Assembly (NCBI GenBank): GCA_030065815.1
Contig: JASJCU010000002.1
Coordinates: 1 to 64,000, forward strand
DNA: 64,000 nt
Direction: 5' to 3'
From: Gammaproteobacteria bacterium
Lineage (GTDB): Bacteria; Pseudomonadota; Gammaproteobacteria; Chromatiales; Chromatiaceae
In this document: in pieces, positions 1-64,000 of the stretch
Layout of the letters: the number at the start of each line of letters is the position of its first letter
Position numbering within the stretch: the first letter of the stretch is position 1
Notes under the pieces: generated by a model
The model's input: only the letters and a program-made list of their open reading frames with translations
Told to the model about the DNA's origin: nothing
Database searches by the model: none
Program-made: the position numbers and the translations under genes

Positions 1-242
1 GCGCGACCGCTGCGATCGTCGGCGTCGCCGTCTTGCGGCGGCCCTCCGGCCGCCGCGGCCGCCGCCGGCAGGAAGCTGGCGACGCCGACGGCGAGCCCGC
101 CGACGAGGATGTCGCGACGGCTGATGCGGCTGTCCAGCACGTCGCCGAAGGGACGGTTGCCGGACCGGTTGACGACCTCGTTGTCGTCGTCGAACCCCGG
201 TTGCTGGGTCGCCGGGTGCTGGGTCACCGGGTCTTCGGTCAT
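1..242 (-). CDS. PhoX-like phosphatase, N-terminal fragment (runs off the window)
   Basis: The frame is open from an ATG at 240-242 to the window edge (80 residues), so it is absent from the ORF track. The start is preceded by CCAGGAGTGG, a good ribosome binding site. The N-terminus contains NRSGNRPFGDVLDSRISRRD followed by a hydrophobic stretch ending in an alanine run. A twin-arginine SRRD motif plus the preceding NRSGN..F..VL phrase is typical of PhoX/DUF839 proteins, which are Tat-exported periplasmic alkaline phosphatases. The catalytic part is outside the window, so function is inferred only from this leader. It lies downstream of rimO on the same strand with a 225-bp gap, so it is probably a separate unit. 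Confidence 0.65.
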   Translation of the reverse strand, partial: MTEDPVTQHPATQQPGFDDDNEVVNRSGNRPFGDVLDSRISRRDILVGGLAVGVASFLPAAAAAAGGPPQDGDADDRSGR

Positions 243-467
243 CGGATTGGCCACTCCTGGTTCGGTTGGGGTCGACACGAACGCCCGCATGCCGACAGCG
301 TGTCGATGCCTGCGGGGCCGCAGCGGCGGCGTCGCCGTCGTGCCCTCAACGCCGTCGCCGCTGGCGGGTCGAAGCGCGGCGGATCTGCGCGCCAACCCTG
401 CTGCGGCGAGGCCCGGGGATGTGCCGAACCCTTCGCCAGGCGTGCCGGGTCGCGCCGCGGGATCCGG

Positions 468-1787
468 CTAGACCGGTTCGGCGAACAGGTCGTGATCGTC
501 GTACCCGGTCACGCGCACGTCGATGAAATCACCGGGCCCGACGTCGTCCCAGCCGCCGTCGATGACGACGACGCCGTCGACCTCCGGTGCATCACCGGGA
601 CCGCGGGCGACAATCCGGTCGTCGTGCACCTCGTCGATCAACACGATCATCTGCCGTCCGACCTGCAACGCCAGCTTGTTGCGGCTGATCTCGGCCTGGA
701 TCTCCATGAAGCGCTGCAGCCGGTCCTGCTTGACCGCCTCGGGCACCGGGTCTGGCAAGGCGTTGGCCGCCGCGCCGTCGACCGCCGAGTACGCGAAGCA
801 GCCGACGCGGTCGAGCTGCGCCTGCTGGATGAACTCGAGCAGCCGGTCGAAGTCGTCCTCGGTCTCGCCCGGAAAGCCGACGATGAAGGTCGAACGCAGC
901 ACCAGCTCGGGGCAGGTCTCGCGCCAGTGCGCGATGCGCGTCAGCACCTTCTCGGTCGCCGCCGGGCGGCGCATCGCCTTGAGGACGCGCTGGCTGCCGT
1001 GCTGCAGCGGCATGTCGAGATACGGCAGGATTATGCCGTCGGCCATCAGCGGCAGCAGCTCGTCGACGTGCGGGTATGGGTAGACATAGTGCAGCCGCGT
1101 CCATGCCGGCAGCCGGCCGAGTTCTTGCGCCAGCGTCGTCAGCCGGGTCGGCAGCGGCCGGCCGTCGAAGAAGTCGGTACGGTACTTCAGGTCGACGCCA
1201 TAGGCGCTGGTGTCCTGCGACACGACCAGCAGCTCGCGCACGCCGGATTCGACCAGGCGCTCGGCCTCGGCCAGCACCTCGCCGACCGGCCGGCTGACCA
1301 GATCGCCGCGCAGGCTCGGGATGATGCAGAAGCTGCAGCGGTGATTGCAGCCTTCGGAGATCTTCAGGTAGGCGTAGTGCGGCGGCGTCAGCTTGATGCC
1401 AGGCGGCGGGATCAGGCTCGTGAACGGATCGTGCGGCGCCGGCAGGTGGGCGTGCACGGCGCTCATGACCGCCTCGTAGTCGTGCGCACCGGTCACGGCG
1501 AGCACGCCCGGATGGGCGGCGCGGATCTCGTCGGCGCGGGCGCCCAGGCAGCCGGTCACGATCACCCGGCCGTTGGCGTCGAGCGCCTCGCCGATGGCAT
1601 CGAGTGACTCCTCGACGGCGGCGTCGATGAAGCCACAGGTGTTGACGACGACCAGGTCGGCACCGCCGTAGCTCGGCGACAGGTCGTAGCCCTCGGCGCG
1701 CAGCTGGGTCAGGAGGCGTTCGGAGTCGACCAGGTTCTTCGGGCAGCCGAGGCTGACGAAGCCGATCGTGGGCACGGCGCTACGCAT
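468..1787 (-). CDS. rimO: ribosomal protein S12 methylthiotransferase RimO
   Basis: 439 residues, normal for RimO. The N-terminal MTTase domain begins with [12 protein letters not shown], the RimO version of this motif. A radical-SAM cluster motif CNHRCSFC sits at about residue 146. The last 65 or so residues look like a TRAM domain. RimO adds a methylthio group to an aspartate of ribosomal protein S12 using SAM and two iron-sulfur clusters. Its start overlaps the stop of the small upstream gene (GATGCGTAGC), which suggests translational coupling. The CPKN..DSE motif separates it from MiaB. Confidence 0.97.
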
Positions 1788-2012
1788 CGGATCGATGGAT
1801 CAGGCGGGCGAGTGCGCCGCGATAGCGCTTGACCAGCCCGTGGTCGCGGCCGCGGGTGTCGAACACGGCCAGCAGGCGGCGCCGCGCGGCGCCGCCGTCT
1901 GGGCAGCGAGGTCGGCGGCCTTGAAAGCGTCGCTGAAGCTGATGTGCAGCACGCAGTTGCCGTCGGGTGACGGTTCGACGACACCCACCTTGAGCGGACC
2001 GTTGATCTCCAT
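1780..2012 (-). pseudogene. small conserved-looking gene with an apparent frameshift
   Basis: An ATG at 2010-2012 with GGAG seven bases upstream opens MEINGPLKVGVVEPSPDGN..., which reads like a normal protein for about 45 residues. After the GC-palindromic stretch near 1870-1890 this frame becomes low-complexity, while the neighbouring frame continues as LLAVFDTRGRDHGLVKRYRG and stops at TAG 1780-1782, overlapping the rimO start. The two halves together would make a protein of about 78 residues. Either the gene is broken or there is a one-base error in this GC-rich palindrome. I do not recognise the family. Its coupling to rimO suggests an intact gene in relatives. Confidence 0.5.
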
Positions 2013-2356
2013 GCCTGTCTCCGAATACAGCGCGCGGGGAAGATCGCGAAGGATACGGCAAGCCCGTGTTCAATAAACCCCCGACGATCTCCCGGCTTGG
2101 CCGCGCACGACGCCTCGCGTGGTCGCCAACTGTGCACGATTTGGCCAACCGGTAACCCGCGATTTCCGATTTCGATACAGTGGGTTAACGCAGGTTAGTC
2201 GATCCGCGAAAAATGTCCGTGTCACAGCCTTGTCACGGTCCCGGATGCATGCCAGTATCGGATAACTCGAGGCACATAAAATTAGTATTTTCTAATTCAA
2301 AAACCGAGAGTTGCGGCAATAAGAGAACAGACCAGAAAGTCGAAATGGAGGTGTGG
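2013..2356. other. intergenic region with an inverted repeat
   Basis: This is an AT-richer spacer between the divergent rimO unit and the small membrane protein. It holds a perfect inverted repeat AATTAG-tatttt-CTAATT at 2280-2297 and GGTTAA/GGTTA repeats near 2183-2196. The ORF track extends the downstream frame back to 2213, but that N-terminal part has no coding look and no ribosome site. Operator or promoter function is possible but unproven. Confidence 0.3.
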
Positions 2357-2497
2357 GTGAAATCTTTGTTGAGTTGTACTTTCGGTAAGGCCTGCAGTGA
2401 TATCCCGGGTGTCTGCATCGTGTTGCAGATGATCCTCGTCGTCGCCATCTCCGGCGTACTCGGTTACCTGTTCGTGACCCAGGAGCTGATGAAATAA
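2357..2497 (+). CDS. 46-residue single-helix membrane protein
   Basis: The chosen start is GTG at 2357, because GGAGG lies five bases upstream. An ATG at 2345 is in frame but would overlap that site. The product has a short cysteine-containing N-terminus (LLSCTFGKACSDIPGVC) and one strong transmembrane helix (IVLQMILVVAISGVLGYLFV) near the C-terminus, ending TQELMK. No family is recognised. It lies upstream of, and on the same strand as, the cobalamin riboswitch, but the riboswitch follows it, so it is probably a separate transcript. The ribosome site and hydrophobic pattern argue that it is real. Confidence 0.45.
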   Translation: MKSLLSCTFGKACSDIPGVCIVLQMILVVAISGVLGYLFVTQELMK

Positions 2498-2576
2498 CGA
2501 CTCCGGGGCCCTCCCGCGGCAACGCCGGGGGGCTTGACCGCTCTTCGAGCGCCTTCTAAAGTCCGGCGCCTCGCCT

Positions 2577-2792
2577 GAGGTGCCTCTCGCCTTTCCCGCC
2601 AGAGGTTAAACGGGAAGCCGGTGCGCTCTGCTCCAGAGCCAATCCGGCACTGCCCCCGCAACGGTGATCGGGCCTGTCTGTCGCCCACTGCCACTGTGTC
2701 TGCCGACATGGGAAGGCGCGTGCAGACAGCGAGTCGCGGAGATTCCCCCGCCTCGCAGCCCGTCAGTCCGGATACCGGCCCAGGTGGATCTC
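2577..2792 (+). promoter_or_regulatory. cobalamin (adenosylcobalamin) riboswitch
   Basis: Diagnostic blocks appear in order: AACGGGAAGCCGGTG near 2610, AATCCGGCACTGCCCCCGCA near 2641 followed by ACGGTGA, ACTGCCACTG near 2687, GGGAAGGCG near 2711, and AGTCCGGATACCGGCC near 2765. These are the conserved core and B12-box elements of the class I cobalamin riboswitch. The element lies about 120 bases upstream of the btuB start, so it should repress btuB and the downstream adenosyltransferase when B12 is plentiful. Boundaries are approximate. Confidence 0.95.
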
Positions 2793-2914
2793 AACCACGT
2801 TGCGGCGGGCGGCGTGAGACGCCCCGCTGACCCGCCGCGGTCCGCCGGCCCGTCTCCGCACGTCCCCCGCCTGTCACAGGGACGGCGCGGCGGGCGTCGC
2901 CCGGGGAGTTCGCC

Positions 2915-4837
2915 ATGCCTTCGCTGCCGATTGCGCGCCTCGCCCTGGCCGCCGGGCTTTACCTGCTGTCGTCGGCGACCGTCGCGGGCGTGCCACCGAT
3001 CCTGATCAGCGCGGCGCGCACCGAGCAGCCCGGGCTCGACATCCCGGCCGCCCGCACGGTCATCGACGAGCGCGAGATCGCCGCCAGCGGCGCGCGCGAC
3101 ATCGACGAACTGCTGCGCCGGGTCAGCAGCCTGCACGTGGCCGATGGCATCGGCGACGGCGGCGGCAGCCGTATCGACATGCGCGGCTTCGGCGCGGCCG
3201 CGACATCCAATGTTGCGGTGCTGGTCAACGGCCGCAAGATCAACCCGGCCAGCGATGCCGCGACGCTGTACCTGAACAGCATCGACATCGACAGCATCGC
3301 GCAGATCGAGATCATCGAAGGCAGCGCCGGCACGCTGTACGGCAATCAGGCGGTCGGCGGGCTGATCAACATCGTCACGCGGCGCCCGCAACGACGGTCG
3401 CGCACGCTGCGCATCGGCGCCGGCAGTTACAACGGCCGCGCCGCGAGTGCGACGCTGAGCGAGACGCTGGCTGGCGCCGGCGGCCTGCGCGTACAGCTGG
3501 AGCGCCGCGACAGCGACAACTACCGCGACCAGAACGCCAGCCGGGTCAGCCGCTTCGATACCCGCGTCGAGCTCGCGCATGACAACGGCCGCAGCCACAT
3601 CGACGTCCAGGTGCTCGACGACGACGTGCAGACACCCGGCGCGCTGCTGGCCGCCGAACTCGCCGCCGACCGCCGCCAGGCCGCGTTCACCGGCGACTAC
3701 CTCGACACCGAGAGCACCGTGCTGCGCTTCGGTACCCAGCGTGGTCTCGGCGGCGACTGGCAGTTCGAGGGCGAGGTCGCGGTGCGCGACGACCGGCGCG
3801 AGTTCGTACAGAGCTTCCGCGGCTTCCCGGGCTCGCTGTCGACCCAGGACCGCGACAGCATCGAGATCACGCCACGCCTGGTCGGCCGCGCCGCCGGCAG
3901 CGTCGTCACGCTCGGCATGGACTGGCTGTCGACCGATTACCTTCTGGTCACGGCGTTCGGCACACAGGGCAACGATCAGGCGATACAGGCGTGGTACGCG
4001 CAGCTGACCCACCCGCTGTCGCCGACCCTGTCGGTGACCGCCGGCGTGCGCCACGCGCGCGTCGACAATGCGATCGACAACAACGGCACGCCGGTCGACC
4101 TCGATGACGACATCACGGTCGGTTCACTGGGCCTGGTCTATCGCCCGACACCGGACTGGCGGCTGTTCGCGCGCGCCGACCAGAACTACCGCTTCGCCAA
4201 GGTCGACGAGCATACCAACGTGCCATTCGGCCAGCCGGTGGGCCTCGCCAACCAGCGCGGCGTGTCGTACGAGAGCGGCGCCAGCTACCGGCGCAACGGC
4301 TGGCGCGTCGCGCTGAGCGCCTACCAGCTGCGTCTCGACGACGAGATCAGTTTCGACGCCACCACCTTCACCAACGTCAACCTGCCGCGCAGCCGGCGCA
4401 ACGGCGCCACCCTGAGCGTCGACGCCAACCTGACGGCCGAACTCAGCGGCGGCGTCGGCTATACCTGGACCGACGCCGAGATCACCAGCGGTAACCACGC
4501 CGGCAGCCGCGTGCCGCTGGTGCCGGAACACCGCGCCACGGCCTTCCTCGCGTACCGTCCCAGCCTCGACTGGCAGGCGCGCGTCGACGTCGAGCACGTC
4601 GACCGGCAGTTCCTGGGGTCCGATTTCGCCAACCTGTCGGCGCCGCTCGACGCCTACACCGTGGTCAACCTGGTCGCCCACCGTGATATCGGCGACTGGC
4701 GCCTGAGCGCAAAGCTCAATAACCTGTTCAACGAACGTTACAGCGAGACCGGCGCCCGCTCGTTCGCCGGCGACGGCTTCATCCCGGCGCCGGAGCGCAA
4801 CGCCTGGATCGGCGTGACCTACCGGACCGGGGACTGA
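2915..4837 (+). CDS. btuB: TonB-dependent vitamin B12 outer-membrane receptor BtuB
   Basis: 640 residues with a signal peptide ending near SSATVAG. The plug domain carries IDMRGFG, VLVNGRKIN and IEIIEGSAGTLYGNQAVGG, followed by a long beta-barrel and a C-terminal aromatic-rich strand (AWIGVTY) suited to BAM insertion. The start ATG has GGGGAG upstream. Placement directly behind a cobalamin riboswitch and in front of a cob(I)alamin adenosyltransferase makes B12 uptake the likely role, rather than siderophore uptake. A TonB and BtuCD are not in the window, although a BtuF-like protein is at 45841. Confidence 0.9.
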   Translation: MPSLPIARLALAAGLYLLSSATVAGVPPILISAARTEQPGLDIPAARTVIDEREIAASGARDIDELLRRVSSLHVADGIGDGGGSRIDMRGFGAAATSNVAVLVNGRKINPASDAATLYLNSIDIDSIAQIEIIEGSAGTLYGNQAVGGLINIVTRRPQRRSRTLRIGAGSYNGRAASATLSETLAGAGGLRVQLERRDSDNYRDQNASRVSRFDTRVELAHDNGRSHIDVQVLDDDVQTPGALLAAELAADRRQAAFTGDYLDTESTVLRFGTQRGLGGDWQFEGEVAVRDDRREFVQSFRGFPGSLSTQDRDSIEITPRLVGRAAGSVVTLGMDWLSTDYLLVTAFGTQGNDQAIQAWYAQLTHPLSPTLSVTAGVRHARVDNAIDNNGTPVDLDDDITVGSLGLVYRPTPDWRLFARADQNYRFAKVDEHTNVPFGQPVGLANQRGVSYESGASYRRNGWRVALSAYQLRLDDEISFDATTFTNVNLPRSRRNGATLSVDANLTAELSGGVGYTWTDAEITSGNHAGSRVPLVPEHRATAFLAYRPSLDWQARVDVEHVDRQFLGSDFANLSAPLDAYTVVNLVAHRDIGDWRLSAKLNNLFNERYSETGARSFAGDGFIPAPERNAWIGVTYRTGD

Positions 4838-4839
4838 AC

Positions 4840-5385
4840 ATGGCCGACAGACTGACCCGCATCTACACGCGCAGCGGCGACGACGGCAGCACCGGCCTGG
4901 CCGGCGGCGAGCGCGTCGCCAAGGACCACCCGCGGATCGACGCGATCGGCGCCGTCGACGAGCTCAACTCGCACCTCGGCCTGCTGCGAAGCGCCGCGCT
5001 GGACAGCGGCGACGACGCGCTGCTCGAGACCCTCCAGCATCGCCTGTTCGATCTCGGTGGCGAACTGGCGATGCCCGGCAGCGAGCTGCTGCGCCCGGCG
5101 CACACGACGCAGCTCGAGCACGCGCTCGACGGCTACAACGCCGCGCTGCCGCCGCTGCAGGAATTCGTGCTCCCCGGCGGTAATGCCGCGGCGGCACGTT
5201 GTCACGTCGCGCGCACCGTGTGCCGGCGTGCCGAGCGCGAGCTGTTGCGACTTTCCCGCATCGAGCCGGTAAACTCCGCGGGCATCACGTTTCTGAACCG
5301 ACTCTCCGACCTGTTGTTCGTGCTGGCGCGTACGCTGGCGCGGCGCGACGGCGGCAGCGAGGTCACCTGGCGCAAGGACATCTGA
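4840..5385 (+). CDS. pduO: PduO-type ATP:cob(I)alamin adenosyltransferase
   Basis: 181 residues. The N-terminal TRIYTRSGDDGSTGLAGG and the later VDELNSHLG and CRRAERELL blocks are the ATP- and cobalamin-binding signatures of the PduO-type family (not the CobA/CobO type). It transfers the adenosyl group of ATP to cob(I)alamin in the cytoplasm. It starts two bases after the btuB stop, so it shares the riboswitch-controlled transcript. The operon therefore couples import of corrinoid with its conversion to coenzyme B12. Confidence 0.95.
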   Translation: MADRLTRIYTRSGDDGSTGLAGGERVAKDHPRIDAIGAVDELNSHLGLLRSAALDSGDDALLETLQHRLFDLGGELAMPGSELLRPAHTTQLEHALDGYNAALPPLQEFVLPGGNAAAARCHVARTVCRRAERELLRLSRIEPVNSAGITFLNRLSDLLFVLARTLARRDGGSEVTWRKDI

Positions 5386-5388
5386 CGC

Positions 5389-6168
5389 ATGGCGAAGCAA
5401 CCGGCTGTTGTCGTTGGCATGGGCGAAATGGGCAGCGTGTTCGCGCGCGCGCTGCTGCGGCTGGGCCACCCGGTCTACCCGGTGGATCGCAGGACGCGCA
5501 TGAAGGCATTGGCGAAGGTGGTGCCCGAACCGAAGCTGGTGCTGATCGCGGTCGGCGAGAACGACCTCGCGGCGGTGCTGAACAAGGTGCCCAGGGCCTG
5601 GCGCAGGCGTCTCGTGCTGCTGCAGAACGAACTCCTGCCTGACGACTACCGGCCGTTCGAGAATGTCACCGTGATCTCGGTGTGGTTCGAGAAGAAGCCG
5701 GGCCAGGACAGCAAGGTCATCATCCCGTCGCCGGCGCACGGCCCGCGCGCCAAGCTGCTGCGCCGGGCGTTGGCGACACTCGGCATCCCGGTCACGGTCG
5801 TCGAGCGCCGCCGCGACATGTTGTTCGAACTGGTCGTCAAGAACCTGTATATCCTGACCAGCAACATCGCCGGCCTGCGCGTCGGTGGCACGGTCGGCGA
5901 AATGCGCGATCGCCATGCCGGTTTCATGCGCGACGTCGCCAACGACGTGATCCGCCTGCAGGAGGCGCTGACCGGCACGCGCTTCAACAACGATCACCTG
6001 GTCGCCGCGATGCTGCGTGCGTTCGACGGCGACCCCGGGCACCCGTGCATGGGACGCAGCGCGCCGGCCCGGCTCGAACGCGCGCTCGACCACGCCGACC
6101 GCCTCGAGATCTACCTGCCGACGCTGCGCGCGATCGCGATCGAGCACGCCGAGCCGGTCGTCGCATGA
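5389..6168 (+). CDS. ketopantoate reductase-like NAD(P)-binding protein
   Basis: 259 residues. The N-terminus VVVGMGEMGSVFARALLRLG is a Rossmann dinucleotide fold. The C-terminal half (LVVKNLYILTSNIAGLRVGG, then NDHLVAAML) resembles the helical domain of the PanE/ApbA superfamily. It is about 40 residues shorter than PanE, and the catalytic residues cannot be assigned with certainty, so the substrate is unknown. It follows the adenosyltransferase by three bases and overlaps fkpB by ATGA, so it is co-transcribed. Confidence 0.6.
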   Translation: MAKQPAVVVGMGEMGSVFARALLRLGHPVYPVDRRTRMKALAKVVPEPKLVLIAVGENDLAAVLNKVPRAWRRRLVLLQNELLPDDYRPFENVTVISVWFEKKPGQDSKVIIPSPAHGPRAKLLRRALATLGIPVTVVERRRDMLFELVVKNLYILTSNIAGLRVGGTVGEMRDRHAGFMRDVANDVIRLQEALTGTRFNNDHLVAAMLRAFDGDPGHPCMGRSAPARLERALDHADRLEIYLPTLRAIAIEHAEPVVA

Positions 6169-6632
6169 GCGAGGCGCCGCAGATCCTGCCCGGCAGCCGG
6201 GTCACGCTGCACCTGTCGATCCGACTCGAGGACGGCACCGAGGCGCTGTCGACCTTCGATGAAGAACCGGTCACGCTGACGCTCGGCGACGGCACGCTGC
6301 AGCCGGGCCTGGAGCTGGCGATCTACGGGCTCAGCGCCGGCGATCGCCAGACCCTGAACCTGCTGCCCGAGCAGGCCTACGGGCTGCGCGACCCGGCGCT
6401 GATCCAGCAGATGCCGATGACCGATTTCGGCGGTGAGTTCGTGCCCGAGGTCGGGCAGATCATCGCGTTCGCGATGCCCAACGACGAGGAGGCCGCCGGG
6501 ACCGTGCTCAGCGTCGACGAGGGCCAGGTCGAGGTCGACTTCAACCATCCGCTGGCCGGGCACCAGATTGCGTTCACGGTCGAGATCCTGACCGTCGAGG
6601 CGCCACCGGAAGATGCGGCGAAAGACGCCTAG
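6165..6632 (+). CDS. fkpB: SlpA/FkpB-type FKBP peptidyl-prolyl isomerase
   Basis: 155 residues starting at the ATGA overlap with the upstream gene; the ORF track begins far upstream. Features are GSRVTLHLSIRLEDGT, LQPGLELAIYGLSAGD and LLPEQAYGLRDP, the SlyD/SlpA layout with an inserted flap domain (FGGEFVPEVGQIIAF). No histidine-rich SlyD tail is present. The fkpB-ispH order is widely conserved in Gammaproteobacteria and supports the call. Confidence 0.92.
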   Translation: MSEAPQILPGSRVTLHLSIRLEDGTEALSTFDEEPVTLTLGDGTLQPGLELAIYGLSAGDRQTLNLLPEQAYGLRDPALIQQMPMTDFGGEFVPEVGQIIAFAMPNDEEAAGTVLSVDEGQVEVDFNHPLAGHQIAFTVEILTVEAPPEDAAKDA

Positions 6633-6634
6633 GA

Positions 6635-6878
6635 AGACGCAGAGACCACAGATAAAGCGCAAAACGACACGGAGGTAGCGGAAAGGCGTCCATTCGTCGC
6701 ACTGCCGACTTTTTTGCAGCGCGGAGGGCTTCCCCGGCAGACTGATGGGAACCCCCTCCATCTCGGTGGGTCAATGCACGTGGGCCGGGCAGCTTCACCT
6801 GCCAGCCGGGCGGCGGCGTCAGTCGTATGCGCTGCGCATCTCTGCGCTTTCCTGCGATCCTCTGCGTCCCCCCCCAAC
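6635..6878. repeat. inverted-repeat element with GACGCAGAG arms between fkpB and ispH
   Basis: The left arm begins GACGCAGAG...AAAGCGCA just after the fkpB stop. The right arm, read on the other strand, begins GACGCAGAG...GAAAGCGCAGAG near 6868 and runs inward. The arms are imperfect inverted copies of a purine-rich GCAGAG/AAGCGC unit pattern. They enclose about 180 bp with no believable gene. A related element is at 53311-53483. Confidence 0.6.
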
Positions 6879-6921
6879 GGCCGGGTTGAAAACCGGTCGC
6901 CGCACCCCGAGAATCCAGCGC

Positions 6922-7878
6922 ATGAAGATCCTGCTCGCCAACCCGCGTGGCTTCTGCGCCGGCGTCGACCGCGCGATCGAGATCGTCGAGCGCGCACTCG
7001 ATGCCTTCGGCGCGCCGATCTACGTGCGCCACGAGGTCGTGCACAACCGCTTCGTCGTCGAGCGGCTGCGCCAGCGCGGCGCCGTGTTCGTCGACGAACT
7101 CAGCGAGATCCCCGACGGCGGTACCGTGATCTTCAGCGCCCACGGCGTCTCGCGCCAGGTGCGCGAGGCGGCCGAGCAGCGCGACCTGACGGTGTTCGAC
7201 GCGACCTGCCCGCTGGTGACCAAGGTGCACCTCGAAGTAGCGCGGCATTGCCGCGACGGCCACGAGGTCGTGCTGATCGGCCACAAGGGCCACCCTGAGG
7301 TCGAAGGCACGATGGGCCAGTACCGCTGCCCACCGGACCAGGCCGGCATCTACCTGGTCGAGACGCCGGCCGACGTCGCCGCGCTGCGGATCCGCAATCC
7401 CGAGCAGCTCGCGTTCGTGACCCAGACGACGCTGTCGATGCACGATACGGCACAGGTCATCGACGCGCTGCAGCGGCGCTTCCCGGCGATCCGCGGGCCG
7501 AAGAAGGACGATATCTGTTATGCGACGCAGAACCGCCAGGACGCGGTCACGCGCCTCGCCGGGAAATGCGACCTGGTGCTGGTCGTCGGTTCGCCGAACA
7601 GCTCGAACTCTAACCGCCTCAAGGAGATCGCCGAGAAGCAGGGGCGCCCGGCCTACCTGATCGACGGCCCGGCGGATATCCAGGCCGCGTGGCTCGCGGA
7701 TGTCGATGCGGTCGGCGTCACCGCCGGGGCGTCGGCGCCGGAGGTGTTGGTCGAGAGCGTGATCGAGCACCTGCGCCGGCACGGCGCCGACGGCGTCGAG
7801 GAGGACAGCGGCGAACCCGAGACCATCGTGTTCGCGCTGCCGAAGAACCTGCTCGGGGCCATCGAACGCAGCCGCTGA
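6922..7878 (+). CDS. ispH: 4-hydroxy-3-methylbut-2-enyl diphosphate reductase IspH
   Basis: 318 residues from ATG 6922 ([19 protein letters not shown]). The ORF track start at 6745 lies inside the repeat element. The three iron-sulfur cysteines sit in GFCAGV, DATCPLV and [15 protein letters not shown] and a His-containing VVHN segment are also present. IspH makes IPP and DMAPP in the last step of the MEP isoprenoid pathway. It is convergent with pilE, 25 bases away; a short GC hairpin (AGCGGC/GCCGCT) lies between them. Confidence 0.98.
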
Positions 7879-7903
7879 GCGCGGGCAGCGGCGCCGGGTG
7901 CCG

Positions 7904-8329
7904 CTACCAGCAGTTGGACGCCGACCCGGTGTAGGTCTTGGTACCGAGTTGGTCGATCGTGAAGCTGCCGCAGTTCGTCGAGTCGCTGGCCTGCGCATCG
8001 CCGGAATCGACGGTCGCCGTCGCCGTGAACGCCTGCCCGGCATTGGTCACGTTGGCCGCGACCGTGTAGTAACCCTCGTCGGAGTTGCCACCCTGCAGCG
8101 CCGTCGACACCTGCAATGAACTCAGCGTGGCCGCGTACGAGCCGTTGATCGTGTAGAAACGCTCCTGCGCGAGCGCGAGCGTCTCGAGCGCTATCTTGGC
8201 ATCGGCGCGGCGCGCCTTCTGCGACTGGGTCGTGTACAGCGGGTAGGCGATCGCCGCGATCACCGCCATGACGGCGACCACGACCATCAGCTCGACCAGC
8301 GTCAGTCCTGCTTGCTGTAAACGCATCAC
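7904..8329 (-). CDS. pilE: type IV pilin-like protein PilE
   Basis: 141 residues. The short leader MMRLQQAG is followed by LTLVELMVVVAVMAVIAAIAYP, the type III prepilin signal with glutamate at mature position 5; position 1 is Leu rather than Phe. The rest is a small pilin headgroup with a C-terminal cysteine pair (NCGS...NCW). It is the last gene of the minor-pilin operon and follows pilY1 by nine bases. PilE-type minor pilins prime type IV pilus assembly. GTG 8327-8329 or ATG 8324-8326 are both possible starts. Confidence 0.9.
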   Translation of the reverse strand: MMRLQQAGLTLVELMVVVAVMAVIAAIAYPLYTTQSQKARRADAKIALETLALAQERFYTINGSYAATLSSLQVSTALQGGNSDEGYYTVAANVTNAGQAFTATATVDSGDAQASDSTNCGSFTIDQLGTKTYTGSASNCW

Positions 8330-8338
8330 CTACCCCCG

Positions 8339-11300
8339 TTACTTGACCCGAACCCAGGACTTGCGCCCTTCACCGGACGACAGGGCGTTCTCGGTCTTGG
8401 CATCGATCTGCGCCTGCTTCGAACCGGAGAAGTACTTGCCTTCGCAGTCCTTGCAGCCGCCCGACGGCCCACCGACCCCGGCGAGGATCGCCGGCGCCTG
8501 GATGATGCCGACCTTGGACTTGGTTCCCGAGACCGGCGTGTAGGTGGTCACGTTGTTGACCGTCGTCGACGGCATATCGTTGAAGTCGAACTTGCCATCG
8601 CCGTTGAGGTCGAGCACCGGCACGTCCAGGCGGCCACCGGTGCGCGGATCGAGTTCCATCAGCCAGCCGGAGCCGCCCTCGTCACAGGGCACCGGCGACG
8701 GCAGCGTCGTGACGAAGATCAGCTTGCCGGCGCGCAGGATCGGTTGTGCGACCATCTTCTCGCCGCTGTCGGTCAGATCGAGATACCAGCCGCACGACTT
8801 GTTGACCGCGCAGGTCTCCGGCACGCCGCTGACGAACCCGGCCCATTGCACCGCCGTGTTGCTGACCAGGCGGATCGTCTCGGTATTGGTGCCGAACGTC
8901 GCGACCTGCGTGCTCGTGATCGTCTGCTGCTGCAACACGTTCGAATTGCGGGTCGTCACCGACGTGATCGTGTTGCCGTCGTCACGGTCCCAGATGCCGT
9001 ACATAGTGTTGTCCTGCACGGCGTTGGCCGGGTCCTGGTCCACCAGCTCGTAGTACTTGCCGGTACCGAAGAACACGATGCGGCCGATCGCCGACGTCGG
9101 GTGGAAGCCGACGGCCATGCGCGACGTGATGCGCTGCGGCACATTGCTCGCATTGCGCGCCGAGTACAGCAGCGTCGTGCTGGCACGGGTGAACCCTGTC
9201 GACGTCTTCGCGAAACGCCAGACGTTGCCGTTCAGGTCGCCGCCGTAGACCAGGTCGGCGTCACCGTCGCCGTCTGTATCGACCGGTGCCACGGTGGACA
9301 GGCCGTTGCCGCTGCCGTGCGAGCCCGACCCCGGGCCGGTATCGGAAAGGTCGATGCGCTGCAGTAGGACGCCGTCGCTGAGGCGCACGACGTACAGGAT
9401 CGCCTTGCCCGACTTGCCGTGATAGCCGTTGCCGAAGATCGCGACCCAGCCGAGATTGTCGACCTTGACGATCGACGGCTGGCTGTAGCTGTAGCCGAGT
9501 TCTTCGAAATCGCTGCCCGCGACCGTCGGCGTGGCCTCGATATCCCACAGCACCAGCTGGTTGGCATAGGTCTCGTCGAACTTGCCGGGATCGGTGACAT
9601 CGAGCGCAAACACGCCGCTGCCGCCGCCGCGCAGTGTGCCCACCAGCACCGTGTGCCACGCGCCGCTGAAGAACGCGTCGACGACGGTCGACGGACCGTC
9701 GACAAAGTACTGGTGCGTGTAGTTGGTCGACGTCAGCTTGCTCAGGTTGGGCGTCGGCACACCACTGACGACATTGGCATAGACCGAATTCGGCACGAAG
9801 GCGATACGCTCCTGGCCGGTGCAGGCCGACACCCCGTGCAGCGCGCCATCGTTGCCGCCGAAGTACAGGATCGGCTCACGCTCCAACGACCCCAACGGGC
9901 GCAGGTTACCGCCCGAGTCGCGGCAATCGACGTCGTCGTTGGCGGCGACGAACGACGAGTAGGCCACCGTCTCCATGCTGTCCGGATAACCGAAGGCCGG
10001 TGCACCGACGACGGTCGGCGTCGAGTTGACGACGTCGCCGAGCGGCGTGCTGCGGTCGCGGAAGCTGCCACCGTTGACCAGTTCGTTGCTGTCGTCACCG
10101 CGCAGCCAGTCCAGTCGATCGCTGCCGCGGCTGTCTGACAGCCCGGAACCCGGATTCAGATCCAACGCGGTCTGCTGCGCCGTGTTCAGGCTGGACCAGC
10201 GGAACGGGACACCGCTGCCGGCCCCAAGGTTCGCGGTCGGGTCCCAGGTGATCCATTCACGCCCGGTGTCGTGGTCCTGACCCGCCACGACCGTTGCGAC
10301 GTCCCACTCCTGGGGCAGCAGCGCACCGGTCGTCGTGTCGACCGGGAAGGACACGACGCTGCCGGACCAGTCGGTGCTGTCGAAGCGTGCCTGGTAGATG
10401 CGCGTCGACGTGCGCAGGCTGACGGTGTTGGCGACGACCGATGCCGACGACGAGGTCGTCGCGATCGTCGCCAGGTACGACGCCAGCTTCGGACCGATCT
10501 GCGACGGGTCGTCGGCGAAGAAGAAGCTGTCGGCGACGCCGTCGCCATCCTCGTCCCATTCGACTGCCTTGTCGGGCAGGTTGTAGCCGGTATCGCCGGG
10601 CGAGTCGGAGTCGTTGAACGAGCCGTACTTCGCCGCGAGTTCGAGCGGCAGCGGCAGGTTGCGCGCGGTCGACGTGCCGGCCGTGAAGGTCCGGACCAGC
10701 GGCGTCGGCTCCTTGTTATCCTGGCCCGGGTCGTCGTCGAACGAACTGAAGTTGGCACCGCCGCCGTGGTTCTTGATCAGGCCCGCGTAATCGCCGTCGG
10801 CCGTCGTGCCGACGACGATGAAGCCGAGGTTCATCGACACACCGCCCTCGGCGTGCATGAAACGCACCGTGACGCGTGCGGTACTGGTACCCGGGTTCGA
10901 ATCGTTGGCGCCGCTGCCGTCGTCGTCGCGCGTGGTACAGGCCGCGCCGACACAGATCGAGACGCGTTGCACCATGTCCATGTCATAGTCGTTGCCCCAG
11001 GCCGAGTCCTCCCACTGGGCGAGGAAACGCAGGTAGACGAGGTTGTTGTTGACGTCGTACTCCTGCTCCTCGATGTTCAGATGCGCGAGGCTCGACGATT
11101 TCCAGTTCGGCGAACCGGCCGCCGGCGTAGAGTTGGTCGGCCCCGCGTACGAGATCGGCACCAGCGTCATCGAACCGTTGCCGAGCGGGATCACGAAATC
11201 GGGCAGCGTCTTCGACAGCGCGATCGCGTAGGTGTTGATCAGCTGCTCATCGGTGCGGTCGTTGCGCAGGTCGCCATTGCTGCCGCCGATGTGCGCCTGG

Positions 11301-12961
11301 TGCGCGATACCCGCCATCGCGTAGCCACCCTGCTTGTTCGGCGACGTCGGGCACAGGCCACGCATCTGCGACAGCGACGTGAAGGTCTTCGCCGAGCAGA
11401 TATTGGTATCCGGGTTGGCCAGCGGCGTCGCACCGACCTCGCCGATGAACACCGAGCTGGAGATCGTGCCCTGCGAAACCTCCTCGGTGCCGACCGCGTT
11501 GGTCGCGGTGGTCAGGTTGCCGAGCACCGTCGGCACGGTACCCAGGTCGTCGGTATCGAAGTTGTTGTCGCCGCTCGAGATCACGACGACGTTCATCGGC
11601 GTGCAGTACTCGGTCGATATCATCGGGTCGTCCCACGTCGCCGAGGGCAGGCCCAGAGAATCCGATGCGACATCGAAGGTGCCGGTCGCCGAACCCTCGC
11701 CGATCAGGTAGCGCACCGATTCGAGGTACAGTTCGGACACCGGGTTGCCCCAGTTCGAACAGCGCCGGTTGCCAGACGTGCTGGTCAGGTAGGTGTTGAT
11801 GTCGATGCCGAAGGTGTCGCAGTCGCTGTAGTGCGTATCGTCGTAGTCCCAGGTGTTCAGGCGCACCTTGTCCAGCGTCGACACGATGCCGTTGACGCTG
11901 CCGTTGAACGTGCCATCGGTCAGGTTCACCTCGTCGTCCGACGCCGAGGCATTGCCGGCGAACAGGCCCATCGCCTTGCGCAGCACGCCGCCGTGATCGC
12001 GCTTCTGGTAGCTGCCGCTGACCAGCCCGAAGCGCAGCGTGCCGTCCTCGCCGTATTCCTGCAGCAGGCCGATCGGCTTCGAGTCGGTGCCGTTGTAGCT
12101 GCGGCAGTTCTCTTCGAGCTTGCCCGACACGCAGACCTCGACCTTGACGTTCGGTGCGTTGTTGGTGTTGGCGCCGAACAGGTTGTCGGCGTTCTTCGGT
12201 ACCGTGCCGGCGTTCCGGTTGGCGTTGGTGCGGAAGTTGGTCTCGTACCACTCGCACTGGTTGCGTTCGCCGGATGCCCAGCGACCCCAGTCGCCGCTGG
12301 CGATACGCACCTTCGGCGGATAGGTCGCGGTCGACATGTTCTGCGTCTCTATCGTGCCGACGTTCGGGTCGGGCGTCGAGTTGCACAGCGTCATCGTCGC
12401 GACGTTGTACGGCGTGTAGTTCTGGGTCGTGTCGGTGAGGCTCGGCGTGAAGACCTTGGCGAACGAGTGCACGTCGTTGGCGAGCAATGTCCGCTGCAGC
12501 ACGGTCTGGCTCGCGCTGTCGACCGCGCGCTTGCCGCCGTACAGTGCCTTGCGCAGCACGTCGATGCGGGTCATCGTCGCCCAGTTCAGGAAGTTGCCGC
12601 TCCAGTCGCCGTCGGAAGCGGCGTTGTTGCAGTGATGCAGGTTGCTACCGCTGGCGGCATTGCGCGGCTCGAAATAGCCGCTGCTACTGTCGTACTGGTA
12701 GCAGCGCCTGCTGTCGAAATAGCCGAAGTAGTCGAAAGTATCGACATAGGTGTTGTCGATGACGCCGTCGCCGTTCAGGTCCGAGTAGTCGGCGAAGGCC
12801 TTGGCGAACAGCTGGTGATCGACCGACATCGCGAACATCACCATCGGGCTGACCTGGGACACGAGGAACAACGGCTCCTGGGCCGGCAGCGCGATCGCCG
12901 CGCGGCTCGACATCAAACCCCACGCGACGGCAACGGCAGAACTGAGAATCTTGTTGCGCAT
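8339..12961 (-). CDS. pilY1: type IV pilus tip adhesin / assembly factor PilY1
   Basis: 1540 residues. A signal peptide (about residues 1-26) is followed by a long N-terminal region beginning PLFLVSQVSPMVMFAMSVD. A beta-propeller-like C-terminal half has FGGNDGALHGVSA, YGGDLNGNVWRF and the calcium-loop type DTDGDGDADL. A second calcium-like loop, DLNGDGKFDFND, lies near the C-terminus. PilY1 promotes pilus extrusion and surface sensing and binds calcium. It sits between pilX and pilE as in Pseudomonas. The 1099-residue plus-strand ORF over it is a GC-driven shadow. Confidence 0.96.
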   Translation of the reverse strand: MRNKILSSAVAVAWGLMSSRAAIALPAQEPLFLVSQVSPMVMFAMSVDHQLFAKAFADYSDLNGDGVIDNTYVDTFDYFGYFDSRRCYQYDSSSGYFEPRNAASGSNLHHCNNAASDGDWSGNFLNWATMTRIDVLRKALYGGKRAVDSASQTVLQRTLLANDVHSFAKVFTPSLTDTTQNYTPYNVATMTLCNSTPDPNVGTIETQNMSTATYPPKVRIASGDWGRWASGERNQCEWYETNFRTNANRNAGTVPKNADNLFGANTNNAPNVKVEVCVSGKLEENCRSYNGTDSKPIGLLQEYGEDGTLRFGLVSGSYQKRDHGGVLRKAMGLFAGNASASDDEVNLTDGTFNGSVNGIVSTLDKVRLNTWDYDDTHYSDCDTFGIDINTYLTSTSGNRRCSNWGNPVSELYLESVRYLIGEGSATGTFDVASDSLGLPSATWDDPMISTEYCTPMNVVVISSGDNNFDTDDLGTVPTVLGNLTTATNAVGTEEVSQGTISSSVFIGEVGATPLANPDTNICSAKTFTSLSQMRGLCPTSPNKQGGYAMAGIAHQAHIGGSNGDLRNDRTDEQLINTYAIALSKTLPDFVIPLGNGSMTLVPISYAGPTNSTPAAGSPNWKSSSLAHLNIEEQEYDVNNNLVYLRFLAQWEDSAWGNDYDMDMVQRVSICVGAACTTRDDDGSGANDSNPGTSTARVTVRFMHAEGGVSMNLGFIVVGTTADGDYAGLIKNHGGGANFSSFDDDPGQDNKEPTPLVRTFTAGTSTARNLPLPLELAAKYGSFNDSDSPGDTGYNLPDKAVEWDEDGDGVADSFFFADDPSQIGPKLASYLATIATTSSSASVVANTVSLRTSTRIYQARFDSTDWSGSVVSFPVDTTTGALLPQEWDVATVVAGQDHDTGREWITWDPTANLGAGSGVPFRWSSLNTAQQTALDLNPGSGLSDSRGSDRLDWLRGDDSNELVNGGSFRDRSTPLGDVVNSTPTVVGAPAFGYPDSMETVAYSSFVAANDDVDCRDSGGNLRPLGSLEREPILYFGGNDGALHGVSACTGQERIAFVPNSVYANVVSGVPTPNLSKLTSTNYTHQYFVDGPSTVVDAFFSGAWHTVLVGTLRGGGSGVFALDVTDPGKFDETYANQLVLWDIEATPTVAGSDFEELGYSYSQPSIVKVDNLGWVAIFGNGYHGKSGKAILYVVRLSDGVLLQRIDLSDTGPGSGSHGSGNGLSTVAPVDTDGDGDADLVYGGDLNGNVWRFAKTSTGFTRASTTLLYSARNASNVPQRITSRMAVGFHPTSAIGRIVFFGTGKYYELVDQDPANAVQDNTMYGIWDRDDGNTITSVTTRNSNVLQQQTITSTQVATFGTNTETIRLVSNTAVQWAGFVSGVPETCAVNKSCGWYLDLTDSGEKMVAQPILRAGKLIFVTTLPSPVPCDEGGSGWLMELDPRTGGRLDVPVLDLNGDGKFDFNDMPSTTVNNVTTYTPVSGTKSKVGIIQAPAILAGVGGPSGGCKDCEGKYFSGSKQAQIDAKTENALSSGEGRKSWVRVK

Positions 12962-12973
12962 GGTCTTTCCCTC

Positions 12974-13537
12974 TTAGTTGCCGTTCCAGCTGAAATAGGT
13001 GCTCTGCAGGACCACTTCGGTGTTCGGCGACACGCCGTAGCCCTTCGCCGTGACCCGGTAGTGATGCACGCGCGGCGGCTGGTTCTGGGTGCCGATCGCC
13101 AGGTCACTGTTGCCGATCACGGTCTTCGGCAGTTTCTCGATGTAGTACTCGGGCACCGCGGCGACCAGCAACTTGCTGTTGTAGGTCAGCACCGACGCCG
13201 GGACCAACAGCCCGTAGTTGCTGCCGGTATTCGGATCGACGCTGGTCGACGATGCGGTGACCTCGTAGGTGCCGCCGGTCCCGTCGAACGCCATCGCCGA
13301 GTGCGTCGTGGTGTTTGCCACGCCGCCTTCGCCGGTGCGCAATGCCGACTCGGCGGCCTCCAGCGCCGCGCTGTAATCGCGGAAGTTACCGGCCATGCGC
13401 TCCTCCATCGTCGTGTCGCGCAGGCTCGCGGTGCCGAGCACGGTCAACACCAGCAGCAGCACCAGCGCGACGATCAACACCGCGCCGCGTTGTTTGCGGA
13501 GGATTCTGGGATTTGCGTTTCGCATCGTCTGGTCCAC
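12974..13537 (-). CDS. pilX: minor pilin-like assembly protein PilX
   Basis: 187 residues. RKQRGAVLIVALVLLLVLTVLG is the PilX N-terminal membrane segment, which lacks a strict Glu5 prepilin motif, followed by the family phrase TTMEERMAGNFRD and AESALR. It works with PilW, PilV, FimT and PilY1 in the priming complex at the pilus tip. The GTG at 13535-13537 and the ATG at 13523-13525 are both plausible. It abuts the pilW stop and is followed 12 bases later by pilY1. Confidence 0.93.
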   Translation of the reverse strand: MDQTMRNANPRILRKQRGAVLIVALVLLLVLTVLGTASLRDTTMEERMAGNFRDYSAALEAAESALRTGEGGVANTTTHSAMAFDGTGGTYEVTASSTSVDPNTGSNYGLLVPASVLTYNSKLLVAAVPEYYIEKLPKTVIGNSDLAIGTQNQPPRVHHYRVTAKGYGVSPNTEVVLQSTYFSWNGN

Positions 13538-14581
13538 TTAAAGCACCGAGTTCCGGATCGAAATCAGTGAGCTGAATTCCTGGCGCAGGCGAAAGTCGCC
13601 GGTGGGCGGCGAGATCGACGTGCTGCCAGACGGAAAATAGGTATACGGGGCCTCGACCGCGCTGGCACCCTCGACACTGTTGAGCAGCAGCGAGACGCGC
13701 ACCGCCATGACCTCGTCCCAGTCGTACAGGCTGCCGGTCGGCCGGATCTGGCCGGCATGTCCGAACGCGTCGATGTCGCCGTTGCCATCGGTATCGAAGG
13801 CGTAATCGATCTGCATGTTTTCGACGCCATCGACGAGCTCCACCGCGTTAGTGCCGTCGAAGCGGTACAGCGCATTGATCGCCTGGCCGGTCTGGTTCAG
13901 GCGGCCGGTATCGCCGACGAAATAGGTGTGACGGTCGAATTCCATGACCACGGCATCCGAGCCGTAGGGCTCAGCGAGTTCGTTGTGCTTGTTGCCGGTC
14001 GTGTGCGTGATCACGGTGTTGCTGCCCGCTGTCGAGACGTTGGTGGCGCGGAAGATCGTGCCGCTCTTGCAGTCGCCGATCAGCAGGAACTCGTTGTTGG
14101 CGAAGCCCGTCGCCGTGCCAAGCACCGTGACGTTGCCGTTCTTCAGAACCGGCGCCGCGACGAAGGCGACGTTGGAGCGCAGCGGGCCGCGGATCTCGAT
14201 CGAATCGGTATTGCTCACCATGTCCACGCTGCCGATCGTGACCGTACCGCTGGGATCGTTGCGGCCGTCGAGGAACTGGCCCGCGGCGAAATCGTCCAGC
14301 CATGCCGTCGCGCCCGATGCCGTGACGACATTCTTGAAATGCGGTTCGATATGCGGCGATTTGCAGCCGCCGAACCCGGCCTGCTGCAGATCGGCGGCGA
14401 TCTGCCGGACCGCGTAGCGGCCGTTCTCCTGCAATGTGCCGAGCCCGTTCTGCATCTGGTAGGTCGCCTTGTTGGCCGAGAACACCAGCAGCACGCCGGC
14501 CAGCAGCACCAGGCTCAGCGTCGTCGCGACCATCAGCTCGACCAGGGTCAGGCCGGTTTGTTTGCCAAACGCTCGGGTCAT
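13538..14581 (-). CDS. pilW: minor pilin PilW
   Basis: 347 residues from the ATG at 14579-14581, which overlaps the pilV stop as ATGA; the ORF-track start is 57 bases too far upstream. The leader MTRAFGKQTG precedes LTLVELMVATTLSLVLLAGV, a prepilin motif. The conserved segment NGRYAVRQIAADLQQAGFGGC is typical of PilW. The remainder is a long beta-rich headgroup. It is part of the fimT-pilV-pilW-pilX-pilY1-pilE unit. Confidence 0.93.
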   Translation of the reverse strand: MTRAFGKQTGLTLVELMVATTLSLVLLAGVLLVFSANKATYQMQNGLGTLQENGRYAVRQIAADLQQAGFGGCKSPHIEPHFKNVVTASGATAWLDDFAAGQFLDGRNDPSGTVTIGSVDMVSNTDSIEIRGPLRSNVAFVAAPVLKNGNVTVLGTATGFANNEFLLIGDCKSGTIFRATNVSTAGSNTVITHTTGNKHNELAEPYGSDAVVMEFDRHTYFVGDTGRLNQTGQAINALYRFDGTNAVELVDGVENMQIDYAFDTDGNGDIDAFGHAGQIRPTGSLYDWDEVMAVRVSLLLNSVEGASAVEAPYTYFPSGSTSISPPTGDFRLRQEFSSLISIRNSVL

Positions 14582-15036
14582 AGCTGGGCCCTCGTGACCA
14601 GTTCGAGTTTCGCGCTGACGTCGCGGGCATCGGTCCAACGCACCTTGACCTCGGCGAGGCCGCCCGCGGTCACGCTGACCTCGCCTTCACCGGCCGGCAG
14701 GCGCTCGACGTAGGCGTGCCAGAGCTCGACGTCCATCTGCGCGACCTGGGCCGCCGAGCAGCTGCCGGCACAGGTCACGTGTGATGGCGTCACGCCGTAG
14801 TTGATGTCGTAGTCGCCGTCGCGGGCCGCGTCGCGGTTGGCGCGCATGCGATCGATTATATCGGTCGTCGCCAGCGTCGCCTGCGAACGCAGGAACGCGC
14901 TGTGATTGCTGCGCAGACCGGTCGTCTGCAGACCGCTGAGACCGAGCAGGCCGATCGACAACACGATCAGCGCGACCAGTACCTCGAGCAGCGTGAAGCC
15001 ACCCTGTCGATGTTGCTTGCCGGCCATCAGCTGCAT
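14578..15036 (-). CDS. pilV: minor pilin PilV
   Basis: 152 residues. The prepilin leader ends in QGG, followed by FTLLEVLVALIVLSIGLLGL with the processing Glu, then the conserved LQTTGLRSNHSAFLRSQA and MRANRDAA of PilV. An alternative ATG three codons in (15025-15027) would give an ATGA overlap with fimT, matching the other junctions in this operon. The product is a cytoplasmic-membrane prepilin that joins the pilus-tip minor-pilin complex. Confidence 0.92.
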   Translation of the reverse strand: MQLMAGKQHRQGGFTLLEVLVALIVLSIGLLGLSGLQTTGLRSNHSAFLRSQATLATTDIIDRMRANRDAARDGDYDINYGVTPSHVTCAGSCSAAQVAQMDVELWHAYVERLPAGEGEVSVTAGGLAEVKVRWTDARDVSAKLELVTRAQL

Positions 15037-15578
15037 ACCCCGCGGTTCAAACGGACCTGGCCACTGTTCATGATGTGCAGGCAGCGCTGCTGGTTACCGG
15101 TCGACTCGTTCTGGCCGAGCTGGATGCAGCTGCCGCTGGTCGCGCACACACCGGCATTCGCGGTCAGCGCGGCGACCTCGCCCTGCGCCTGGTAGGTCAC
15201 GAACGCGCCGGTGGTCACCGCGGTCGCACCGTCGATCGTCAACGCGAACACCTTCAGCCGCTCGTCGCCGCCGTCGACGGTGCCGGCGGTACCGCCGTCG
15301 GTGAATACCAGCAGCCCGTTGTCCCAGTCGCTGTTGCTGCCGCAGACGATCGGGTTGGCGGTCGGATCGGCGATCGCGCAGACCGACACCCCGGTGCCGC
15401 GGCGGATCGCCTCGCTGCGCGCCAGCTTGAACGCGGTCAGGAAGGTGTTGGCCTGGGTCGTCGCCCGGTTGTTGGCCGCGACGCCGCTGAACAGCGGCAT
15501 GCCGACCGCGACCAGGATGATCGCCACGGCCAGCGTGACCATCAGCTCGACCAGCGTAAGTCCCTGTTGTGTCTTCAT
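15027..15578 (-). CDS. fimT: FimT/GspH-family pseudopilin
   Basis: 183 residues. MKTQQG is followed by LTLVELMVTLAVAIILVAVGMP, a prepilin signal, then NRATTQANTFLTAFKLARSEAIRRG, the hallmark helix of the GspH/FimT family. GSNSDWDNGLLVF is the conserved WxxGxxVF motif. It is the first gene of the pilin operon. In other bacteria FimT-like pilins have been linked to DNA binding and uptake, but nothing here shows that directly. FimU is a possible alternative name. Confidence 0.9.
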   Translation of the reverse strand: MKTQQGLTLVELMVTLAVAIILVAVGMPLFSGVAANNRATTQANTFLTAFKLARSEAIRRGTGVSVCAIADPTANPIVCGSNSDWDNGLLVFTDGGTAGTVDGGDERLKVFALTIDGATAVTTGAFVTYQAQGEVAALTANAGVCATSGSCIQLGQNESTGNQQRCLHIMNSGQVRLNRGVCS

Positions 15579-15733
15579 AATGGCTCGTATAGCAGTTCAC
15601 TGATTAGATAGCGCCGACGCGAATGATAGACTGGCGCAAATACCCGACGAACGGTGGTGGCGTAGCGCTCCGCGATCGCCCACCCGATCTACGATCCTGT
15701 TGAGTCTTTTCCCCGGATGAGTCACTTCCCCGG

Positions 15734-16828
15734 ATGAGTCATTTCCTGGTTGTCGGCGGCGGCGCCATCGGCATGCTGACTGCCCTCGAACTGCGCAGCG
15801 CCGGGCACGACGTCAGCCTGTTCGAACGCGGCGAGACCGGTCGCGAATCATCGTGGGCCGGCGGCGGGATCGTGTCGCCGCTGTTCCCGTGGCGCTACCT
15901 CGACAGTGTGACGCGCCTCGCGAGCTGGAGCCAGTCGGTCTATCCGGCGTTGTGCTCTGACCTGTTTCGGCACACCGGGGTCGATCCTGAACTCACCGAC
16001 TGCGGCCTGCTGCTGGTCGCACCCGACGAACACGACGCGGCATTCGCCTGGGCACGCGAGCACGACCGCGCGCTCGAGGCGGTCGATCGCGCGGCCTTCC
16101 ACCGCCTCGAGCCGCAGGCCGCCGACCCGCCGGACAAGGCGCTGTGGATGCCGACGGTCGCCCAGGTCCGCAACCCGCGAATGGTAACGGCCCTGCGAAC
16201 GCGCCTCGACCAGCTCGGCGTCGCGCTGCACACGGCCAGCGAGGTGCGCGCCCCGTCGGTGGAAGGCGGACGCTGCCGCGGCGTGCTGACCGGCGACGGC
16301 GCGACCCACGAGGCCGACGCGGTCGTCGTCTGCGCCGGGGCCTGGAGCGCCGGCCTGCTCGCCGACCTGCCGGCGCCTCCGGCGATCCACCCGGTGCGCG
16401 GCCAGATGCTGCTGTTTCGCGCCGCACCCGGCACGATCACGCGCATGGTCCTCGAGGCCAGCCGCTACGTGATCCCGCGGCGCGACGGCCGCACGCTGTT
16501 CGGCAGCACCATCGAGGAGGTCGGCTTCGACAAGCAGACCACGCAGGCCGCGCGCGACGAGCTGCACGCGATCGCGACGGCGCGTTTCCCGGTGCTCGCC
16601 GACTGCCCGGTCGAGGCCCACTGGGCCGGCCTGCGGCCGTCGTCGCCGGCCGGCGTGCCGTACATCGGCCCGCACCCGGCGATCGACGGGCTGTTCGTCA
16701 ATGCCGGCCATTTCCGCAACGGTATCGTCCTCGGCCCGGCGTCGGCGCGCCTCGCCGCCGACCTGGTACTCGGCCGTACACCGATCGTCGACCCGGCGCC
16801 GTACGCGTGGACGGCCGCGCGCGGCTGA
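15734..16828 (+). CDS. thiO: glycine oxidase / FAD-dependent oxidoreductase ThiO
   Basis: 364 residues. The N-terminal FAD-binding motif is FLVVGGGAIGMLTALELRSAGHDVSLFERG. Later blocks are HPVRGQMLLF and the C-terminal AGHFRNGIVLGPASA, as in DadA/ThiO proteins. ThiO oxidises glycine to iminoglycine for the thiazole of thiamine. In Pseudomonas the equivalent gene also sits next to the minor-pilin cluster, supporting orthology. No thiamine genes are in the window, so the substrate is inferred. Confidence 0.85.
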   Translation: MSHFLVVGGGAIGMLTALELRSAGHDVSLFERGETGRESSWAGGGIVSPLFPWRYLDSVTRLASWSQSVYPALCSDLFRHTGVDPELTDCGLLLVAPDEHDAAFAWAREHDRALEAVDRAAFHRLEPQAADPPDKALWMPTVAQVRNPRMVTALRTRLDQLGVALHTASEVRAPSVEGGRCRGVLTGDGATHEADAVVVCAGAWSAGLLADLPAPPAIHPVRGQMLLFRAAPGTITRMVLEASRYVIPRRDGRTLFGSTIEEVGFDKQTTQAARDELHAIATARFPVLADCPVEAHWAGLRPSSPAGVPYIGPHPAIDGLFVNAGHFRNGIVLGPASARLAADLVLGRTPIVDPAPYAWTAARG

Positions 16829-16853
16829 TCGGCGGCCAGCGCGGCGCGGCGTC

Positions 16854-16883
16854 TTGAGTCGCTGCACAGAGTGTCCCTATAAT
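16854..16883 (+). promoter_or_regulatory. sigma-70 promoter of the tRNA-Thr gene
   Basis: TTGAGT at 16854-16859, an 18-base spacer and a perfect TATAAT at 16878-16883. It ends 12 bases before the mature tRNA 5' end. It is the clearest consensus promoter in this part of the window. Confidence 0.85.
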
Positions 16884-16895
16884 GCGCCGCCCCAT

Positions 16896-16971
<76 letters not shown>

Positions 16972-16987
16972 TTTCCCGGCAGACCGC

Positions 16988-17488
16988 ATGCCCCGTACCG
17001 GCCTCCTCCCGATCTCGTTGATGCTCGCGGCGTGCAGCGGCGCGCCGGCCGCCGACCACCTGCCCGGCCGGGTGTTGCGGGTCATCGACGGCGACAGCCT
17101 GGTGCTCGAGCTGCGCGGCGCGCAGCACCGGATCGAGCTGCACGGCATCGACGCGCCGGAACTCAACCAGCCGTGGGGCGGCACGGCGGCGGCACAGCTG
17201 CAGCGCCGGCTCGCCGGGGCCTTTGTCGTCGTCACCCGCCACGCCGTCGACCGCGCCAACCGGACCGTCGGCAGCATCCGCGTGCACGACCGCGACGTCG
17301 CCCTCGACCTGCTGTCCGGCGGCCTCGCCTGGTCGACCGTGCCGCTGCCGGATGGCGCCACCGACAGCCGGCCGCCGCACCCGTACACGCGGGCCGAGCG
17401 ACAGGCGCGCGATGCCGGCCGCGGCCTGTGGTCGGACGCCGCCCCGATAGCGCCGTGGGAGTGGCGACGGCGGCGCGCGCGACGCTGA
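16988..17488 (+). CDS. staphylococcal-nuclease-like (SNase) lipoprotein
   Basis: 166 residues. The leader ends in the lipobox LAAC, so the protein is probably lipidated. The SNase fold shows VLRVIDGDSLVLEL, LHGIDAPELNQPWG, GSIRVHDRDVALDLLSGGLAW and ARDAGRGLWSD. These contain the metal-binding Asp and catalytic Arg/Glu region of thermonucleases. It probably degrades nucleic acid in the periplasm. It starts 16 bases after tRNA-Thr and may be read from the tRNA promoter. Confidence 0.85.
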   Translation: MPRTGLLPISLMLAACSGAPAADHLPGRVLRVIDGDSLVLELRGAQHRIELHGIDAPELNQPWGGTAAAQLQRRLAGAFVVVTRHAVDRANRTVGSIRVHDRDVALDLLSGGLAWSTVPLPDGATDSRPPHPYTRAERQARDAGRGLWSDAAPIAPWEWRRRRARR

Positions 17489-17644
17489 CATCCGCGCCCG
17501 CCCGTTGCGGTATGCTTGGTGGCAGGCACAGCGTTCCTGCACGGCACGCAGGCGGCGGCACCGCGATGAGCACAGCAAGCGCACAGGGATGGCGGCATCG
17601 GCGGCAGCGCGTCGCTGCAGCTGCTTCTAGGGCCCGGCCGGCCG

Positions 17645-19411
17645 ATGGCTGCTGAGCGGCCCAACGTCTTCATCAGTTACCGGCGCGACGACGCCGCGGC
17701 CAATGCCGGCCGCCTGTTCGACTGGCTCAGCGACCAGTTCGGCGACGCCCACGTGTTCCTCGATACGAGCCGGATCGCGATCGGCGCCGATTTCGAACGC
17801 GTCCTCGGCGAGCGCCTGGCCGCCGCCGACGTCGTGCTGGTCGTCATCGGGCCGCGCTGGCTCGACATCGCCGACGCCAACGGCCGCCGCCTCGACCAGC
17901 CCGACGACTACGTGCGCATGGAGGTCGCGACCGCACTGCGCAGCGGCACGCGCCTGATCCCGGTGCTGGTCGGCGGCGCCCGCATGCCGGCCGCCGAGCG
18001 GCTGCCGGACGCGCTGCGGGCGCTCGCGACGCGCAATGCGACCGAACTCCGCGATGCCGGTTTCGAGCAGGATTTCGACCAGCTGGTCAACGCGATCCTC
18101 GACCGCCCGCGCGGCTACCTGAAGACCGAACTCGACCGCGTGCAGCGCCTGCTGCGCGCGATCCGCGTGTCGACGCTGCTGGTGCCGACCGTCGCACTGC
18201 TGGTCGTGATCGCGATCTGGGTCGGCGCCCTCGAGGCGTTCACGCTGGACACCCGCGCCGCCAGCTACCTGATGTGGGCCGGCGAACAGCTGGCGCCGCC
18301 GGGCGCGCAGCCCGGCGTGCTGCTTGTCGCCGTCGACGGAGACAGCGAACGACGCCTGCGGCGCGACTTCGGCCCGGTCGCCGCGTGGCGCAGCGACCAC
18401 GCGCGCCTGCTGCGGCGCGCCGCGGCCGCCGGCGCGACGGCGGTGGTCTTCGACCTGGTGTTCGAACGCGCGACCGCGGCCGACGCCGAGCTGGCCGCCG
18501 CGATGCGCGCCGCACGGGCGCGCGGCACGCGCGTCGTCGTCGGCGTGCGTGACCTCGACGCCGGCCGGCCGCGGATCGCCGCGGCACTGCGCGACGCCGC
18601 CGACTGGGGCTCGGTGTGCATCAACCGGCGCCTCGGCTACAGCTACATGGCGCCGCTCGCCGTCGTCGCCGCCGGGCCGGACTTCGCCGCGGTGCAGCCG
18701 GCACGGACGCCGGCGCTGGCACTCGCCGCGGTACGCGGCGACGCGCTGCAGGCGGTCGACATCGAGCGCCGGCGCCTGGTGCTCGCCAACGACCCGGCGC
18801 CGGCAGCGGCGCCGCGATTCTCGCTGCTGCACCGCATCTCCGGCGCGACCGGCGACTGCGGTGCGCTCGCCGACGGCGACCTGATCGCCGCGCAGCTGAT
18901 CCGCTTCACCGACGCCGGCTACTGGCATGAGCCGCAACGCCGCGTGTCGTACGCCGACGCGCTCGACCCGCAGCGCGTGCCCGACAGCGCGCTCGCCGGG
19001 CGCATCGTGCTGGTCGGCGCGACCCTCGGTCGACGCGACCGCGTCGACGTCGTCAGCGGCTTCGACCGCCATGCCCTGTACGGCGTCGAGCTGCACGCGA
19101 ACGCGATCGCCAACCTGCTGAGCGGTCGCGAGATGGTCACGCCGACACTCGACAGCGACGCCTGGACGGCCCTGCTCGCGGCGGCCGCCGGTGCGCTGTT
19201 CGGTTACCTCGCCGCCGCGTGGAATCCCTGGCTGCGCCGCGCGCTGCTGCTCGCACTGGCCGGCGGCTACCTCGGCGTCGCCGCCGTGTTCGCCGGACAC
19301 GGACTGCTGCTCAACGTGCTCTACCATGTCAGCGGCTTCGTGATCGCGTTCACGCTGCTGCGTCGCCTGCGCAGCGGTGCGTTCGATCACCGCACCCGGC
19401 GCCGGTCGTGA
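17645..19411 (+). CDS. TIR domain - CHASE2 sensor membrane protein
   Basis: 588 residues. Residues 1 to about 140 are a bacterial TIR domain: NVFISYRRDDAAANAGRLFD, VFLDTSRIAIGADF, VLVVIGPRWLD, and DDYVRMEVATAL, which holds the candidate catalytic Glu. A transmembrane helix follows (about 178-200, LLVPTVALLVVIAIWVGAL). An extracytoplasmic CHASE2 domain comes next (LLVAVDGDSERRLRR, DHARLLRRAAAAGATAVVFD, GRIVLVGATLGRRD, GVELHANAIANLL). Three C-terminal helices end the protein. CHASE2 usually feeds cyclases, kinases or GGDEF domains; here the only output module is the TIR domain, which could act as an NADase or a scaffold. The next gene encodes a FecR-domain lipoprotein 15 bases downstream. TIR catalysis is inferred. 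Confidence 0.85.
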   Translation: MAAERPNVFISYRRDDAAANAGRLFDWLSDQFGDAHVFLDTSRIAIGADFERVLGERLAAADVVLVVIGPRWLDIADANGRRLDQPDDYVRMEVATALRSGTRLIPVLVGGARMPAAERLPDALRALATRNATELRDAGFEQDFDQLVNAILDRPRGYLKTELDRVQRLLRAIRVSTLLVPTVALLVVIAIWVGALEAFTLDTRAASYLMWAGEQLAPPGAQPGVLLVAVDGDSERRLRRDFGPVAAWRSDHARLLRRAAAAGATAVVFDLVFERATAADAELAAAMRAARARGTRVVVGVRDLDAGRPRIAAALRDAADWGSVCINRRLGYSYMAPLAVVAAGPDFAAVQPARTPALALAAVRGDALQAVDIERRRLVLANDPAPAAAPRFSLLHRISGATGDCGALADGDLIAAQLIRFTDAGYWHEPQRRVSYADALDPQRVPDSALAGRIVLVGATLGRRDRVDVVSGFDRHALYGVELHANAIANLLSGREMVTPTLDSDAWTALLAAAAGALFGYLAAAWNPWLRRALLLALAGGYLGVAAVFAGHGLLLNVLYHVSGFVIAFTLLRRLRSGAFDHRTRRRS

Positions 19412-19426
19412 AACGGAGGACCTACC

Positions 19427-20425
19427 ATGCCCAGCATCGCCTTCCCCCGCCTGTCGACATCCCTGCTGCTGCTCACGCTGTGTGCGCTGTGGCTCGGCGG
19501 CTGTGCGCCGAGCAACCGCCTGACCAAGGTCGTGCGCGCCGACCCGTCGGCGCCGCTCGGCTACGTCGAGGTCCACGACCGTGACAGCGGTATCGTCGCG
19601 GTGATCCGCGGCGGCCGCCGGCTCGGCACGCGCACGCCGCTGACCCTGCAGCCCGGCGACGAGGTCCGAACCGGGCCGGGTGCCGGCGCCGTGATCCGCC
19701 TGCTCAACGGCGGCGAGGTCGTGCTGGCGCCGGATACCCACGTCCGCCTCGGCTCGCTCGAGGTGTTCTTCGGCCGCGTGCTCGCCGACCTGCGCGGGCT
19801 GTTCGAGATCGAGGACGACACGCTGGTCGCCGCGGTCGAGGGGACGCGCCTGCTGTTCGAACGCGAGCGCGGCCGCAGCACCCGCGTCGCAGTGCTCGAG
19901 GGCCGCGTGCTGTGCATCCCGAAACGCGGCCACTGGGAGCCGGTGCGCCTCAACGACGGCCAGGCGCTGCGCACCCGCTATGCCAGCGACCGGCGCCCGG
20001 CGATCGAGCGCCTCAGCCGGGCCGAGATCGCCGACATCGAACGCTGGTCGTCGGGCATCCGCGACGCCGCGCGCGCCGGCTTCTGCTGTGCCGGCGGTCG
20101 GGTCACCGAGACCCTGTCCAACCAGTGCCGCGGGCGTTTCTTCGACAGCGAACGGCGCGCGCGCCGGCACTGCGAGTCGGGCTGGTGCTGTCGCAACGGC
20201 AGCGTCACGTCGAGCCTGCGCGGCGACTGCCGCGGCAGCTTCCACAACAACCGGACCGCCGCGGAGCGCGCCTGCGCCCCGCCGGAACCCGCGGTCGTAC
20301 AGGGCTGGTGCTGCCTGCAGGGCAACCTGCGGCAGACCGACAGCCGCTACTGCAAGGCGGTGCAGGGGCAGTTCTATACCAACGGCGCGGTCGCCAAGCG
20401 GCGCTGCCTGCCGGTGGTACAGTGA
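19427..20425 (+). CDS. FecR-domain lipoprotein with three cysteine-rich repeats
   Basis: 332 residues. The signal peptide ends with the lipobox LGGC. A FecR-like domain occupies roughly residues 60-180 (GDEVRTGPGAGAVIRLLNGGEVVLAPDT, then VAAVEGTRLLFE, VAVLEGRV). The last 120 residues contain three repeats of the form CC-x2-G-x-V/L...C-x-G-x-F...C: GFCCAGGRV, GWCCRNGSV and GWCCLQGNL, each with four cysteines. The start has GGAGG upstream (AAACGGAGGACCTACC). FecR-CHASE2 pairings occur elsewhere in bacteria; here the partner is the preceding TIR-CHASE2 protein. The cysteine repeats are not a family I can name. Confidence 0.8.
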   Translation: MPSIAFPRLSTSLLLLTLCALWLGGCAPSNRLTKVVRADPSAPLGYVEVHDRDSGIVAVIRGGRRLGTRTPLTLQPGDEVRTGPGAGAVIRLLNGGEVVLAPDTHVRLGSLEVFFGRVLADLRGLFEIEDDTLVAAVEGTRLLFERERGRSTRVAVLEGRVLCIPKRGHWEPVRLNDGQALRTRYASDRRPAIERLSRAEIADIERWSSGIRDAARAGFCCAGGRVTETLSNQCRGRFFDSERRARRHCESGWCCRNGSVTSSLRGDCRGSFHNNRTAAERACAPPEPAVVQGWCCLQGNLRQTDSRYCKAVQGQFYTNGAVAKRRCLPVVQ

Positions 20426-20435
20426 CAGCGGTCGC

Positions 20436-23400
20436 TCAGTCGTGCTCGATCTTGTAGAACAGGTCGACCGATTGCTCGCTGCCGGATCGGCTCTCGACCT
20501 CGAGCCGCTCGCTCAAGCGCAGGCGTAGCAGCACCGCGCCCTCGGGATTGAACAGGCCCTGTGAGTAGCCGAGGTAGAGGTCGGGATTGAGGTACTTGCC
20601 GAGCAGCAGCGAGCTGTCGGCGATGCCGCCGCTGCCGTTGTCGACGCGCAGGTCGTCGAGCCCGAGGCGGTCACCGAGGTCCTGCAGCAGCGGCTCGCTG
20701 CGCGACAGGCCGAGCGACAGCGCGGCGCTGCCGATGTCCTGGCCCTCGCCGGCGCTGGCCGCGGCGAGGCCACGCCCGGTCAGCAGGTAGGCGACCGCCT
20801 CGGCCTCCGGCAACGCCGGTTCGGTGTAGACGCGCGGCCGCGGCTCGGCCAGCGGCCCGCTCATCGCCAGGTAGGCACGGACACGGCCGTCGCGCGACTC
20901 GCGCACGGCGCGCAGGTCGACCTCGGGGTTGCCCGGCGGTCCGGCGAACAGCAGGCGGCCCTGCTCGACCTTCAGGTCCTGGCCGTAGGCCTTGTAGCTG
21001 GCGTCGCGCAGCTCGATCTTGCCGTCGACCAGCGTACCGCGCTGCCCGCTCTGCGCATCCAGGCTACCTTCGAGGCGGGTCTTCAGGCCGAAGCCGGCGA
21101 AGGTCACGTCGTCGCCGAGTACGACCGCGATCGCGGCATCGAGCGCCTGGCGACGCGCCGCCGGCGCGGCCGGGGCATCGCGACCGACGATGACCGCGTC
21201 GTCGCTGACCGCGACGGTACCCTGGGGCAGTTCCTGGAGCTCGATCGCGGCCTGCGGGATACGCAGCGTGCCGGTCAGGCGGTAGCTGCCGCGGCCCTGC
21301 AGCCGCAGGTCCGGCGACACCCGCGCGGTCGCCTCGGGCAGGCGCACGGCGAGGAAATCATCGCCGCGGATGCGCAGATCGACCGCCGGGCCATCGCTGG
21401 CAACAGGATCGACCTGGCCGCGGATCGCAATGCGACCGTCGCCGGAGGTCACGCTGCCGTCGACCGCGAGCGGGCCCTGCCCGTCGCCGCGGACCTGCAG
21501 GCCGAAGTCGCGCAGCTCGATGCCGGCGGCCGGCAGCGTCGCAGCGGCGTCGCTGATCCGCAGCTCGCCGTCGATCGCCGGCTGCGCCAGCGTGCCGCCG
21601 AGCGCGAGCGCGACACGCAGCCGGCCGCTGACCGCCTGCAGTGCCGGCACGAAACCGGCGACCAGCGTCAGGTCGGGGAACTCGGCATCGACGCGCCCGC
21701 CGAGCGCGCGGCCGCCGTCGCGCGCCGCGCCAAGCGTCAACCTGCCGCCGGCGCGGCCGCTGCTGCCGAGCCGCAGACCCAGCTCGGCCTCGCCTCGGTC
21801 ATCGGCGAACCGCCCGCTGACGCGCGCGTCGCGGTAGGCCAGCACGACCGGTTCGAGGCCCTCGTCGACACGGATCTCGCCGTCGTCGGGACGCAGCTCG
21901 AAGGTCGCCGCTGGCCGCTGCGGCGGCCCCTCGACGCGGACGCTGGCATCCAGGCTACCGGCGATGACGGCCTCGCCGGGCAGCTGGGCGGCGAAACGGG
22001 CGAGGTCCAGCGCGGCGAGGCGGCCGTCCAGATCCAGCCCCTTTGCGCGGCTCCAGCCGCCGTCGACGCACAGCGATGTCGCGCCCTGCTCCAGGCACAG
22101 GCCGTCGACCTTGGCCAGGTCGGCGCCGGCACGCAGCGGCGTCGCCTTACCCAGGCGCCAGTCGCCGAGCTGCAGCGAGTTCGCATCGAGGTTGCGCAGC
22201 GTGCCGCGCCACTCGGCAGCGCGCTGGTCCCAGCCGCCCTGCGCGCCGAACGCGACACGCACGGCCGGCCCGTCGGCACTGAGTTGCACGCGGTGGTCTG
22301 CGATACCACCATCGAGCGCTGCCGACAGCGCGCTGATCCGGGTCTCGCCGCTGACCAGCCCGGTCGCGGTCAGGTTCGCGGTTCCGCGCTGATCCCGCCA
22401 GTCGATGCCTAGCTCGAGCGCCGCGATCCGGGCACCGTCGAAACCGACCTCGCTGCCGCTGAGCTGTGCGCTCAGCGCCGGCCGGTCTTGCGTACCACGC
22501 AGCGTGCCGCTGCCCTGCAGCGCACCGTCGAGGCCGGGGTACAGTGCCGCCAGCTGCGGGGCCTCGATGGTGAAGGCGAGGTCGAGGTCGCGGTCGGCGC
22601 GGCCGTAGACGCGGACGCGATTGGGCCCGCTGGTCAGGTCGAGCGCGCGCGCCGTCAGCGCGTCGCCGCGCAGCGCGACGCCCCCCGACGCGGCGACCGG
22701 GTAGCCGCGCAGGCTGCCCGCGAGGCGCTCGATCGCGACGTCCAGCGCCATCGCGGCGTCGCCGCCGAACCTGCCGTCGAGCCGCAGGCGGCCGTCGAGC
22801 CGGCCCGGCCAGTCGGCCGCGAAAAGGCCGGGATCGACGCCGTCGACAGCCAGCGCCAGGTCGGTGCGGACGCCGTCGGTCCAGGTCAGCGTGCCGTCGG
22901 CCTCGACACGGCCGTCACCGACACCGAGCGTCAGCGGCTGCAGCCGCAGACCGGCCGTGTCGCCCTGCGCCTGCAGCGCCAGCGCCACCTCCGGCAGGTC
23001 GGGCAGCGACAGCGGCGCGCGCAGCGTCAGGCGGTAGTCGTCGGGCGTGCCGCGCAGCGCGAGGCTGCCGGCAGCGGCGCGGTACTGTGCCGTTCCGTGC
23101 AGCGGCCAGTACAGCTGCGGCCAGCTGACATCGACGCTGAACGCCGGCGCGACCTGGTCGAGCACCGCGTCGGCACGCGCCCGCAGCTCGAGCGGTGTCT
23201 CGATCGCGGCCACGAGTTCTGGCCGCAGGGCCTCGCCGGACAGGGTCATGCGCGCGCGCATTTCGCCGATGTCCGGCCCGGTCAGCGTCGCCGGCAGCGT
23301 CGTGCGCAGGCTGCCATCGAGCGCGTGCGGTGCGGTCGTGGCCAGGCCCAGCGCACCGTCGAGCTGCGCGCCCGCCACGCGCAGCTGCAGCCCGTCGATG

Positions 23401-23957
23401 CGGATCGCGGCGCTGTCCAGCAGCGCGGACAGCCCGAGGTGGTCGAGCACGAGGTCGCCGTCGGCCTGCTGTAGGCGCACGTCGTCGAGCGTGGCGCGAT
23501 CGATGCGCAGCGTCAGCGGCACGCGCAGGGCCGGCAACTGCGGCGCCTGCGCCGGTTCATCGGACGCCGGCGGCAGCGCGACGCGCAGCCCGTCGACCGC
23601 CAGCTGCTCGACGTGCAGCACCCGGTCGAGCAGCGCGCGCGGCCGCCATGCCAACAGCAGCGATGCCGCAGCGACCCGCGTCTGCGCGGCGTCGACGGTC
23701 AGCCCGCGCAGCTCGATGCGCTCGAGCAGGCTGCCGTGGCTACTCGTGAACGCGATGGAAACGCCCTGGTCGGCCGCGACGCCGGCGAGCTGCTGCAGCA
23801 GCCAGGCGCTGCCGCGTTCGCTGGCCAGCAGCGCATAGGCCCCGAGCGGCAGCGCCAGCACCAGCAGCAGCGGTAGCAGCAGCAACCAGAGCAGCCAGCG
23901 CCAGCGTCGCGGCCGTGGCGCCGGCGGCGCGGTCGCGGGCGTGCCGCCCGACGTCAC
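20436..23957 (-). CDS. tamB: translocation and assembly module protein TamB
   Basis: 1173 residues from the GTG at 23955-23957, which overlaps the tamA stop (CTGTGACG); the ORF-track start lies inside tamA. An N-terminal signal anchor (RWRWLLWLLLLPLLLVLALPLGAYALL) is followed by GSAWLL, a long repetitive beta-rich body, and a C-terminal DUF490 domain with AVAYLLTGRGL and KYLNPDLYLGYSQGLF. TamB spans the periplasm as a lipid-transfer-like groove and works with TamA in outer-membrane assembly and phospholipid transport. It is convergent with the FecR gene, 10 bases apart. Confidence 0.96.
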   Translation of the reverse strand: MTSGGTPATAPPAPRPRRWRWLLWLLLLPLLLVLALPLGAYALLASERGSAWLLQQLAGVAADQGVSIAFTSSHGSLLERIELRGLTVDAAQTRVAAASLLLAWRPRALLDRVLHVEQLAVDGLRVALPPASDEPAQAPQLPALRVPLTLRIDRATLDDVRLQQADGDLVLDHLGLSALLDSAAIRIDGLQLRVAGAQLDGALGLATTAPHALDGSLRTTLPATLTGPDIGEMRARMTLSGEALRPELVAAIETPLELRARADAVLDQVAPAFSVDVSWPQLYWPLHGTAQYRAAAGSLALRGTPDDYRLTLRAPLSLPDLPEVALALQAQGDTAGLRLQPLTLGVGDGRVEADGTLTWTDGVRTDLALAVDGVDPGLFAADWPGRLDGRLRLDGRFGGDAAMALDVAIERLAGSLRGYPVAASGGVALRGDALTARALDLTSGPNRVRVYGRADRDLDLAFTIEAPQLAALYPGLDGALQGSGTLRGTQDRPALSAQLSGSEVGFDGARIAALELGIDWRDQRGTANLTATGLVSGETRISALSAALDGGIADHRVQLSADGPAVRVAFGAQGGWDQRAAEWRGTLRNLDANSLQLGDWRLGKATPLRAGADLAKVDGLCLEQGATSLCVDGGWSRAKGLDLDGRLAALDLARFAAQLPGEAVIAGSLDASVRVEGPPQRPAATFELRPDDGEIRVDEGLEPVVLAYRDARVSGRFADDRGEAELGLRLGSSGRAGGRLTLGAARDGGRALGGRVDAEFPDLTLVAGFVPALQAVSGRLRVALALGGTLAQPAIDGELRISDAAATLPAAGIELRDFGLQVRGDGQGPLAVDGSVTSGDGRIAIRGQVDPVASDGPAVDLRIRGDDFLAVRLPEATARVSPDLRLQGRGSYRLTGTLRIPQAAIELQELPQGTVAVSDDAVIVGRDAPAAPAARRQALDAAIAVVLGDDVTFAGFGLKTRLEGSLDAQSGQRGTLVDGKIELRDASYKAYGQDLKVEQGRLLFAGPPGNPEVDLRAVRESRDGRVRAYLAMSGPLAEPRPRVYTEPALPEAEAVAYLLTGRGLAAASAGEGQDIGSAALSLGLSRSEPLLQDLGDRLGLDDLRVDNGSGGIADSSLLLGKYLNPDLYLGYSQGLFNPEGAVLLRLRLSERLEVESRSGSEQSVDLFYKIEHD

Positions 23958-25684
23958 AGGTCGGCCCCGAGGCCGAAGTGGATGCGCCACTCGTCGTCGG
24001 CGGTATCGTCCGGCAGCGCGACGTCGAGGCGCAGCCGGCCGACCGGCGAGTACCAGCGCACGCCGACGCCGTAGCCGCTGCGCAGCTCGATGTCGTCGGT
24101 ATCGAAGGCATTGCCGGCGTCGACGAACGCCGCGACCCACCAGTCGTCGCCGAACACCGGGTGCTCGTACTCGACGCTGGTCGTCAGCAGGTGGCGGCCG
24201 CCGCGTGGCTCGTCATTGGCGTCACGCGGCCCCAGCGACTCGAACTCGTAGCCGCGTACGCTGTTGTCGCCGCCGGCGAAGAAGCGCAGCGAGGCCGGCA
24301 GGTCGGTGACGCTGTCGCCGGCCGTCAGGCCGGCGTCGACGCGGCCGGTGATGCGTCCGGCGTCGCCGAAGCGGTAGATGCCCTTGGCCCGCCCGACGAT
24401 GCGGAACAGCGTCGCGGTCGACAGCAGGCCGTCGTGGGCGCCGCGCAGCTCGAGGTTGACCCGGTACCCGCGGCGGGTACGCAGCAGGTTGTCGGCCTCG
24501 GTGCGGTCCCAGCCGATGCCGGGCATCAGCAGGGTCGCGTCGGTGTCGTCATCGCCGACCGTCGAGCGCTCGTGCAACAGCTCGATGAAGCGGTTCTGCG
24601 TCCAGCGGCCGACCTTGCGCGTGTGGCGCACGACCAGCGCCGCGCTGTCGCTCTCGGCGCTGTCGGTGTCCTCGTGCTGCAGGCGTGCGCCGAACGAATA
24701 GCTGTCGACGTGCGGGTCCTCGCCCGGGATCACGTAGTCGGCAGCCAGCGTCGACAGCACCGGCGACAGGCTCAGCGCGCTCTCGAAGCGATGGCCGCGG
24801 CGATTGATGAAGCGGTTGTCGTAACGCAGGCTGGCGCGCGGCCCGGTATCGGTCGCGTAGCCGATGCCGGTGCGCCAGGCGTGCCGTTTCGCGGCCTCGA
24901 GTCCGACATCTATCGGGATCGCGTTGTCGTCGGCCTGGTCGCGCCGTGGACGCACCTCGACGCGTTGGAAATAACCCGAATCGCTGAGCCGGCGGTCGAG
25001 TGCCGCGACCGCGCTCGCCGCGTAGTCGGTCCCCGGCCGCAGGCCGGCGAGGCGGCGCACGAAGCCTTCGTCCAGCGGCTGCTCACTGATGCGCACGTCG
25101 CCGAAGCGGTAGCGCGGTCCGCTGTCGGCGGCGATACGGATCTCCGCCTGCGCGGTATCGGGATCGATGCGCAGCTCGCGCCGGCGGTACGCGAAGTCGA
25201 GGTAGCCGCGCTCGGCCGCAAAGCGCTGCAGGCGTTCCTTGATCGCCTCGTAGTCGCCGTGGTGCAGCGGCGCGCCGACCGCCAGCGGCAAGCTGTCGAT
25301 CAGCCCGTCGAACTCCGGATCGTCGGCGGCCTCGCCGCTGATGTCGATGCGGCGCGACGCGATCGTCGTGCGCACGCCGAGCGCGATGTCGACGTCGGCA
25401 CGCCAGCAGTCGTCGCCGCGTTCGAGGCGCGGCGTGATCGCGGCGCCGTAGTAGCCGAACGCGTGTAGCGCCGGCTGCAGGTCGCCGCCGAGGCGGCGGA
25501 ACAGACGTTGCACGCGCCACGCCGGCGCGTCGCAGGCCTCGTCGGTGAGCGGCGTGCGTGCCGCGAGGTTGTCAACCAGACCGTCCGGCGCATCGGCCAC
25601 ACGAAACTCGACCGCGGCGTGACCCGGTGCCAGCCAGACGGCCAACAGCCAGGCCGGCCAGGTTCTACATGTACGGGAGATCAT
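23954..25684 (-). CDS. tamA: outer-membrane protein assembly factor TamA
   Basis: 576 residues with a signal peptide ending GHAAVEF. POTRA-type repeats (YGAAITPRLERGDDCW, ERGYLDFAYRRREL, RYRFGDVRIS) precede a 16-stranded Omp85 barrel with the conserved lid motif FFAGGDNSVRGYEFESLGPRD. It ends HFGLGADL. It is the outer-membrane partner of TamB, in an overlapping tamA-tamB operon. The VRGY motif of the Omp85 family is intact. Confidence 0.96.
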   Translation of the reverse strand: MISRTCRTWPAWLLAVWLAPGHAAVEFRVADAPDGLVDNLAARTPLTDEACDAPAWRVQRLFRRLGGDLQPALHAFGYYGAAITPRLERGDDCWRADVDIALGVRTTIASRRIDISGEAADDPEFDGLIDSLPLAVGAPLHHGDYEAIKERLQRFAAERGYLDFAYRRRELRIDPDTAQAEIRIAADSGPRYRFGDVRISEQPLDEGFVRRLAGLRPGTDYAASAVAALDRRLSDSGYFQRVEVRPRRDQADDNAIPIDVGLEAAKRHAWRTGIGYATDTGPRASLRYDNRFINRRGHRFESALSLSPVLSTLAADYVIPGEDPHVDSYSFGARLQHEDTDSAESDSAALVVRHTRKVGRWTQNRFIELLHERSTVGDDDTDATLLMPGIGWDRTEADNLLRTRRGYRVNLELRGAHDGLLSTATLFRIVGRAKGIYRFGDAGRITGRVDAGLTAGDSVTDLPASLRFFAGGDNSVRGYEFESLGPRDANDEPRGGRHLLTTSVEYEHPVFGDDWWVAAFVDAGNAFDTDDIELRSGYGVGVRWYSPVGRLRLDVALPDDTADDEWRIHFGLGADL

Positions 25685-25761
25685 TTGCCGCGAGCGTATC
25701 AGGCCCGGCAGCGGCTGTATCCCGCTGCCGCCGCAAGGTGGTTTCGGGCTATCCTGGGCGC

Positions 25762-26613
25762 ATGACCATCCTGTTCGTCAACCGACTGACCGTCATCGAC
25801 AATTCCATACTGAGCCCGGCGCGCGGCCTGATCGGCGAGAGCTGGCAGGTCGATGTCGAACTCGAAGGCGACCTCGATGCCCAGGGCATGGTGTTGGACT
25901 TCGGCGAGATCAAGCGCTCGATCAAGCGGCTGATCGACGAACACTTCGACCACAAGCTGCTGGTGCCGGCGGACTGCCCGGGGCTGAGCGTGCACGACTA
26001 CGACGACGGCATGCACCTGACGTTCACGACCGACGACGGCCGCGTCATCGAGCACCGCTCGCCGCGCGACGCGGTGCGCCTGATCCCGTGCGAGCGCGTG
26101 GTCGCCGACCGCCTCGCGCAGGTCATCGCCGACTACCTGTCGCCACAGACCCCGGACAACGTGATCGCGGTACACGTGCGCCTGTGGCCCGAGTCGATAG
26201 ACGGTGCGTTCTATCGCTACAGCCACGGCCTCAAGCACCACGACGGCAATTGCCAGCGCATCGCCCACGGCCATCGCTCGCGCCTCGAGATTCTGCGCAA
26301 CGGCCAGCGCGACACGGACCTCGAGGACGACTGGGCGACTCGCCTCGCCGACATCTACATCGGCACGCGCGACGACATCATCGGCAGCAGCCAGCGCGAC
26401 GGCATGGCCTATTACGAATTCGGCTACCGCAGCACCCAGGGCCTGTTCGGCCTGACGCTGCCGCAGGCCGCGTGCTACCTGATCGATAACGATTCGACAG
26501 TCGAGAACATCGCCGCCCATATCGCGGCGACGCTGAAGGCCCGGCACCCGGACGACCGCTTCAAGGTCTACGCCTTCGAGGGTGTCGACAAGGGAGCCGT
26601 CGGTGTCGCCTGA
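25762..26613 (+). CDS. two-half 6-pyruvoyl-tetrahydropterin synthase-like protein
   Basis: 283 residues from ATG 25762. The first half has GMVLDFGEIKRSIKRLIDEHFDHKLL, the PTPS/QueD strand-helix block, but lacks the usual zinc HGH near its start (SPARGLIGESWQVDV instead). The second half has GNCQRIAHGHRSRLEI, which supplies a Cys and HGH in the right order, but lacks a clear DF..LK block. The protein therefore looks like a duplicated or permuted PTPS fold in which catalytic elements are split between halves. Products of this family make 6-carboxy- or pyruvoyl-tetrahydropterin; the reaction here is uncertain. The gene overlaps the downstream M23 gene. Confidence 0.75.
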   Translation: MTILFVNRLTVIDNSILSPARGLIGESWQVDVELEGDLDAQGMVLDFGEIKRSIKRLIDEHFDHKLLVPADCPGLSVHDYDDGMHLTFTTDDGRVIEHRSPRDAVRLIPCERVVADRLAQVIADYLSPQTPDNVIAVHVRLWPESIDGAFYRYSHGLKHHDGNCQRIAHGHRSRLEILRNGQRDTDLEDDWATRLADIYIGTRDDIIGSSQRDGMAYYEFGYRSTQGLFGLTLPQAACYLIDNDSTVENIAAHIAATLKARHPDDRFKVYAFEGVDKGAVGVA

Positions 26614-27241
26614 CCGCTGGCGCGTGCTCGCGCCGGCACTCGCATCGATGCTGCTGAGCGGCTGCGCCGCGCTGTGGCCGGCACCCTACGGCGAGGTCGC
26701 CGCCGACGCCGACCCGGTTCGCGGCCCCGGCCTGCCGAACCTGATCCCGGCCAACGCACCTTCGACACTGAACGGCCATTGGGCCGACTACGGCGGCCAC
26801 CAGGGCATCGACGTGCTCGGCGACGTCGGCCTGCCGGTGCTGGCGCCGGCCGCCGGCCGCGTCGTCGCATCACGCTTCGAGCCGATGTACGGGCACCGCA
26901 TCGAGATCGACCACGGCGACGACGGCGACGGCAACGCCGTGCGCAGCCTGCTCGTGCACCTCGACGAACGCCTGGTCGGCGTCGGCGAGACCGTCAGGCG
27001 TGGCCAGCAGGTGGCGCGACTCGGCCGCACCGGCCTGCTCGCCGGCGCGATCCCGCATCTGCATTTCGAGATCCGCACCCGGGCACCCGGACGCTACCGG
27101 ATATTCGAGCCGCGCAACCCGAATCTCTACTGGGTCGACGGTGCGGGCATCATCACCTGCTTCGATCGCGCGCGCCGTTACCCCGCCGCACCATTCGCGA
27201 TCACCTACCCGGTGCCGTGTCGTGGCGTCGACTGGGAGTGA
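26603..27241 (+). CDS. M23-family (LytM) peptidase lipoprotein
   Basis: 212 residues if started at GTG 26603, which has AAGGGAG six bases upstream; the track start is 7 codons earlier. The leader ends with the lipobox LLSGC. The M23 signature is GGHQGIDVLGDVGLPVLAPAAGRVV, then LLVHLDE, and HLHFEIR with the zinc/catalytic His pair. It is likely an outer-membrane-anchored endopeptidase on peptidoglycan, or an activator of amidases. It overlaps the PTPS-like gene by 11 bases. A stretch of about 250 bases follows before the lower-GC island. Confidence 0.85.
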   Translation: MSPDRWRVLAPALASMLLSGCAALWPAPYGEVAADADPVRGPGLPNLIPANAPSTLNGHWADYGGHQGIDVLGDVGLPVLAPAAGRVVASRFEPMYGHRIEIDHGDDGDGNAVRSLLVHLDERLVGVGETVRRGQQVARLGRTGLLAGAIPHLHFEIRTRAPGRYRIFEPRNPNLYWVDGAGIITCFDRARRYPAAPFAITYPVPCRGVDWE

Positions 27242-27434
27242 GCGCGCAGCGTCGGACCGGTTCCGGCGAGTTGGCCGCATGCGTCGAACCGGCCACGTCA
27301 TGACTCGCCGGCCAGGTGCGTCGGGCAGATCTGCTGACGGCCAGGAACGGACCTTCCGTGGCTGCTTCGCTCGACGATCGAGATGCATTGCACTGCGGAG
27401 TTGGCTGTGTGGCGCTTTCCGCCCAACAGCAGGT

Positions 27435-27466
27435 ACAAGAAAACCCGGCAGCACAGCGGCCGGGTT
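27435..27466 (-). terminator. Rho-independent terminator of the secreted-protein gene
   Basis: On the minus strand AACCCGGC-...-GCCGGGTT is followed by TTCTT. It lies 25 bases after the stop of the 27491-28108 gene and faces the M23 gene. Confidence 0.75.
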
Positions 27467-27490
27467 GATGCACTCAATCGGCTAATCCGA

Positions 27491-28108
27491 TTACTGTATG
27501 ACTTCTATCAGCTCCGACGTGACCTTTCCACGCTTGCGGTGATCTTGTTCAAACTTCACCGTCCGATCGAGAGCTGGTGCGTACCAGTAAGACTGTTTCG
27601 CCCACGGGTACTTGCAATCGACGCGATAAGTGCCGAACTCGCCAGCAGGTACTTCCACCGTCTCCTTTGCGGCTACTTCACACGACATCTTTGTGCCGTA
27701 AAACATCTTGCCCTCGGCATTTCGACGGGCATATTTGTACTTCACCTTGTTGCCTACCTTGAACGGCCACAGGGCACCTTCGCGATCAAATTTCGTGACC
27801 TCGCCAGAATGCCACTTGCGGGAATCGTTGCATTTCTCCCAGCTCAAGTTCGGCCCGTAGCGATCCTCGGTTGAGTTGGTGGTTATACAACCGTTGCTTC
27901 GACTGAGTTGCTGTGTCTTTTCGTCCAAGCGCGTCGCTTCGACAATAATCTCTTCTCCGTTGCGTAGACGCTTGGACTTCCATACTTCGCCCGCTTTTAT
28001 TTTGAACGCCGGGCCGGTGACTTCCGGCACCTCGACGGCAAAAACAGCTGTGCTGGTGCTAACGACCAACATGCCACCCAGCAGGACGCAAACCCGATTA
28101 TTTTTCAT
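27491..28108 (-). CDS. secreted protein of unknown function
   Basis: 205 residues. A clear signal peptide (VCVLLGGMLVVSTSTAVFA) is followed by a beta-rich mature part. The phrases VPAGEFGTYRVDCKY and YWYAPALDRTVKFE recall periplasmic DUF3108-like folds, but the match is too loose to name. Two cysteine pairs are possible (NGCITT/EKCN and MSCE/VDCK). Codon use is less GC-rich than in flanking genes. It has its own terminator, so it is monocistronic. It is the first gene of the accessory island. Confidence 0.75.
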   Translation of the reverse strand: MKNNRVCVLLGGMLVVSTSTAVFAVEVPEVTGPAFKIKAGEVWKSKRLRNGEEIIVEATRLDEKTQQLSRSNGCITTNSTEDRYGPNLSWEKCNDSRKWHSGEVTKFDREGALWPFKVGNKVKYKYARRNAEGKMFYGTKMSCEVAAKETVEVPAGEFGTYRVDCKYPWAKQSYWYAPALDRTVKFEQDHRKRGKVTSELIEVIQ

Positions 28109-28813
28109 TGGATAATTTCTCCTTGAACTCTGGGGAACAACTCCTCACAACCTGACACTAGCCGACCTTGTTCAAGTCCGGCCGACCAGAAAAACGAGTA
28201 TATGAAAACGCCCGAAACTGCGATAGAAAAACGACCATGCCGCTGTAACCGGCGACGGGGCTGATCGAGGCAGGACGCCAAAACTTGTTATCGGATGGAC
28301 AAAGGTCTCCATGTCGGTCCGGTAGACGCCACGCAAAGCTAGGTCTGACACCATGAATGGCCGGTTTGTGTCGAGACCTGCCTGAAACGGTCCGTCTGCT
28401 GTAACGCATCAATACGTCGTCCATTGGCGAAACTCTAGGGACCGTTCCGAGTCGATTCCCGCCGGCTGGGGAATCGAAAAGCCGCCGTTCGTCCTGATCG
28501 CCAGTCATCGTCCGGCGCCCAAATCACCAGCGGTCATTGCCGAGCCTGATCCCGAGCGACCGCTTCGGCCGAGAGAGAGACGCACGCGGCAGGCTGATCC
28601 CGCTTCCGTATCGGTCGCGCAGCCGACCTGTCGACGCGATTTCCCACTTGTCGGCTCAATGTTGAGAACAAGAGTTCTCCACAAGGCAGCGGCTAGCCAG
28701 TCCTGGCCGCAAAAAGAACCCCGCCTCTCTATCAACAGCCCTTACCGAAGGTCGTCACGTGTGTTGAGCAAGCGCATGTGCAGCGAGGAAGCCATACCCC
28801 TCCGACTTCCGAC
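28109..28813. other. 705-bp intergenic region
   Basis: No convincing gene. The 116-residue minus ORF at 28158-28508 and the 60-residue ORF inside it have no ribosome site and no recognisable domain. The stretch may hold promoter sequence for the minus gene on its left and decayed sequence, but nothing specific could be identified. Confidence 0.4.
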
Positions 28814-29677
28814 CTACGGCGTCAAAAACACATGCAGCGGACTGTCCGCCACAAGGGACGACGCTCGGTAAATCAGGCCGTTACGTTCCCAGGCATCGAG
28901 TTGTCGGCGGATTACCGGCGCCGCCTGGAAATAGGTCATGCCGGTAACGAGTTGAGGCGAATACAGCAGCTTCAAAAGCAGGTAATCAAAACCCGTCAGA
29001 AACTCATCGTCGGTAACATCACTGAAGACGGTGGGATGAAAATGCCGGGAATCATTGAGCAGACCGAGCATCTGCGTGACCTCTTCAATCACGCAGGGCA
29101 GAAGTTTGCCGAGGGATTCGGCGCGCTCGACGGGAATGACAACTGTCCCACGGATGATCTCGCCACGTCGATTCGATCGAAACTGGCCGACACAAACGCT
29201 TCGCTGCAGCTGGCGCAAACCGCTATGTGAGAGCGCTCGTGCCGCCATGCCATTGGGATCGCGCTCGCCGGTAAACAGGATACGGACATTGGCCTGATTG
29301 CGGTCGAGTACGAAAGTCGTCGGAAGGCCGGTGATCCGGCTCAGTTGCTGGAGATGCGTTGACAGCAACCATCGCTGCAGTGCCGGATCGCCTGCCTCGC
29401 TGTAAAACCAGACACGCAACGGTTGCACCCACTTGCGAACGACCGGCGAAATCCGCTCATGCTCGCCATTCAGCGCGATGTTGTAGAAGCCGTATTCGAT
29501 GTACTGCTTGTTATGCCAGTGCACCGCGCCACCTGCATCGCGAGTGGTCGCAAACGCCGGCAACGTCGATGCAAGGCAAATTATCACCGCCAGCAGGCAT
29601 CGCAACACGATACCTTTCAGGCATCGGCTACCATCTCGACTTACGAAAAGCGTGTTCTCTGCGCACAACAGATTCAT
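28814..29677 (-). CDS. DUF2927-family secreted protein
   Basis: 287 residues. After a hydrophobic signal segment (LLAVIICLASTLPAFA) the body contains FVLDRNQANVRILF, then VIPVERAESLGKLLPCVIEEVTQMLGLLNDS. The last is the DUF2927 hallmark: an EE-T-Q-LGL-ND helix resembling a degenerate metalloprotease HExxH site without the histidines. Function is unknown in this family. The N-terminus is long before the hydrophobic core, so the true start may be internal. It lies in the lower-GC island with large spacers on both sides. Confidence 0.75.
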   Translation of the reverse strand: MNLLCAENTLFVSRDGSRCLKGIVLRCLLAVIICLASTLPAFATTRDAGGAVHWHNKQYIEYGFYNIALNGEHERISPVVRKWVQPLRVWFYSEAGDPALQRWLLSTHLQQLSRITGLPTTFVLDRNQANVRILFTGERDPNGMAARALSHSGLRQLQRSVCVGQFRSNRRGEIIRGTVVIPVERAESLGKLLPCVIEEVTQMLGLLNDSRHFHPTVFSDVTDDEFLTGFDYLLLKLLYSPQLVTGMTYFQAAPVIRRQLDAWERNGLIYRASSLVADSPLHVFLTP

Positions 29678-29992
29678 CAGTCATCCAGAATCAGCAACCG
29701 CATGAAGCATCACTCTAGTCAGTGGGCGCAACGGCTGACAACCATGATCAGTTGGTTACCGTTTTCTAATGATGAATCCTGACCCTATGCCGTACGCAGC
29801 GTCGTCAAGGCAGATCTTCACAAGCAGTGGATTGGCCGGACGCGATCGCTCCGGCAATACCTGCTCCGGTCATGTGTGCTTGACCAAGCCGAGCCCTACC
29901 TCCGATTGGAAGAGATAACCTGCGATCTGAATAGACCACATTGACACCTGCGTCGGTTGTATAGCAGTCATCGAGCGAGCCCAATCAAAGGA
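29678..29992. other. intergenic region left of direct-repeat copy 1
   Basis: No coding signal that I trust. Short ORFs here on the plus strand are antisense or random. The spacer continues through repeat copy 1 up to the start of the VPLPG protein at 30423. Confidence 0.35.
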
Positions 29993-30076
29993 CCGCTCAC
30001 TGATGACAGCCGCCTGACGCTCTGTACAGATGACGAGGCCGCCCATCGAGGCGGCCTTCTCGGCTGGATGCGGCCA
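29993..30076 (+). repeat. 84-bp direct repeat, copy 1, containing a terminator-like hairpin
   Basis: It matches 33027-33110 over 84 bases with about ten substitutions and no gaps, starting CCGCTCA and ending GATGCGGCCA. Inside, AGGCCGCC-CATCGA-GGCGGCCT forms an 8-bp stem followed by TCTC. The two copies bracket about 3 kb with the VPLPG, NADAR and lipoprotein genes. The frame DSRLTxCTDDEAAHR is kept in both copies, but no complete gene is evident. Confidence 0.85.
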
Positions 30077-30422
30077 CGAAGAGACACTCGCCTACGGTCG
30101 GCGGCAGGCAGGTTCAAGCATTTGGCGGACTCGCGGGTTGTGCAGTGCAATTAACGGGGTCCGCGACACGACGCACTTGCAGAGTTCGAGGCACTTGCAG
30201 TGACAACCAACGGCTCCTGCAATTGATGAACCGTCAGGAAATTTAACAGCTGCGATGCATCAATCTCTCAGTTACATGAGTAAGCACCTGATTCCAAATT
30301 CATAAGTCTCTGTGGTACGTCTCTTGCTGTTAACTGCAACCCGGCTGGACTGTTCGCTGACCGCCGGGACAATGCAATCTCACAATGCGCTAAAACGCTG
30401 CCAAGGGTTTCGAGGAGGACTT
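30077..30422. other. intergenic region upstream of the VPLPG protein
   Basis: 346 bases with no believable gene. It ends with the strong ribosome site GAGGAGG for the next gene. No promoter stands out with both boxes well spaced. Confidence 0.35.
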
Positions 30423-30992
30423 ATGTTGAGGATACTCGGTCTCGCTGGCCTGTTCGTCGCTACGTTCGCTACCCAGGTGTTCGCTGCTGTTGTTACGCCA
30501 ACATCTGACGTGATCTTCGAGTTCGATACTACTGTTCTCGGTGGGCAATCGATAACGACATACACTTGGAGCTGCGTGGCATTCGAGGAGCCCGCTTGCA
30601 ACACGCAACCCGGTCAGGGTGCAAGCGATGTACCCGGTTCTCTTTTGGGTTCGATGCGCATTCAGATTGGTACCACGCCGGGTGGGAACGATATTGTCTC
30701 GTTCATCGAAAACAGCGGGGTTGGCGCAATTTTCGGTAGGAGCGCTACCTTCTTGATTGCTCCGATAGTTCCACCTTCGGCATCGAGTATCTTCATGTCG
30801 TTCAGCTTCATCAATGATCCTCTGGTTGGCATTTCCCAGGCTTCGCTGCGATTTGGAAATGGCACCTCTGTTCCGGGCGTTTTTTTCGACCCAGATGCGC
30901 CCGGCAATCGAGTGCCACTTCCGGGCGTGCCAGCCTTGCTAGGGGCTGGCCTTATCGCTGTCGGAGCGCTACGCCGTAGCAAGGGGGCTTGA
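30423..30992 (+). CDS. secreted protein with VPLPG/PEP-CTERM-like sorting signal
   Basis: 189 residues from ATG 30423, chosen because GAGGAGG sits just upstream; the track start is 111 bases earlier. An N-terminal signal peptide (ILGLAGLFVATFATQVFA) is followed by a beta-sandwich-like mature part. The C-terminus VPLPGVPALLGAGLIAVGALRRS is a tripartite sorting signal: VPLPG motif, hydrophobic helix, basic tail. This is the VPLPA variant of PEP-CTERM, processed by an exosortase and associated with extracellular matrix. No exosortase is in the window. Confidence 0.75.
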   Translation: MLRILGLAGLFVATFATQVFAAVVTPTSDVIFEFDTTVLGGQSITTYTWSCVAFEEPACNTQPGQGASDVPGSLLGSMRIQIGTTPGGNDIVSFIENSGVGAIFGRSATFLIAPIVPPSASSIFMSFSFINDPLVGISQASLRFGNGTSVPGVFFDPDAPGNRVPLPGVPALLGAGLIAVGALRRSKGA

Positions 30993-31013
30993 GCTCTACC
31001 GCTCTTCTCTCTA

Positions 31014-31040
31014 AAACCCTTTATCGGTGGGTTCTTCTTC
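31014..31040 (+). terminator. probable terminator of the VPLPG gene
   Basis: AACCC-tttatcggt-GGGTT followed by CTTCTTC, 22 bases after the stop codon. The stem is short (5 bp), so this is moderate support. Confidence 0.45.
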
Positions 31041-31231
31041 GGTCGGCTCCGGCGGAAAAGCTGCCGGCCCCGCCGATGGTCATTTGGTCGGCTTCGTGCC
31101 GACTGCGGACTCATACCCGATCAACACGCTTAGATATGCCTGCTGCAGCGGGTGGCTAGGCTGAGATCGGCCACAACCGGTACGAATCCAAGTCGACCCT
31201 GTGCCCGTCCTACGGCTCCGGTGCAGCAGCG

Positions 31232-31702
31232 TCACTCGTCTGTCAGTTCAGTCTCGAGCTTTTTCCGAACCGACATCAATACCTTGCCATAGGTGTTGTG
31301 CCCCCGGCCATCCCGCCCACAGCCCCAGTAGTAGTCGTACATCGAGTTTTCGACGATCTTTTGAGTACCGGTCATCAATAATGCTTCGGCAACGTCGGCA
31401 TGAGTTCGGCACTTAATGTATACCCCGCGAGTCATGACGGTTTGCCGGATCTCTTTCCAATCTTTGCGAACAGCCCCGGCATGTTTCTCGGCCAACTGCT
31501 CAGCCTCGACCGGGGAGGCTGTATTGCGGATGGCCGCGCGTTGATCCGGGTCGATGAACTTCATGCCCTGGAAATAGTGTTCGAGCGTGGGCCAGTACGC
31601 GTCATCCAAGCCAAATCCGTGGCGTGAGAAACTGCTGAGTGGATTGCTGTCGTCGGTCCGCGACACGTACAGCGGCTCAGGTTCTGATCTGTTGAAAAAC
31701 AT
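31232..31702 (-). CDS. NADAR-family (YbiA/DUF1768) protein
   Basis: 156 residues, the usual size of a stand-alone NADAR domain. Motifs are NPLSSFSRHGF, WPTLEHYFQGMKF (catalytic/ligand Glu-His-Tyr-Gln block), KDWKEIRQTVM, and NSMYDYYWGCGRDGRGHNTYGKVLM. NADAR enzymes cleave N-glycosidic bonds of ADP-ribose-type substrates; some reverse guanine ADP-ribosylation of DNA as DarG-like antitoxins, and the YbiA branch acts on riboflavin-pathway intermediates. Which branch this is cannot be decided by eye. It is the only minus-strand gene between the two 84-bp repeats. No DarT toxin is adjacent. Confidence 0.9.
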   Translation of the reverse strand: MFFNRSEPEPLYVSRTDDSNPLSSFSRHGFGLDDAYWPTLEHYFQGMKFIDPDQRAAIRNTASPVEAEQLAEKHAGAVRKDWKEIRQTVMTRGVYIKCRTHADVAEALLMTGTQKIVENSMYDYYWGCGRDGRGHNTYGKVLMSVRKKLETELTDE

Positions 31703-32148
31703 GGTGCTCCTGATTGATGCCCCTGGTTGCGCCGCATCTTATGCCGCCTGCGACCATTGACGGTAAGAAAAAACGCCGCAGCGGGCTGTTTACTCAACGG
31801 ACAAAGAGATTGAGTTAAGCCCGATCCCACAAAAGGTTCCGGTGACATACAGTTCCCAGTCGTCACCGACCCGCCTAACGCGTTGAGCGAACGCAGCGCG
31901 AATCGATCCGTTTCGATTCGGTGCGACCGGCATGTATCGTTAGCCGGCTGATGTGCTGCAGCGATTCAAAGGGCTACTCCGTTTCGTCGGCAGCCGAAAG
32001 CGAACCATTGGCGTCATAGAGGTCAATCGAAACCAATCCTTTCGGTCGCCCATTTGGCTGTCGTCGTTGCTTGGCCGGCTTGACATTCTGTGCGCAACTC
32101 CATTGACTTGCGTTACTTCACGGAGGTTCAACAGCCGCGGCAAAGACA
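31703..32148. other. intergenic region between divergent NADAR and lipoprotein genes
   Basis: 446 bases with no believable gene. It holds the attC-like inverted repeat at 31873-31945 and presumably promoters for both divergent genes. Confidence 0.4.
31873..31945. repeat. attC-like inverted repeat (73 bp)
   Basis: The ends GCCTAACG and CGTTAGCC are near-inverted copies resembling the R boxes of integron attC sites. An inner perfect palindrome CGAATCGA-TCCGTT-TCGATTCG lies at the centre. Read on the minus strand it ends CTCAACGCGTTAGGC, close to a canonical attC 3' end. The L boxes pair poorly, no integrase is in the window, and only one copy is seen, so this may be chance or a lone cassette scar. 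Confidence 0.35.
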
Positions 32149-32943
32149 ATGTATGGCTATCCTTTAGTTCGTTCGTCGTTGGTCTCATTGATCGCCTTGG
32201 CACTAATGGCGACGACGCTGATCGGGTGCGTGAAGGTGCCCAGCGAAGACGATAGGCTGGCGGCCCTCGCCGCCGAGCCGTTGTCGCCGGAATACAGGGT
32301 GGCCATGCTTGCGACCTGGATGTCTCCACCCTACACGGAGGTGGCTGACCTCGTCGACAAGCAACAACTCGATGCCATTGGAGCCAGCATTACCAGCGGG
32401 TTTTCACAGCGGATGCCTGCTAGCGTGAAAGCTTGGCCAGCCTCTTATGGCAGGCGTTCGACAATCGGGCAGGGAGTGCTGAGTTCGGGCAGGATCAACG
32501 ATTTCGCGCGGTCCCAGATGCGCTCTATTGCAAACAGCGGGTTCGATGCAATCATGACGGTGCGTTTGATGCCGATCGTCGCCATTCGCGCTCCCGATTT
32601 GTATCGCCGCGGTGGCACGAAAACCGTTCGAACGATACTTGCACCCGCCGGTACAAACCGGTCGACCCCCTTCTCGATCGAGGTTAGGCAGAGTGACGGT
32701 CAATTCAAACTGATCGAGCGGGAGTTCCAGCTCAAGACGATGCGCGCGCACGTCAACATCCGCAGCGTCCCCGGTGATCAACTGCTTTATTTCGATTCGA
32801 ACGTCGAGATTGCCTGTGACGATGCCGACGAGTACTTGTCCGCAGGTCCCGACAGCAAAGCTGTCGTTTCGGCTTGCGCAGCACTTTTGTCGGAACAGCT
32901 CTTGTCCAATTTGGAACGAACGCTGAAACGCATGATTCGTTGA
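32149..32943 (+). CDS. lipoprotein of unknown function
   Basis: 264 residues. The signal peptide LVSLIALALMATTLIGC ends in a lipobox. The mature part is mixed alpha/beta, with a central segment (ARSQMRSIANSGFDAIMTVRL) that resembles surface or periplasmic lipoproteins measuring about 250 residues. The C-terminus is ACAALLSEQLLSNLERTLKRMIR. No family is recognised. The ribosome site is weak (GCAAAGACA before ATG). It stands alone between the NADAR gene and repeat copy 2. Confidence 0.7.
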   Translation: MYGYPLVRSSLVSLIALALMATTLIGCVKVPSEDDRLAALAAEPLSPEYRVAMLATWMSPPYTEVADLVDKQQLDAIGASITSGFSQRMPASVKAWPASYGRRSTIGQGVLSSGRINDFARSQMRSIANSGFDAIMTVRLMPIVAIRAPDLYRRGGTKTVRTILAPAGTNRSTPFSIEVRQSDGQFKLIEREFQLKTMRAHVNIRSVPGDQLLYFDSNVEIACDDADEYLSAGPDSKAVVSACAALLSEQLLSNLERTLKRMIR

Positions 32944-33026
32944 GCGGCAGAAAGGGGGCGTGCTGGAGTCTCGTCGGTTTCCGCTCCGGCCGTGTAGCTG
33001 ACGTTTCAGCATGGCTTACGACCTGT

Positions 33027-33110
33027 CCGCTCAGTGTTGACAGCCGCCTGACGTACTGCACAGATGACGAGGCCGCCCATCGAGACGGCTTTTTCGGCCA
33101 GATGCGGCCA
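33027..33110 (+). repeat. 84-bp direct repeat, copy 2, with terminator-like hairpin
   Basis: Same orientation and length as copy 1. Its hairpin is GGCCGCC-CATCGA-GACGGC followed by TTTTT, so it could terminate the lipoprotein gene that ends 84 bases upstream. Copy 1 has the better stem and copy 2 the better T-run. Confidence 0.85.
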
Positions 33111-33410
33111 GAACCCGCCCTCCGTTGACCGACCCAGTCATCCACCAAGATGCATTTCAGCACAGAGTCAGTTGACTGGCGCTTCCACTTATACCGAGTG
33201 ACCTTTCCCCCTGGAGCCTAAATATCCCCGACGAGGGTCTTCTCAGCTCGAACAAGCCGGCCTGTCCCGGGGGGAGCTGCTAGCTGACGGCTGTCGACTC
33301 GGCGAAGTGACCTGCAGAGCAGCGATCGTGCCGGTCGTGATCAGGAAAGGTAGGCCGTTGCGACCGGCGTCATCGACATCGACGCCGCGGCGGCGACGCC
33401 GGGCGTCGCG
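33111..33410. other. intergenic region at the right border of the accessory island
   Basis: 300 bases without a gene. A GC-rich stretch with CCCGGGGGG near 33276 leads into the dihydroorotase 3' end, where base composition returns to that of the backbone. Confidence 0.35.
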
Positions 33411-34751
33411 TCACCGGCGGGCGAACGCCAGGCGCTGGCCGTTGGCCGCGCCGAAGAACTCGCCGTCGCGGTACTTGAGTTCGCCGTTGACGACGGTCGC
33501 CACGATGCTCGAGCGCAGCGTGTCGCCTTCGAGCGGCGACCAGCCGCACTTGTACAGCACGTCCTCGCGGCGCACGGTCTGCGGGCGCTCGACATCGACC
33601 AGCACCAGGTCGGCCCAGTAGCCCTCGCGCAGGTAGCCGCGCTCGACCAGGCCGAACATCTCGGCCGCGGCATGCGTGACCTTGTGCACGAGCTGCGGCA
33701 GCGGCATGACGCCGTCGTGCACGAGTTCGAGCGCCATCTGCAGCGCATGCTGGACCAGTGGCAGGCCGGCCGGCTGTTTGAAGTAGGATGCGGCGCCCTT
33801 CTCGTCCAGCGTGTGCGGCGCGTGGTCGGTCGCGATGATGTCGAGGCGGTCGGCAGCGAGCGCCGCGCGCAGGCCGTCGCGGTCGGCCGCGGTCTTGATC
33901 GCCGGGTTGCACTTGATCAGCGTGCCGCGGTTTTCGTAGTCGGCCTCGCTGAAATACAGGTGGTGCACGCAGGCCTCGGCAGTGATGCGCTTGCCCGGGA
34001 TCGGCCCGGTCTCGAACAATTCGAGTTCACGCGCCGTCGTCAGGTGCAGCACGTGCAGCCGCGAGGCGTGCCGGCGTGCCAGCCCGACCGCGAACGACGA
34101 CGACTTCCAGCACGCCTCCTCGCTGCGGATCGCCGGGTGAAAGCGCATCGGGATCGCATCGCCGTACTCGGCGCGGAAGCGCTCCTCGTTGGCCTGGATC
34201 GTCGGCGTGTCCTCGCAGTGCGTGGCGATCAGCGTCTGCGCATCGCGGAAGATCATCTCGAGGGTCTGCGGGTCGTCGACCAGCATGCTGCCGGTCGACG
34301 CACCCATGAACACCTTGATGCCGCAGGTCTGGTTCGGGCCGAGGCGGCGGATCTCGTCGATGTTGTCGTTGGTCGCACCGAGGTAGAAGGCATGGTTGCC
34401 CCAGGCGCGCCCGGCGGCGAGCGCGAACTTGGCCTCGACGGCGTCCAGCGTGGTCGTCTGCGGGTTGGTGTTGGGCATCTCCATGAAGCTGGTGATACCG
34501 CCGGCGACCGCGGCGCGCGACTCGGTCGCGAGGTCGGCCTTGTGCGTGGCGCCGGGTTCGCGGAAGTGAACCTGGTCGTCGATCATGCCCGGCATCAGCA
34601 CGCGCCCGGCGGCATCGATGACCTCGGCATCGGCGTGACTGATCTGACCGCCGACCTTGGCGATACGGCCGTCGACGACCAGCAGGTCGCCGTGTTTCTC
34701 CTCGCCTTCGTTGACGAGTCGGGCATTGGCAATCAACAGTGCTCGGGGCAT
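33411..34751 (-). CDS. pyrC: dihydroorotase
   Basis: 446 residues, the long amidohydrolase-type dihydroorotase. Zinc and catalytic motifs are DDQVHFREPG, the carbamylated lysine in GIKVFMGASTG, THCED, LHVLHLTTARE and IIATDHAPHT. It cyclises carbamoyl-aspartate to dihydroorotate in pyrimidine synthesis. It is the last gene of a hisI-gloB-dihydroorotase operon, its ATG touching the gloB stop. Allantoinase-like or hydantoinase activity is less likely given the DxVHFREPG and DHAPHT motifs. Confidence 0.9.
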   Translation of the reverse strand: MPRALLIANARLVNEGEEKHGDLLVVDGRIAKVGGQISHADAEVIDAAGRVLMPGMIDDQVHFREPGATHKADLATESRAAVAGGITSFMEMPNTNPQTTTLDAVEAKFALAAGRAWGNHAFYLGATNDNIDEIRRLGPNQTCGIKVFMGASTGSMLVDDPQTLEMIFRDAQTLIATHCEDTPTIQANEERFRAEYGDAIPMRFHPAIRSEEACWKSSSFAVGLARRHASRLHVLHLTTARELELFETGPIPGKRITAEACVHHLYFSEADYENRGTLIKCNPAIKTAADRDGLRAALAADRLDIIATDHAPHTLDEKGAASYFKQPAGLPLVQHALQMALELVHDGVMPLPQLVHKVTHAAAEMFGLVERGYLREGYWADLVLVDVERPQTVRREDVLYKCGWSPLEGDTLRSSIVATVVNGELKYRDGEFFGAANGQRLAFARR

Positions 34752-35542
34752 CAGTCGTAGTCCTTGTCTTTCCAGGTGCGCAACGCGCGGAACACCGCGG
34801 CCCGATCGCTCAGCGACTGGCCGGCCCAGTCGCTGACCGCGGCGACGACGCCCGGCTGATCAGTACGCATGAAGGGGTTGGTGGCGAGTTCGTCGGCGAG
34901 CAGTGACGGCACGGTCGGCGCACCCTGCTCGCGGGCGGCACGGTCACGCGCGGTGCGGGCGAGCAGTGCCGCGCTGTCGGGCTCGACCCACGCGGCAAAA
35001 CCGAGATTGGCGAGCGTGTACTCGTGCGCACAGTAGATGCGCGTGGTTGGCGGCAGCGCGGCGATGCGGATCAGGGAGTCGCTGAGCTGTGCGAACGTGC
35101 CGCTGAATACCCGACCGCAGCCACCGGCGAACAGCGTGTCGCCGCAGAACAGCACACCGTCGCCGGCGTCGGCACTGTAGTACGCGATGTGGCCCTCGGT
35201 ATGGCCCGGCACGTCGATGACGTCAAACGTCATGTCGAGACCGTCGAGGGTCACCCGGTCACCGCCGCGCAGGCGCCTTTCGAGCGTGCGGATCGGCTCG
35301 CCGACCGGGCCGTGGACGACCGCGTCCGGCCACTCGGTCTTGAGACCGCGGATGCCGCCGACATGGTCGCCGTGCTTGTGCGTGATCAGGATCGCGTCGA
35401 GACGCAGGCCGGCGGCACGCAGACCGGCGATGACCGGGTCCTCGTCACCCGGGTCGACGACCGCACAGCCGCCGTAACCGGGGCGCGTCAGCAGCCAGAT
35501 GTAATTGTCGTCGAAGGCCGGGATGGGGCGGATATCGATCAC
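34751..35542 (-). CDS. gloB: hydroxyacylglutathione hydrolase (glyoxalase II)
   Basis: 263 residues. It is an MBL fold with THKHGDHVGG (variant of THxHxDH), VPGHTEGHIAYY, FCGDTLFAGGCGRVF and YCAHEYTLANL, followed by the glyoxalase II C-terminal helical domain with the KD.D tail (WKDKDYD). It hydrolyses S-lactoylglutathione in methylglyoxal detoxification. It overlaps hisI by four bases and abuts the dihydroorotase gene. Confidence 0.96.
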   Translation of the reverse strand: MIDIRPIPAFDDNYIWLLTRPGYGGCAVVDPGDEDPVIAGLRAAGLRLDAILITHKHGDHVGGIRGLKTEWPDAVVHGPVGEPIRTLERRLRGGDRVTLDGLDMTFDVIDVPGHTEGHIAYYSADAGDGVLFCGDTLFAGGCGRVFSGTFAQLSDSLIRIAALPPTTRIYCAHEYTLANLGFAAWVEPDSAALLARTARDRAAREQGAPTVPSLLADELATNPFMRTDQPGVVAAVSDWAGQSLSDRAAVFRALRTWKDKDYD

Positions 35543-35973
35543 GGGCGGTACAGCTCCGCCGGGTCGATCAATACCGCCTTGTCGACGGTCACGCGGTCGC
35601 CGTCGATGCGGTTGTAGAAACAGTCACGCCGCCCGGTATGACAGGCCGGCCCGGTCTGGTCGACCTTGAGCAACAGGGTGTCGCCGTCGCAGTCGAGGCG
35701 CAGCTCCCTGAGCATCTGCACCTGGCCCGACGACTCGCCCTTGCGCCATAGCGCCTGGCGCGAGCGCGACCAGTAGCAAACCCGGCCGGACGCCAGCGTC
35801 TCGTCGAGCGCGCGGCGGTTCATCCACGCCAGCATCAGCACCTCGCCGCTGTCATGCTGCTGGGCGATCGCCGGCAGCAGGCCGTCGGCGTTCCATGGCA
35901 GCGCGTCGAGCACGTCGGCGAGCGGCAGCGACGCCCCGGTCGGCAGGGCCTCGAGTTGCTTGAAAACGCCCAT
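35539..35973 (-). CDS. hisI: phosphoribosyl-AMP cyclohydrolase HisI
   Basis: 144 residues from the ATG at 35971-35973 with GGAG five bases upstream. Motifs are LMLAWMNRRALDETL, YWSRSRQALWRKGESSGQ, and CHTGRRDCFY with the zinc cysteines. It carries only the HisI domain (third histidine step), with no HisE fusion. It lies outside any his operon in this window and overlaps gloB, an unusual partner. The leader of about 20 residues before the conserved core is longer than in short HisI proteins. Confidence 0.95.
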   Translation of the reverse strand: MGVFKQLEALPTGASLPLADVLDALPWNADGLLPAIAQQHDSGEVLMLAWMNRRALDETLASGRVCYWSRSRQALWRKGESSGQVQMLRELRLDCDGDTLLLKVDQTGPACHTGRRDCFYNRIDGDRVTVDKAVLIDPAELYRP

Positions 35974-36096
35974 TGGATCTCCGTCGAGATGCGGTGTCTG
36001 GTAACGATGATAACCCAGGCGCGCTGCCGTTTCGGCGTGTCCGCGGGTCGCGAAATCGCAGTAAACTGGCTGCGCGCGGCCCCGCGCGGAGGACCC

Positions 36097-36420
36097 ATGC
36101 ACATCTACCGCGTCTCGTTTCACAACAACGGCAAGCTCTACCAGCTGCACGCGCGACAGGTCGCGTCGGCAACGCTGTACGGCTTCATCGAGGTCAGCGA
36201 GCTGCTGTTCGGCGAGCACACGTCGGTCGTCATCGATCCGGCCGAGGAGCGCCTCAAGGGCGAGTTCGACGGCGTGCAGCGCCTGCTGCTGCCGATGCAT
36301 GCCGTCGTGCGCATCGAGCAGGTCGAGCGCCGCGGCCAGAACAAGATCCTCGACCTCGACGGCAGCGTCAGCAACATCACGCCGTTCCCGATGCCCCCTT
36401 CGGACCGCAGCGGCGGCTAG
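36097..36420 (+). CDS. DUF1820 family protein
   Basis: 107 residues from ATG 36097 with GGAGGA upstream. The sequence IYRVSFHNNGKLYQLHARQV, LYGFIEVSELLFGE, VVIDPAEERLKGEFDGVQR and PMHAVVRIEQVE is the DUF1820 pattern almost end to end. It is a cytoplasmic protein of unknown role, common in Gammaproteobacteria. It is divergent from hisI, and the PDC-sensor gene follows 20 bases downstream on the same strand. Confidence 0.92.
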   Translation: MHIYRVSFHNNGKLYQLHARQVASATLYGFIEVSELLFGEHTSVVIDPAEERLKGEFDGVQRLLLPMHAVVRIEQVERRGQNKILDLDGSVSNITPFPMPPSDRSGG

Positions 36421-36440
36421 CGGCAAGGCACCGCCGCGCC

Positions 36441-37397
36441 ATGGACATCGACAACGACACGCCGCTGAAACAGCGCATCGTGCGCCAGCGGGCGACGCTG
36501 TACAACATGCTGATCGACCCGATGAAGCGCGCCGCGCGGCGCTGCAGCAAGGTCTGGGACGACCGCCCGACGCTCGACCACATGCTGCTCGACTCGATCC
36601 CTAAGGTACCCTACGTGACCTACCTGTACGCCCTCGATCCGAACGGACGGCAGATCAGCAGCAACGCCGCCGCCGGCGGCCTGATCGAGCAGGACTTCGG
36701 CCGCGACCGCTCGCAACGGCCGTATCTGCAGAAGCTGTCGGCGACGCGCGACATGACGCTGTCGGAGGCCTACATCAGCCTGCGCGCCGAGCGCCCGTCG
36801 GTCACCGCGATCCAGCGCGTCCACCGCAACGACGCGCTGATCGGCTACCTCGGCGGCGACTTCGACCTGCGCGGCCTGCCGATCACCAAGGAGCTGTATT
36901 CCGAGCCGACGCGTTGGCGCCAGCTCAAGGGCGATCCGGCGATCCGCGGCCACGTGTTCGAGCAGTGCCGGATCCAGAGCCGCATGGACGAGTACATCGG
37001 CGAGATCCTGCCGACGCTCGAGGAACTGGTCATCGAGAGCGGCGTGTTCCATTTGAAGATCCATTTCTCGAGCAGCCGGGCGACGATCTGGCAGGTCGAC
37101 GACCCGTACCGCTACCAGCTGCTCGAGTTCGACGACCTGGTCGATCCCGACGTCTGCCTGGCGTTTCCGCACCGCCCCTACCCCGACGAGGCGATCGTGC
37201 CGCGCGAGCAGATCCGGCCGATCTTCGACACCTTCCGCCACCTGCGCTTCGCCGACGACACGATCTACCTGCGTTCGGGCTCGGTCAACGTGTTCAACGG
37301 CATGGTCGGCCTGAACTTCTCGTGCGACGGCTCGCACTACATCCCGGCCGACCAGTTCCTGGCGCGCGACTCGGAGTTCTGGGAGGGGATTGGGTGA
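36441..37397 (+). CDS. PDC (Cache-like) sensor domain protein
   Basis: 318 residues with no signal peptide or membrane helix. The N-terminal half resembles a PDC/dCache ligand-binding fold (YVTYLYALDPNGRQISSNA, DRSQRPYL, LSEAYISLRAERPSVTAIQ, GYLGGDFDLRGLP). The C-terminal half is conserved-looking (FHLKIHFSSSRATIWQVDDPYRYQLLEF, then LNFSCDGSHYIPADQFLARDSEFW). A soluble PDC domain without an output module is unusual. It forms a two-gene unit with DUF1820. Confidence 0.75.
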   Translation: MDIDNDTPLKQRIVRQRATLYNMLIDPMKRAARRCSKVWDDRPTLDHMLLDSIPKVPYVTYLYALDPNGRQISSNAAAGGLIEQDFGRDRSQRPYLQKLSATRDMTLSEAYISLRAERPSVTAIQRVHRNDALIGYLGGDFDLRGLPITKELYSEPTRWRQLKGDPAIRGHVFEQCRIQSRMDEYIGEILPTLEELVIESGVFHLKIHFSSSRATIWQVDDPYRYQLLEFDDLVDPDVCLAFPHRPYPDEAIVPREQIRPIFDTFRHLRFADDTIYLRSGSVNVFNGMVGLNFSCDGSHYIPADQFLARDSEFWEGIG

Positions 37398-37407
37398 TTA
37401 GGACCGA

Positions 37408-37452
37408 GGGCCAAGGGCCAAGGGCCAAGGGCCAAGGGCCAAGGGCCAAGGG
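37408..37452. repeat. 7-bp tandem repeat (GGGCCAA x6)
   Basis: Six exact GGGCCAA units plus GGG, starting 11 bases after the PDC gene stop. Such heptad runs are prone to slippage and to copy-number variation. It lies in the 175-base spacer before bolA. Confidence 0.95.
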
Positions 37453-37572
37453 AAGCGTAGCGCGGCGGATGGCGTCGGCAAATCCCTCGGCTGCTGCCGG
37501 TTTATACGCTGGCAGTGACAGCAGAAACTTCGGGCTTTACCGCGCCGCCGCCCGGCGCATGGAAGACAGCAC

Positions 37573-37887
37573 ATGCAGATGCAACAACAGATCGAGCAGC
37601 GCCTGCGCGACAGCTTCGCGCCGCTGCACCTCGAGGTCGACAACGAGAGCCACATGCACAATGTGCCGGAGGGCTCGGAATCACACTTCCGCGTCGTCGT
37701 CGTCAGCGCACAGTTCGACGGCAAGGCGCTGCTGCAGCGCCATCGCGCCGTCAACGGCGTGCTCGCCGAGCAGCTCGCCGGCGGTATCCATGCGCTGGCG
37801 CTGCATACGATGACGCCGGAGGAGTGGTTCGCGAAGGGCGGCGACGCCCCGGCGTCGCCGCCATGCCTGGGCGGGGACAAGTCGTGA
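37573..37887 (+). CDS. bolA: BolA family protein
   Basis: 104 residues. MQQQIEQRLRDSFAPLHLEVDNESHMHNVPEGSESHFRVVVVS carries the BolA histidine-rich loop, and RHRAVNGVLAEQLAGGIHALALHTMTPEEW is its helix-turn core with the conserved invariant His. BolA proteins partner with CGFS-type glutaredoxins in iron-sulfur trafficking and also act as morphogenes. Here the next gene is a CPFC-type glutaredoxin, overlapping by GTGA. Confidence 0.95.
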   Translation: MQMQQQIEQRLRDSFAPLHLEVDNESHMHNVPEGSESHFRVVVVSAQFDGKALLQRHRAVNGVLAEQLAGGIHALALHTMTPEEWFAKGGDAPASPPCLGGDKS

Positions 37888-38276
37888 TCATGCGGATCAT
37901 CCGCTGGCCGATCGGCCAGCTCATCCTGCTCGCCGACGCGCTGACCGCGCCGCGCCCGCCGCAGCGTGCGCCCGAGGCGCAGGCACGGATCGACGCCGTG
38001 ACCCGCGGGCTCGCGCTGTACCAGTTCAAGACCTGCCCGTTCTGCGTCAAGGCGCGGCGCGCGATGCGCCGACTCGGCGTCACGATCGAGCTGCGTGACG
38101 CCCGCAGCGATCCGCGCTGGCGCGAGCAGCTGATCGCCGAGGGCGGCAAGCTGCAGGTGCCGTGCCTGCGCATCCCGCAGGCCGACGGCGACGCGCGCTG
38201 GCTCTACGAATCTGACGCGATCGTCGCCTACCTCGAGGCCGTGGTCGCCGACAGCCGCGTCGCCGACGCCGCCTGA
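37884..38276 (+). CDS. glutaredoxin-domain protein with hydrophobic N-terminal extension
   Basis: 130 residues from GTG 37884 (ATG 37890 is also possible). Residues 1-45 form an extension with WPIGQLILLADALTAP. The glutaredoxin domain follows with YQFKTCPFCVKARRAMRRLG, the cis-proline motif QVPCLRI and LYESDAIVAYLE. The active site CPFC is dithiol. It overlaps bolA, which suggests a functional pair, but it is not the CGFS type that usually binds BolA. Confidence 0.9.
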   Translation: MIMRIIRWPIGQLILLADALTAPRPPQRAPEAQARIDAVTRGLALYQFKTCPFCVKARRAMRRLGVTIELRDARSDPRWREQLIAEGGKLQVPCLRIPQADGDARWLYESDAIVAYLEAVVADSRVADAA

Positions 38277-38471
38277 GCAGCGGCCGCCGGCGCGCCCCCA
38301 TCCAGCCCTTACCCGTCTTGCGGGCGCTGCGTGCCATCGGCCACGGCTTCTGCGGCACGCGCTTGGCGACGCAGCCGGCACGCGGCACGACAGACACGCC
38401 AGAATCCGCGCTGGGACCCGCTCCCCGACCGCCGCGACCCGCACAGGTGCCGCGCCCCCACCAGACCTGTC

Positions 38472-38808
38472 ATGGCTGACCCGCAAGCCATCGGCGCCCT
38501 GTCGCGCATCCACGAACTGCTGCTGCAACTGATCGAGTCGCTGCCGGCGCGCGACGGCCGACGGCGCTTCGTCGCCGGCGTGGCTGCCCGGACGCGCGGT
38601 CTACGTCGAGCTGCACCGGCTGCGCGGCAGCGCCATGCAGGACGACGACCTTGCCGCGCGTGTCCGTCACCTGTTCGGCGACGACCGCCTGCCGGTGGCC
38701 GACCCGGCGCTGGAGCCCAGTCTCGGCGCCGCCGACCGTGTCGCATTGCGCAACGGCTGCCTGCACACCCAGCCGAGCCTGCGCCGCACGACCTTCCGCC
38801 ACCAGTGA
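38472..38808 (+). pseudogene. small gene with an apparent frameshift
   Basis: From ATG 38472 one frame gives MADPQAIGALSRIHELLLQL and so on for about 36 residues, then turns arginine/alanine-rich. The next frame reads LPGRAVYVELHRLRGSAMQD and continues naturally to the TGA at 38806-38808. The span is 337 bases, one more than a multiple of three. A product of about 112 residues is expected if the shift near 38580 is corrected. The family is not recognised. Confidence 0.5.
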
Positions 38809-38839
38809 CGCCGACGCGGCGCGTCGTCGTTGCCGTCGC

Positions 38840-39520
38840 TCAGCGCAGCACCTGCAGCAGGCGGATCTCGAAGATCAGGGCCTCGTTGGGGCCGATGTCG
38901 CTGCCGGCACCGCGCTCACCGTAGGCCAGCGCACTGGGCAGGAAGACCTGCCAATGGTCGCCGACGCGCATGTTGGAGATCGCCTCGCGAAACCCGGGGA
39001 CGACGCCGGACAGCGGGAAATCGGCCGGTTCGCCGCGCTCGACCGAGCTGTCGAACACGCTGCCATCGATACGCGTGCCGTGATAGTGCACGCGCACCCG
39101 GTCCTGTGCGGTTGGCTGTTCACCGTCGCCCGAGGCCAACGCACGGTATTGCAGGCCGCTCGGCAGCACGACGACATCCGGTTTGCCGGCGTTCGCCGCG
39201 AGGAACGCCTGGCCGGCCTCGAGGTTGGCCTGGGCCTGTTGCGCGCGCTGCTCGGTGAACTGGCGCTGCTGCGCGACCACGGCGTCGCGCATCTCGGCAT
39301 CGCTGAGGCGCAGTGCCCGACCGCTCATGACATCGTCGATCGCCGTGGCGAAGGCCTGGCTGTCGAGGCGCTCGATGCCCTGCTCCTTGAGCATCTGGCC
39401 GAGGCGCACACCCATCGTGTAGCTGTAGCGCTCGGAGACGCTCAGCGGCGACACGTCGGCCGCGTCCGCGGACACCACCCAGAGGCCCAGCAACGAGGCG
39501 AAGAAAGCGCGTTTTTGCAT
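38840..39520 (-). CDS. FkpA/Mip-like FKBP peptidyl-prolyl isomerase
   Basis: 226 residues. A signal peptide (ASLLGLWVVSADA) is followed by an N-terminal helical dimerisation region (YTMGVRLGQMLKEQGIE...QRAQQAQANLEAGQAFLAANAGK) and the FKBP domain (VHYHGTRIDGSVFDSSVERG, GFREAISNMRVGD, YGERGAGSDIGPNEALIFEIRLL). This is the layout of FkpA/Mip periplasmic chaperones. One of three FKBPs in the window. Confidence 0.93.
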   Translation of the reverse strand: MQKRAFFASLLGLWVVSADAADVSPLSVSERYSYTMGVRLGQMLKEQGIERLDSQAFATAIDDVMSGRALRLSDAEMRDAVVAQQRQFTEQRAQQAQANLEAGQAFLAANAGKPDVVVLPSGLQYRALASGDGEQPTAQDRVRVHYHGTRIDGSVFDSSVERGEPADFPLSGVVPGFREAISNMRVGDHWQVFLPSALAYGERGAGSDIGPNEALIFEIRLLQVLR

Positions 39521-39671
39521 GATTTATCATCCAGTTGGGGAAACCGGCTCCCAGTATCGGAAATCTGACCCTGAAACCGGCAACGTACTTCACAGATTGC
39601 ACCGCGCGCTATCAATGCGCCGCGGCGGCTGTCGATAATACAGGCAACGGCGCAGTACGCGGACGCAGCAG

Positions 39672-39899
39672 ATGATCGGCAAACTCGGCAACACGGCCCT
39701 CCAGGGCATCCAGCGCAGCACGCAGGGCATGGCGCGCAGTGCCGTGGAGATCGCGCGCGCGTCCCAGCCCGGCGATCAGCAGAACATGACCCGCGCCCTG
39801 GTCGAACTAAAGCAGCACGAACACGCCGCGAAGGCCAACATCAAGACCCTGGCCGTCGCCGACCGCCTGCTCGGCTCGCTGCTCGACGTCAAGGCCTGA
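39672..39899 (+). CDS. 75-residue protein resembling the C-terminal segment of flagellar rod/hook proteins
   Basis: The sequence IQRSTQGMARSAVEIARAS is followed by NMTRALVELKQHEHAAKANIKTLAVADRLLGSLLDVKA. That pattern (N-x4-A-L-V-x-L-K-Q...A...T.D.LLG.LLD..) is the C-terminal helix of axial flagellar proteins such as FlgE/FlgG, here as a stand-alone mini-protein. No flagellar genes are nearby. A GATAAT -10-like box lies about 33 bases upstream. The role is unknown. Confidence 0.65.
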   Translation: MIGKLGNTALQGIQRSTQGMARSAVEIARASQPGDQQNMTRALVELKQHEHAAKANIKTLAVADRLLGSLLDVKA

Positions 39900-39918
39900 G
39901 CGGCGATCGCCGCGCGTA

Positions 39919-40761
39919 TCAGGCGGCCGCGAAACGCATCGAGAAATCCGTCGCCCGCACGTTCTTCGTCAACTCCCCGACCGAGATGAAGTCGACACCG
40001 GTCCGGGCGATCGCGGCGACGCTGTGCAGACTGACGCCGCCCGAGGCCTCGAGCGCCGCCCGCCCGGCGGTCCGTAGCACCGCCTCGCGCAGCCGCGCGT
40101 TGTCGAAATTGTCGAGCAGGATTCGGTTCGCGCCGGCGGCCAGCGCCTGATCGAGCTCGTCGATGTCCTCGACCTCGACCTCGACCGTCACGCCGTCGCC
40201 GGCCAGCCGCCGCGCCGCCCCGAGCGCCGCGGCGATCGAACCGGCCGCCTGGATATGGTTTTCCTTGATCAGGATCGCGTCGTACAGGCCGACCCGGTGG
40301 TTGCTGGCACCGCCGCAGCGCACGGCGTATTTCTGCGCCAGGCGCAGGCCGGGGACGGTCTTGCGGGTGTCGAGGATGGTCGCGCCGCTGCCGGCCACGG
40401 CGGTGACATAGGCCTGCGCCAGCGACGCGGTGCCGGACAGCGTCTGCAGGAAGTTCAGCGCGGTGCGTTCGCCGCTGAGCAGCGCGCGCGCCGGACCATG
40501 GACGTCGCAGACCACGTCATCGCGATCGAGTTGATCGCCGTCGTGTGCCGACCAGTCGACCGTGATCGCCGGATCGAGCTCGCGGAACACGGCATCGAAC
40601 CAGTCGCAGCCGCACAGCACCGCCGCCTCGCGGACCACGACCTGTGCATGCGCCGCCGCCGCGGCCGGCACCAGCGCCGCGGTCAGGTCGCCGCTGCCGA
40701 TGTCCTCGGCCAGCGCCGTGCGCACCTGGCGGGCGACGAGTTCGCGATCGGGGTGCGGCAC
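39919..40761 (-). CDS. nadC: nicotinate-nucleotide pyrophosphorylase (quinolinate phosphoribosyltransferase)
   Basis: 280 residues. ALAEDIGSGDLTAALVP, GERTALNFLQTLSGTA, DTRKTVPGLRLAQKYAVRCGG, LIKENH, VEVEVEDIDEL and LDNFD are the standard NadC blocks with the quinolinate and PRPP-binding Arg/Lys/His residues. It makes nicotinate mononucleotide in de novo NAD synthesis. It lies 47 bases downstream of an FKBP gene on the same strand. Confidence 0.97.
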   Translation of the reverse strand: MPHPDRELVARQVRTALAEDIGSGDLTAALVPAAAAAHAQVVVREAAVLCGCDWFDAVFRELDPAITVDWSAHDGDQLDRDDVVCDVHGPARALLSGERTALNFLQTLSGTASLAQAYVTAVAGSGATILDTRKTVPGLRLAQKYAVRCGGASNHRVGLYDAILIKENHIQAAGSIAAALGAARRLAGDGVTVEVEVEDIDELDQALAAGANRILLDNFDNARLREAVLRTAGRAALEASGGVSLHSVAAIARTGVDFISVGELTKNVRATDFSMRFAAA

Positions 40762-40808
40762 GTGCGGTTGCGCAGCGGGTCAGTCGATCGGACCAGGCGA
40801 CGTCGCGC

Positions 40809-41153
40809 TCAGCGGATGTCGAGCAGTTCGACCTCGAACACCAGCGTCGCATTCGGCGGGATCACGCCACCGGCGCCCTGCGCGCCGTAACCGAGCTGCG
40901 GTGGGATCGTCAGCTTGCGCTTGCCGCCGACCTTCATGCCCGCGACGCCCTCGTCCCAGCCGCGGATCACCATGCCGCGACCGAGGGCGAAATCGAACGG
41001 CTGGTTGCGGTCGACGCTGGAATCGAACTTGCTGCCGTCGGTCAGCCAGCCGGTGTAGTGCACGACCACCTGCTGCCCCGCGGCAGCGACGGCGCCGTCG
41101 CCGTCGACGAGGTCTTCGTACTTGAGTCCGGAATCGGTGATCTGCTCTGCCAT
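40809..41153 (-). CDS. small cytoplasmic FKBP peptidyl-prolyl isomerase
   Basis: 114 residues from the ATG at 41151-41153; the track start is 38 codons earlier and not supported. It is a single FKBP domain: [69 protein letters not shown], and [10 protein letters not shown]. All ligand-pocket aromatic residues appear present. No signal peptide. Same strand as nadC. Confidence 0.95.
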
Positions 41154-41376
41154 CGCTGCCCCCTGTCGTTGTGCATGGCGCGCACACGGACCATGACGGG
41201 TCCGCGGCGGCGCCCCGGATTCTAGCCGAATCGCCGCGCAGCTGCGCGCGCCGTCGGGGCAGGCCATCGCGGCCGCGATAACGTCGGATCATCGCACTGC
41301 CGCGGGTGTTGGCGGGCGCCGACGGCAGGCGCGCAGCGCTGCCGCTTGCCGGCGCGTCGAACGGGTCGGGAATCGG

Positions 41377-43647
41377 TCAGGCGGGCTGGGTGTCGCCGCC
41401 GGTGTCTTTGAGCGCGCCGAGCATTGCGCTCAGTGCGCGGTCCATCAGCGGCGTGTTGAGGTCGTCGAGGACGCGCGCGCGGCCGTCACGGAACAGCGCG
41501 GCGAGTTCGAGCAGCGTCATCTCGGCGACCTTCATGCCCTTGCGGTTGACGAAGATGCAGTTGCTCGTCACCTCGCTGCGCCACGACAGCTTACCGCGCA
41601 CCCAGCTGTCGTCGCTGCCGCGCCATTCGATCCATTTGCCGACGACCATCGCACGCGCGGTGTCGGTGTGCGCGTCCTCGATGACCTCCTGCTCGTCGTC
41701 GATGCCGCGCAGCACCGAATCGGGGATCACCTCCTCGAGCAGCGAGCTGTCGCCGGCGTCACTCTCGCCGCGCAGTGCCGCGATGTGGCAGGTCTGCAGG
41801 TCCTTGAACAGCTGACCGGCACGATGCTGGTCGAACGAGATGTTGTTGAGGCCGTCGCGCAGCTTCTTCAACAGGTCCGGGATGGCCTTGAGCAGCTTCT
41901 GCCGCTCGGGCTGCTCGATCTTCGGCTGCACGCTCCAGATCAGTTCCTCGACCGCGTCGAAGGCGTGCTTCCACGCGACGCTCTCCTCGCCCTCGCGCAG
42001 GTAGGCGAGCAGCATCACGTCATGCCAGCCCTCGCGCAGGATGTTGACGACCGCGGTCGGCAGGTCGGGGTTGGCGACGCGGAAATCGTTGAGTACCTCG
42101 GCGACGCGGCGGCGCGCGATCAGCAGCTGTTCCTGGCCACGCGTGACCTGGTTGATGCGTTCCTCGGCGACCTCGGCGCCGCGCGCCTCGCGCTCGACGA
42201 AGTTGGCGAACTCGTCGTACAGCTGCGCGAACAGCCCGACGTCATCGCTGAACTCGCCGAGGATGCGCGTGACGATGGTCTCGATGCGGCCGTACAGCGA
42301 CTTGGCCGAACGGTCGCCGTCGTCGACCCAGGCCATGCCCGCCTTGGCCAGTGCGTTGAGCAGGCGGCGCGCCGGGTGCTGCTTGTTGCTGAAGAAGCTG
42401 CGGTCGATCACGGCGACCTTGAGCATCGGGATCTGCAGGCGGCCGAGCAGTGCCTTCATCGCCTCCGGCACGTTGCTGTCGTCGAGAATGAACTCGAACA
42501 GCATGCCGACGACATCGATCAGGTCCTGGTCGACCTGCTGCAGGCGCTTGGCCGGGGCGTCGGCCGAACCCATCTCGAGCTGGCGACCGAGGTTGACCAG
42601 CATCTCGCCCTGCAGCTGCTCGATCTCGGCGCGGCTGACCGGCGCCTCGACCGAGGCCTCGCGCTGCAGCCCGTGCAGCGCGTTGAGCAGTTCATTGGAC
42701 GCGACCACGGGCAGGTGCGCGTACTCGGCGCCAGGGCCGCCCGGCAGGTAGCTGGAGTGAAGGTTGGCCGCACCGTGCCCGCGGCGTACCGACAGCAGCT
42801 GGCCGAGCAGGCCGAGGATCTGCTCCTGGCTGACCTCGTCGGCGATCGTCGCGGCGCCGCCGACGTCGACGCTCGGCGGCGGCTCGCTCGGCGCGCCCTC
42901 CTGCCGGGCACGCTGCACCGACGGGGCCACCGGGTTGCGGCGCACGCGTTGCACGATCTTCGGCAGTACCCCGGCCTCGACCAGGGTGTCGTTGAGTTCG
43001 TCGTAGAGGCCGCCGACGTAACCCATCACGTAGCGGTCGAACAGCTTGAATACGACCAGCCGGACCCCGAGCTCGCCGGCCCACTGGCGCATCGCGTCGC
43101 GGAAGCCGTCGGCCATCACGTACGGTCCGACCGGGTTCTGGCGGGTCGTCAGATCGGGGATGCCGACCATCTGCGCGAAGCGCATGTTCAGTGCGAACAG
43201 TTCGCGGTGGTAGCGGTTCTCGGCCTTCGACACCATGCCGCTGACCGCGAGGTTCTCCTCGAGTTCGTCGTTGTCGACCAGGCTCAGTTCGTCGTCGACG
43301 GCGGCCTCGGCGTCGGTTTCGCCGCCGGTCACCTGCGGATGCAGCCAGAACTTATCGAAGGTCTCGAGGTGGCCGTTGAGGAACGCCTGGTCGATCGCGT
43401 CGCGCAGCTTGCGCAGTTCGCGCATCGCGTCGAAGTAACGGGTCTGCAGGACGTCACTGGCGGACTTGTCGGCGAGCTGGTAGAGCTCGTCGTCGACGTG
43501 CTCGAACAGCTCCTGCATCAGGCGCGGCAGCGTGTCGGCGAGGTGGCGCCGGCAGCGCGAGACCAGTTCGTGCGTGCGCGCGTCAGCGACCCGCCTGCGG
43601 CCGCCGCCCAGGTTCTGGTCAAAAGAAACCACGTTATCGCGCGCCAT
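41377..43647 (-). CDS. DUF1631 family protein
   Basis: 756 residues, almost wholly alpha-helical. The N-terminal LVSRCRRHLADTLPRLMQELFEHVDDELYQLADKSAS and the C-terminal WIEWRGSDDSWVRGKLSWRSEVTSNCIFVNRKGMKVAEMT are DUF1631 hallmarks. The C-terminal piece resembles a PilZ-like beta-barrel with a conserved shell, so c-di-GMP binding is conceivable, but the RxxxR...DxSxxG signature is not obvious. Cytoplasmic, role unknown. Confidence 0.9.
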   Translation of the reverse strand: MARDNVVSFDQNLGGGRRRVADARTHELVSRCRRHLADTLPRLMQELFEHVDDELYQLADKSASDVLQTRYFDAMRELRKLRDAIDQAFLNGHLETFDKFWLHPQVTGGETDAEAAVDDELSLVDNDELEENLAVSGMVSKAENRYHRELFALNMRFAQMVGIPDLTTRQNPVGPYVMADGFRDAMRQWAGELGVRLVVFKLFDRYVMGYVGGLYDELNDTLVEAGVLPKIVQRVRRNPVAPSVQRARQEGAPSEPPPSVDVGGAATIADEVSQEQILGLLGQLLSVRRGHGAANLHSSYLPGGPGAEYAHLPVVASNELLNALHGLQREASVEAPVSRAEIEQLQGEMLVNLGRQLEMGSADAPAKRLQQVDQDLIDVVGMLFEFILDDSNVPEAMKALLGRLQIPMLKVAVIDRSFFSNKQHPARRLLNALAKAGMAWVDDGDRSAKSLYGRIETIVTRILGEFSDDVGLFAQLYDEFANFVEREARGAEVAEERINQVTRGQEQLLIARRRVAEVLNDFRVANPDLPTAVVNILREGWHDVMLLAYLREGEESVAWKHAFDAVEELIWSVQPKIEQPERQKLLKAIPDLLKKLRDGLNNISFDQHRAGQLFKDLQTCHIAALRGESDAGDSSLLEEVIPDSVLRGIDDEQEVIEDAHTDTARAMVVGKWIEWRGSDDSWVRGKLSWRSEVTSNCIFVNRKGMKVAEMTLLELAALFRDGRARVLDDLNTPLMDRALSAMLGALKDTGGDTQPA

Positions 43648-43945
43648 ACATCGTCCTCGAGACTATGACGTCATCGGGCGGCATCCGTTCAGCCCCTGTA
43701 TGCAGATTCTGTGAAGGGCCGGCCGTCGCATCAGTGATACGAATCACGCTTTGCCTCGCGCTCCCTGGGGGCGTTCGACCGGCGGTGAACGGATTCACAC
43801 TAACCTGGGATCGAGTCGCCTATGCGGGCAGTGCGGCGATGCCGGCGCCATCTGCCAGTAACTAGCGGCCGGTGACGGCGAATCATGACCAGAAATCGCG
43901 TTCGGGTGATAAGTTATCGCCATCCCCGGGATTTGCCAATCCGCA

Positions 43946-44317
43946 ATGTTCGACAACCGACAACAGGCCGCCGACTGGTCGCCGCCGACACTCAGCCAGT
44001 TCGACTTCCACGCCCGTCTCGAGGCGCTGACGGGAGCGGCGCTGGTCATGTTCAGCGGGGCCGGCTGCGGCGCCTGCCGCCACCTCCGCCGGGTGTTTGC
44101 CGAGGTCCACCGGCAGCGCCCGGACTGGGGCCTGTTCGAGATCGATGCCGGGCGCGACCAGGCCCTGTGCAACGAGTTCGAAGTCTTTCATTTACCGACA
44201 GTTTTTCTGTTTTCCGACGGCCGCTTCCACTGCCAGCTCGAGGCCGAGGCACGGCCGTCGGCGATCATCGCGGCGACCGTCGCTGCACTGCAGCAAGCGG
44301 CCGACGAGGCACCGTGA
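43946..44317 (+). CDS. thioredoxin-family protein with CGAC active site
   Basis: 123 residues. ALVMFSGAGCGACRHLRRVF carries a CxxC active site (CGAC), and FEVFHLPTVFLFSDGRF contains the cis-proline LPT motif. No signal peptide is seen, so it is cytoplasmic. It overlaps ampD by GTGA. A palindromic GATAAGTTATC lies about 35 bases upstream of the start, in the promoter area. Confidence 0.88.
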   Translation: MFDNRQQAADWSPPTLSQFDFHARLEALTGAALVMFSGAGCGACRHLRRVFAEVHRQRPDWGLFEIDAGRDQALCNEFEVFHLPTVFLFSDGRFHCQLEAEARPSAIIAATVAALQQAADEAP

Positions 44318-44892
44318 CGCCGCCCGGCAGACACTGGCTGGGCGGCGTGCGCCGCGAACCGTCGCCGAATGCCGACGAACGCCCGGCCGACGCCGACGTC
44401 GACCTGCTGGTCGTCCACAACATCAGCCTGCCGCCGGGCGAGTTCGGTGGCGGGCATATCCGCGACCTGTTCCTGAACCGCCTCGACCCGGCCGCGCACC
44501 CGTACTTTGCCGCTATCGCCGAGCTCAAGGTCTCGGCCCACCTGCTGGTACGGCGCGACGGCGAGGTCATCCAGTTCGTCGCCCTCGACCGTCGCGCCTG
44601 GCATGCCGGGCAGTCGTCGTTCTGCGGCCGCGAACGCTGCAACGACTTCTCGATCGGCATCGAGCTGGAGGGCACCGACGAGACGCCGTTCACGTCGGCA
44701 CAGTACACCGCACTTGTCGACCTTACGGTTCGGATTCGCGACATTTACCCGCAGATCGCCGACGATCGCATCGTTGGGCACGCCGACGTCGCGCCCGGTC
44801 GCAAGACCGACCCGGGGCCGGCCTTCGATTGGCGTCGCTACCGCAGGCTGCTGCTGGCGACTGCCGCGCGGCGACCGGCGCGGCGCAGTTGA
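44314..44892 (+). CDS. ampD: 1,6-anhydro-N-acetylmuramyl-L-alanine amidase AmpD
   Basis: 192 residues from the GTG at 44314. Zinc ligands and substrate contacts are in LLVVHNISLPPGEFGGG, WHAGQSSFCGRERCNDFSIGIELEG and VGHADVAPGRKTDPGPAFDW, the AmpD amidase_2 pattern with no signal peptide. It cleaves anhydro-muropeptides in cell-wall recycling and so restrains AmpR-driven beta-lactamase induction. It is followed by ampE. Confidence 0.97.
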   Translation: MTPPGRHWLGGVRREPSPNADERPADADVDLLVVHNISLPPGEFGGGHIRDLFLNRLDPAAHPYFAAIAELKVSAHLLVRRDGEVIQFVALDRRAWHAGQSSFCGRERCNDFSIGIELEGTDETPFTSAQYTALVDLTVRIRDIYPQIADDRIVGHADVAPGRKTDPGPAFDWRRYRRLLLATAARRPARRS

Positions 44893-44932
44893 CGTAGAAT
44901 CCGCGGCCTGGAACAGCAACCCCGCGATTGCG

Positions 44933-45844
44933 ATGACCTTTCTGAGCGTCCTGGTGGCTCTGCTCGTCGAGCGCGCCCTCGAACAGTATCGGCCCCGGCG
45001 GCGGCATACCTGGTTCGCCGGCTACTGCCGGCGGCTGGCCGGCAGCGACGCGGCCCGGCGCCTGATGTCGCGACCGTGGGGCGGCGTGCTCGCGCTGCTG
45101 CCGCTGCTGCTCGTCGTCGGCTGGCTGCAGGCCCTGTCTCACGACCTCGGATGGCCGCTGGCGTTCGCGTTCGGCACCCTGGTGCTGCTGTACGCGCTCG
45201 GCCCGCGCGACCTCGGCGACGAGGCCGAGGCGTTCCTGGCCGCCCGCGACCGCGGTGACGACGACCGGGCCAACACGCTCGCCGCGCAGTTGTGCATCAG
45301 CGCGGCACCGCGCCAGGAGCCGCGGCGCTCGTTCGCGGTCGCTCGCGCCGTCGTCGTGCTGGCCAACCGCCGGCTGATCGGGCCGGTCTTCTGGTTCGTG
45401 CTGTTCGGCGCGGTCGGCGCCGCCGCCTACCGCGCTGTGCACCTGCTCGCCGAGCGCCTGCACGCCGAGGACTGCCCGGCGGGCATGCGCCGCTACAGCG
45501 ACGAGCTGCGCCACATCGTCGAGTGGGCGCCGGCGCGCCTGACGGCGATCGGCTACGCGATCGCCGGCAACTTCGACGCCGTCGCCCACGCCTGGCGGAC
45601 CTTCGACTACGAGCCCGGCGACGGCCCGCTGACCGAGGCCGAGAACCTGCTCGCGCAGACCGGTCTGGCCGCGCTCGACACCTTCCCCGACGACGCCGAC
45701 GAGCTCGCCGGCGGCACCGAGATCACGCCGGGCCACGTGCTGGTCCCGCCGGTCGTCGAAGACGCGCTGGCCCTGGTCTGGCGCAGTCTCGTGCTGTGGG
45801 TCACCGTGATCGCCGGCGGCAGCCTGGTCGCCGCACTGGCGTGA
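44933..45844 (+). CDS. ampE: regulatory signalling membrane protein AmpE
   Basis: 303 residues from ATG 44933. MTFLSVLVALLVERALEQYRP is the typical AmpE start. Membrane helices are at about residues 47-67, 78-95 and 158-178, with another at the C-terminus (SLVLWVTVIAGGSLVAALA). The conserved internal phrase FWFVLFGAVGAAAYR is present. AmpE accompanies AmpD in beta-lactamase-related signalling. It overlaps the following BtuF-like gene by GTGA. Confidence 0.93.
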   Translation: MTFLSVLVALLVERALEQYRPRRRHTWFAGYCRRLAGSDAARRLMSRPWGGVLALLPLLLVVGWLQALSHDLGWPLAFAFGTLVLLYALGPRDLGDEAEAFLAARDRGDDDRANTLAAQLCISAAPRQEPRRSFAVARAVVVLANRRLIGPVFWFVLFGAVGAAAYRAVHLLAERLHAEDCPAGMRRYSDELRHIVEWAPARLTAIGYAIAGNFDAVAHAWRTFDYEPGDGPLTEAENLLAQTGLAALDTFPDDADELAGGTEITPGHVLVPPVVEDALALVWRSLVLWVTVIAGGSLVAALA

Positions 45845-46653
45845 CCCGGCGCGCGCTGCTGCTGTTGCTCGCCGCCGCGACCGCCGGCGCCGCGCCGCTG
45901 CAGGTGACCGATGATCGCGGCCTGCACGTTCAGCTGCCGGTCGCCGCGCAGCGGATCGTGACGCTGGCGCCGCACGCGACCGAGCTGGTCGTCGCCGCCG
46001 GCGCGGCCGACGCGCTGGTCGCGATCGCGGCCGGCTCACCGACGAACGGCGCGCTCGCGGCGCTGCCGCGGATCGGCGGCCCTGGGCCGCTCGACCGCGA
46101 ACGCCTGCTCGTGCTGCGCCCCGACCTCGTGATCGCCTGGGATTCGGGCAACCGCGCCGCCGACCTCGACTGGATCGCGCGCACCGGCGTGCCGCTGTTC
46201 CGCAGCGAACCGCGCGACGCCGACGACATCGCCGACACGCTGGTCGCGATCGGCCGTCTCACCGGCAACACCGCCACGGCGACCGCGGCGGCGGCGGCGT
46301 TCCGCCGCGCGCTGCGCACGCCGTGCGCAGACCTGCCGCGACAGCCGGTCTACGTCCGCGTCTGGGATCGTCCGGCGATGTCGCTGGGCGGGCGGCACTG
46401 GCTCAACACGGTCCTGCCGCTCGCCGGCTACCGCAACGTCCTCGCGGCGCAGCCGCGCGGCGCGATCCGCATCGCCCCGGAGGCGCAGCTCGCGCTGCAG
46501 GCCCTGCCCAGCGTGTCGCTGGTCCGCCGCCATGACGGCAGCGCCGCCGACCGCCTCGCCGAGCTGCTGTCGCGACCCGGCCCGCGCCTCGCCGATGCCG
46601 TGCAATTGCTGTGTCGGCAGCGCCTGCGCCTGGCGGCGTCGCCGCGGCGCTGA
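45841..46653 (+). CDS. btuF: BtuF-like periplasmic cobalamin-binding protein
   Basis: 270 residues from GTG 45841 with a signal peptide (ALLLLLAAATAGA). The class III substrate-binding fold shows RIVTLAPHATELVVAAGAADALVAI, LLVLRPDLVIAWDSGN and YVRVWDRPAMSLGGRHWLNTVLPLAGYRNVLA, close to BtuF. No BtuC or BtuD follows. It is coupled to ampE, away from the riboswitch-btuB operon at 2.6 kb, and no riboswitch is seen here. A heme- or iron-binding relative is possible. Confidence 0.82.
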   Translation: MTRRALLLLLAAATAGAAPLQVTDDRGLHVQLPVAAQRIVTLAPHATELVVAAGAADALVAIAAGSPTNGALAALPRIGGPGPLDRERLLVLRPDLVIAWDSGNRAADLDWIARTGVPLFRSEPRDADDIADTLVAIGRLTGNTATATAAAAAFRRALRTPCADLPRQPVYVRVWDRPAMSLGGRHWLNTVLPLAGYRNVLAAQPRGAIRIAPEAQLALQALPSVSLVRRHDGSAADRLAELLSRPGPRLADAVQLLCRQRLRLAASPRR

Positions 46654-46746
46654 CGCCCGGCCGTGGCGCCCGCGCACCTCAAGGCTGCCGCAACCGGGAC
46701 GCTATACAAAAAGTTCGGCAACGGCGGTGGGCAAGGGACGCGGACC

Positions 46747-49104
46747 ATGCAGTTCGGCAGCATCCGAAACGGCAGCAAGCCAGGCAACGGAAACGGCACC
46801 GCACGGCTCGCCACGGCGATCCAGTCCGATCGCGTCGACCTGCTCTACCGCGGCACCTTCGCGTCGCTGATCACATCGTTCGCGATCGCGGTGCTGTTGG
46901 TATTCCTGCACCGCACGCAGCACGCCATGGCCGGCGGCCTGGCATGGCTGGTCGTCATCAGCGGCCTGCTGCTCGGACGCCTGATCGCCGGCTGGCTGTA
47001 CCGTGTGCGTCGCGACCTGCTGTCGGACAGCGCCGCGTGGCTGCGGCTGTTTCGCAACGGCGCGAGCCTGACGGCCGGTGCCTGGGGCATTGCCGGCATC
47101 CTGTTCCTGCCCGGGCAGCAGCCGCTGCTGCAGGCGATGACGCTGATCATGCTCGCCGGCATCGCCGCCGCCGCACTGAGCGCGATGGCCGCGGATTTTC
47201 CGACCTACCGCAACTACGTCGTCCTGACCCTGTCGCCGCTGGTCGCGATCAACCTGCTGCGCGGCAGCGACGAGGAAAGGCTGGTCGGCGTCATGGCCCT
47301 GGTGCTGATGCTGTTCCTGCTGCGTTCCGGCCGGGCGACCGCCGCGGCGATCGAGAGCGCGCTGACCCTGCACCACGAGAATGCCGCGCTGGTCGATGAC
47401 CTGAGGAGCGAGAAGAATCGCGTCCTCAGCGATGCCGAGACGATGATGGGCACGGTGCTGTCGGCGTCGCCGATCGTACTCTGGGCGGTCGACAACGACG
47501 GCGTGATCACGTTCATGGAGGGTCGCCAGTTCACCGCGCAGACCGGCCACGACCTGCCCGAGATCGGCGACAACCTGTTCGACGCGTTTGCGACGCAGCC
47601 GCAGATCGCGTACGAGACCCAGCGCGCGCTGCGCGGCGAGGCTTTCGCCACCGAGGTCGAGCTGGACGGACACAGCTACGAGATCCACTACAACCCGATG
47701 CGCGACGACGCCGGCGCGCAGCAGGGCGCGATCGGCGTCGCAATCGACATCACCGATCGCATCGCGCACAAGCTGGAGCTGTCGCGGCGCGCCCACTACG
47801 ACGAACTCACGGGCCTGCCGAACCGCACGCTGATCATGAGCCAGATCGAGCACGCCTTCGACAACGCGCGGCGCCACAACTCGCACGTCGGCCTGTTCTT
47901 TCTCGACCTCGACAACTTCAAGACCGTCAACGACACGATGGGCCACAATGCCGGCGACGAACTGCTGCGCCTGGCCGCCGAGCGGCTCAACGACGCGGTA
48001 CGCCAGAACGACATGCCGGCGCGCCTCGGCGGCGACGAGTTCCTGGTCGTCAGCGAAGACATGCACCGTCCGGAGGACGCCGAGGTCATCGCCCACAAGA
48101 TCGCGCGCGTGTTCCAGCGCCCGTTCGTCGTCGAAAAACGCGAGGTCTATGCGACGACCAGCGTCGGCATCGCGATCTTCCCCGAGGACGGCACGACCGC
48201 CGAAGCACTGCTGCAGAGCGCCGACACGGCGATGTACCACGCCAAGACCGCGGGCAAGAACAAGTACCGTTTCTTCACCCGGCAGATGCAGGACACCGCG
48301 GAACGCCATATGGCGATGGAGACCGATCTGCGCAAGGCGCTGGCGCGCGACGAGCTGCGCCTGATGTACCAACCCAAGTACGACGCACGCAGCGGCCGGC
48401 TGCGCGGTGCCGAGGCACTGTTGCGCTGGGACTCACAGCGCCTCGGCCAGGTCTCGCCCGACGACTTCATCCCGGTCGCCGAGGTCGCCGGCCTGATGCC
48501 GCAGATCGGCGACTGGATATTGCGCACGGCGTGCGCCGAAGCCACCACCTGGCAGGCGCTCGCCGACACGCCGCTGCACGTCGCGATCAACGTCTCGCCG
48601 CAGCAGTTCCGCAACACCGACCTGCTCGCCAACGTCACGCAGGCACTGGTCGCAACCGAACTCCAACCGGGCCTGCTCGAACTCGAGATCACCGAGAGCG
48701 TACTGGTCGAGGACGCTCCGGAGACGATGGCGGCGTTCACGACCCTGTGCGAGATGGGCATAACGCTGGCCCTCGATGACTTTGGCACCGGCTACTCGTC
48801 GCTCAGCTACCTGAAGAAGTTCCCGATGCAGGTCCTCAAGATCGACAGGGCCTTCATCCAGGACCTCGGCAACGACGACGACAATGCCTCGCTGGTCGAT
48901 GCGATCATCGCGATGGCACACAGCCTGCGCATGGAAGTCGTCGCCGAGGGTGTCGAGACCGCGGAGCAGTATGCGTTTCTCAAGCAGCGCGACGTCGAGC
49001 TCGTGCAGGGGTTCCTGTTCTGTCGACCGGTCAGCGCCGACGCGTTCCGCACGCTGATCCGCGACGAGGCCAGCGGACGCACGCCGCAACCGCACGCCGT
49101 CTGA
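46747..49104 (+). CDS. membrane PAS-GGDEF-EAL c-di-GMP signalling protein
   Basis: 785 residues if started at ATG 46747; a GTG at 46663 is in frame but has no special support. About six N-terminal helices (residues 40-200) form a MASE-like sensor. A PAS domain follows at about residues 225-345 (VLWAVDNDGVITFMEG). The GGDEF domain has ARLGGDEFLV and an RQND I-site five residues upstream. The EAL domain has GAEALLRW, DDFGTGYSSLSYLKKFP and EGVETAEQ. Both catalytic motifs look intact, so it could make and break c-di-GMP. It sits in a window with type IV pili and a chemoreceptor. Confidence 0.93.
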   Translation: MQFGSIRNGSKPGNGNGTARLATAIQSDRVDLLYRGTFASLITSFAIAVLLVFLHRTQHAMAGGLAWLVVISGLLLGRLIAGWLYRVRRDLLSDSAAWLRLFRNGASLTAGAWGIAGILFLPGQQPLLQAMTLIMLAGIAAAALSAMAADFPTYRNYVVLTLSPLVAINLLRGSDEERLVGVMALVLMLFLLRSGRATAAAIESALTLHHENAALVDDLRSEKNRVLSDAETMMGTVLSASPIVLWAVDNDGVITFMEGRQFTAQTGHDLPEIGDNLFDAFATQPQIAYETQRALRGEAFATEVELDGHSYEIHYNPMRDDAGAQQGAIGVAIDITDRIAHKLELSRRAHYDELTGLPNRTLIMSQIEHAFDNARRHNSHVGLFFLDLDNFKTVNDTMGHNAGDELLRLAAERLNDAVRQNDMPARLGGDEFLVVSEDMHRPEDAEVIAHKIARVFQRPFVVEKREVYATTSVGIAIFPEDGTTAEALLQSADTAMYHAKTAGKNKYRFFTRQMQDTAERHMAMETDLRKALARDELRLMYQPKYDARSGRLRGAEALLRWDSQRLGQVSPDDFIPVAEVAGLMPQIGDWILRTACAEATTWQALADTPLHVAINVSPQQFRNTDLLANVTQALVATELQPGLLELEITESVLVEDAPETMAAFTTLCEMGITLALDDFGTGYSSLSYLKKFPMQVLKIDRAFIQDLGNDDDNASLVDAIIAMAHSLRMEVVAEGVETAEQYAFLKQRDVELVQGFLFCRPVSADAFRTLIRDEASGRTPQPHAV

Positions 49105-49507
49105 GCGGGTCACCGCGCACCGTGTGCGGTGATGGCGGCGCGCCACAGACCGGCAACACCGACGATCGGTTCGGCACGATTTGCCACTGTACGCGGCTGC
49201 AGCCGCGCACGCGTCACACCAGGTCAGCACGACCATGGCCCGCGGGCATGGCCGCCGTCAGTGCGCCGGCGCCGGGCAGCGGAGGCGGGGAGCGGGCAGC
49301 GGCTGGCCCTGGCAGGTAGCACTGTCACGCGGCACCCTCCGAGACGCACTCCGACGACCCGGCTGACGGCAGCGGCATGCCCGGCGACATATCGGGCCGC
49401 AGCGCCTTTGCCGGCCCGGCGATCACGGAGCGGATCCACAGGCTTGTCGACTGGCGGCGCAACCGGCCCGACTACGGGACCAAGGTCGCGGCGGACGGCT
49501 CTTGCGC
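49105..49507. other. intergenic region between convergent GGDEF-EAL and MCP genes
   Basis: 403 bases without a convincing gene. A strong hairpin CACCGCGCA-CCG-TGTGCGGTG lies about 10 bases after the GGDEF-EAL stop; it has no T-run but may mark the transcript end. Confidence 0.4.
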
Positions 49508-51727
49508 TTACTTCAACGAGTCGGCCAGCCGGTCGAGACTGGCGACCACTTGGTCGGACAGGGTCTGCACGCGCGCATAGCCCTGCTCGGCGGCACGCAT
49601 GTCGCCGCGCTCCTTGGCCTCGACGACCTCGCGGATCGCCTGGTGGATCTCGCGGTGCGGCGGCTCGATGGCCTTGAAGTCGGCGCTGGCGCCGAAGCGC
49701 TGCATGCCCTCGGCGTAGTACCACTTGCCGAGGTCGCAGTGCTCGTGCGATGCCACCTGCTGTGAGCTCAGCTCGCTGTGGCCGTCGAGGAAGCTGCGCA
49801 GCCGACCCTTCCAGTCGAAGTGCGCGGCCTTGGCCTGTGACAGCACCAGCAGCTCGTCGTTCTCGAAACGAAAATGCTTGAGTTCATGGGTCACGCCGGC
49901 CATCGCCTCGGCGAGACGACCGGCGAGATCGGTCGTCGTGTCGGCATGCGCCGTCGTGCCCTGGGCGAGCTGGTCGATCTCGACGACGTTGCCGGAGATA
50001 TCGGCGACCACCGCCGACTGCTCCTCGGCGGCCGTCGCGATCTGCGTCGTCATGCCGTTGATCGTGCCGATCGCATCGGTGATCCGTGCCAGGGCCTCGC
50101 CGGCCTGGCCGGCCTGGGCCACGGTCTCGCCGATCCGCGCCTGGCCGTGTTCGATCATGCCGACCGCCGATTCGGCCTGTTCCTGCAGGCGGACGATCAG
50201 GTCCTGGATCTCGCTGGTCGACTGCTGCGAGCGGTGCGCGAGCGTGCGTACCTCGTCGGCGACGACCGCGAAGCCGCGCCCCTGCTCGCCGGCGCGCGCC
50301 GCCTCGATCGCGGCGTTGAGCGCCAGCAGGTTGGTCTGCTCGGCGATGCTGCGGATCACGTCGAGGATGCCGCCGATGTTATCGGTCTCGGCGCGCAGGC
50401 TGGTGATCGTCGACGCGGCGGCGTCGAACTCGCGGGCGAAGGTGTTGATCGACGCGATGCTCTGCTCGACGGTCTCGCGGCCCTGCACGGCGACGCTGTC
50501 GGCCTCGCTCGACGACGCGGCGACGCGACTGGCGCCGGTCGCGACCTCGCGCGCGGTCGCCGACATCTCCTCGGTCGCGACAACGACGGCCTGGGTGTTG
50601 CCGCGCAGGCGCTGCATGCTGTCGTCGGTCGCGCCGGCGGCCTCGCTGACCTTGCTGGTGGTCTCGCTGAGTACGGTCGACATGCCGGCGATGCGCTTGA
50701 GCATGTCGTGGATCTTGCCAGCGAATTCATTGAACGCCGACGCCAGGTCGGCGAACTCGTCGCCGCCGCCGACGTCCATGCGCCGCGTCAGGTCGCCGTC
50801 GCCCTGCGCGATCGCGCACATGTTGTGGGCGACCTGCGATGCGCGGTGCGAGATGCTCCAGCCGAGCCATGACAGCCACGCGGCGACGGCCAGGATGATC
50901 GCGGCCAGCGCACCGTACAGCACGACATCGATACGCGACGACGCAGCGGCGATCTGGGTGCCGAGCTCGGCCTCGAATGCCTGGAGTTCGGCCTCGACCG
51001 CGTGCACGGTCTTGCGCAGCTCGCCGAGCGCGCCGTCCTTGTGGCTCAGGCCGAGTTCGCGCTCGGCGTCGACCAGGGCCAGGAAGCCGGCCCGGTAGGC
51101 GTCCATGAAGCCACTCGCCTGCGCGCGCACATCGCCCGCCATCGCGGCGGTTGTCAACGCGGCCTGCATGCTGCCGAAGCTGTTGTCGAACTTGTCGAGA
51201 TACTTGGTGTCGCGGCGCAGCATGAAGTCCTTCTCGGCGCGCCGCAGCATCAGCATATGGCTGGTCAGCTCGAAGTCACCCAGTGCCTTGAAGATCGCCT
51301 CGGCGTCGTGCACCGCCTCGCGCAGCCTGCCGTAGAGGCCGTCCTTGGCGTGTAGGCCGATCCTGTGCTGCAGCCTGACGACGTCGTCGAACAGCCCCCG
51401 GTACGCGGCGCCGCCGGCGCGCACGCGGTCGACCGCCGTCGACGCGATGGCCAGCTCGGCGAGCAGCGTGTCGAGCTCACCGAGGTGCGCCTCGACCTCG
51501 CCGTAGGTCGCGTCGAACTTGTCGACATAGGCGTTGTCGCGGCGGGCCAGGAAGTCCTTCTCGTGGCGCCGCAGCTCCAGCATGTGGGTTTCGATCTCGG
51601 CGACCTGGTAGCGGCTCGCCGACAGGCGTTCGTAGGCGAGCACCTGCAGGTGGGTGATGACGCCGAGCAGCACGAGCAACAGCGTGACCACGACGACGGT
51701 GGCGATCATCTTGAATTTGACAGGCAT
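49508..51727 (-). CDS. methyl-accepting chemotaxis protein with HBM-like sensor and C-terminal CZB domain
   Basis: 739 residues from the ATG at 51725-51727 with GGGAG eight bases upstream. Helix 1 is about residues 7-27. A long helical periplasmic sensor with repeated [10 protein letters not shown] and [18 protein letters not shown] follows, typical of HBM-type sensors. Then come helix 2 ([20 protein letters not shown]), a HAMP domain, and the signalling hairpin tip [35 protein letters not shown]. The C-terminal CZB zinc-binding domain ([31 protein letters not shown]) has the conserved His and Cys ligands. Confidence 0.93.
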
Positions 51728-51861
51728 TGCGGTCACTCCCGCGTGGTTTGTCGCGCCCACGCATGATCAAGTGCACGGCTTCCGCTGCGGCACAGAAAGA
51801 AAATTCGTTATCCGACAACCGACTTATCGGTTTTTGTCCGTGTTTCTTGAGGGGGGTGTTA

Positions 51862-53277
51862 CTAACCGGGCTTTCTGTCGTCGGCGGGCAGCGCGACCCG
51901 CGTCGCCGGGACGATGTCGCGTAGCAGGGTAGCCAGCGTCGCGCTGGCCTCGGGGTCGCCGTGGATCAGGCGGATCTCGCCGGGCAGGCGCTGCATATCG
52001 CGCACGAAGGCGACCAGGCCGGCCTGATCGGCGTGCGCCGAGTAGCCGGAGATCGTGTGCACCCGGGCGCGGATGTCGATACGCTCGTCGCCGAAATCGA
52101 CGTAGCCGCCGTGCGGTCCGTACTGCTGGATCGCCCGGCCCGGCGTGCCCCTGGCCTGGTAGCCAACGAACAGGATGTCGTGCCTGGGGTTGCCGAGCAT
52201 GGCCTTGAGGTAGTTGACGATGCGCCCGCCGGCGCACATGCCGCTGGCCGCGAGCACGACGACCGGGCGCTCGCTGCGGTCGAGGTAGTCGACCAGGCGC
52301 ATGTGGTCGGCGTGGCTGTCGATCGTCGTCAACTGCTCGAAATTCAGCGGATGCCGGCCATCTTCGAGACGCGCGCGCGCCTCGTCGTCCCAATGCGGGC
52401 GCAACTCGCGGTACAGCCTGGTGAACTTGGCCGCCATCGGCGAGTCGAGGATGATCTCGACATCGTCCCAGGCCAGCCCGTTGGCGGCTTCGCTACCCTG
52501 GTTGCGGTGCAGGATGTCCTCGAGCTCGTACAACAGCTCCTGGGTGCGGCCGATGCTGAACGCCGGGATCAGCACGGTTCCGCGGTCGGCGAGTGCATGT
52601 CGCAGGACCTGTTCGAGGGCATCCTGGCGCTGCTCGCGGCGCTCGTGGTTGCGGTCGCCGTAGGTGCTCTCCATGACCAGCACGTCGCACGACTCGGGCT
52701 GATCGGGCGCACGCAACAGCGGCGTGTCGCGGTTACCGAGGTCGCCGGAGAAGATCACGTGGCGCGCGGCGTCGCCGCTGCCGACGCGGCAGTCGACCCA
52801 CGCCGAGCCGAGGATATGCCCGGCGCGGCGGAACTGGACCGCCAGCGGCACGTCGCCGTCGACGTCGATCGCCTGCCACTGACCGAACGCCACCGGCCGG
52901 ATCATGCGCTCGAGCCTGGCCATGACCTTGCGGATCAGCGACCTGTTGCGCGTGACGCCGATCTTCAGCGCATCCTCGAGGACCACCGGCAACAGCTTCG
53001 CCGACGGTGGCGTGCAGTAGATCGGCCCGTTGAAGCCGGCCGCGAGCAGGTACGGGATACGGCCGACGTGGTCGATGTGGACATGGGTGACGATCAACGC
53101 CCGCACCCGGTCGATCGGGAACTCGATCGCGAGCTGCTCGGCATGCGCGCCCTTGCCGGACGTCTCGGCGCCCTGGAACAGCCCGCAGTCGATCAGGATC
53201 GCGTCGGCGGTGCCCGGGCGCAGCTCGTGGCACGAGCCGGTGACGCCGCCAACGGCGCCATGGTGCAGGATCTTCAT
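51862..53277 (-). CDS. beta-CASP metallo-beta-lactamase (RNA-processing type) protein
   Basis: 471 residues. The MBL core has LHHGAVGGVTGSCHEL, LIVTHVHIDHVGRIP, SGDLGNRDTPLL and the beta-CASP motifs VLIPAFSIGRTQELLYELE, VVLAASGMCAGGRIVNYLK and ISGYSAHADQAGLVAFV. The last third is the RNA-specificity domain. Such proteins are exo- or endoribonucleases of the TTHA0252/CPSF-like group. It lies downstream of ileS across a repeat element. Confidence 0.93.
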   Translation of the reverse strand: MKILHHGAVGGVTGSCHELRPGTADAILIDCGLFQGAETSGKGAHAEQLAIEFPIDRVRALIVTHVHIDHVGRIPYLLAAGFNGPIYCTPPSAKLLPVVLEDALKIGVTRNRSLIRKVMARLERMIRPVAFGQWQAIDVDGDVPLAVQFRRAGHILGSAWVDCRVGSGDAARHVIFSGDLGNRDTPLLRAPDQPESCDVLVMESTYGDRNHERREQRQDALEQVLRHALADRGTVLIPAFSIGRTQELLYELEDILHRNQGSEAANGLAWDDVEIILDSPMAAKFTRLYRELRPHWDDEARARLEDGRHPLNFEQLTTIDSHADHMRLVDYLDRSERPVVVLAASGMCAGGRIVNYLKAMLGNPRHDILFVGYQARGTPGRAIQQYGPHGGYVDFGDERIDIRARVHTISGYSAHADQAGLVAFVRDMQRLPGEIRLIHGDPEASATLATLLRDIVPATRVALPADDRKPG

Positions 53278-53310
53278 AACGCCTCTACAACGATTCTAGG
53301 ATCTGACACC

Positions 53311-53483
53311 GAGTTGGGAACGCAAAGGCCGCAAATCTCAAAGAACACAAAGAACCCTTTTGCGCGCGGCACTTGCCGTGATCGCTAAACGAGTCAACCC
53401 CGGCATACGCCGCATCTCAAAGTCAAAGAAAACTCTGCGACCTTTGCGTCTTTGCGGCCTTTGCGTTCGATACTCCCAACCCG
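53311..53483. repeat. inverted-repeat element with GAACGCAAAGGCCGCAAA arms
   Basis: The left arm (about 53311-53355) reads GAACGCAAAGGCCGCAAA and continues with AAAG-rich units. The right arm on the opposite strand (from about 53469) has the same 18 bases exactly, then GACGCAAAGGTCGCAGAG. TTGGGA precedes both arms. The 65-bp centre has no gene. It fills the space between the ileS stop and the MBL gene start. The arms share the GACGCAAAG/GACGCAGAG unit with the element at 6635-6878. Confidence 0.8.
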
Positions 53484-53495
53484 AAACGGCACGCC

Positions 53496-56312
<2,817 letters not shown>

Positions 56313-56350
56313 GGTCTCGGGACCCGGTACTCGGTCATGGTGGATGGATG

Positions 56351-57307
56351 TCAGACGGACTCGGAATGTGCGACGCGATCAATGCGGTGGATCTCGCGGG
56401 CGCGCTCGACGTCGCGCCCGATCTGTGCGCGCAGCGCGTCGAACGATTCGAACTTGTGCTCGTCGCGGATGCGGGCGACGAAGTCGACCTCGACATGCCG
56501 ACCGTACACGTCGGCGTCGTAGTCGAACAGGTGCACCTCGAGCAGCAGGCGGTCGTCGCCGTCGAGGGTCGGCCGGCTGCCGATGTTGGCCACGCCCGGC
56601 AGCGGCCGGTCGTCGAGGCAGTAGACCAGCACCGCGTAGACGCCGCGCAGCGGTGTCGAGCGGCGCAGCAGACCGATGTTCATCGTCGGGAAACCGATCG
56701 TGCGGCCGCGCTTGTTGCCGTGCGCGACGCGCCCGGCGATCCGGTAACGGCGCCCGAGGCAGCGCGCGGCATGCGCGAGGTCGCCGGCCTGCAGCGCCTC
56801 ACGGACGCGCGTGCTGCTGATGCGCTCGCCGTCTTCGGCGACCGTGGCCAGGCTCTCGACCACGAAGCCGTGCTCGGCGCCCATGCGCTCGAGCATCGCG
56901 AAGTCGCCGACCCGGCCGCTACCGAAACGGAAGTCGTCACCGACATAGAGGTGGCGGATGCCGAGCTTGTCGACCAGCACGCCGCGCACGAAATCCTCGG
57001 CACCGACTGCAGCGAACGCGGCGTCGAAGCGCACCAGCAATACGCGGTCGATGCCGCAGCCGGCGATCGCCTCGAGTTTCTCGCGCAGCCGCGTCAGCCG
57101 CGCCGGCGCCTGCTCGGGGCGGAAGAACTCCATCGGCTGCGGCTCGAAGATGATCACCAGCGACGGCAGGCCGGCGTCGCGGGCGCGCGCCGTCAGCGCC
57201 GCCAGTACCGCCTGGTGGCCGATGTGGACGCCGTCGAAGTTGCCGATCGTGGCCACGCAGTCACGGTGTTCAGCGCGCAGATTGTGCAGGCCCCGGATCA
57301 GAAGCAC
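56351..57307 (-). CDS. ribF: bifunctional riboflavin kinase / FAD synthetase
   Basis: 318 residues. The N-terminal FMN adenylyltransferase has [16 protein letters not shown] and [14 protein letters not shown]. The C-terminal riboflavin kinase has [15 protein letters not shown] and [18 protein letters not shown]. It makes FMN and FAD from riboflavin. It is followed by ileS; lspA lies upstream of it across a 557-bp gap that contains a candidate sRNA. Confidence 0.98.
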
Positions 57308-57401
57308 GGGCGTACGACCGCCTGGTCAAGGAAAACAAGCGTCTGATTATATCGGCACGCGCGGCTGCGGCGTAACCCGCGCCGGCAGCACGGCGGGCCG
57401 C

Positions 57402-57439
57402 AAAAACAATACCCGGCAGCGTCCGTGCTGCCGGGTATT
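57402..57439 (-). terminator. Rho-independent terminator of the lspA-ribF spacer sRNA
   Basis: A perfect 13-bp stem AATACCCGGCAGC/GCTGCCGGGTATT with loop ACGGAC on the minus strand, followed by GTTTTTG. The downstream ribF gene is 95 bases further on, so it must have its own promoter or depend on readthrough. Confidence 0.9.
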
Positions 57440-57531
57440 TCCACCGAGGTCTGGTGTCGATCCGTCCTGGATCCCGCGACATCCCTGTCTACCGGTACGT
57501 CCTGTACGTGCACGTCGTCCTTGAAGGTGGT
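57402..57531 (-). ncRNA. candidate Csr/Rsm-family small RNA (lspA-ribF spacer)
   Basis: About 130 nt, predicted to start near 57531 downstream of a GACAAT -10-like box (57538-57543). The RNA carries eight GGA motifs: AAGGACG, CAGGACG, AGGGATG, CGGGATC, CAGGACG, CGGATCG, GTGGAAA and ACGGACG. At least three sit in hairpin loops: GTAC-AGGAC-GTAC, GATCC-AGGAC-GGATC, and the 13-bp terminator with loop ACGGAC. This is how RsmY/RsmZ/CsrB RNAs sequester CsrA/RsmA. A degenerate GacA-like box lies about 60 bases upstream. Start and function are inferred. Confidence 0.72.
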
Positions 57532-57586
57532 GGCAGAATTGTCGACGCCGCCGCGGCGCCGCTGAATGGCCGAAAGCCGCCAGTGC

Positions 57587-57604
57587 TGTAGGGATTTTCC
57601 CAGC
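57587..57604 (-). promoter_or_regulatory. degenerate GacA-like box upstream of the sRNA
   Basis: On the plus strand it reads TGTAGG-GATTTT-CCCAGC, 18 bases. One arm is identical to the box at 60353-60370; the other keeps only part of CCTACA. It is centred about 64 bases upstream of the predicted RNA start, the same distance as the intact box of the second sRNA. Confidence 0.45.
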
Positions 57605-57864
57605 GTGCTGTCCCACCGACGACCGGTCGTTCGGTGTCGCTGCATTGGCCGACGCCCCGGCGCGCGGGCGGCGGCCGGCCGATGCCAGCGCGAGCGCCGG
57701 CACCGATACCGCAAGTCATTGAGAGAGCAACCAAAGGCAACGCCACCCGGGTGTCTCTGCGGTATCGCGTTCAGCGCCGCTGGCGTCACCGTCGGCGCGC
57801 GAACCCGCCGTGCACAGACACCAAGGCCGCGTACCGACTGCCGAGTCGACCGCCGGACAGGTCG

Positions 57865-58338
57865 CTAGGACGGCGCATCACTGCGGTCACCGAGCACGGC
57901 ATCGATCAGCAGCAGGACCACGCCGAGCGTGATCGCGCTGTCGGCGACGTTGAACGACGGCCAGTACCAGTCCTGCCAGTGCCATTGCAGGAAGTCGACG
58001 ACCTTGCCCAACCAGACGCGATCGATGATGTTGCCGATCGCTCCGCCGATTACCAGCGCGAGGCCGTAGCCGGTCAGGCGCTCGCCGGGCTGCAGGCGAC
58101 GCAGCCAGACCACCATGACGGTCGTGACGACGACGCCGAGCGAGATGAAGAACCAGCGCTGCCAACCGCCGGCATCGGCGAGGAAGCTGAACGCGGCGCC
58201 GGTGTTGTAGACCAGCGTCAGGTTGAACACCGGCCACACGACCAGGACCTCGTACTCGTCGAACGTCGCCATGATCCAGAACTTGGTGATCTGGTCGACG
58301 GCGACGACCAGTCCGCTCAACCATAACAGGCGCGACAT
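57865..58338 (-). CDS. lspA: lipoprotein signal peptidase LspA
   Basis: 157 residues from the ATG at 58336-58338, overlapping the murJ stop as ATGA. Four helices are visible. Catalytic aspartates are in NIIDRVW and FNVADSAITLG. VDQITKFW and YNTGAAFSFL are the other conserved blocks. It cleaves prolipoproteins after lipidation. Usually lspA sits between ileS and fkpB; here it follows murJ instead. Confidence 0.97.
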   Translation of the reverse strand: MSRLLWLSGLVVAVDQITKFWIMATFDEYEVLVVWPVFNLTLVYNTGAAFSFLADAGGWQRWFFISLGVVVTTVMVVWLRRLQPGERLTGYGLALVIGGAIGNIIDRVWLGKVVDFLQWHWQDWYWPSFNVADSAITLGVVLLLIDAVLGDRSDAPS

Positions 58339-59882
58339 CAGACGGCCCCGCTGCCGCGCAGGTCGCGCGGGCGCACGCCGGCGACGAACAGCACCGCGAA
58401 ATACACCGCCATCGCCGCGACGATCAGCCCGCCGAGCCGGCCGACGCGGTCGATTCGCCCGGCCTCGACCCACCAGTCGAGCTGCGGCGACGACCACGCC
58501 AGCAGTGCGCCCATCAACAGCGCCGCCGCGCCGACCTGCAGCCCCAGGCGCAGCCAGCCCTGCAGCGGTCGGTAGGCCTGCGCGGCACGCAGGCCACGCA
58601 GCAGCAGGAATGCGTTCAGATAGGCCGCCAGGCTGGTAGCCAGCGCCAGGCCGGCGTGCTGCAGCGGGAAGATCAGCAGCAGGTTCAGCACCATGTTGAC
58701 GAGCATCGCGATCACGCCGATGCGCACCGGGGTGCGCGTGTCCTGGCGCGCGTAGAAACCGGGCGCCAGCACCTTGATCAGGATGAACGCCAACAGGCCC
58801 AGCGAATAGGCCATCAGGCTGCGCTCGGCCATCGCGACATCGTGGGCGTCGAACACGTCCGACTGGAACAGCGTCGCGATCATCGGTCCGGCGAGCAGGA
58901 TCAGGCCGATCGCCGCCGGCACGCCGAACATCACGGTCATGCGCAGCCCCCAGTCTAGCGTACGGCTGAACGTCACGCCGTCGGCCTCGGCCTGGCGACG
59001 CGACAGCTTGGGCAGGATCACCGTCGACAGCGCGACACCGAGGATGCCGAGCGGGAACTCCATCAGGCGGTCGGAGTAGTACAGCCACGAGATGCTGCCG
59101 GAGACCAGGAACGACGCCAGCACGGTATCGAACAACAGGTTGATCTGCGTGACCGATACCGCGAACAGCGCCGGCAGCATCAGCGTCAGTATGCGGCGCA
59201 CGCCCGGGTCGCCGAAATCCGGCCGCGGTCGCGGCAGCAGCTTCACCTGGTTGAGGAACGGCAGCTGGAACGTGAACTGGGTGATGCCGGCGACCAGCAC
59301 CCCCCAGGCCAGCGCGACGATGCTGCCGTCGAGCAGCGGCGCCAGGCCGAGCGCGGCGCCGATCAGGCAGACGTTGAGCAGCACCGGCGTGAACGCCGGC
59401 ACCGCGAAGCGGTCGTGGGCGTTGAGGATGCCGCCGGCGAACGCCGTCATCGAGATGAAGAACAGGTATGGGAACGTCAGGCGCAGCATCTCGGCGGCCA
59501 GCGCGAGCTTGTCGCTGTCGCCGTCGAGCACCCAACCGAACGCGAACACCGAGACGAACAGCGGCGCGGCGACGACGCCGACCAGAGAGACCGCGAGCGT
59601 GACCAGGCCGAGGCTGCCGGCGACATGATCGACGAAGTCCTTGAGCTCGCGGTAGTCGCGCTGCGTGCGGTACTCGCTCAAGACCGGCACGAACGCGGTC
59701 GCGAATGCGCCTTCGGCGAACAGCCGGCGCAGGAAGTTGGGGATCTTGAAGGCGACGAAAAAGGCGTCGGTGTGCGCATTGGCGCCGAACACCTGGGCGA
59801 AAACCAGGTCGCGTACGAAGCCCAGGACCCGCGACAGAAAGGTATGGCCGCCGACGGTCGAAAGGGGTCTGAGCAGGGACAG
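58338..59882 (-). CDS. murJ: lipid II flippase MurJ, apparently starting at CTG
   Basis: 514 residues if translation begins at the CTG 59880-59882. The ORF track begins at an internal GTG (59792), which would remove the conserved first helix [26 protein letters not shown] lies eight bases upstream of the CTG, and no in-frame ATG, GTG or TTG exists between that site and the conserved region. About 14 membrane helices follow, with [17 protein letters not shown] as the MurJ signature. A minus-strand TATAAT (59907-59912) lies just upstream. MurJ flips lipid II to the periplasm. It is coupled to lspA. Confidence 0.93.
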
Positions 59883-59948
59883 CGTGGTTTCCTCCGGAAA
59901 GCGGCGATTATAGAGGCTGTAGTCGCGCAGTTGGGAGGTCCCTGCGCC

Positions 59949-59977
59949 TTGACAGGCCCGGCGGAGATCACCATAAT
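59949..59977 (+). promoter_or_regulatory. sigma-70 promoter of rpsT
   Basis: TTGACA at 59949-59954, a 17-base spacer and CATAAT at 59972-59977. It lies 41 bases upstream of the rpsT start. It overlaps the region that also drives the divergent murJ. Confidence 0.8.
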
Positions 59978-60017
59978 TCGCGGTCTTTCGAAAAGCCGAT
60001 GTCCCAGGAGAGCTGAA

Positions 60018-60278
60018 TTGGCCAACTCAGTACAAGCCCGCAAGCGCGCGCGCCAGGCCGAGAAGCGTCGCCAGCACAATGCCGGTCGCCGCAGCATGAT
60101 GCGCACCGAGCTCAAGAAGGTCGACGCCGCGATCGCCGCCGGCGACAAGTCCGCTGCCGAGGACGCCTACAAGTCGGCGGTACCGGTGCTCGACAGCCTG
60201 GCGACCAAGGGCCTGATCCACAAGAACAAGGCCGCACGCCACAAGAGCCGGCTGAACGCCAAGATCCGCGCGCTGTAA
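60018..60278 (+). CDS. rpsT: 30S ribosomal protein S20
   Basis: 86 residues. The start is TTG at 60018-60020 with AGGAGA upstream; rpsT of E. coli also uses [33 protein letters not shown] and [19 protein letters not shown] are S20 throughout. The ORF track hides it at the end of a long false ORF. The UUG start is linked to autogenous control in E. coli; the same may hold here. It is divergent from murJ, as usual. Confidence 0.97.
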
Positions 60279-60303
60279 CGGCGCCCTGGCGACCGAAACG
60301 ACA

Positions 60304-60331
60304 GAAGCCGGCCATAGCGCCGGCTTTTTTC
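60304..60331 (+). terminator. Rho-independent terminator of rpsT
   Basis: AAGCCGGC-catagc-GCCGGCTT followed by a T-run, about 25 bases after the rpsT stop. It separates rpsT from the sRNA promoter region. Confidence 0.92.
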
Positions 60332-60352
60332 CTGGCCGAGGCCTGACAGCAC

Positions 60353-60370
60353 TGTAGGCTTTTTCCTACA
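60353..60370 (+). promoter_or_regulatory. GacA/UvrY-like upstream activating box
   Basis: TGTAGG-CTTTTT-CCTACA, a perfect 6+6+6 palindromic site. The established GacA site is TGTAAG-N6-CTTACA, so this differs at one symmetric position per arm. It is centred about 60 bases upstream of the predicted sRNA start, as in rsmY promoters. It lies between the rpsT terminator and the GGA-rich RNA. Confidence 0.75.
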
Positions 60371-60421
60371 CCACGACCCGATCCAGGTTATTCCCACGCC
60401 GGGTGTGGGTATTGGAGAATG

Positions 60422-60547
60422 TATCTGTCGTCCACAAGGATGCAAAGGACTGTCAATTGCGCCCGGAGGCGCCGCAGGGACCAAGGATTTGCCAACCAAG
60501 CCTGACGACACTAAACCCCGAGCGTAGGGATGCGTTCGGGGTTTTTT
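60422..60547 (+). ncRNA. candidate Csr/Rsm-family small RNA (rpsT-proB spacer)
   Basis: About 126 nt, starting after a TATTGG -10-like box (60410-60415) and ending at a T-run. It has six GGA motifs: AAGGATG, AAGGACT, CGGAGG, AGGGACC, AAGGATT and AGGGATG. GCGCC-CGGA-GGCGC presents GGA in a hairpin loop, and the terminator loop is GGGA. Size, GGA density, loop placement and the GacA-like box upstream match RsmY/RsmZ-type decoys of CsrA/RsmA. No ORF with a ribosome site overlaps it. CsrA and GacS/GacA are not in the window. Confidence 0.8.
60514..60547 (+). terminator. Rho-independent terminator of the rpsT-proB spacer sRNA
   Basis: A 13-bp stem AACCCCGAGCGTA/TGCGTTCGGGGTT (two G-T pairs) with loop GGGA and then six T. 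The GGA in the loop parallels the terminator of the 57.4-kb sRNA. Confidence 0.93.
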
Positions 60548-60826
60548 CTGCGCGCCGTTGGAACAGGCCCGGGCCCGCCCTTTGTACGCGCATTCGGCCA
60601 ACCTGGGTGTTCACCGCCGCCGTGGCGCCGACCCGAAGCGCGAGCCATAGCCGCAGCCGTGGCCTGAGTGACAGCCAGGCCGCAGCCAGCGAGAAACCGC
60701 AGGCCTACGCACAGCACGGCGCGGGGTGGCAACGGCAAGGTCCGGTTGTTCGCCGCAGCTGACGAAAACCATAGAAGTGTCCGATCGGCACAGGGCTGGC
60801 GCTGGTCGGCCCAGGCCATACGCCGG
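60548..60826. other. intergenic region between the sRNA and convergent proB
   Basis: 279 bases with no believable gene. The 102-residue minus ORF at 60511-60819 lies across the sRNA terminator and has no recognisable domain. I see nothing else specific here. Confidence 0.35.
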
Positions 60827-63356
<2,530 letters not shown>

Positions 63357-63369
63357 GCTCTGCTACTCC

Positions 63370-63684
63370 TCAACCGGCGCTGATACCGGTGACTTCGATC
63401 TCGGTGAATGCCTGGCGATGGCCCTGACGCTTCAGGTGGTGCTTGCGACGACGGAACTTGATGATCCTGACCTTCTTGCCGCGACCGTGCGCCTTGACCG
63501 TCGCCGTGACCCTGCCACCGTCGACGTACGGCGAACCGACCTTGATGTCGTCGCCGTCGGCGACCATCAGGACCTTGTCGAGTTCGACGCTGGCGCCCTC
63601 GTCGGCCTCGATCTTCTCGATCTTGAGCGTCGAGCCCTGGGCGACCCGGTATTGTTTGCCCCCGGTCTGGATGACGGCGTACAT
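63370..63684 (-). CDS. rplU: 50S ribosomal protein L21
   Basis: 104 residues from the ATG at 63682-63684 ([14 protein letters not shown]); the track start is 14 codons too early. [29 protein letters not shown] is the L21 rRNA-binding tail. First gene of the rplU-rpmA unit, divergent from ispB. Confidence 0.99.
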
Positions 63685-63761
63685 GACCGCATGAACTCCC
63701 CGAATTTGCTGATCGGACCGGGGCACGCACAGCGCGGGCGCCTCCGGCGGAAAGACGCGAA

Positions 63762-63790
63762 ATTCTATAGAGCCGGCGAGACGCCGTCAA
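63762..63790 (-). promoter_or_regulatory. sigma-70 promoter of rplU-rpmA
   Basis: On the minus strand TTGACG (63785-63790), a 17-base spacer and TAGAAT (63762-63767). It lies 78 bases upstream of the rplU start. Confidence 0.7.
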
Positions 63791-63825
63791 GGCGCCCCGG
63801 TACCCCGGGCGCAGCGGCGCGGCGC

Positions 63826-63855
63826 TTGACAGCCGAAAACCCCCTTACCTACGAT
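63826..63855 (+). promoter_or_regulatory. sigma-70 promoter of ispB
   Basis: TTGACA (63826-63831), an 18-base spacer and TACGAT (63850-63855). It lies 36 bases upstream of the ispB start. Confidence 0.78.
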
Positions 63856-63890
63856 GCGCGGCAGTTTTTTGCCCCGCATTCCCGCCACTT

Positions 63891-64000
63891 ATGCAGTTTT
63901 CCCAGATCCGCGAGCTGATCGAGGACGATTTTCGGGCCACCGACGCCTGCATTCTCGACCACCTCAGCTCCGACGTCGTGCTGATCAATCAGATCGGCCA
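63891..64000 (+). CDS. ispB: polyprenyl diphosphate synthase IspB, N-terminal fragment
   Basis: Only about 36 residues are visible before the window ends: MQFSQIRELIEDDFRATDAC and SDVVLINQIG. This matches the start of octaprenyl/polyprenyl diphosphate synthases, whose product is the quinone side chain. The divergent ispB / rplU-rpmA-obgE order is standard in Gammaproteobacteria and supports the name. Catalytic DDxxD motifs are outside the window. Confidence 0.88.
   Translation, partial: MQFSQIRELIEDDFRATDACILDHLSSDVVLINQIG

Follow-up and report, generated by a model that had tools for sequence, protein, structure and literature searches.

Background

CsrA is among the most wide-reaching post-transcriptional regulators in bacteria. 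The Csr sponge RNAs have so far been viewed as protein decoys, the csrA mRNA being left to CsrA autoregulation. The RNA gene considered here lies in the window (the whole stretch of 64,000 nucleotides that was analysed) and is best introduced by comparison with such RNAs. Like RsmY, RsmZ and RsmX of Pseudomonas, it would specify a transcript of ~120 nt with several GGA motifs in loops and an intrinsic terminator, under a palindromic GacA box. It differs from them in that the box reads TGTAGG-N6-CCTACA instead of TGTAAG-N6-CTTACA, and in its gene neighbourhood, which, as the earlier note on this DNA had stated, is unlike that of the Pseudomonas loci; furthermore, the RsmY and RsmZ of the Pseudomonas type lack the CCAACC found in this RNA, and the model of the RNA scores Pseudomonas-type RsmY at only 14 bits. 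CsrB and CsrC of E. coli, likewise CsrA-titrating RNAs under a UvrY/GacA-type regulator, are much longer and carry more GGA motifs, although CsrB begins with GUCG, as this RNA is predicted to do.

The existing Rfam families do not cover the locus. A search of positions 60250-60850 with E values up to 10 yielded only chance-level matches and none to the CsrB or CsrC models; the models of RsmY (RF00195) and PrrB_RsmZ (RF00166) matched neither in the window nor anywhere else in the genome, and none of 14 representative homologue loci reached an Rfam gathering score. Thus, the product is better described as an Rsm-like RNA than as a member of the RsmY, RsmZ or CsrB families: the Rsm-like features that the earlier note had recognised are retained, and a match to the Rfam models that it had proposed to search with was not obtained. 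Elsewhere in the window, a cobalamin riboswitch occupies 2560-2797 on the + strand (scoring 91 bits, where the gathering score is 31.5), and the sole further Rfam match besides it is a tRNA gene at 16896-16968 (+).

Our reading is that the locus encodes a GacA-activated CsrA sponge RNA that also base-pairs with the csrA mRNA. In the absence of any transcript, binding or duplex data, we assign this reading a probability of roughly 0.8. The RNA itself and its pairing with csrA are predictions well supported by comparative evidence; its control by GacA and its binding of CsrA are inferred by analogy only, with no binding data.

A predicted RNA gene between rpsT and proB

The features of the locus are as follows.

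60018-60278, + strand: rpsT (30S ribosomal protein S20), the upstream neighbour; an open reading frame with the S20 sequence, placed beside the RNA across the genus by tblastn
60307-60330, + strand: terminator of rpsT, GCCGGC...GCCGGC followed by T6
60353-60370, + strand: GacA-type box TGTAGG-N6-CCTACA, inferred activator site, at -74 to -57 from the predicted start
60415-60420, + strand: predicted -10 element GAGAAT; the family consensus is an extended -10, TGnCAnnnT
60427-60547, + strand: predicted RNA gene of the Csr/Rsm sponge type with a csrA-pairing element; 5' end predicted, covariance model match
60427-60432, + strand: 5' arm of the closing helix, GUCGUC, pairing with 60504-60509
60438-60440, + strand: first GGA of the transcript; the others start at 60447, 60465, 60478, 60485 and 60528
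60459-60472, + strand: hairpin GCGCC-CGGA-GGCGC presenting a GGA, with double changes in all four modelled pairs
60488-60502, + strand: most conserved element, UUUGCCAACCAAGCC; it belongs to none of the covarying helices and is complementary to the csrA mRNA leader
60504-60509, + strand: 3' arm of the closing helix, GACGAC, pairing with 60427-60432
60513-60547, + strand: intrinsic terminator with a strongly covarying stem and a GGA (60528-60530) in its loop
60827-61954, - strand: proB (glutamate 5-kinase), the convergent downstream neighbour, from the list of open reading frames and from tblastn in relatives

Since the rpsT terminator, an arrangement found upstream of the RNA in most members of the genus as well, closes the locus on the left and proB converges on it from the right, the RNA would be transcribed as a unit of its own. 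Two covariance models match 60427-60546 with E values of 5e-22 and 9e-21, both having been built with this very sequence included. A stand-alone RNA of ~120 nt (60427-60547, +), equipped with a promoter, a terminator and a GacA-type box of its own, is a well-supported prediction, made in silico. A protein-coding reading of the locus was considered and rejected: no open reading frame is conserved, and 27 of the 72 homologues contain no complete one at all.

The GacA-type box and the promoter

The perfect palindrome described in the earlier note, TGTAGGCTTTTTCCTACA, is indeed present at 60353-60370 with zero mismatches. Taken within one genome it is not significant: the pattern TGTARG-N6-CYTACA matches once in the whole 3.9 Mb, and so does the reversed control pattern. 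What makes the box significant is its conserved position relative to the RNA start. Up to three mismatches being allowed, it is found at -75 to -72 in 46 of 72 homologues, at -96/-95 in seven and at -52/-51 in another seven, as compared to some eight boxes expected by chance in total over all 400-bp upstream regions of these homologues. The displacements of ~22 bp amount to two turns of the helix, which is what a real activator site would be expected to show. Within the genus, nine of nine genomes keep the palindrome at -75 to -73, never with more than two mismatches. About a fifth of the homologues lack a box with three or fewer mismatches. The GacA site of rsmY has been reported at -75 (PMC4950607).

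The aligned upstream regions of the same 72 homologues also point to a promoter, with an A at -11 in 57, a T at -7 in 63 and TG at -15/-14 in many; the fixed distance of this extended -10 places +1 at the G of GUCG. In many copies of the RNA gene located between typA and hisB (L029, L032, L084, L086, L088, L101, L102, L114), the box is intact in its CCTACA half only, the other half reading TTCAG or TATCAG, as if the activator tolerated one degenerate half-site.

RNA structure and conserved GGA motifs

Between the box and the terminator stem, GGA occurs at 60414, 60438, 60447, 60465, 60478 and 60485, which bears out the six motifs, one of them in GCGCC-CGGA-GGCGC, that had been counted in the earlier note; the terminator with GGA in its loop that it described is equally there, contributing a further motif at 60528. 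The GGA at 60414 lies upstream of the predicted start, so that the transcript itself holds six. Such a count is only weakly unusual in this sequence (6 versus 3.0 expected, P 0.016), and, along with the box, it was dropped as a source of significance from a single genome, both being weak taken alone. Conservation of the motifs is the stronger argument: at least five GGA are found in 67 of 72 homologues, most of which hold five to seven, and the GGA of the terminator loop is kept while the stem covaries, in 30 of 30 sequences of one alignment (A5) and in 68 of 72 of another (A6).

The modelled structure consists of the closing helix, the central GGA hairpin and the terminator. In the 72 aligned sequences, 96.0% of the helix cells are paired and 18 of 21 pairs show double-sided changes, with 379 double-changed cells, whereas sliding the partners by one to three columns leaves at most 43.6% paired. 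That the alignment had been fitted to the model works in favour of the structure, but the gap between the registers and the number of double-changed cells far exceed what shuffles give. The closing helix, GUCGYC/GRCGAC across the alignment, shows at one pair an exchange between U-A and C-G, with both sides changed in 21 of the 72 sequences. The folding check that had been suggested for a longer stretch is less convincing there (z -1.8); the predicted 121-nt transcript folds better than 200 out of 200 shuffles (z -3.2).

Distribution and gene neighbourhoods

By DNA search, the spacer was found in nine of nine genomes of the genus, each time between rpsT and proB, and the box, the GGA motifs and the terminator with its loop GGA are conserved in these syntenic spacers, as the earlier note had anticipated, and also in many other genera. 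A covariance model (R1) was built from the aligned genus sequences; the most diverged of them, L012, whose 5' end had been misplaced by MAFFT, was left out of this first model and was regained by the model search. R1 matches 101 of 210 genomes of the GTDB family, in 31 of 61 genera; a second model, built from 30 sequences, detects the RNA in 120 of the 210 genomes and 38 of the 61 genera, with up to five copies per genome, some of them in tandem. The conservation of the RNA spans dozens of genera of sulfur bacteria. A search intended to represent the order covered the same single family. A sample of 369 genomes drawn from across the class yielded four matches outside the family, three of which (G049, G457, G552) keep an ACCAACC-type element, the fourth (G529) being weak and without the element; homologues thus reach at least three other families. 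When named genomes were scanned for the element pattern, 22 records matched, among them Sedimenticola species, Ca. Sedimenticola endophacoides, the gill symbiont of Solemya velesiana and Chromatiales MAGs.

In view of this wide distribution, together with the conserved position of the box and the covarying helices, the supposition that the locus is no more than a chance palindrome followed by a functionless GGA-rich spacer can hardly be sustained, even though the box, with its reversed control matching just as often, and the GGA count are unremarkable in this genome alone.

The site of the RNA gene in most other genera, as well as in G457, is between typA and hisB (in G552, the RNA adjoins typA), and the rpsT-proB site is that of this genus and two others (g65 and g66). 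The rpsT-proB position is therefore, by inference, probably a relocation. A tandem array of four copies, ~300-450 bp apart, is found next to typA in one genome (L105, G155:C3 750586-755742); its boxes stand at -95/-96 rather than at -73/-74, and its last copy lacks most GGA motifs and the csrA element.

The protein partners that a decoy RNA would need are encoded in the genome, as the earlier note had proposed to check. The search for csrA gave a single match, downstream of lysC, which passes the NCBIfam CsrA models, and one response regulator passes the UvrY/SirA/GacA equivalog model (292 bits against a cut-off of 280). Together with the conserved box, GGA motifs and terminator, this lends support to the note's view of an Rsm/Csr-like decoy RNA. 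The sensor domain of BarA/GacS, sCache_4 (PF09984), was searched for in the genome and not found, so that the sensor for the GacA-family regulator remains unidentified. Extra csrA genes are present in several genomes of the family, with up to ten matches in G131.

An element complementary to the csrA leader

The most conserved feature of the RNA was missed in the earlier note. The element UUUGCCAACCAAGCC, near +62 to +76, directly precedes the 3' arm of the closing helix and is only moderately unpaired in single-strand folds (0.64, versus 0.43 for the whole RNA); it is absent from some copies, 11 of 72 having no CCAACC. In this genome, a complementary site, ACATGGTTGGCAAA, falls in the csrA leader, where a perfect 11-nt match, TGGTTGGCAAA, begins 72 nt upstream of the start codon. 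In csrA leaders, the site is 0.2-0.7 unpaired in single-strand folds and, in nearly all of them, lies downstream of the csrA extended -10 (TGnTAGAAT type) and hence, by prediction, within the csrA transcript. With up to two mismatches, the reverse complement of the element has 12 sites in the genome, including the RNA gene, which is no more than the reversed control has (15 versus 12 in all). Because the genome-wide matches (11 besides the RNA) do not exceed the control, only the csrA site is claimed, and it is judged by conservation. The csrA leader (L001 1396-1501) contains seven GGA, including one immediately after the pairing site and another in the Shine-Dalgarno region, which is consistent with CsrA autoregulation.

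For the comparative tests, csrA leaders were collected from 91 genomes, those of the other-family genomes G049, G457 and G552 not being among them. A piece of GCTTGGTTGGCAAA of at least 9 nt is found in 54 of 66 leaders from genomes carrying the RNA and in one of the 25 from genomes in which no RNA was detected (P 4e-12); counted by genus, such a complement is found in 26 of 31 with the RNA and in none of 15 without (P 3e-8). Shuffled elements match, on average, 0.28 of the 91 leaders and never more than three. The presence of the RNA was scored with a model containing the element, so that RNAs lacking it may have been missed. Of 52 RNA-leader pairs, nearly all have as their best ungapped helix the one formed by the element, with up to 17 bp. 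The csrA leaders L217, L222 and L228, from genera with no detected RNA (g27 and g72), nevertheless have GCTTGGTT at about -115 to -122; a diverged RNA that escaped the models may be the reason.

When each RNA is matched to its own leader, with RNA and leader anchored separately, 548 of 645 cells are paired, as compared to 521 +/- 4.8 for permuted partners (0 of 5000 permutations); with one RNA-leader pair per genus, the values are 326.5 and 308.6 (P about 1e-4). Permutation of partners leaves phylogeny incompletely controlled. As the core CCAACC hardly varies, it is silent on covariation, and the support comes from the flanks and from the pattern of presence and absence. Compensatory changes are seen in G086 (AAACC in the RNA, where others have AAGCC, and TTTGG in csrA, where others have CTTGG), in G073 (AAUACCAACCAGG in the RNA opposite UCUGGUUGGUAUU in csrA) and in G197 (CGAACC opposite GGUUUG); in G016 and G153, both the RNA and the csrA side are changed. 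Clear pairing was not seen in a minority of the RNA-bearing genomes, such as G020, G107 and G018, the last with a truncated leader, and no significant helix was found between E. coli CsrB or CsrC and the E. coli csrA leader. The conserved, co-evolving complementarity of the RNA to the csrA leader, as judged from these comparisons, is well supported.

It could still be argued that the RNA merely sequesters CsrA and that the leader sequence has another cause, for instance, a DNA-binding site of a common regulator, which would have to stand in opposite orientation in the RNA gene and in csrA. Csr/Rsm antagonists are known to act through sequestration alone (PMC7366521), and most conserved positions of the element, being invariant, cannot show covariation. 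Yet +62 to +76 within the RNA would be an unusual place for an operator, and the complementarity is maintained via G-U pairs and compensatory changes, with newly extended pairing in G073, G016 and G072. We consider sequestration without pairing very unlikely.

A possible mechanism of CsrA silencing

With pairing to the csrA leader as the preferred reading, the following sequence of events can be envisaged. A GacA-family response regulator would bind the box at -74 and turn on transcription from the extended -10, as inferred from the promoter region; the six GGA sites, including those in the hairpin loop and in the terminator loop, would sequester CsrA dimers, as the conservation of the motifs suggests; and the element would base-pair with the leader of the csrA mRNA, ~60-105 nt ahead of the start codon, for which the evidence is comparative. 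The sequestration of CsrA would relieve the repression that CsrA exerts on the csrA mRNA, and the most likely role of the pairing would be to counter this rebound by lowering csrA translation or mRNA stability. In E. coli, CsrA represses its own translation (PMC7652899); under such autoregulation, titration alone would tend to raise CsrA, and the response would become coherent if the pairing lowered csrA output.

That the pairing represses csrA is the least certain step; its sign is open, and we rate repression only slightly better than even. When the site is taken as occupied in folding, the predicted accessibility of the ribosome site drops in most, not all, of 19 leaders, in that of this genome from 0.60 to 0.05. 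This is a weak hint at repression from folding predictions, and other signs remain possible. The pairing site is located far upstream of the csrA ribosome site. This distance, and the symmetry of the pairing in sequence, would also be compatible with the csrA leader capturing or destabilising the RNA, such that rising csrA expression limits its own antagonist. From what is generally known of Csr RNAs, the sponge is normally the more abundant partner, which speaks against capture of the RNA by the leader; we regard it as possible, if doubtful.

E. coli has RNAs, namely, McaS, GadY and Spot 42, each of which is known to pair with mRNAs and to bind CsrA as well (PMC7652899, PMC10729762). By analogy with McaS and Spot 42, CsrA at the GGA sites might help or tune the pairing, with sequestration being secondary. 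The six GGA motifs, one of them in the terminator loop, the GacA-type box at the distance seen in rsmY and the up to five copies per genome all fit a titrating RNA better, making such a division of roles rather unlikely here. For the family as a whole, we deem it probable that the sponge RNAs sequester CsrA and base-pair with the csrA leader, the GacA signal thereby both silencing CsrA and controlling its resynthesis.

Comparison with known systems

RgsA of Pseudomonas has a similar length (~120 nt), depends on GacA and starts with GTCG, and differs in having a single GGA and no GacA palindrome, in not derepressing hcnA and in being RpoS-dependent (PMC2375449). Identity with RgsA was rejected on the grounds of its one GGA, the missing palindrome and the lack of an Rfam match to this RNA. 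For Pseudoalteromonas, there is a prediction of a putative cis-antisense RNA to csrA (PMC11882849). In the literature searched, no Csr RNAs of Sedimenticola-type bacteria, Thiodiazotropha or symbiotic sulfur oxidisers were found. The RNA would provide an entry point to the Gac/Rsm system of Sedimenticola-type and symbiotic sulfur oxidisers.

The known targets of McaS, GadY and Spot 42 are other mRNAs (csgD, flhD, fucP etc.); the csrA mRNA was not found among them in the literature searched, nor, with coverage being partial, was any Csr/Rsm sponge that pairs with csrA mRNA. Within these limits, the csrA-pairing element is a new property for an RNA of the CsrA-sponge type. The search by which it was recognised, namely, for the complement of the conserved unpaired stretch of a sponge, may serve as a general trick for finding the message that such an RNA targets. 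As compared to the known decoys, a sponge with a conserved csrA-pairing element would unite the protein and mRNA levels of control in one molecule and would explain how the cell avoids a rebound of CsrA synthesis upon titration of CsrA.
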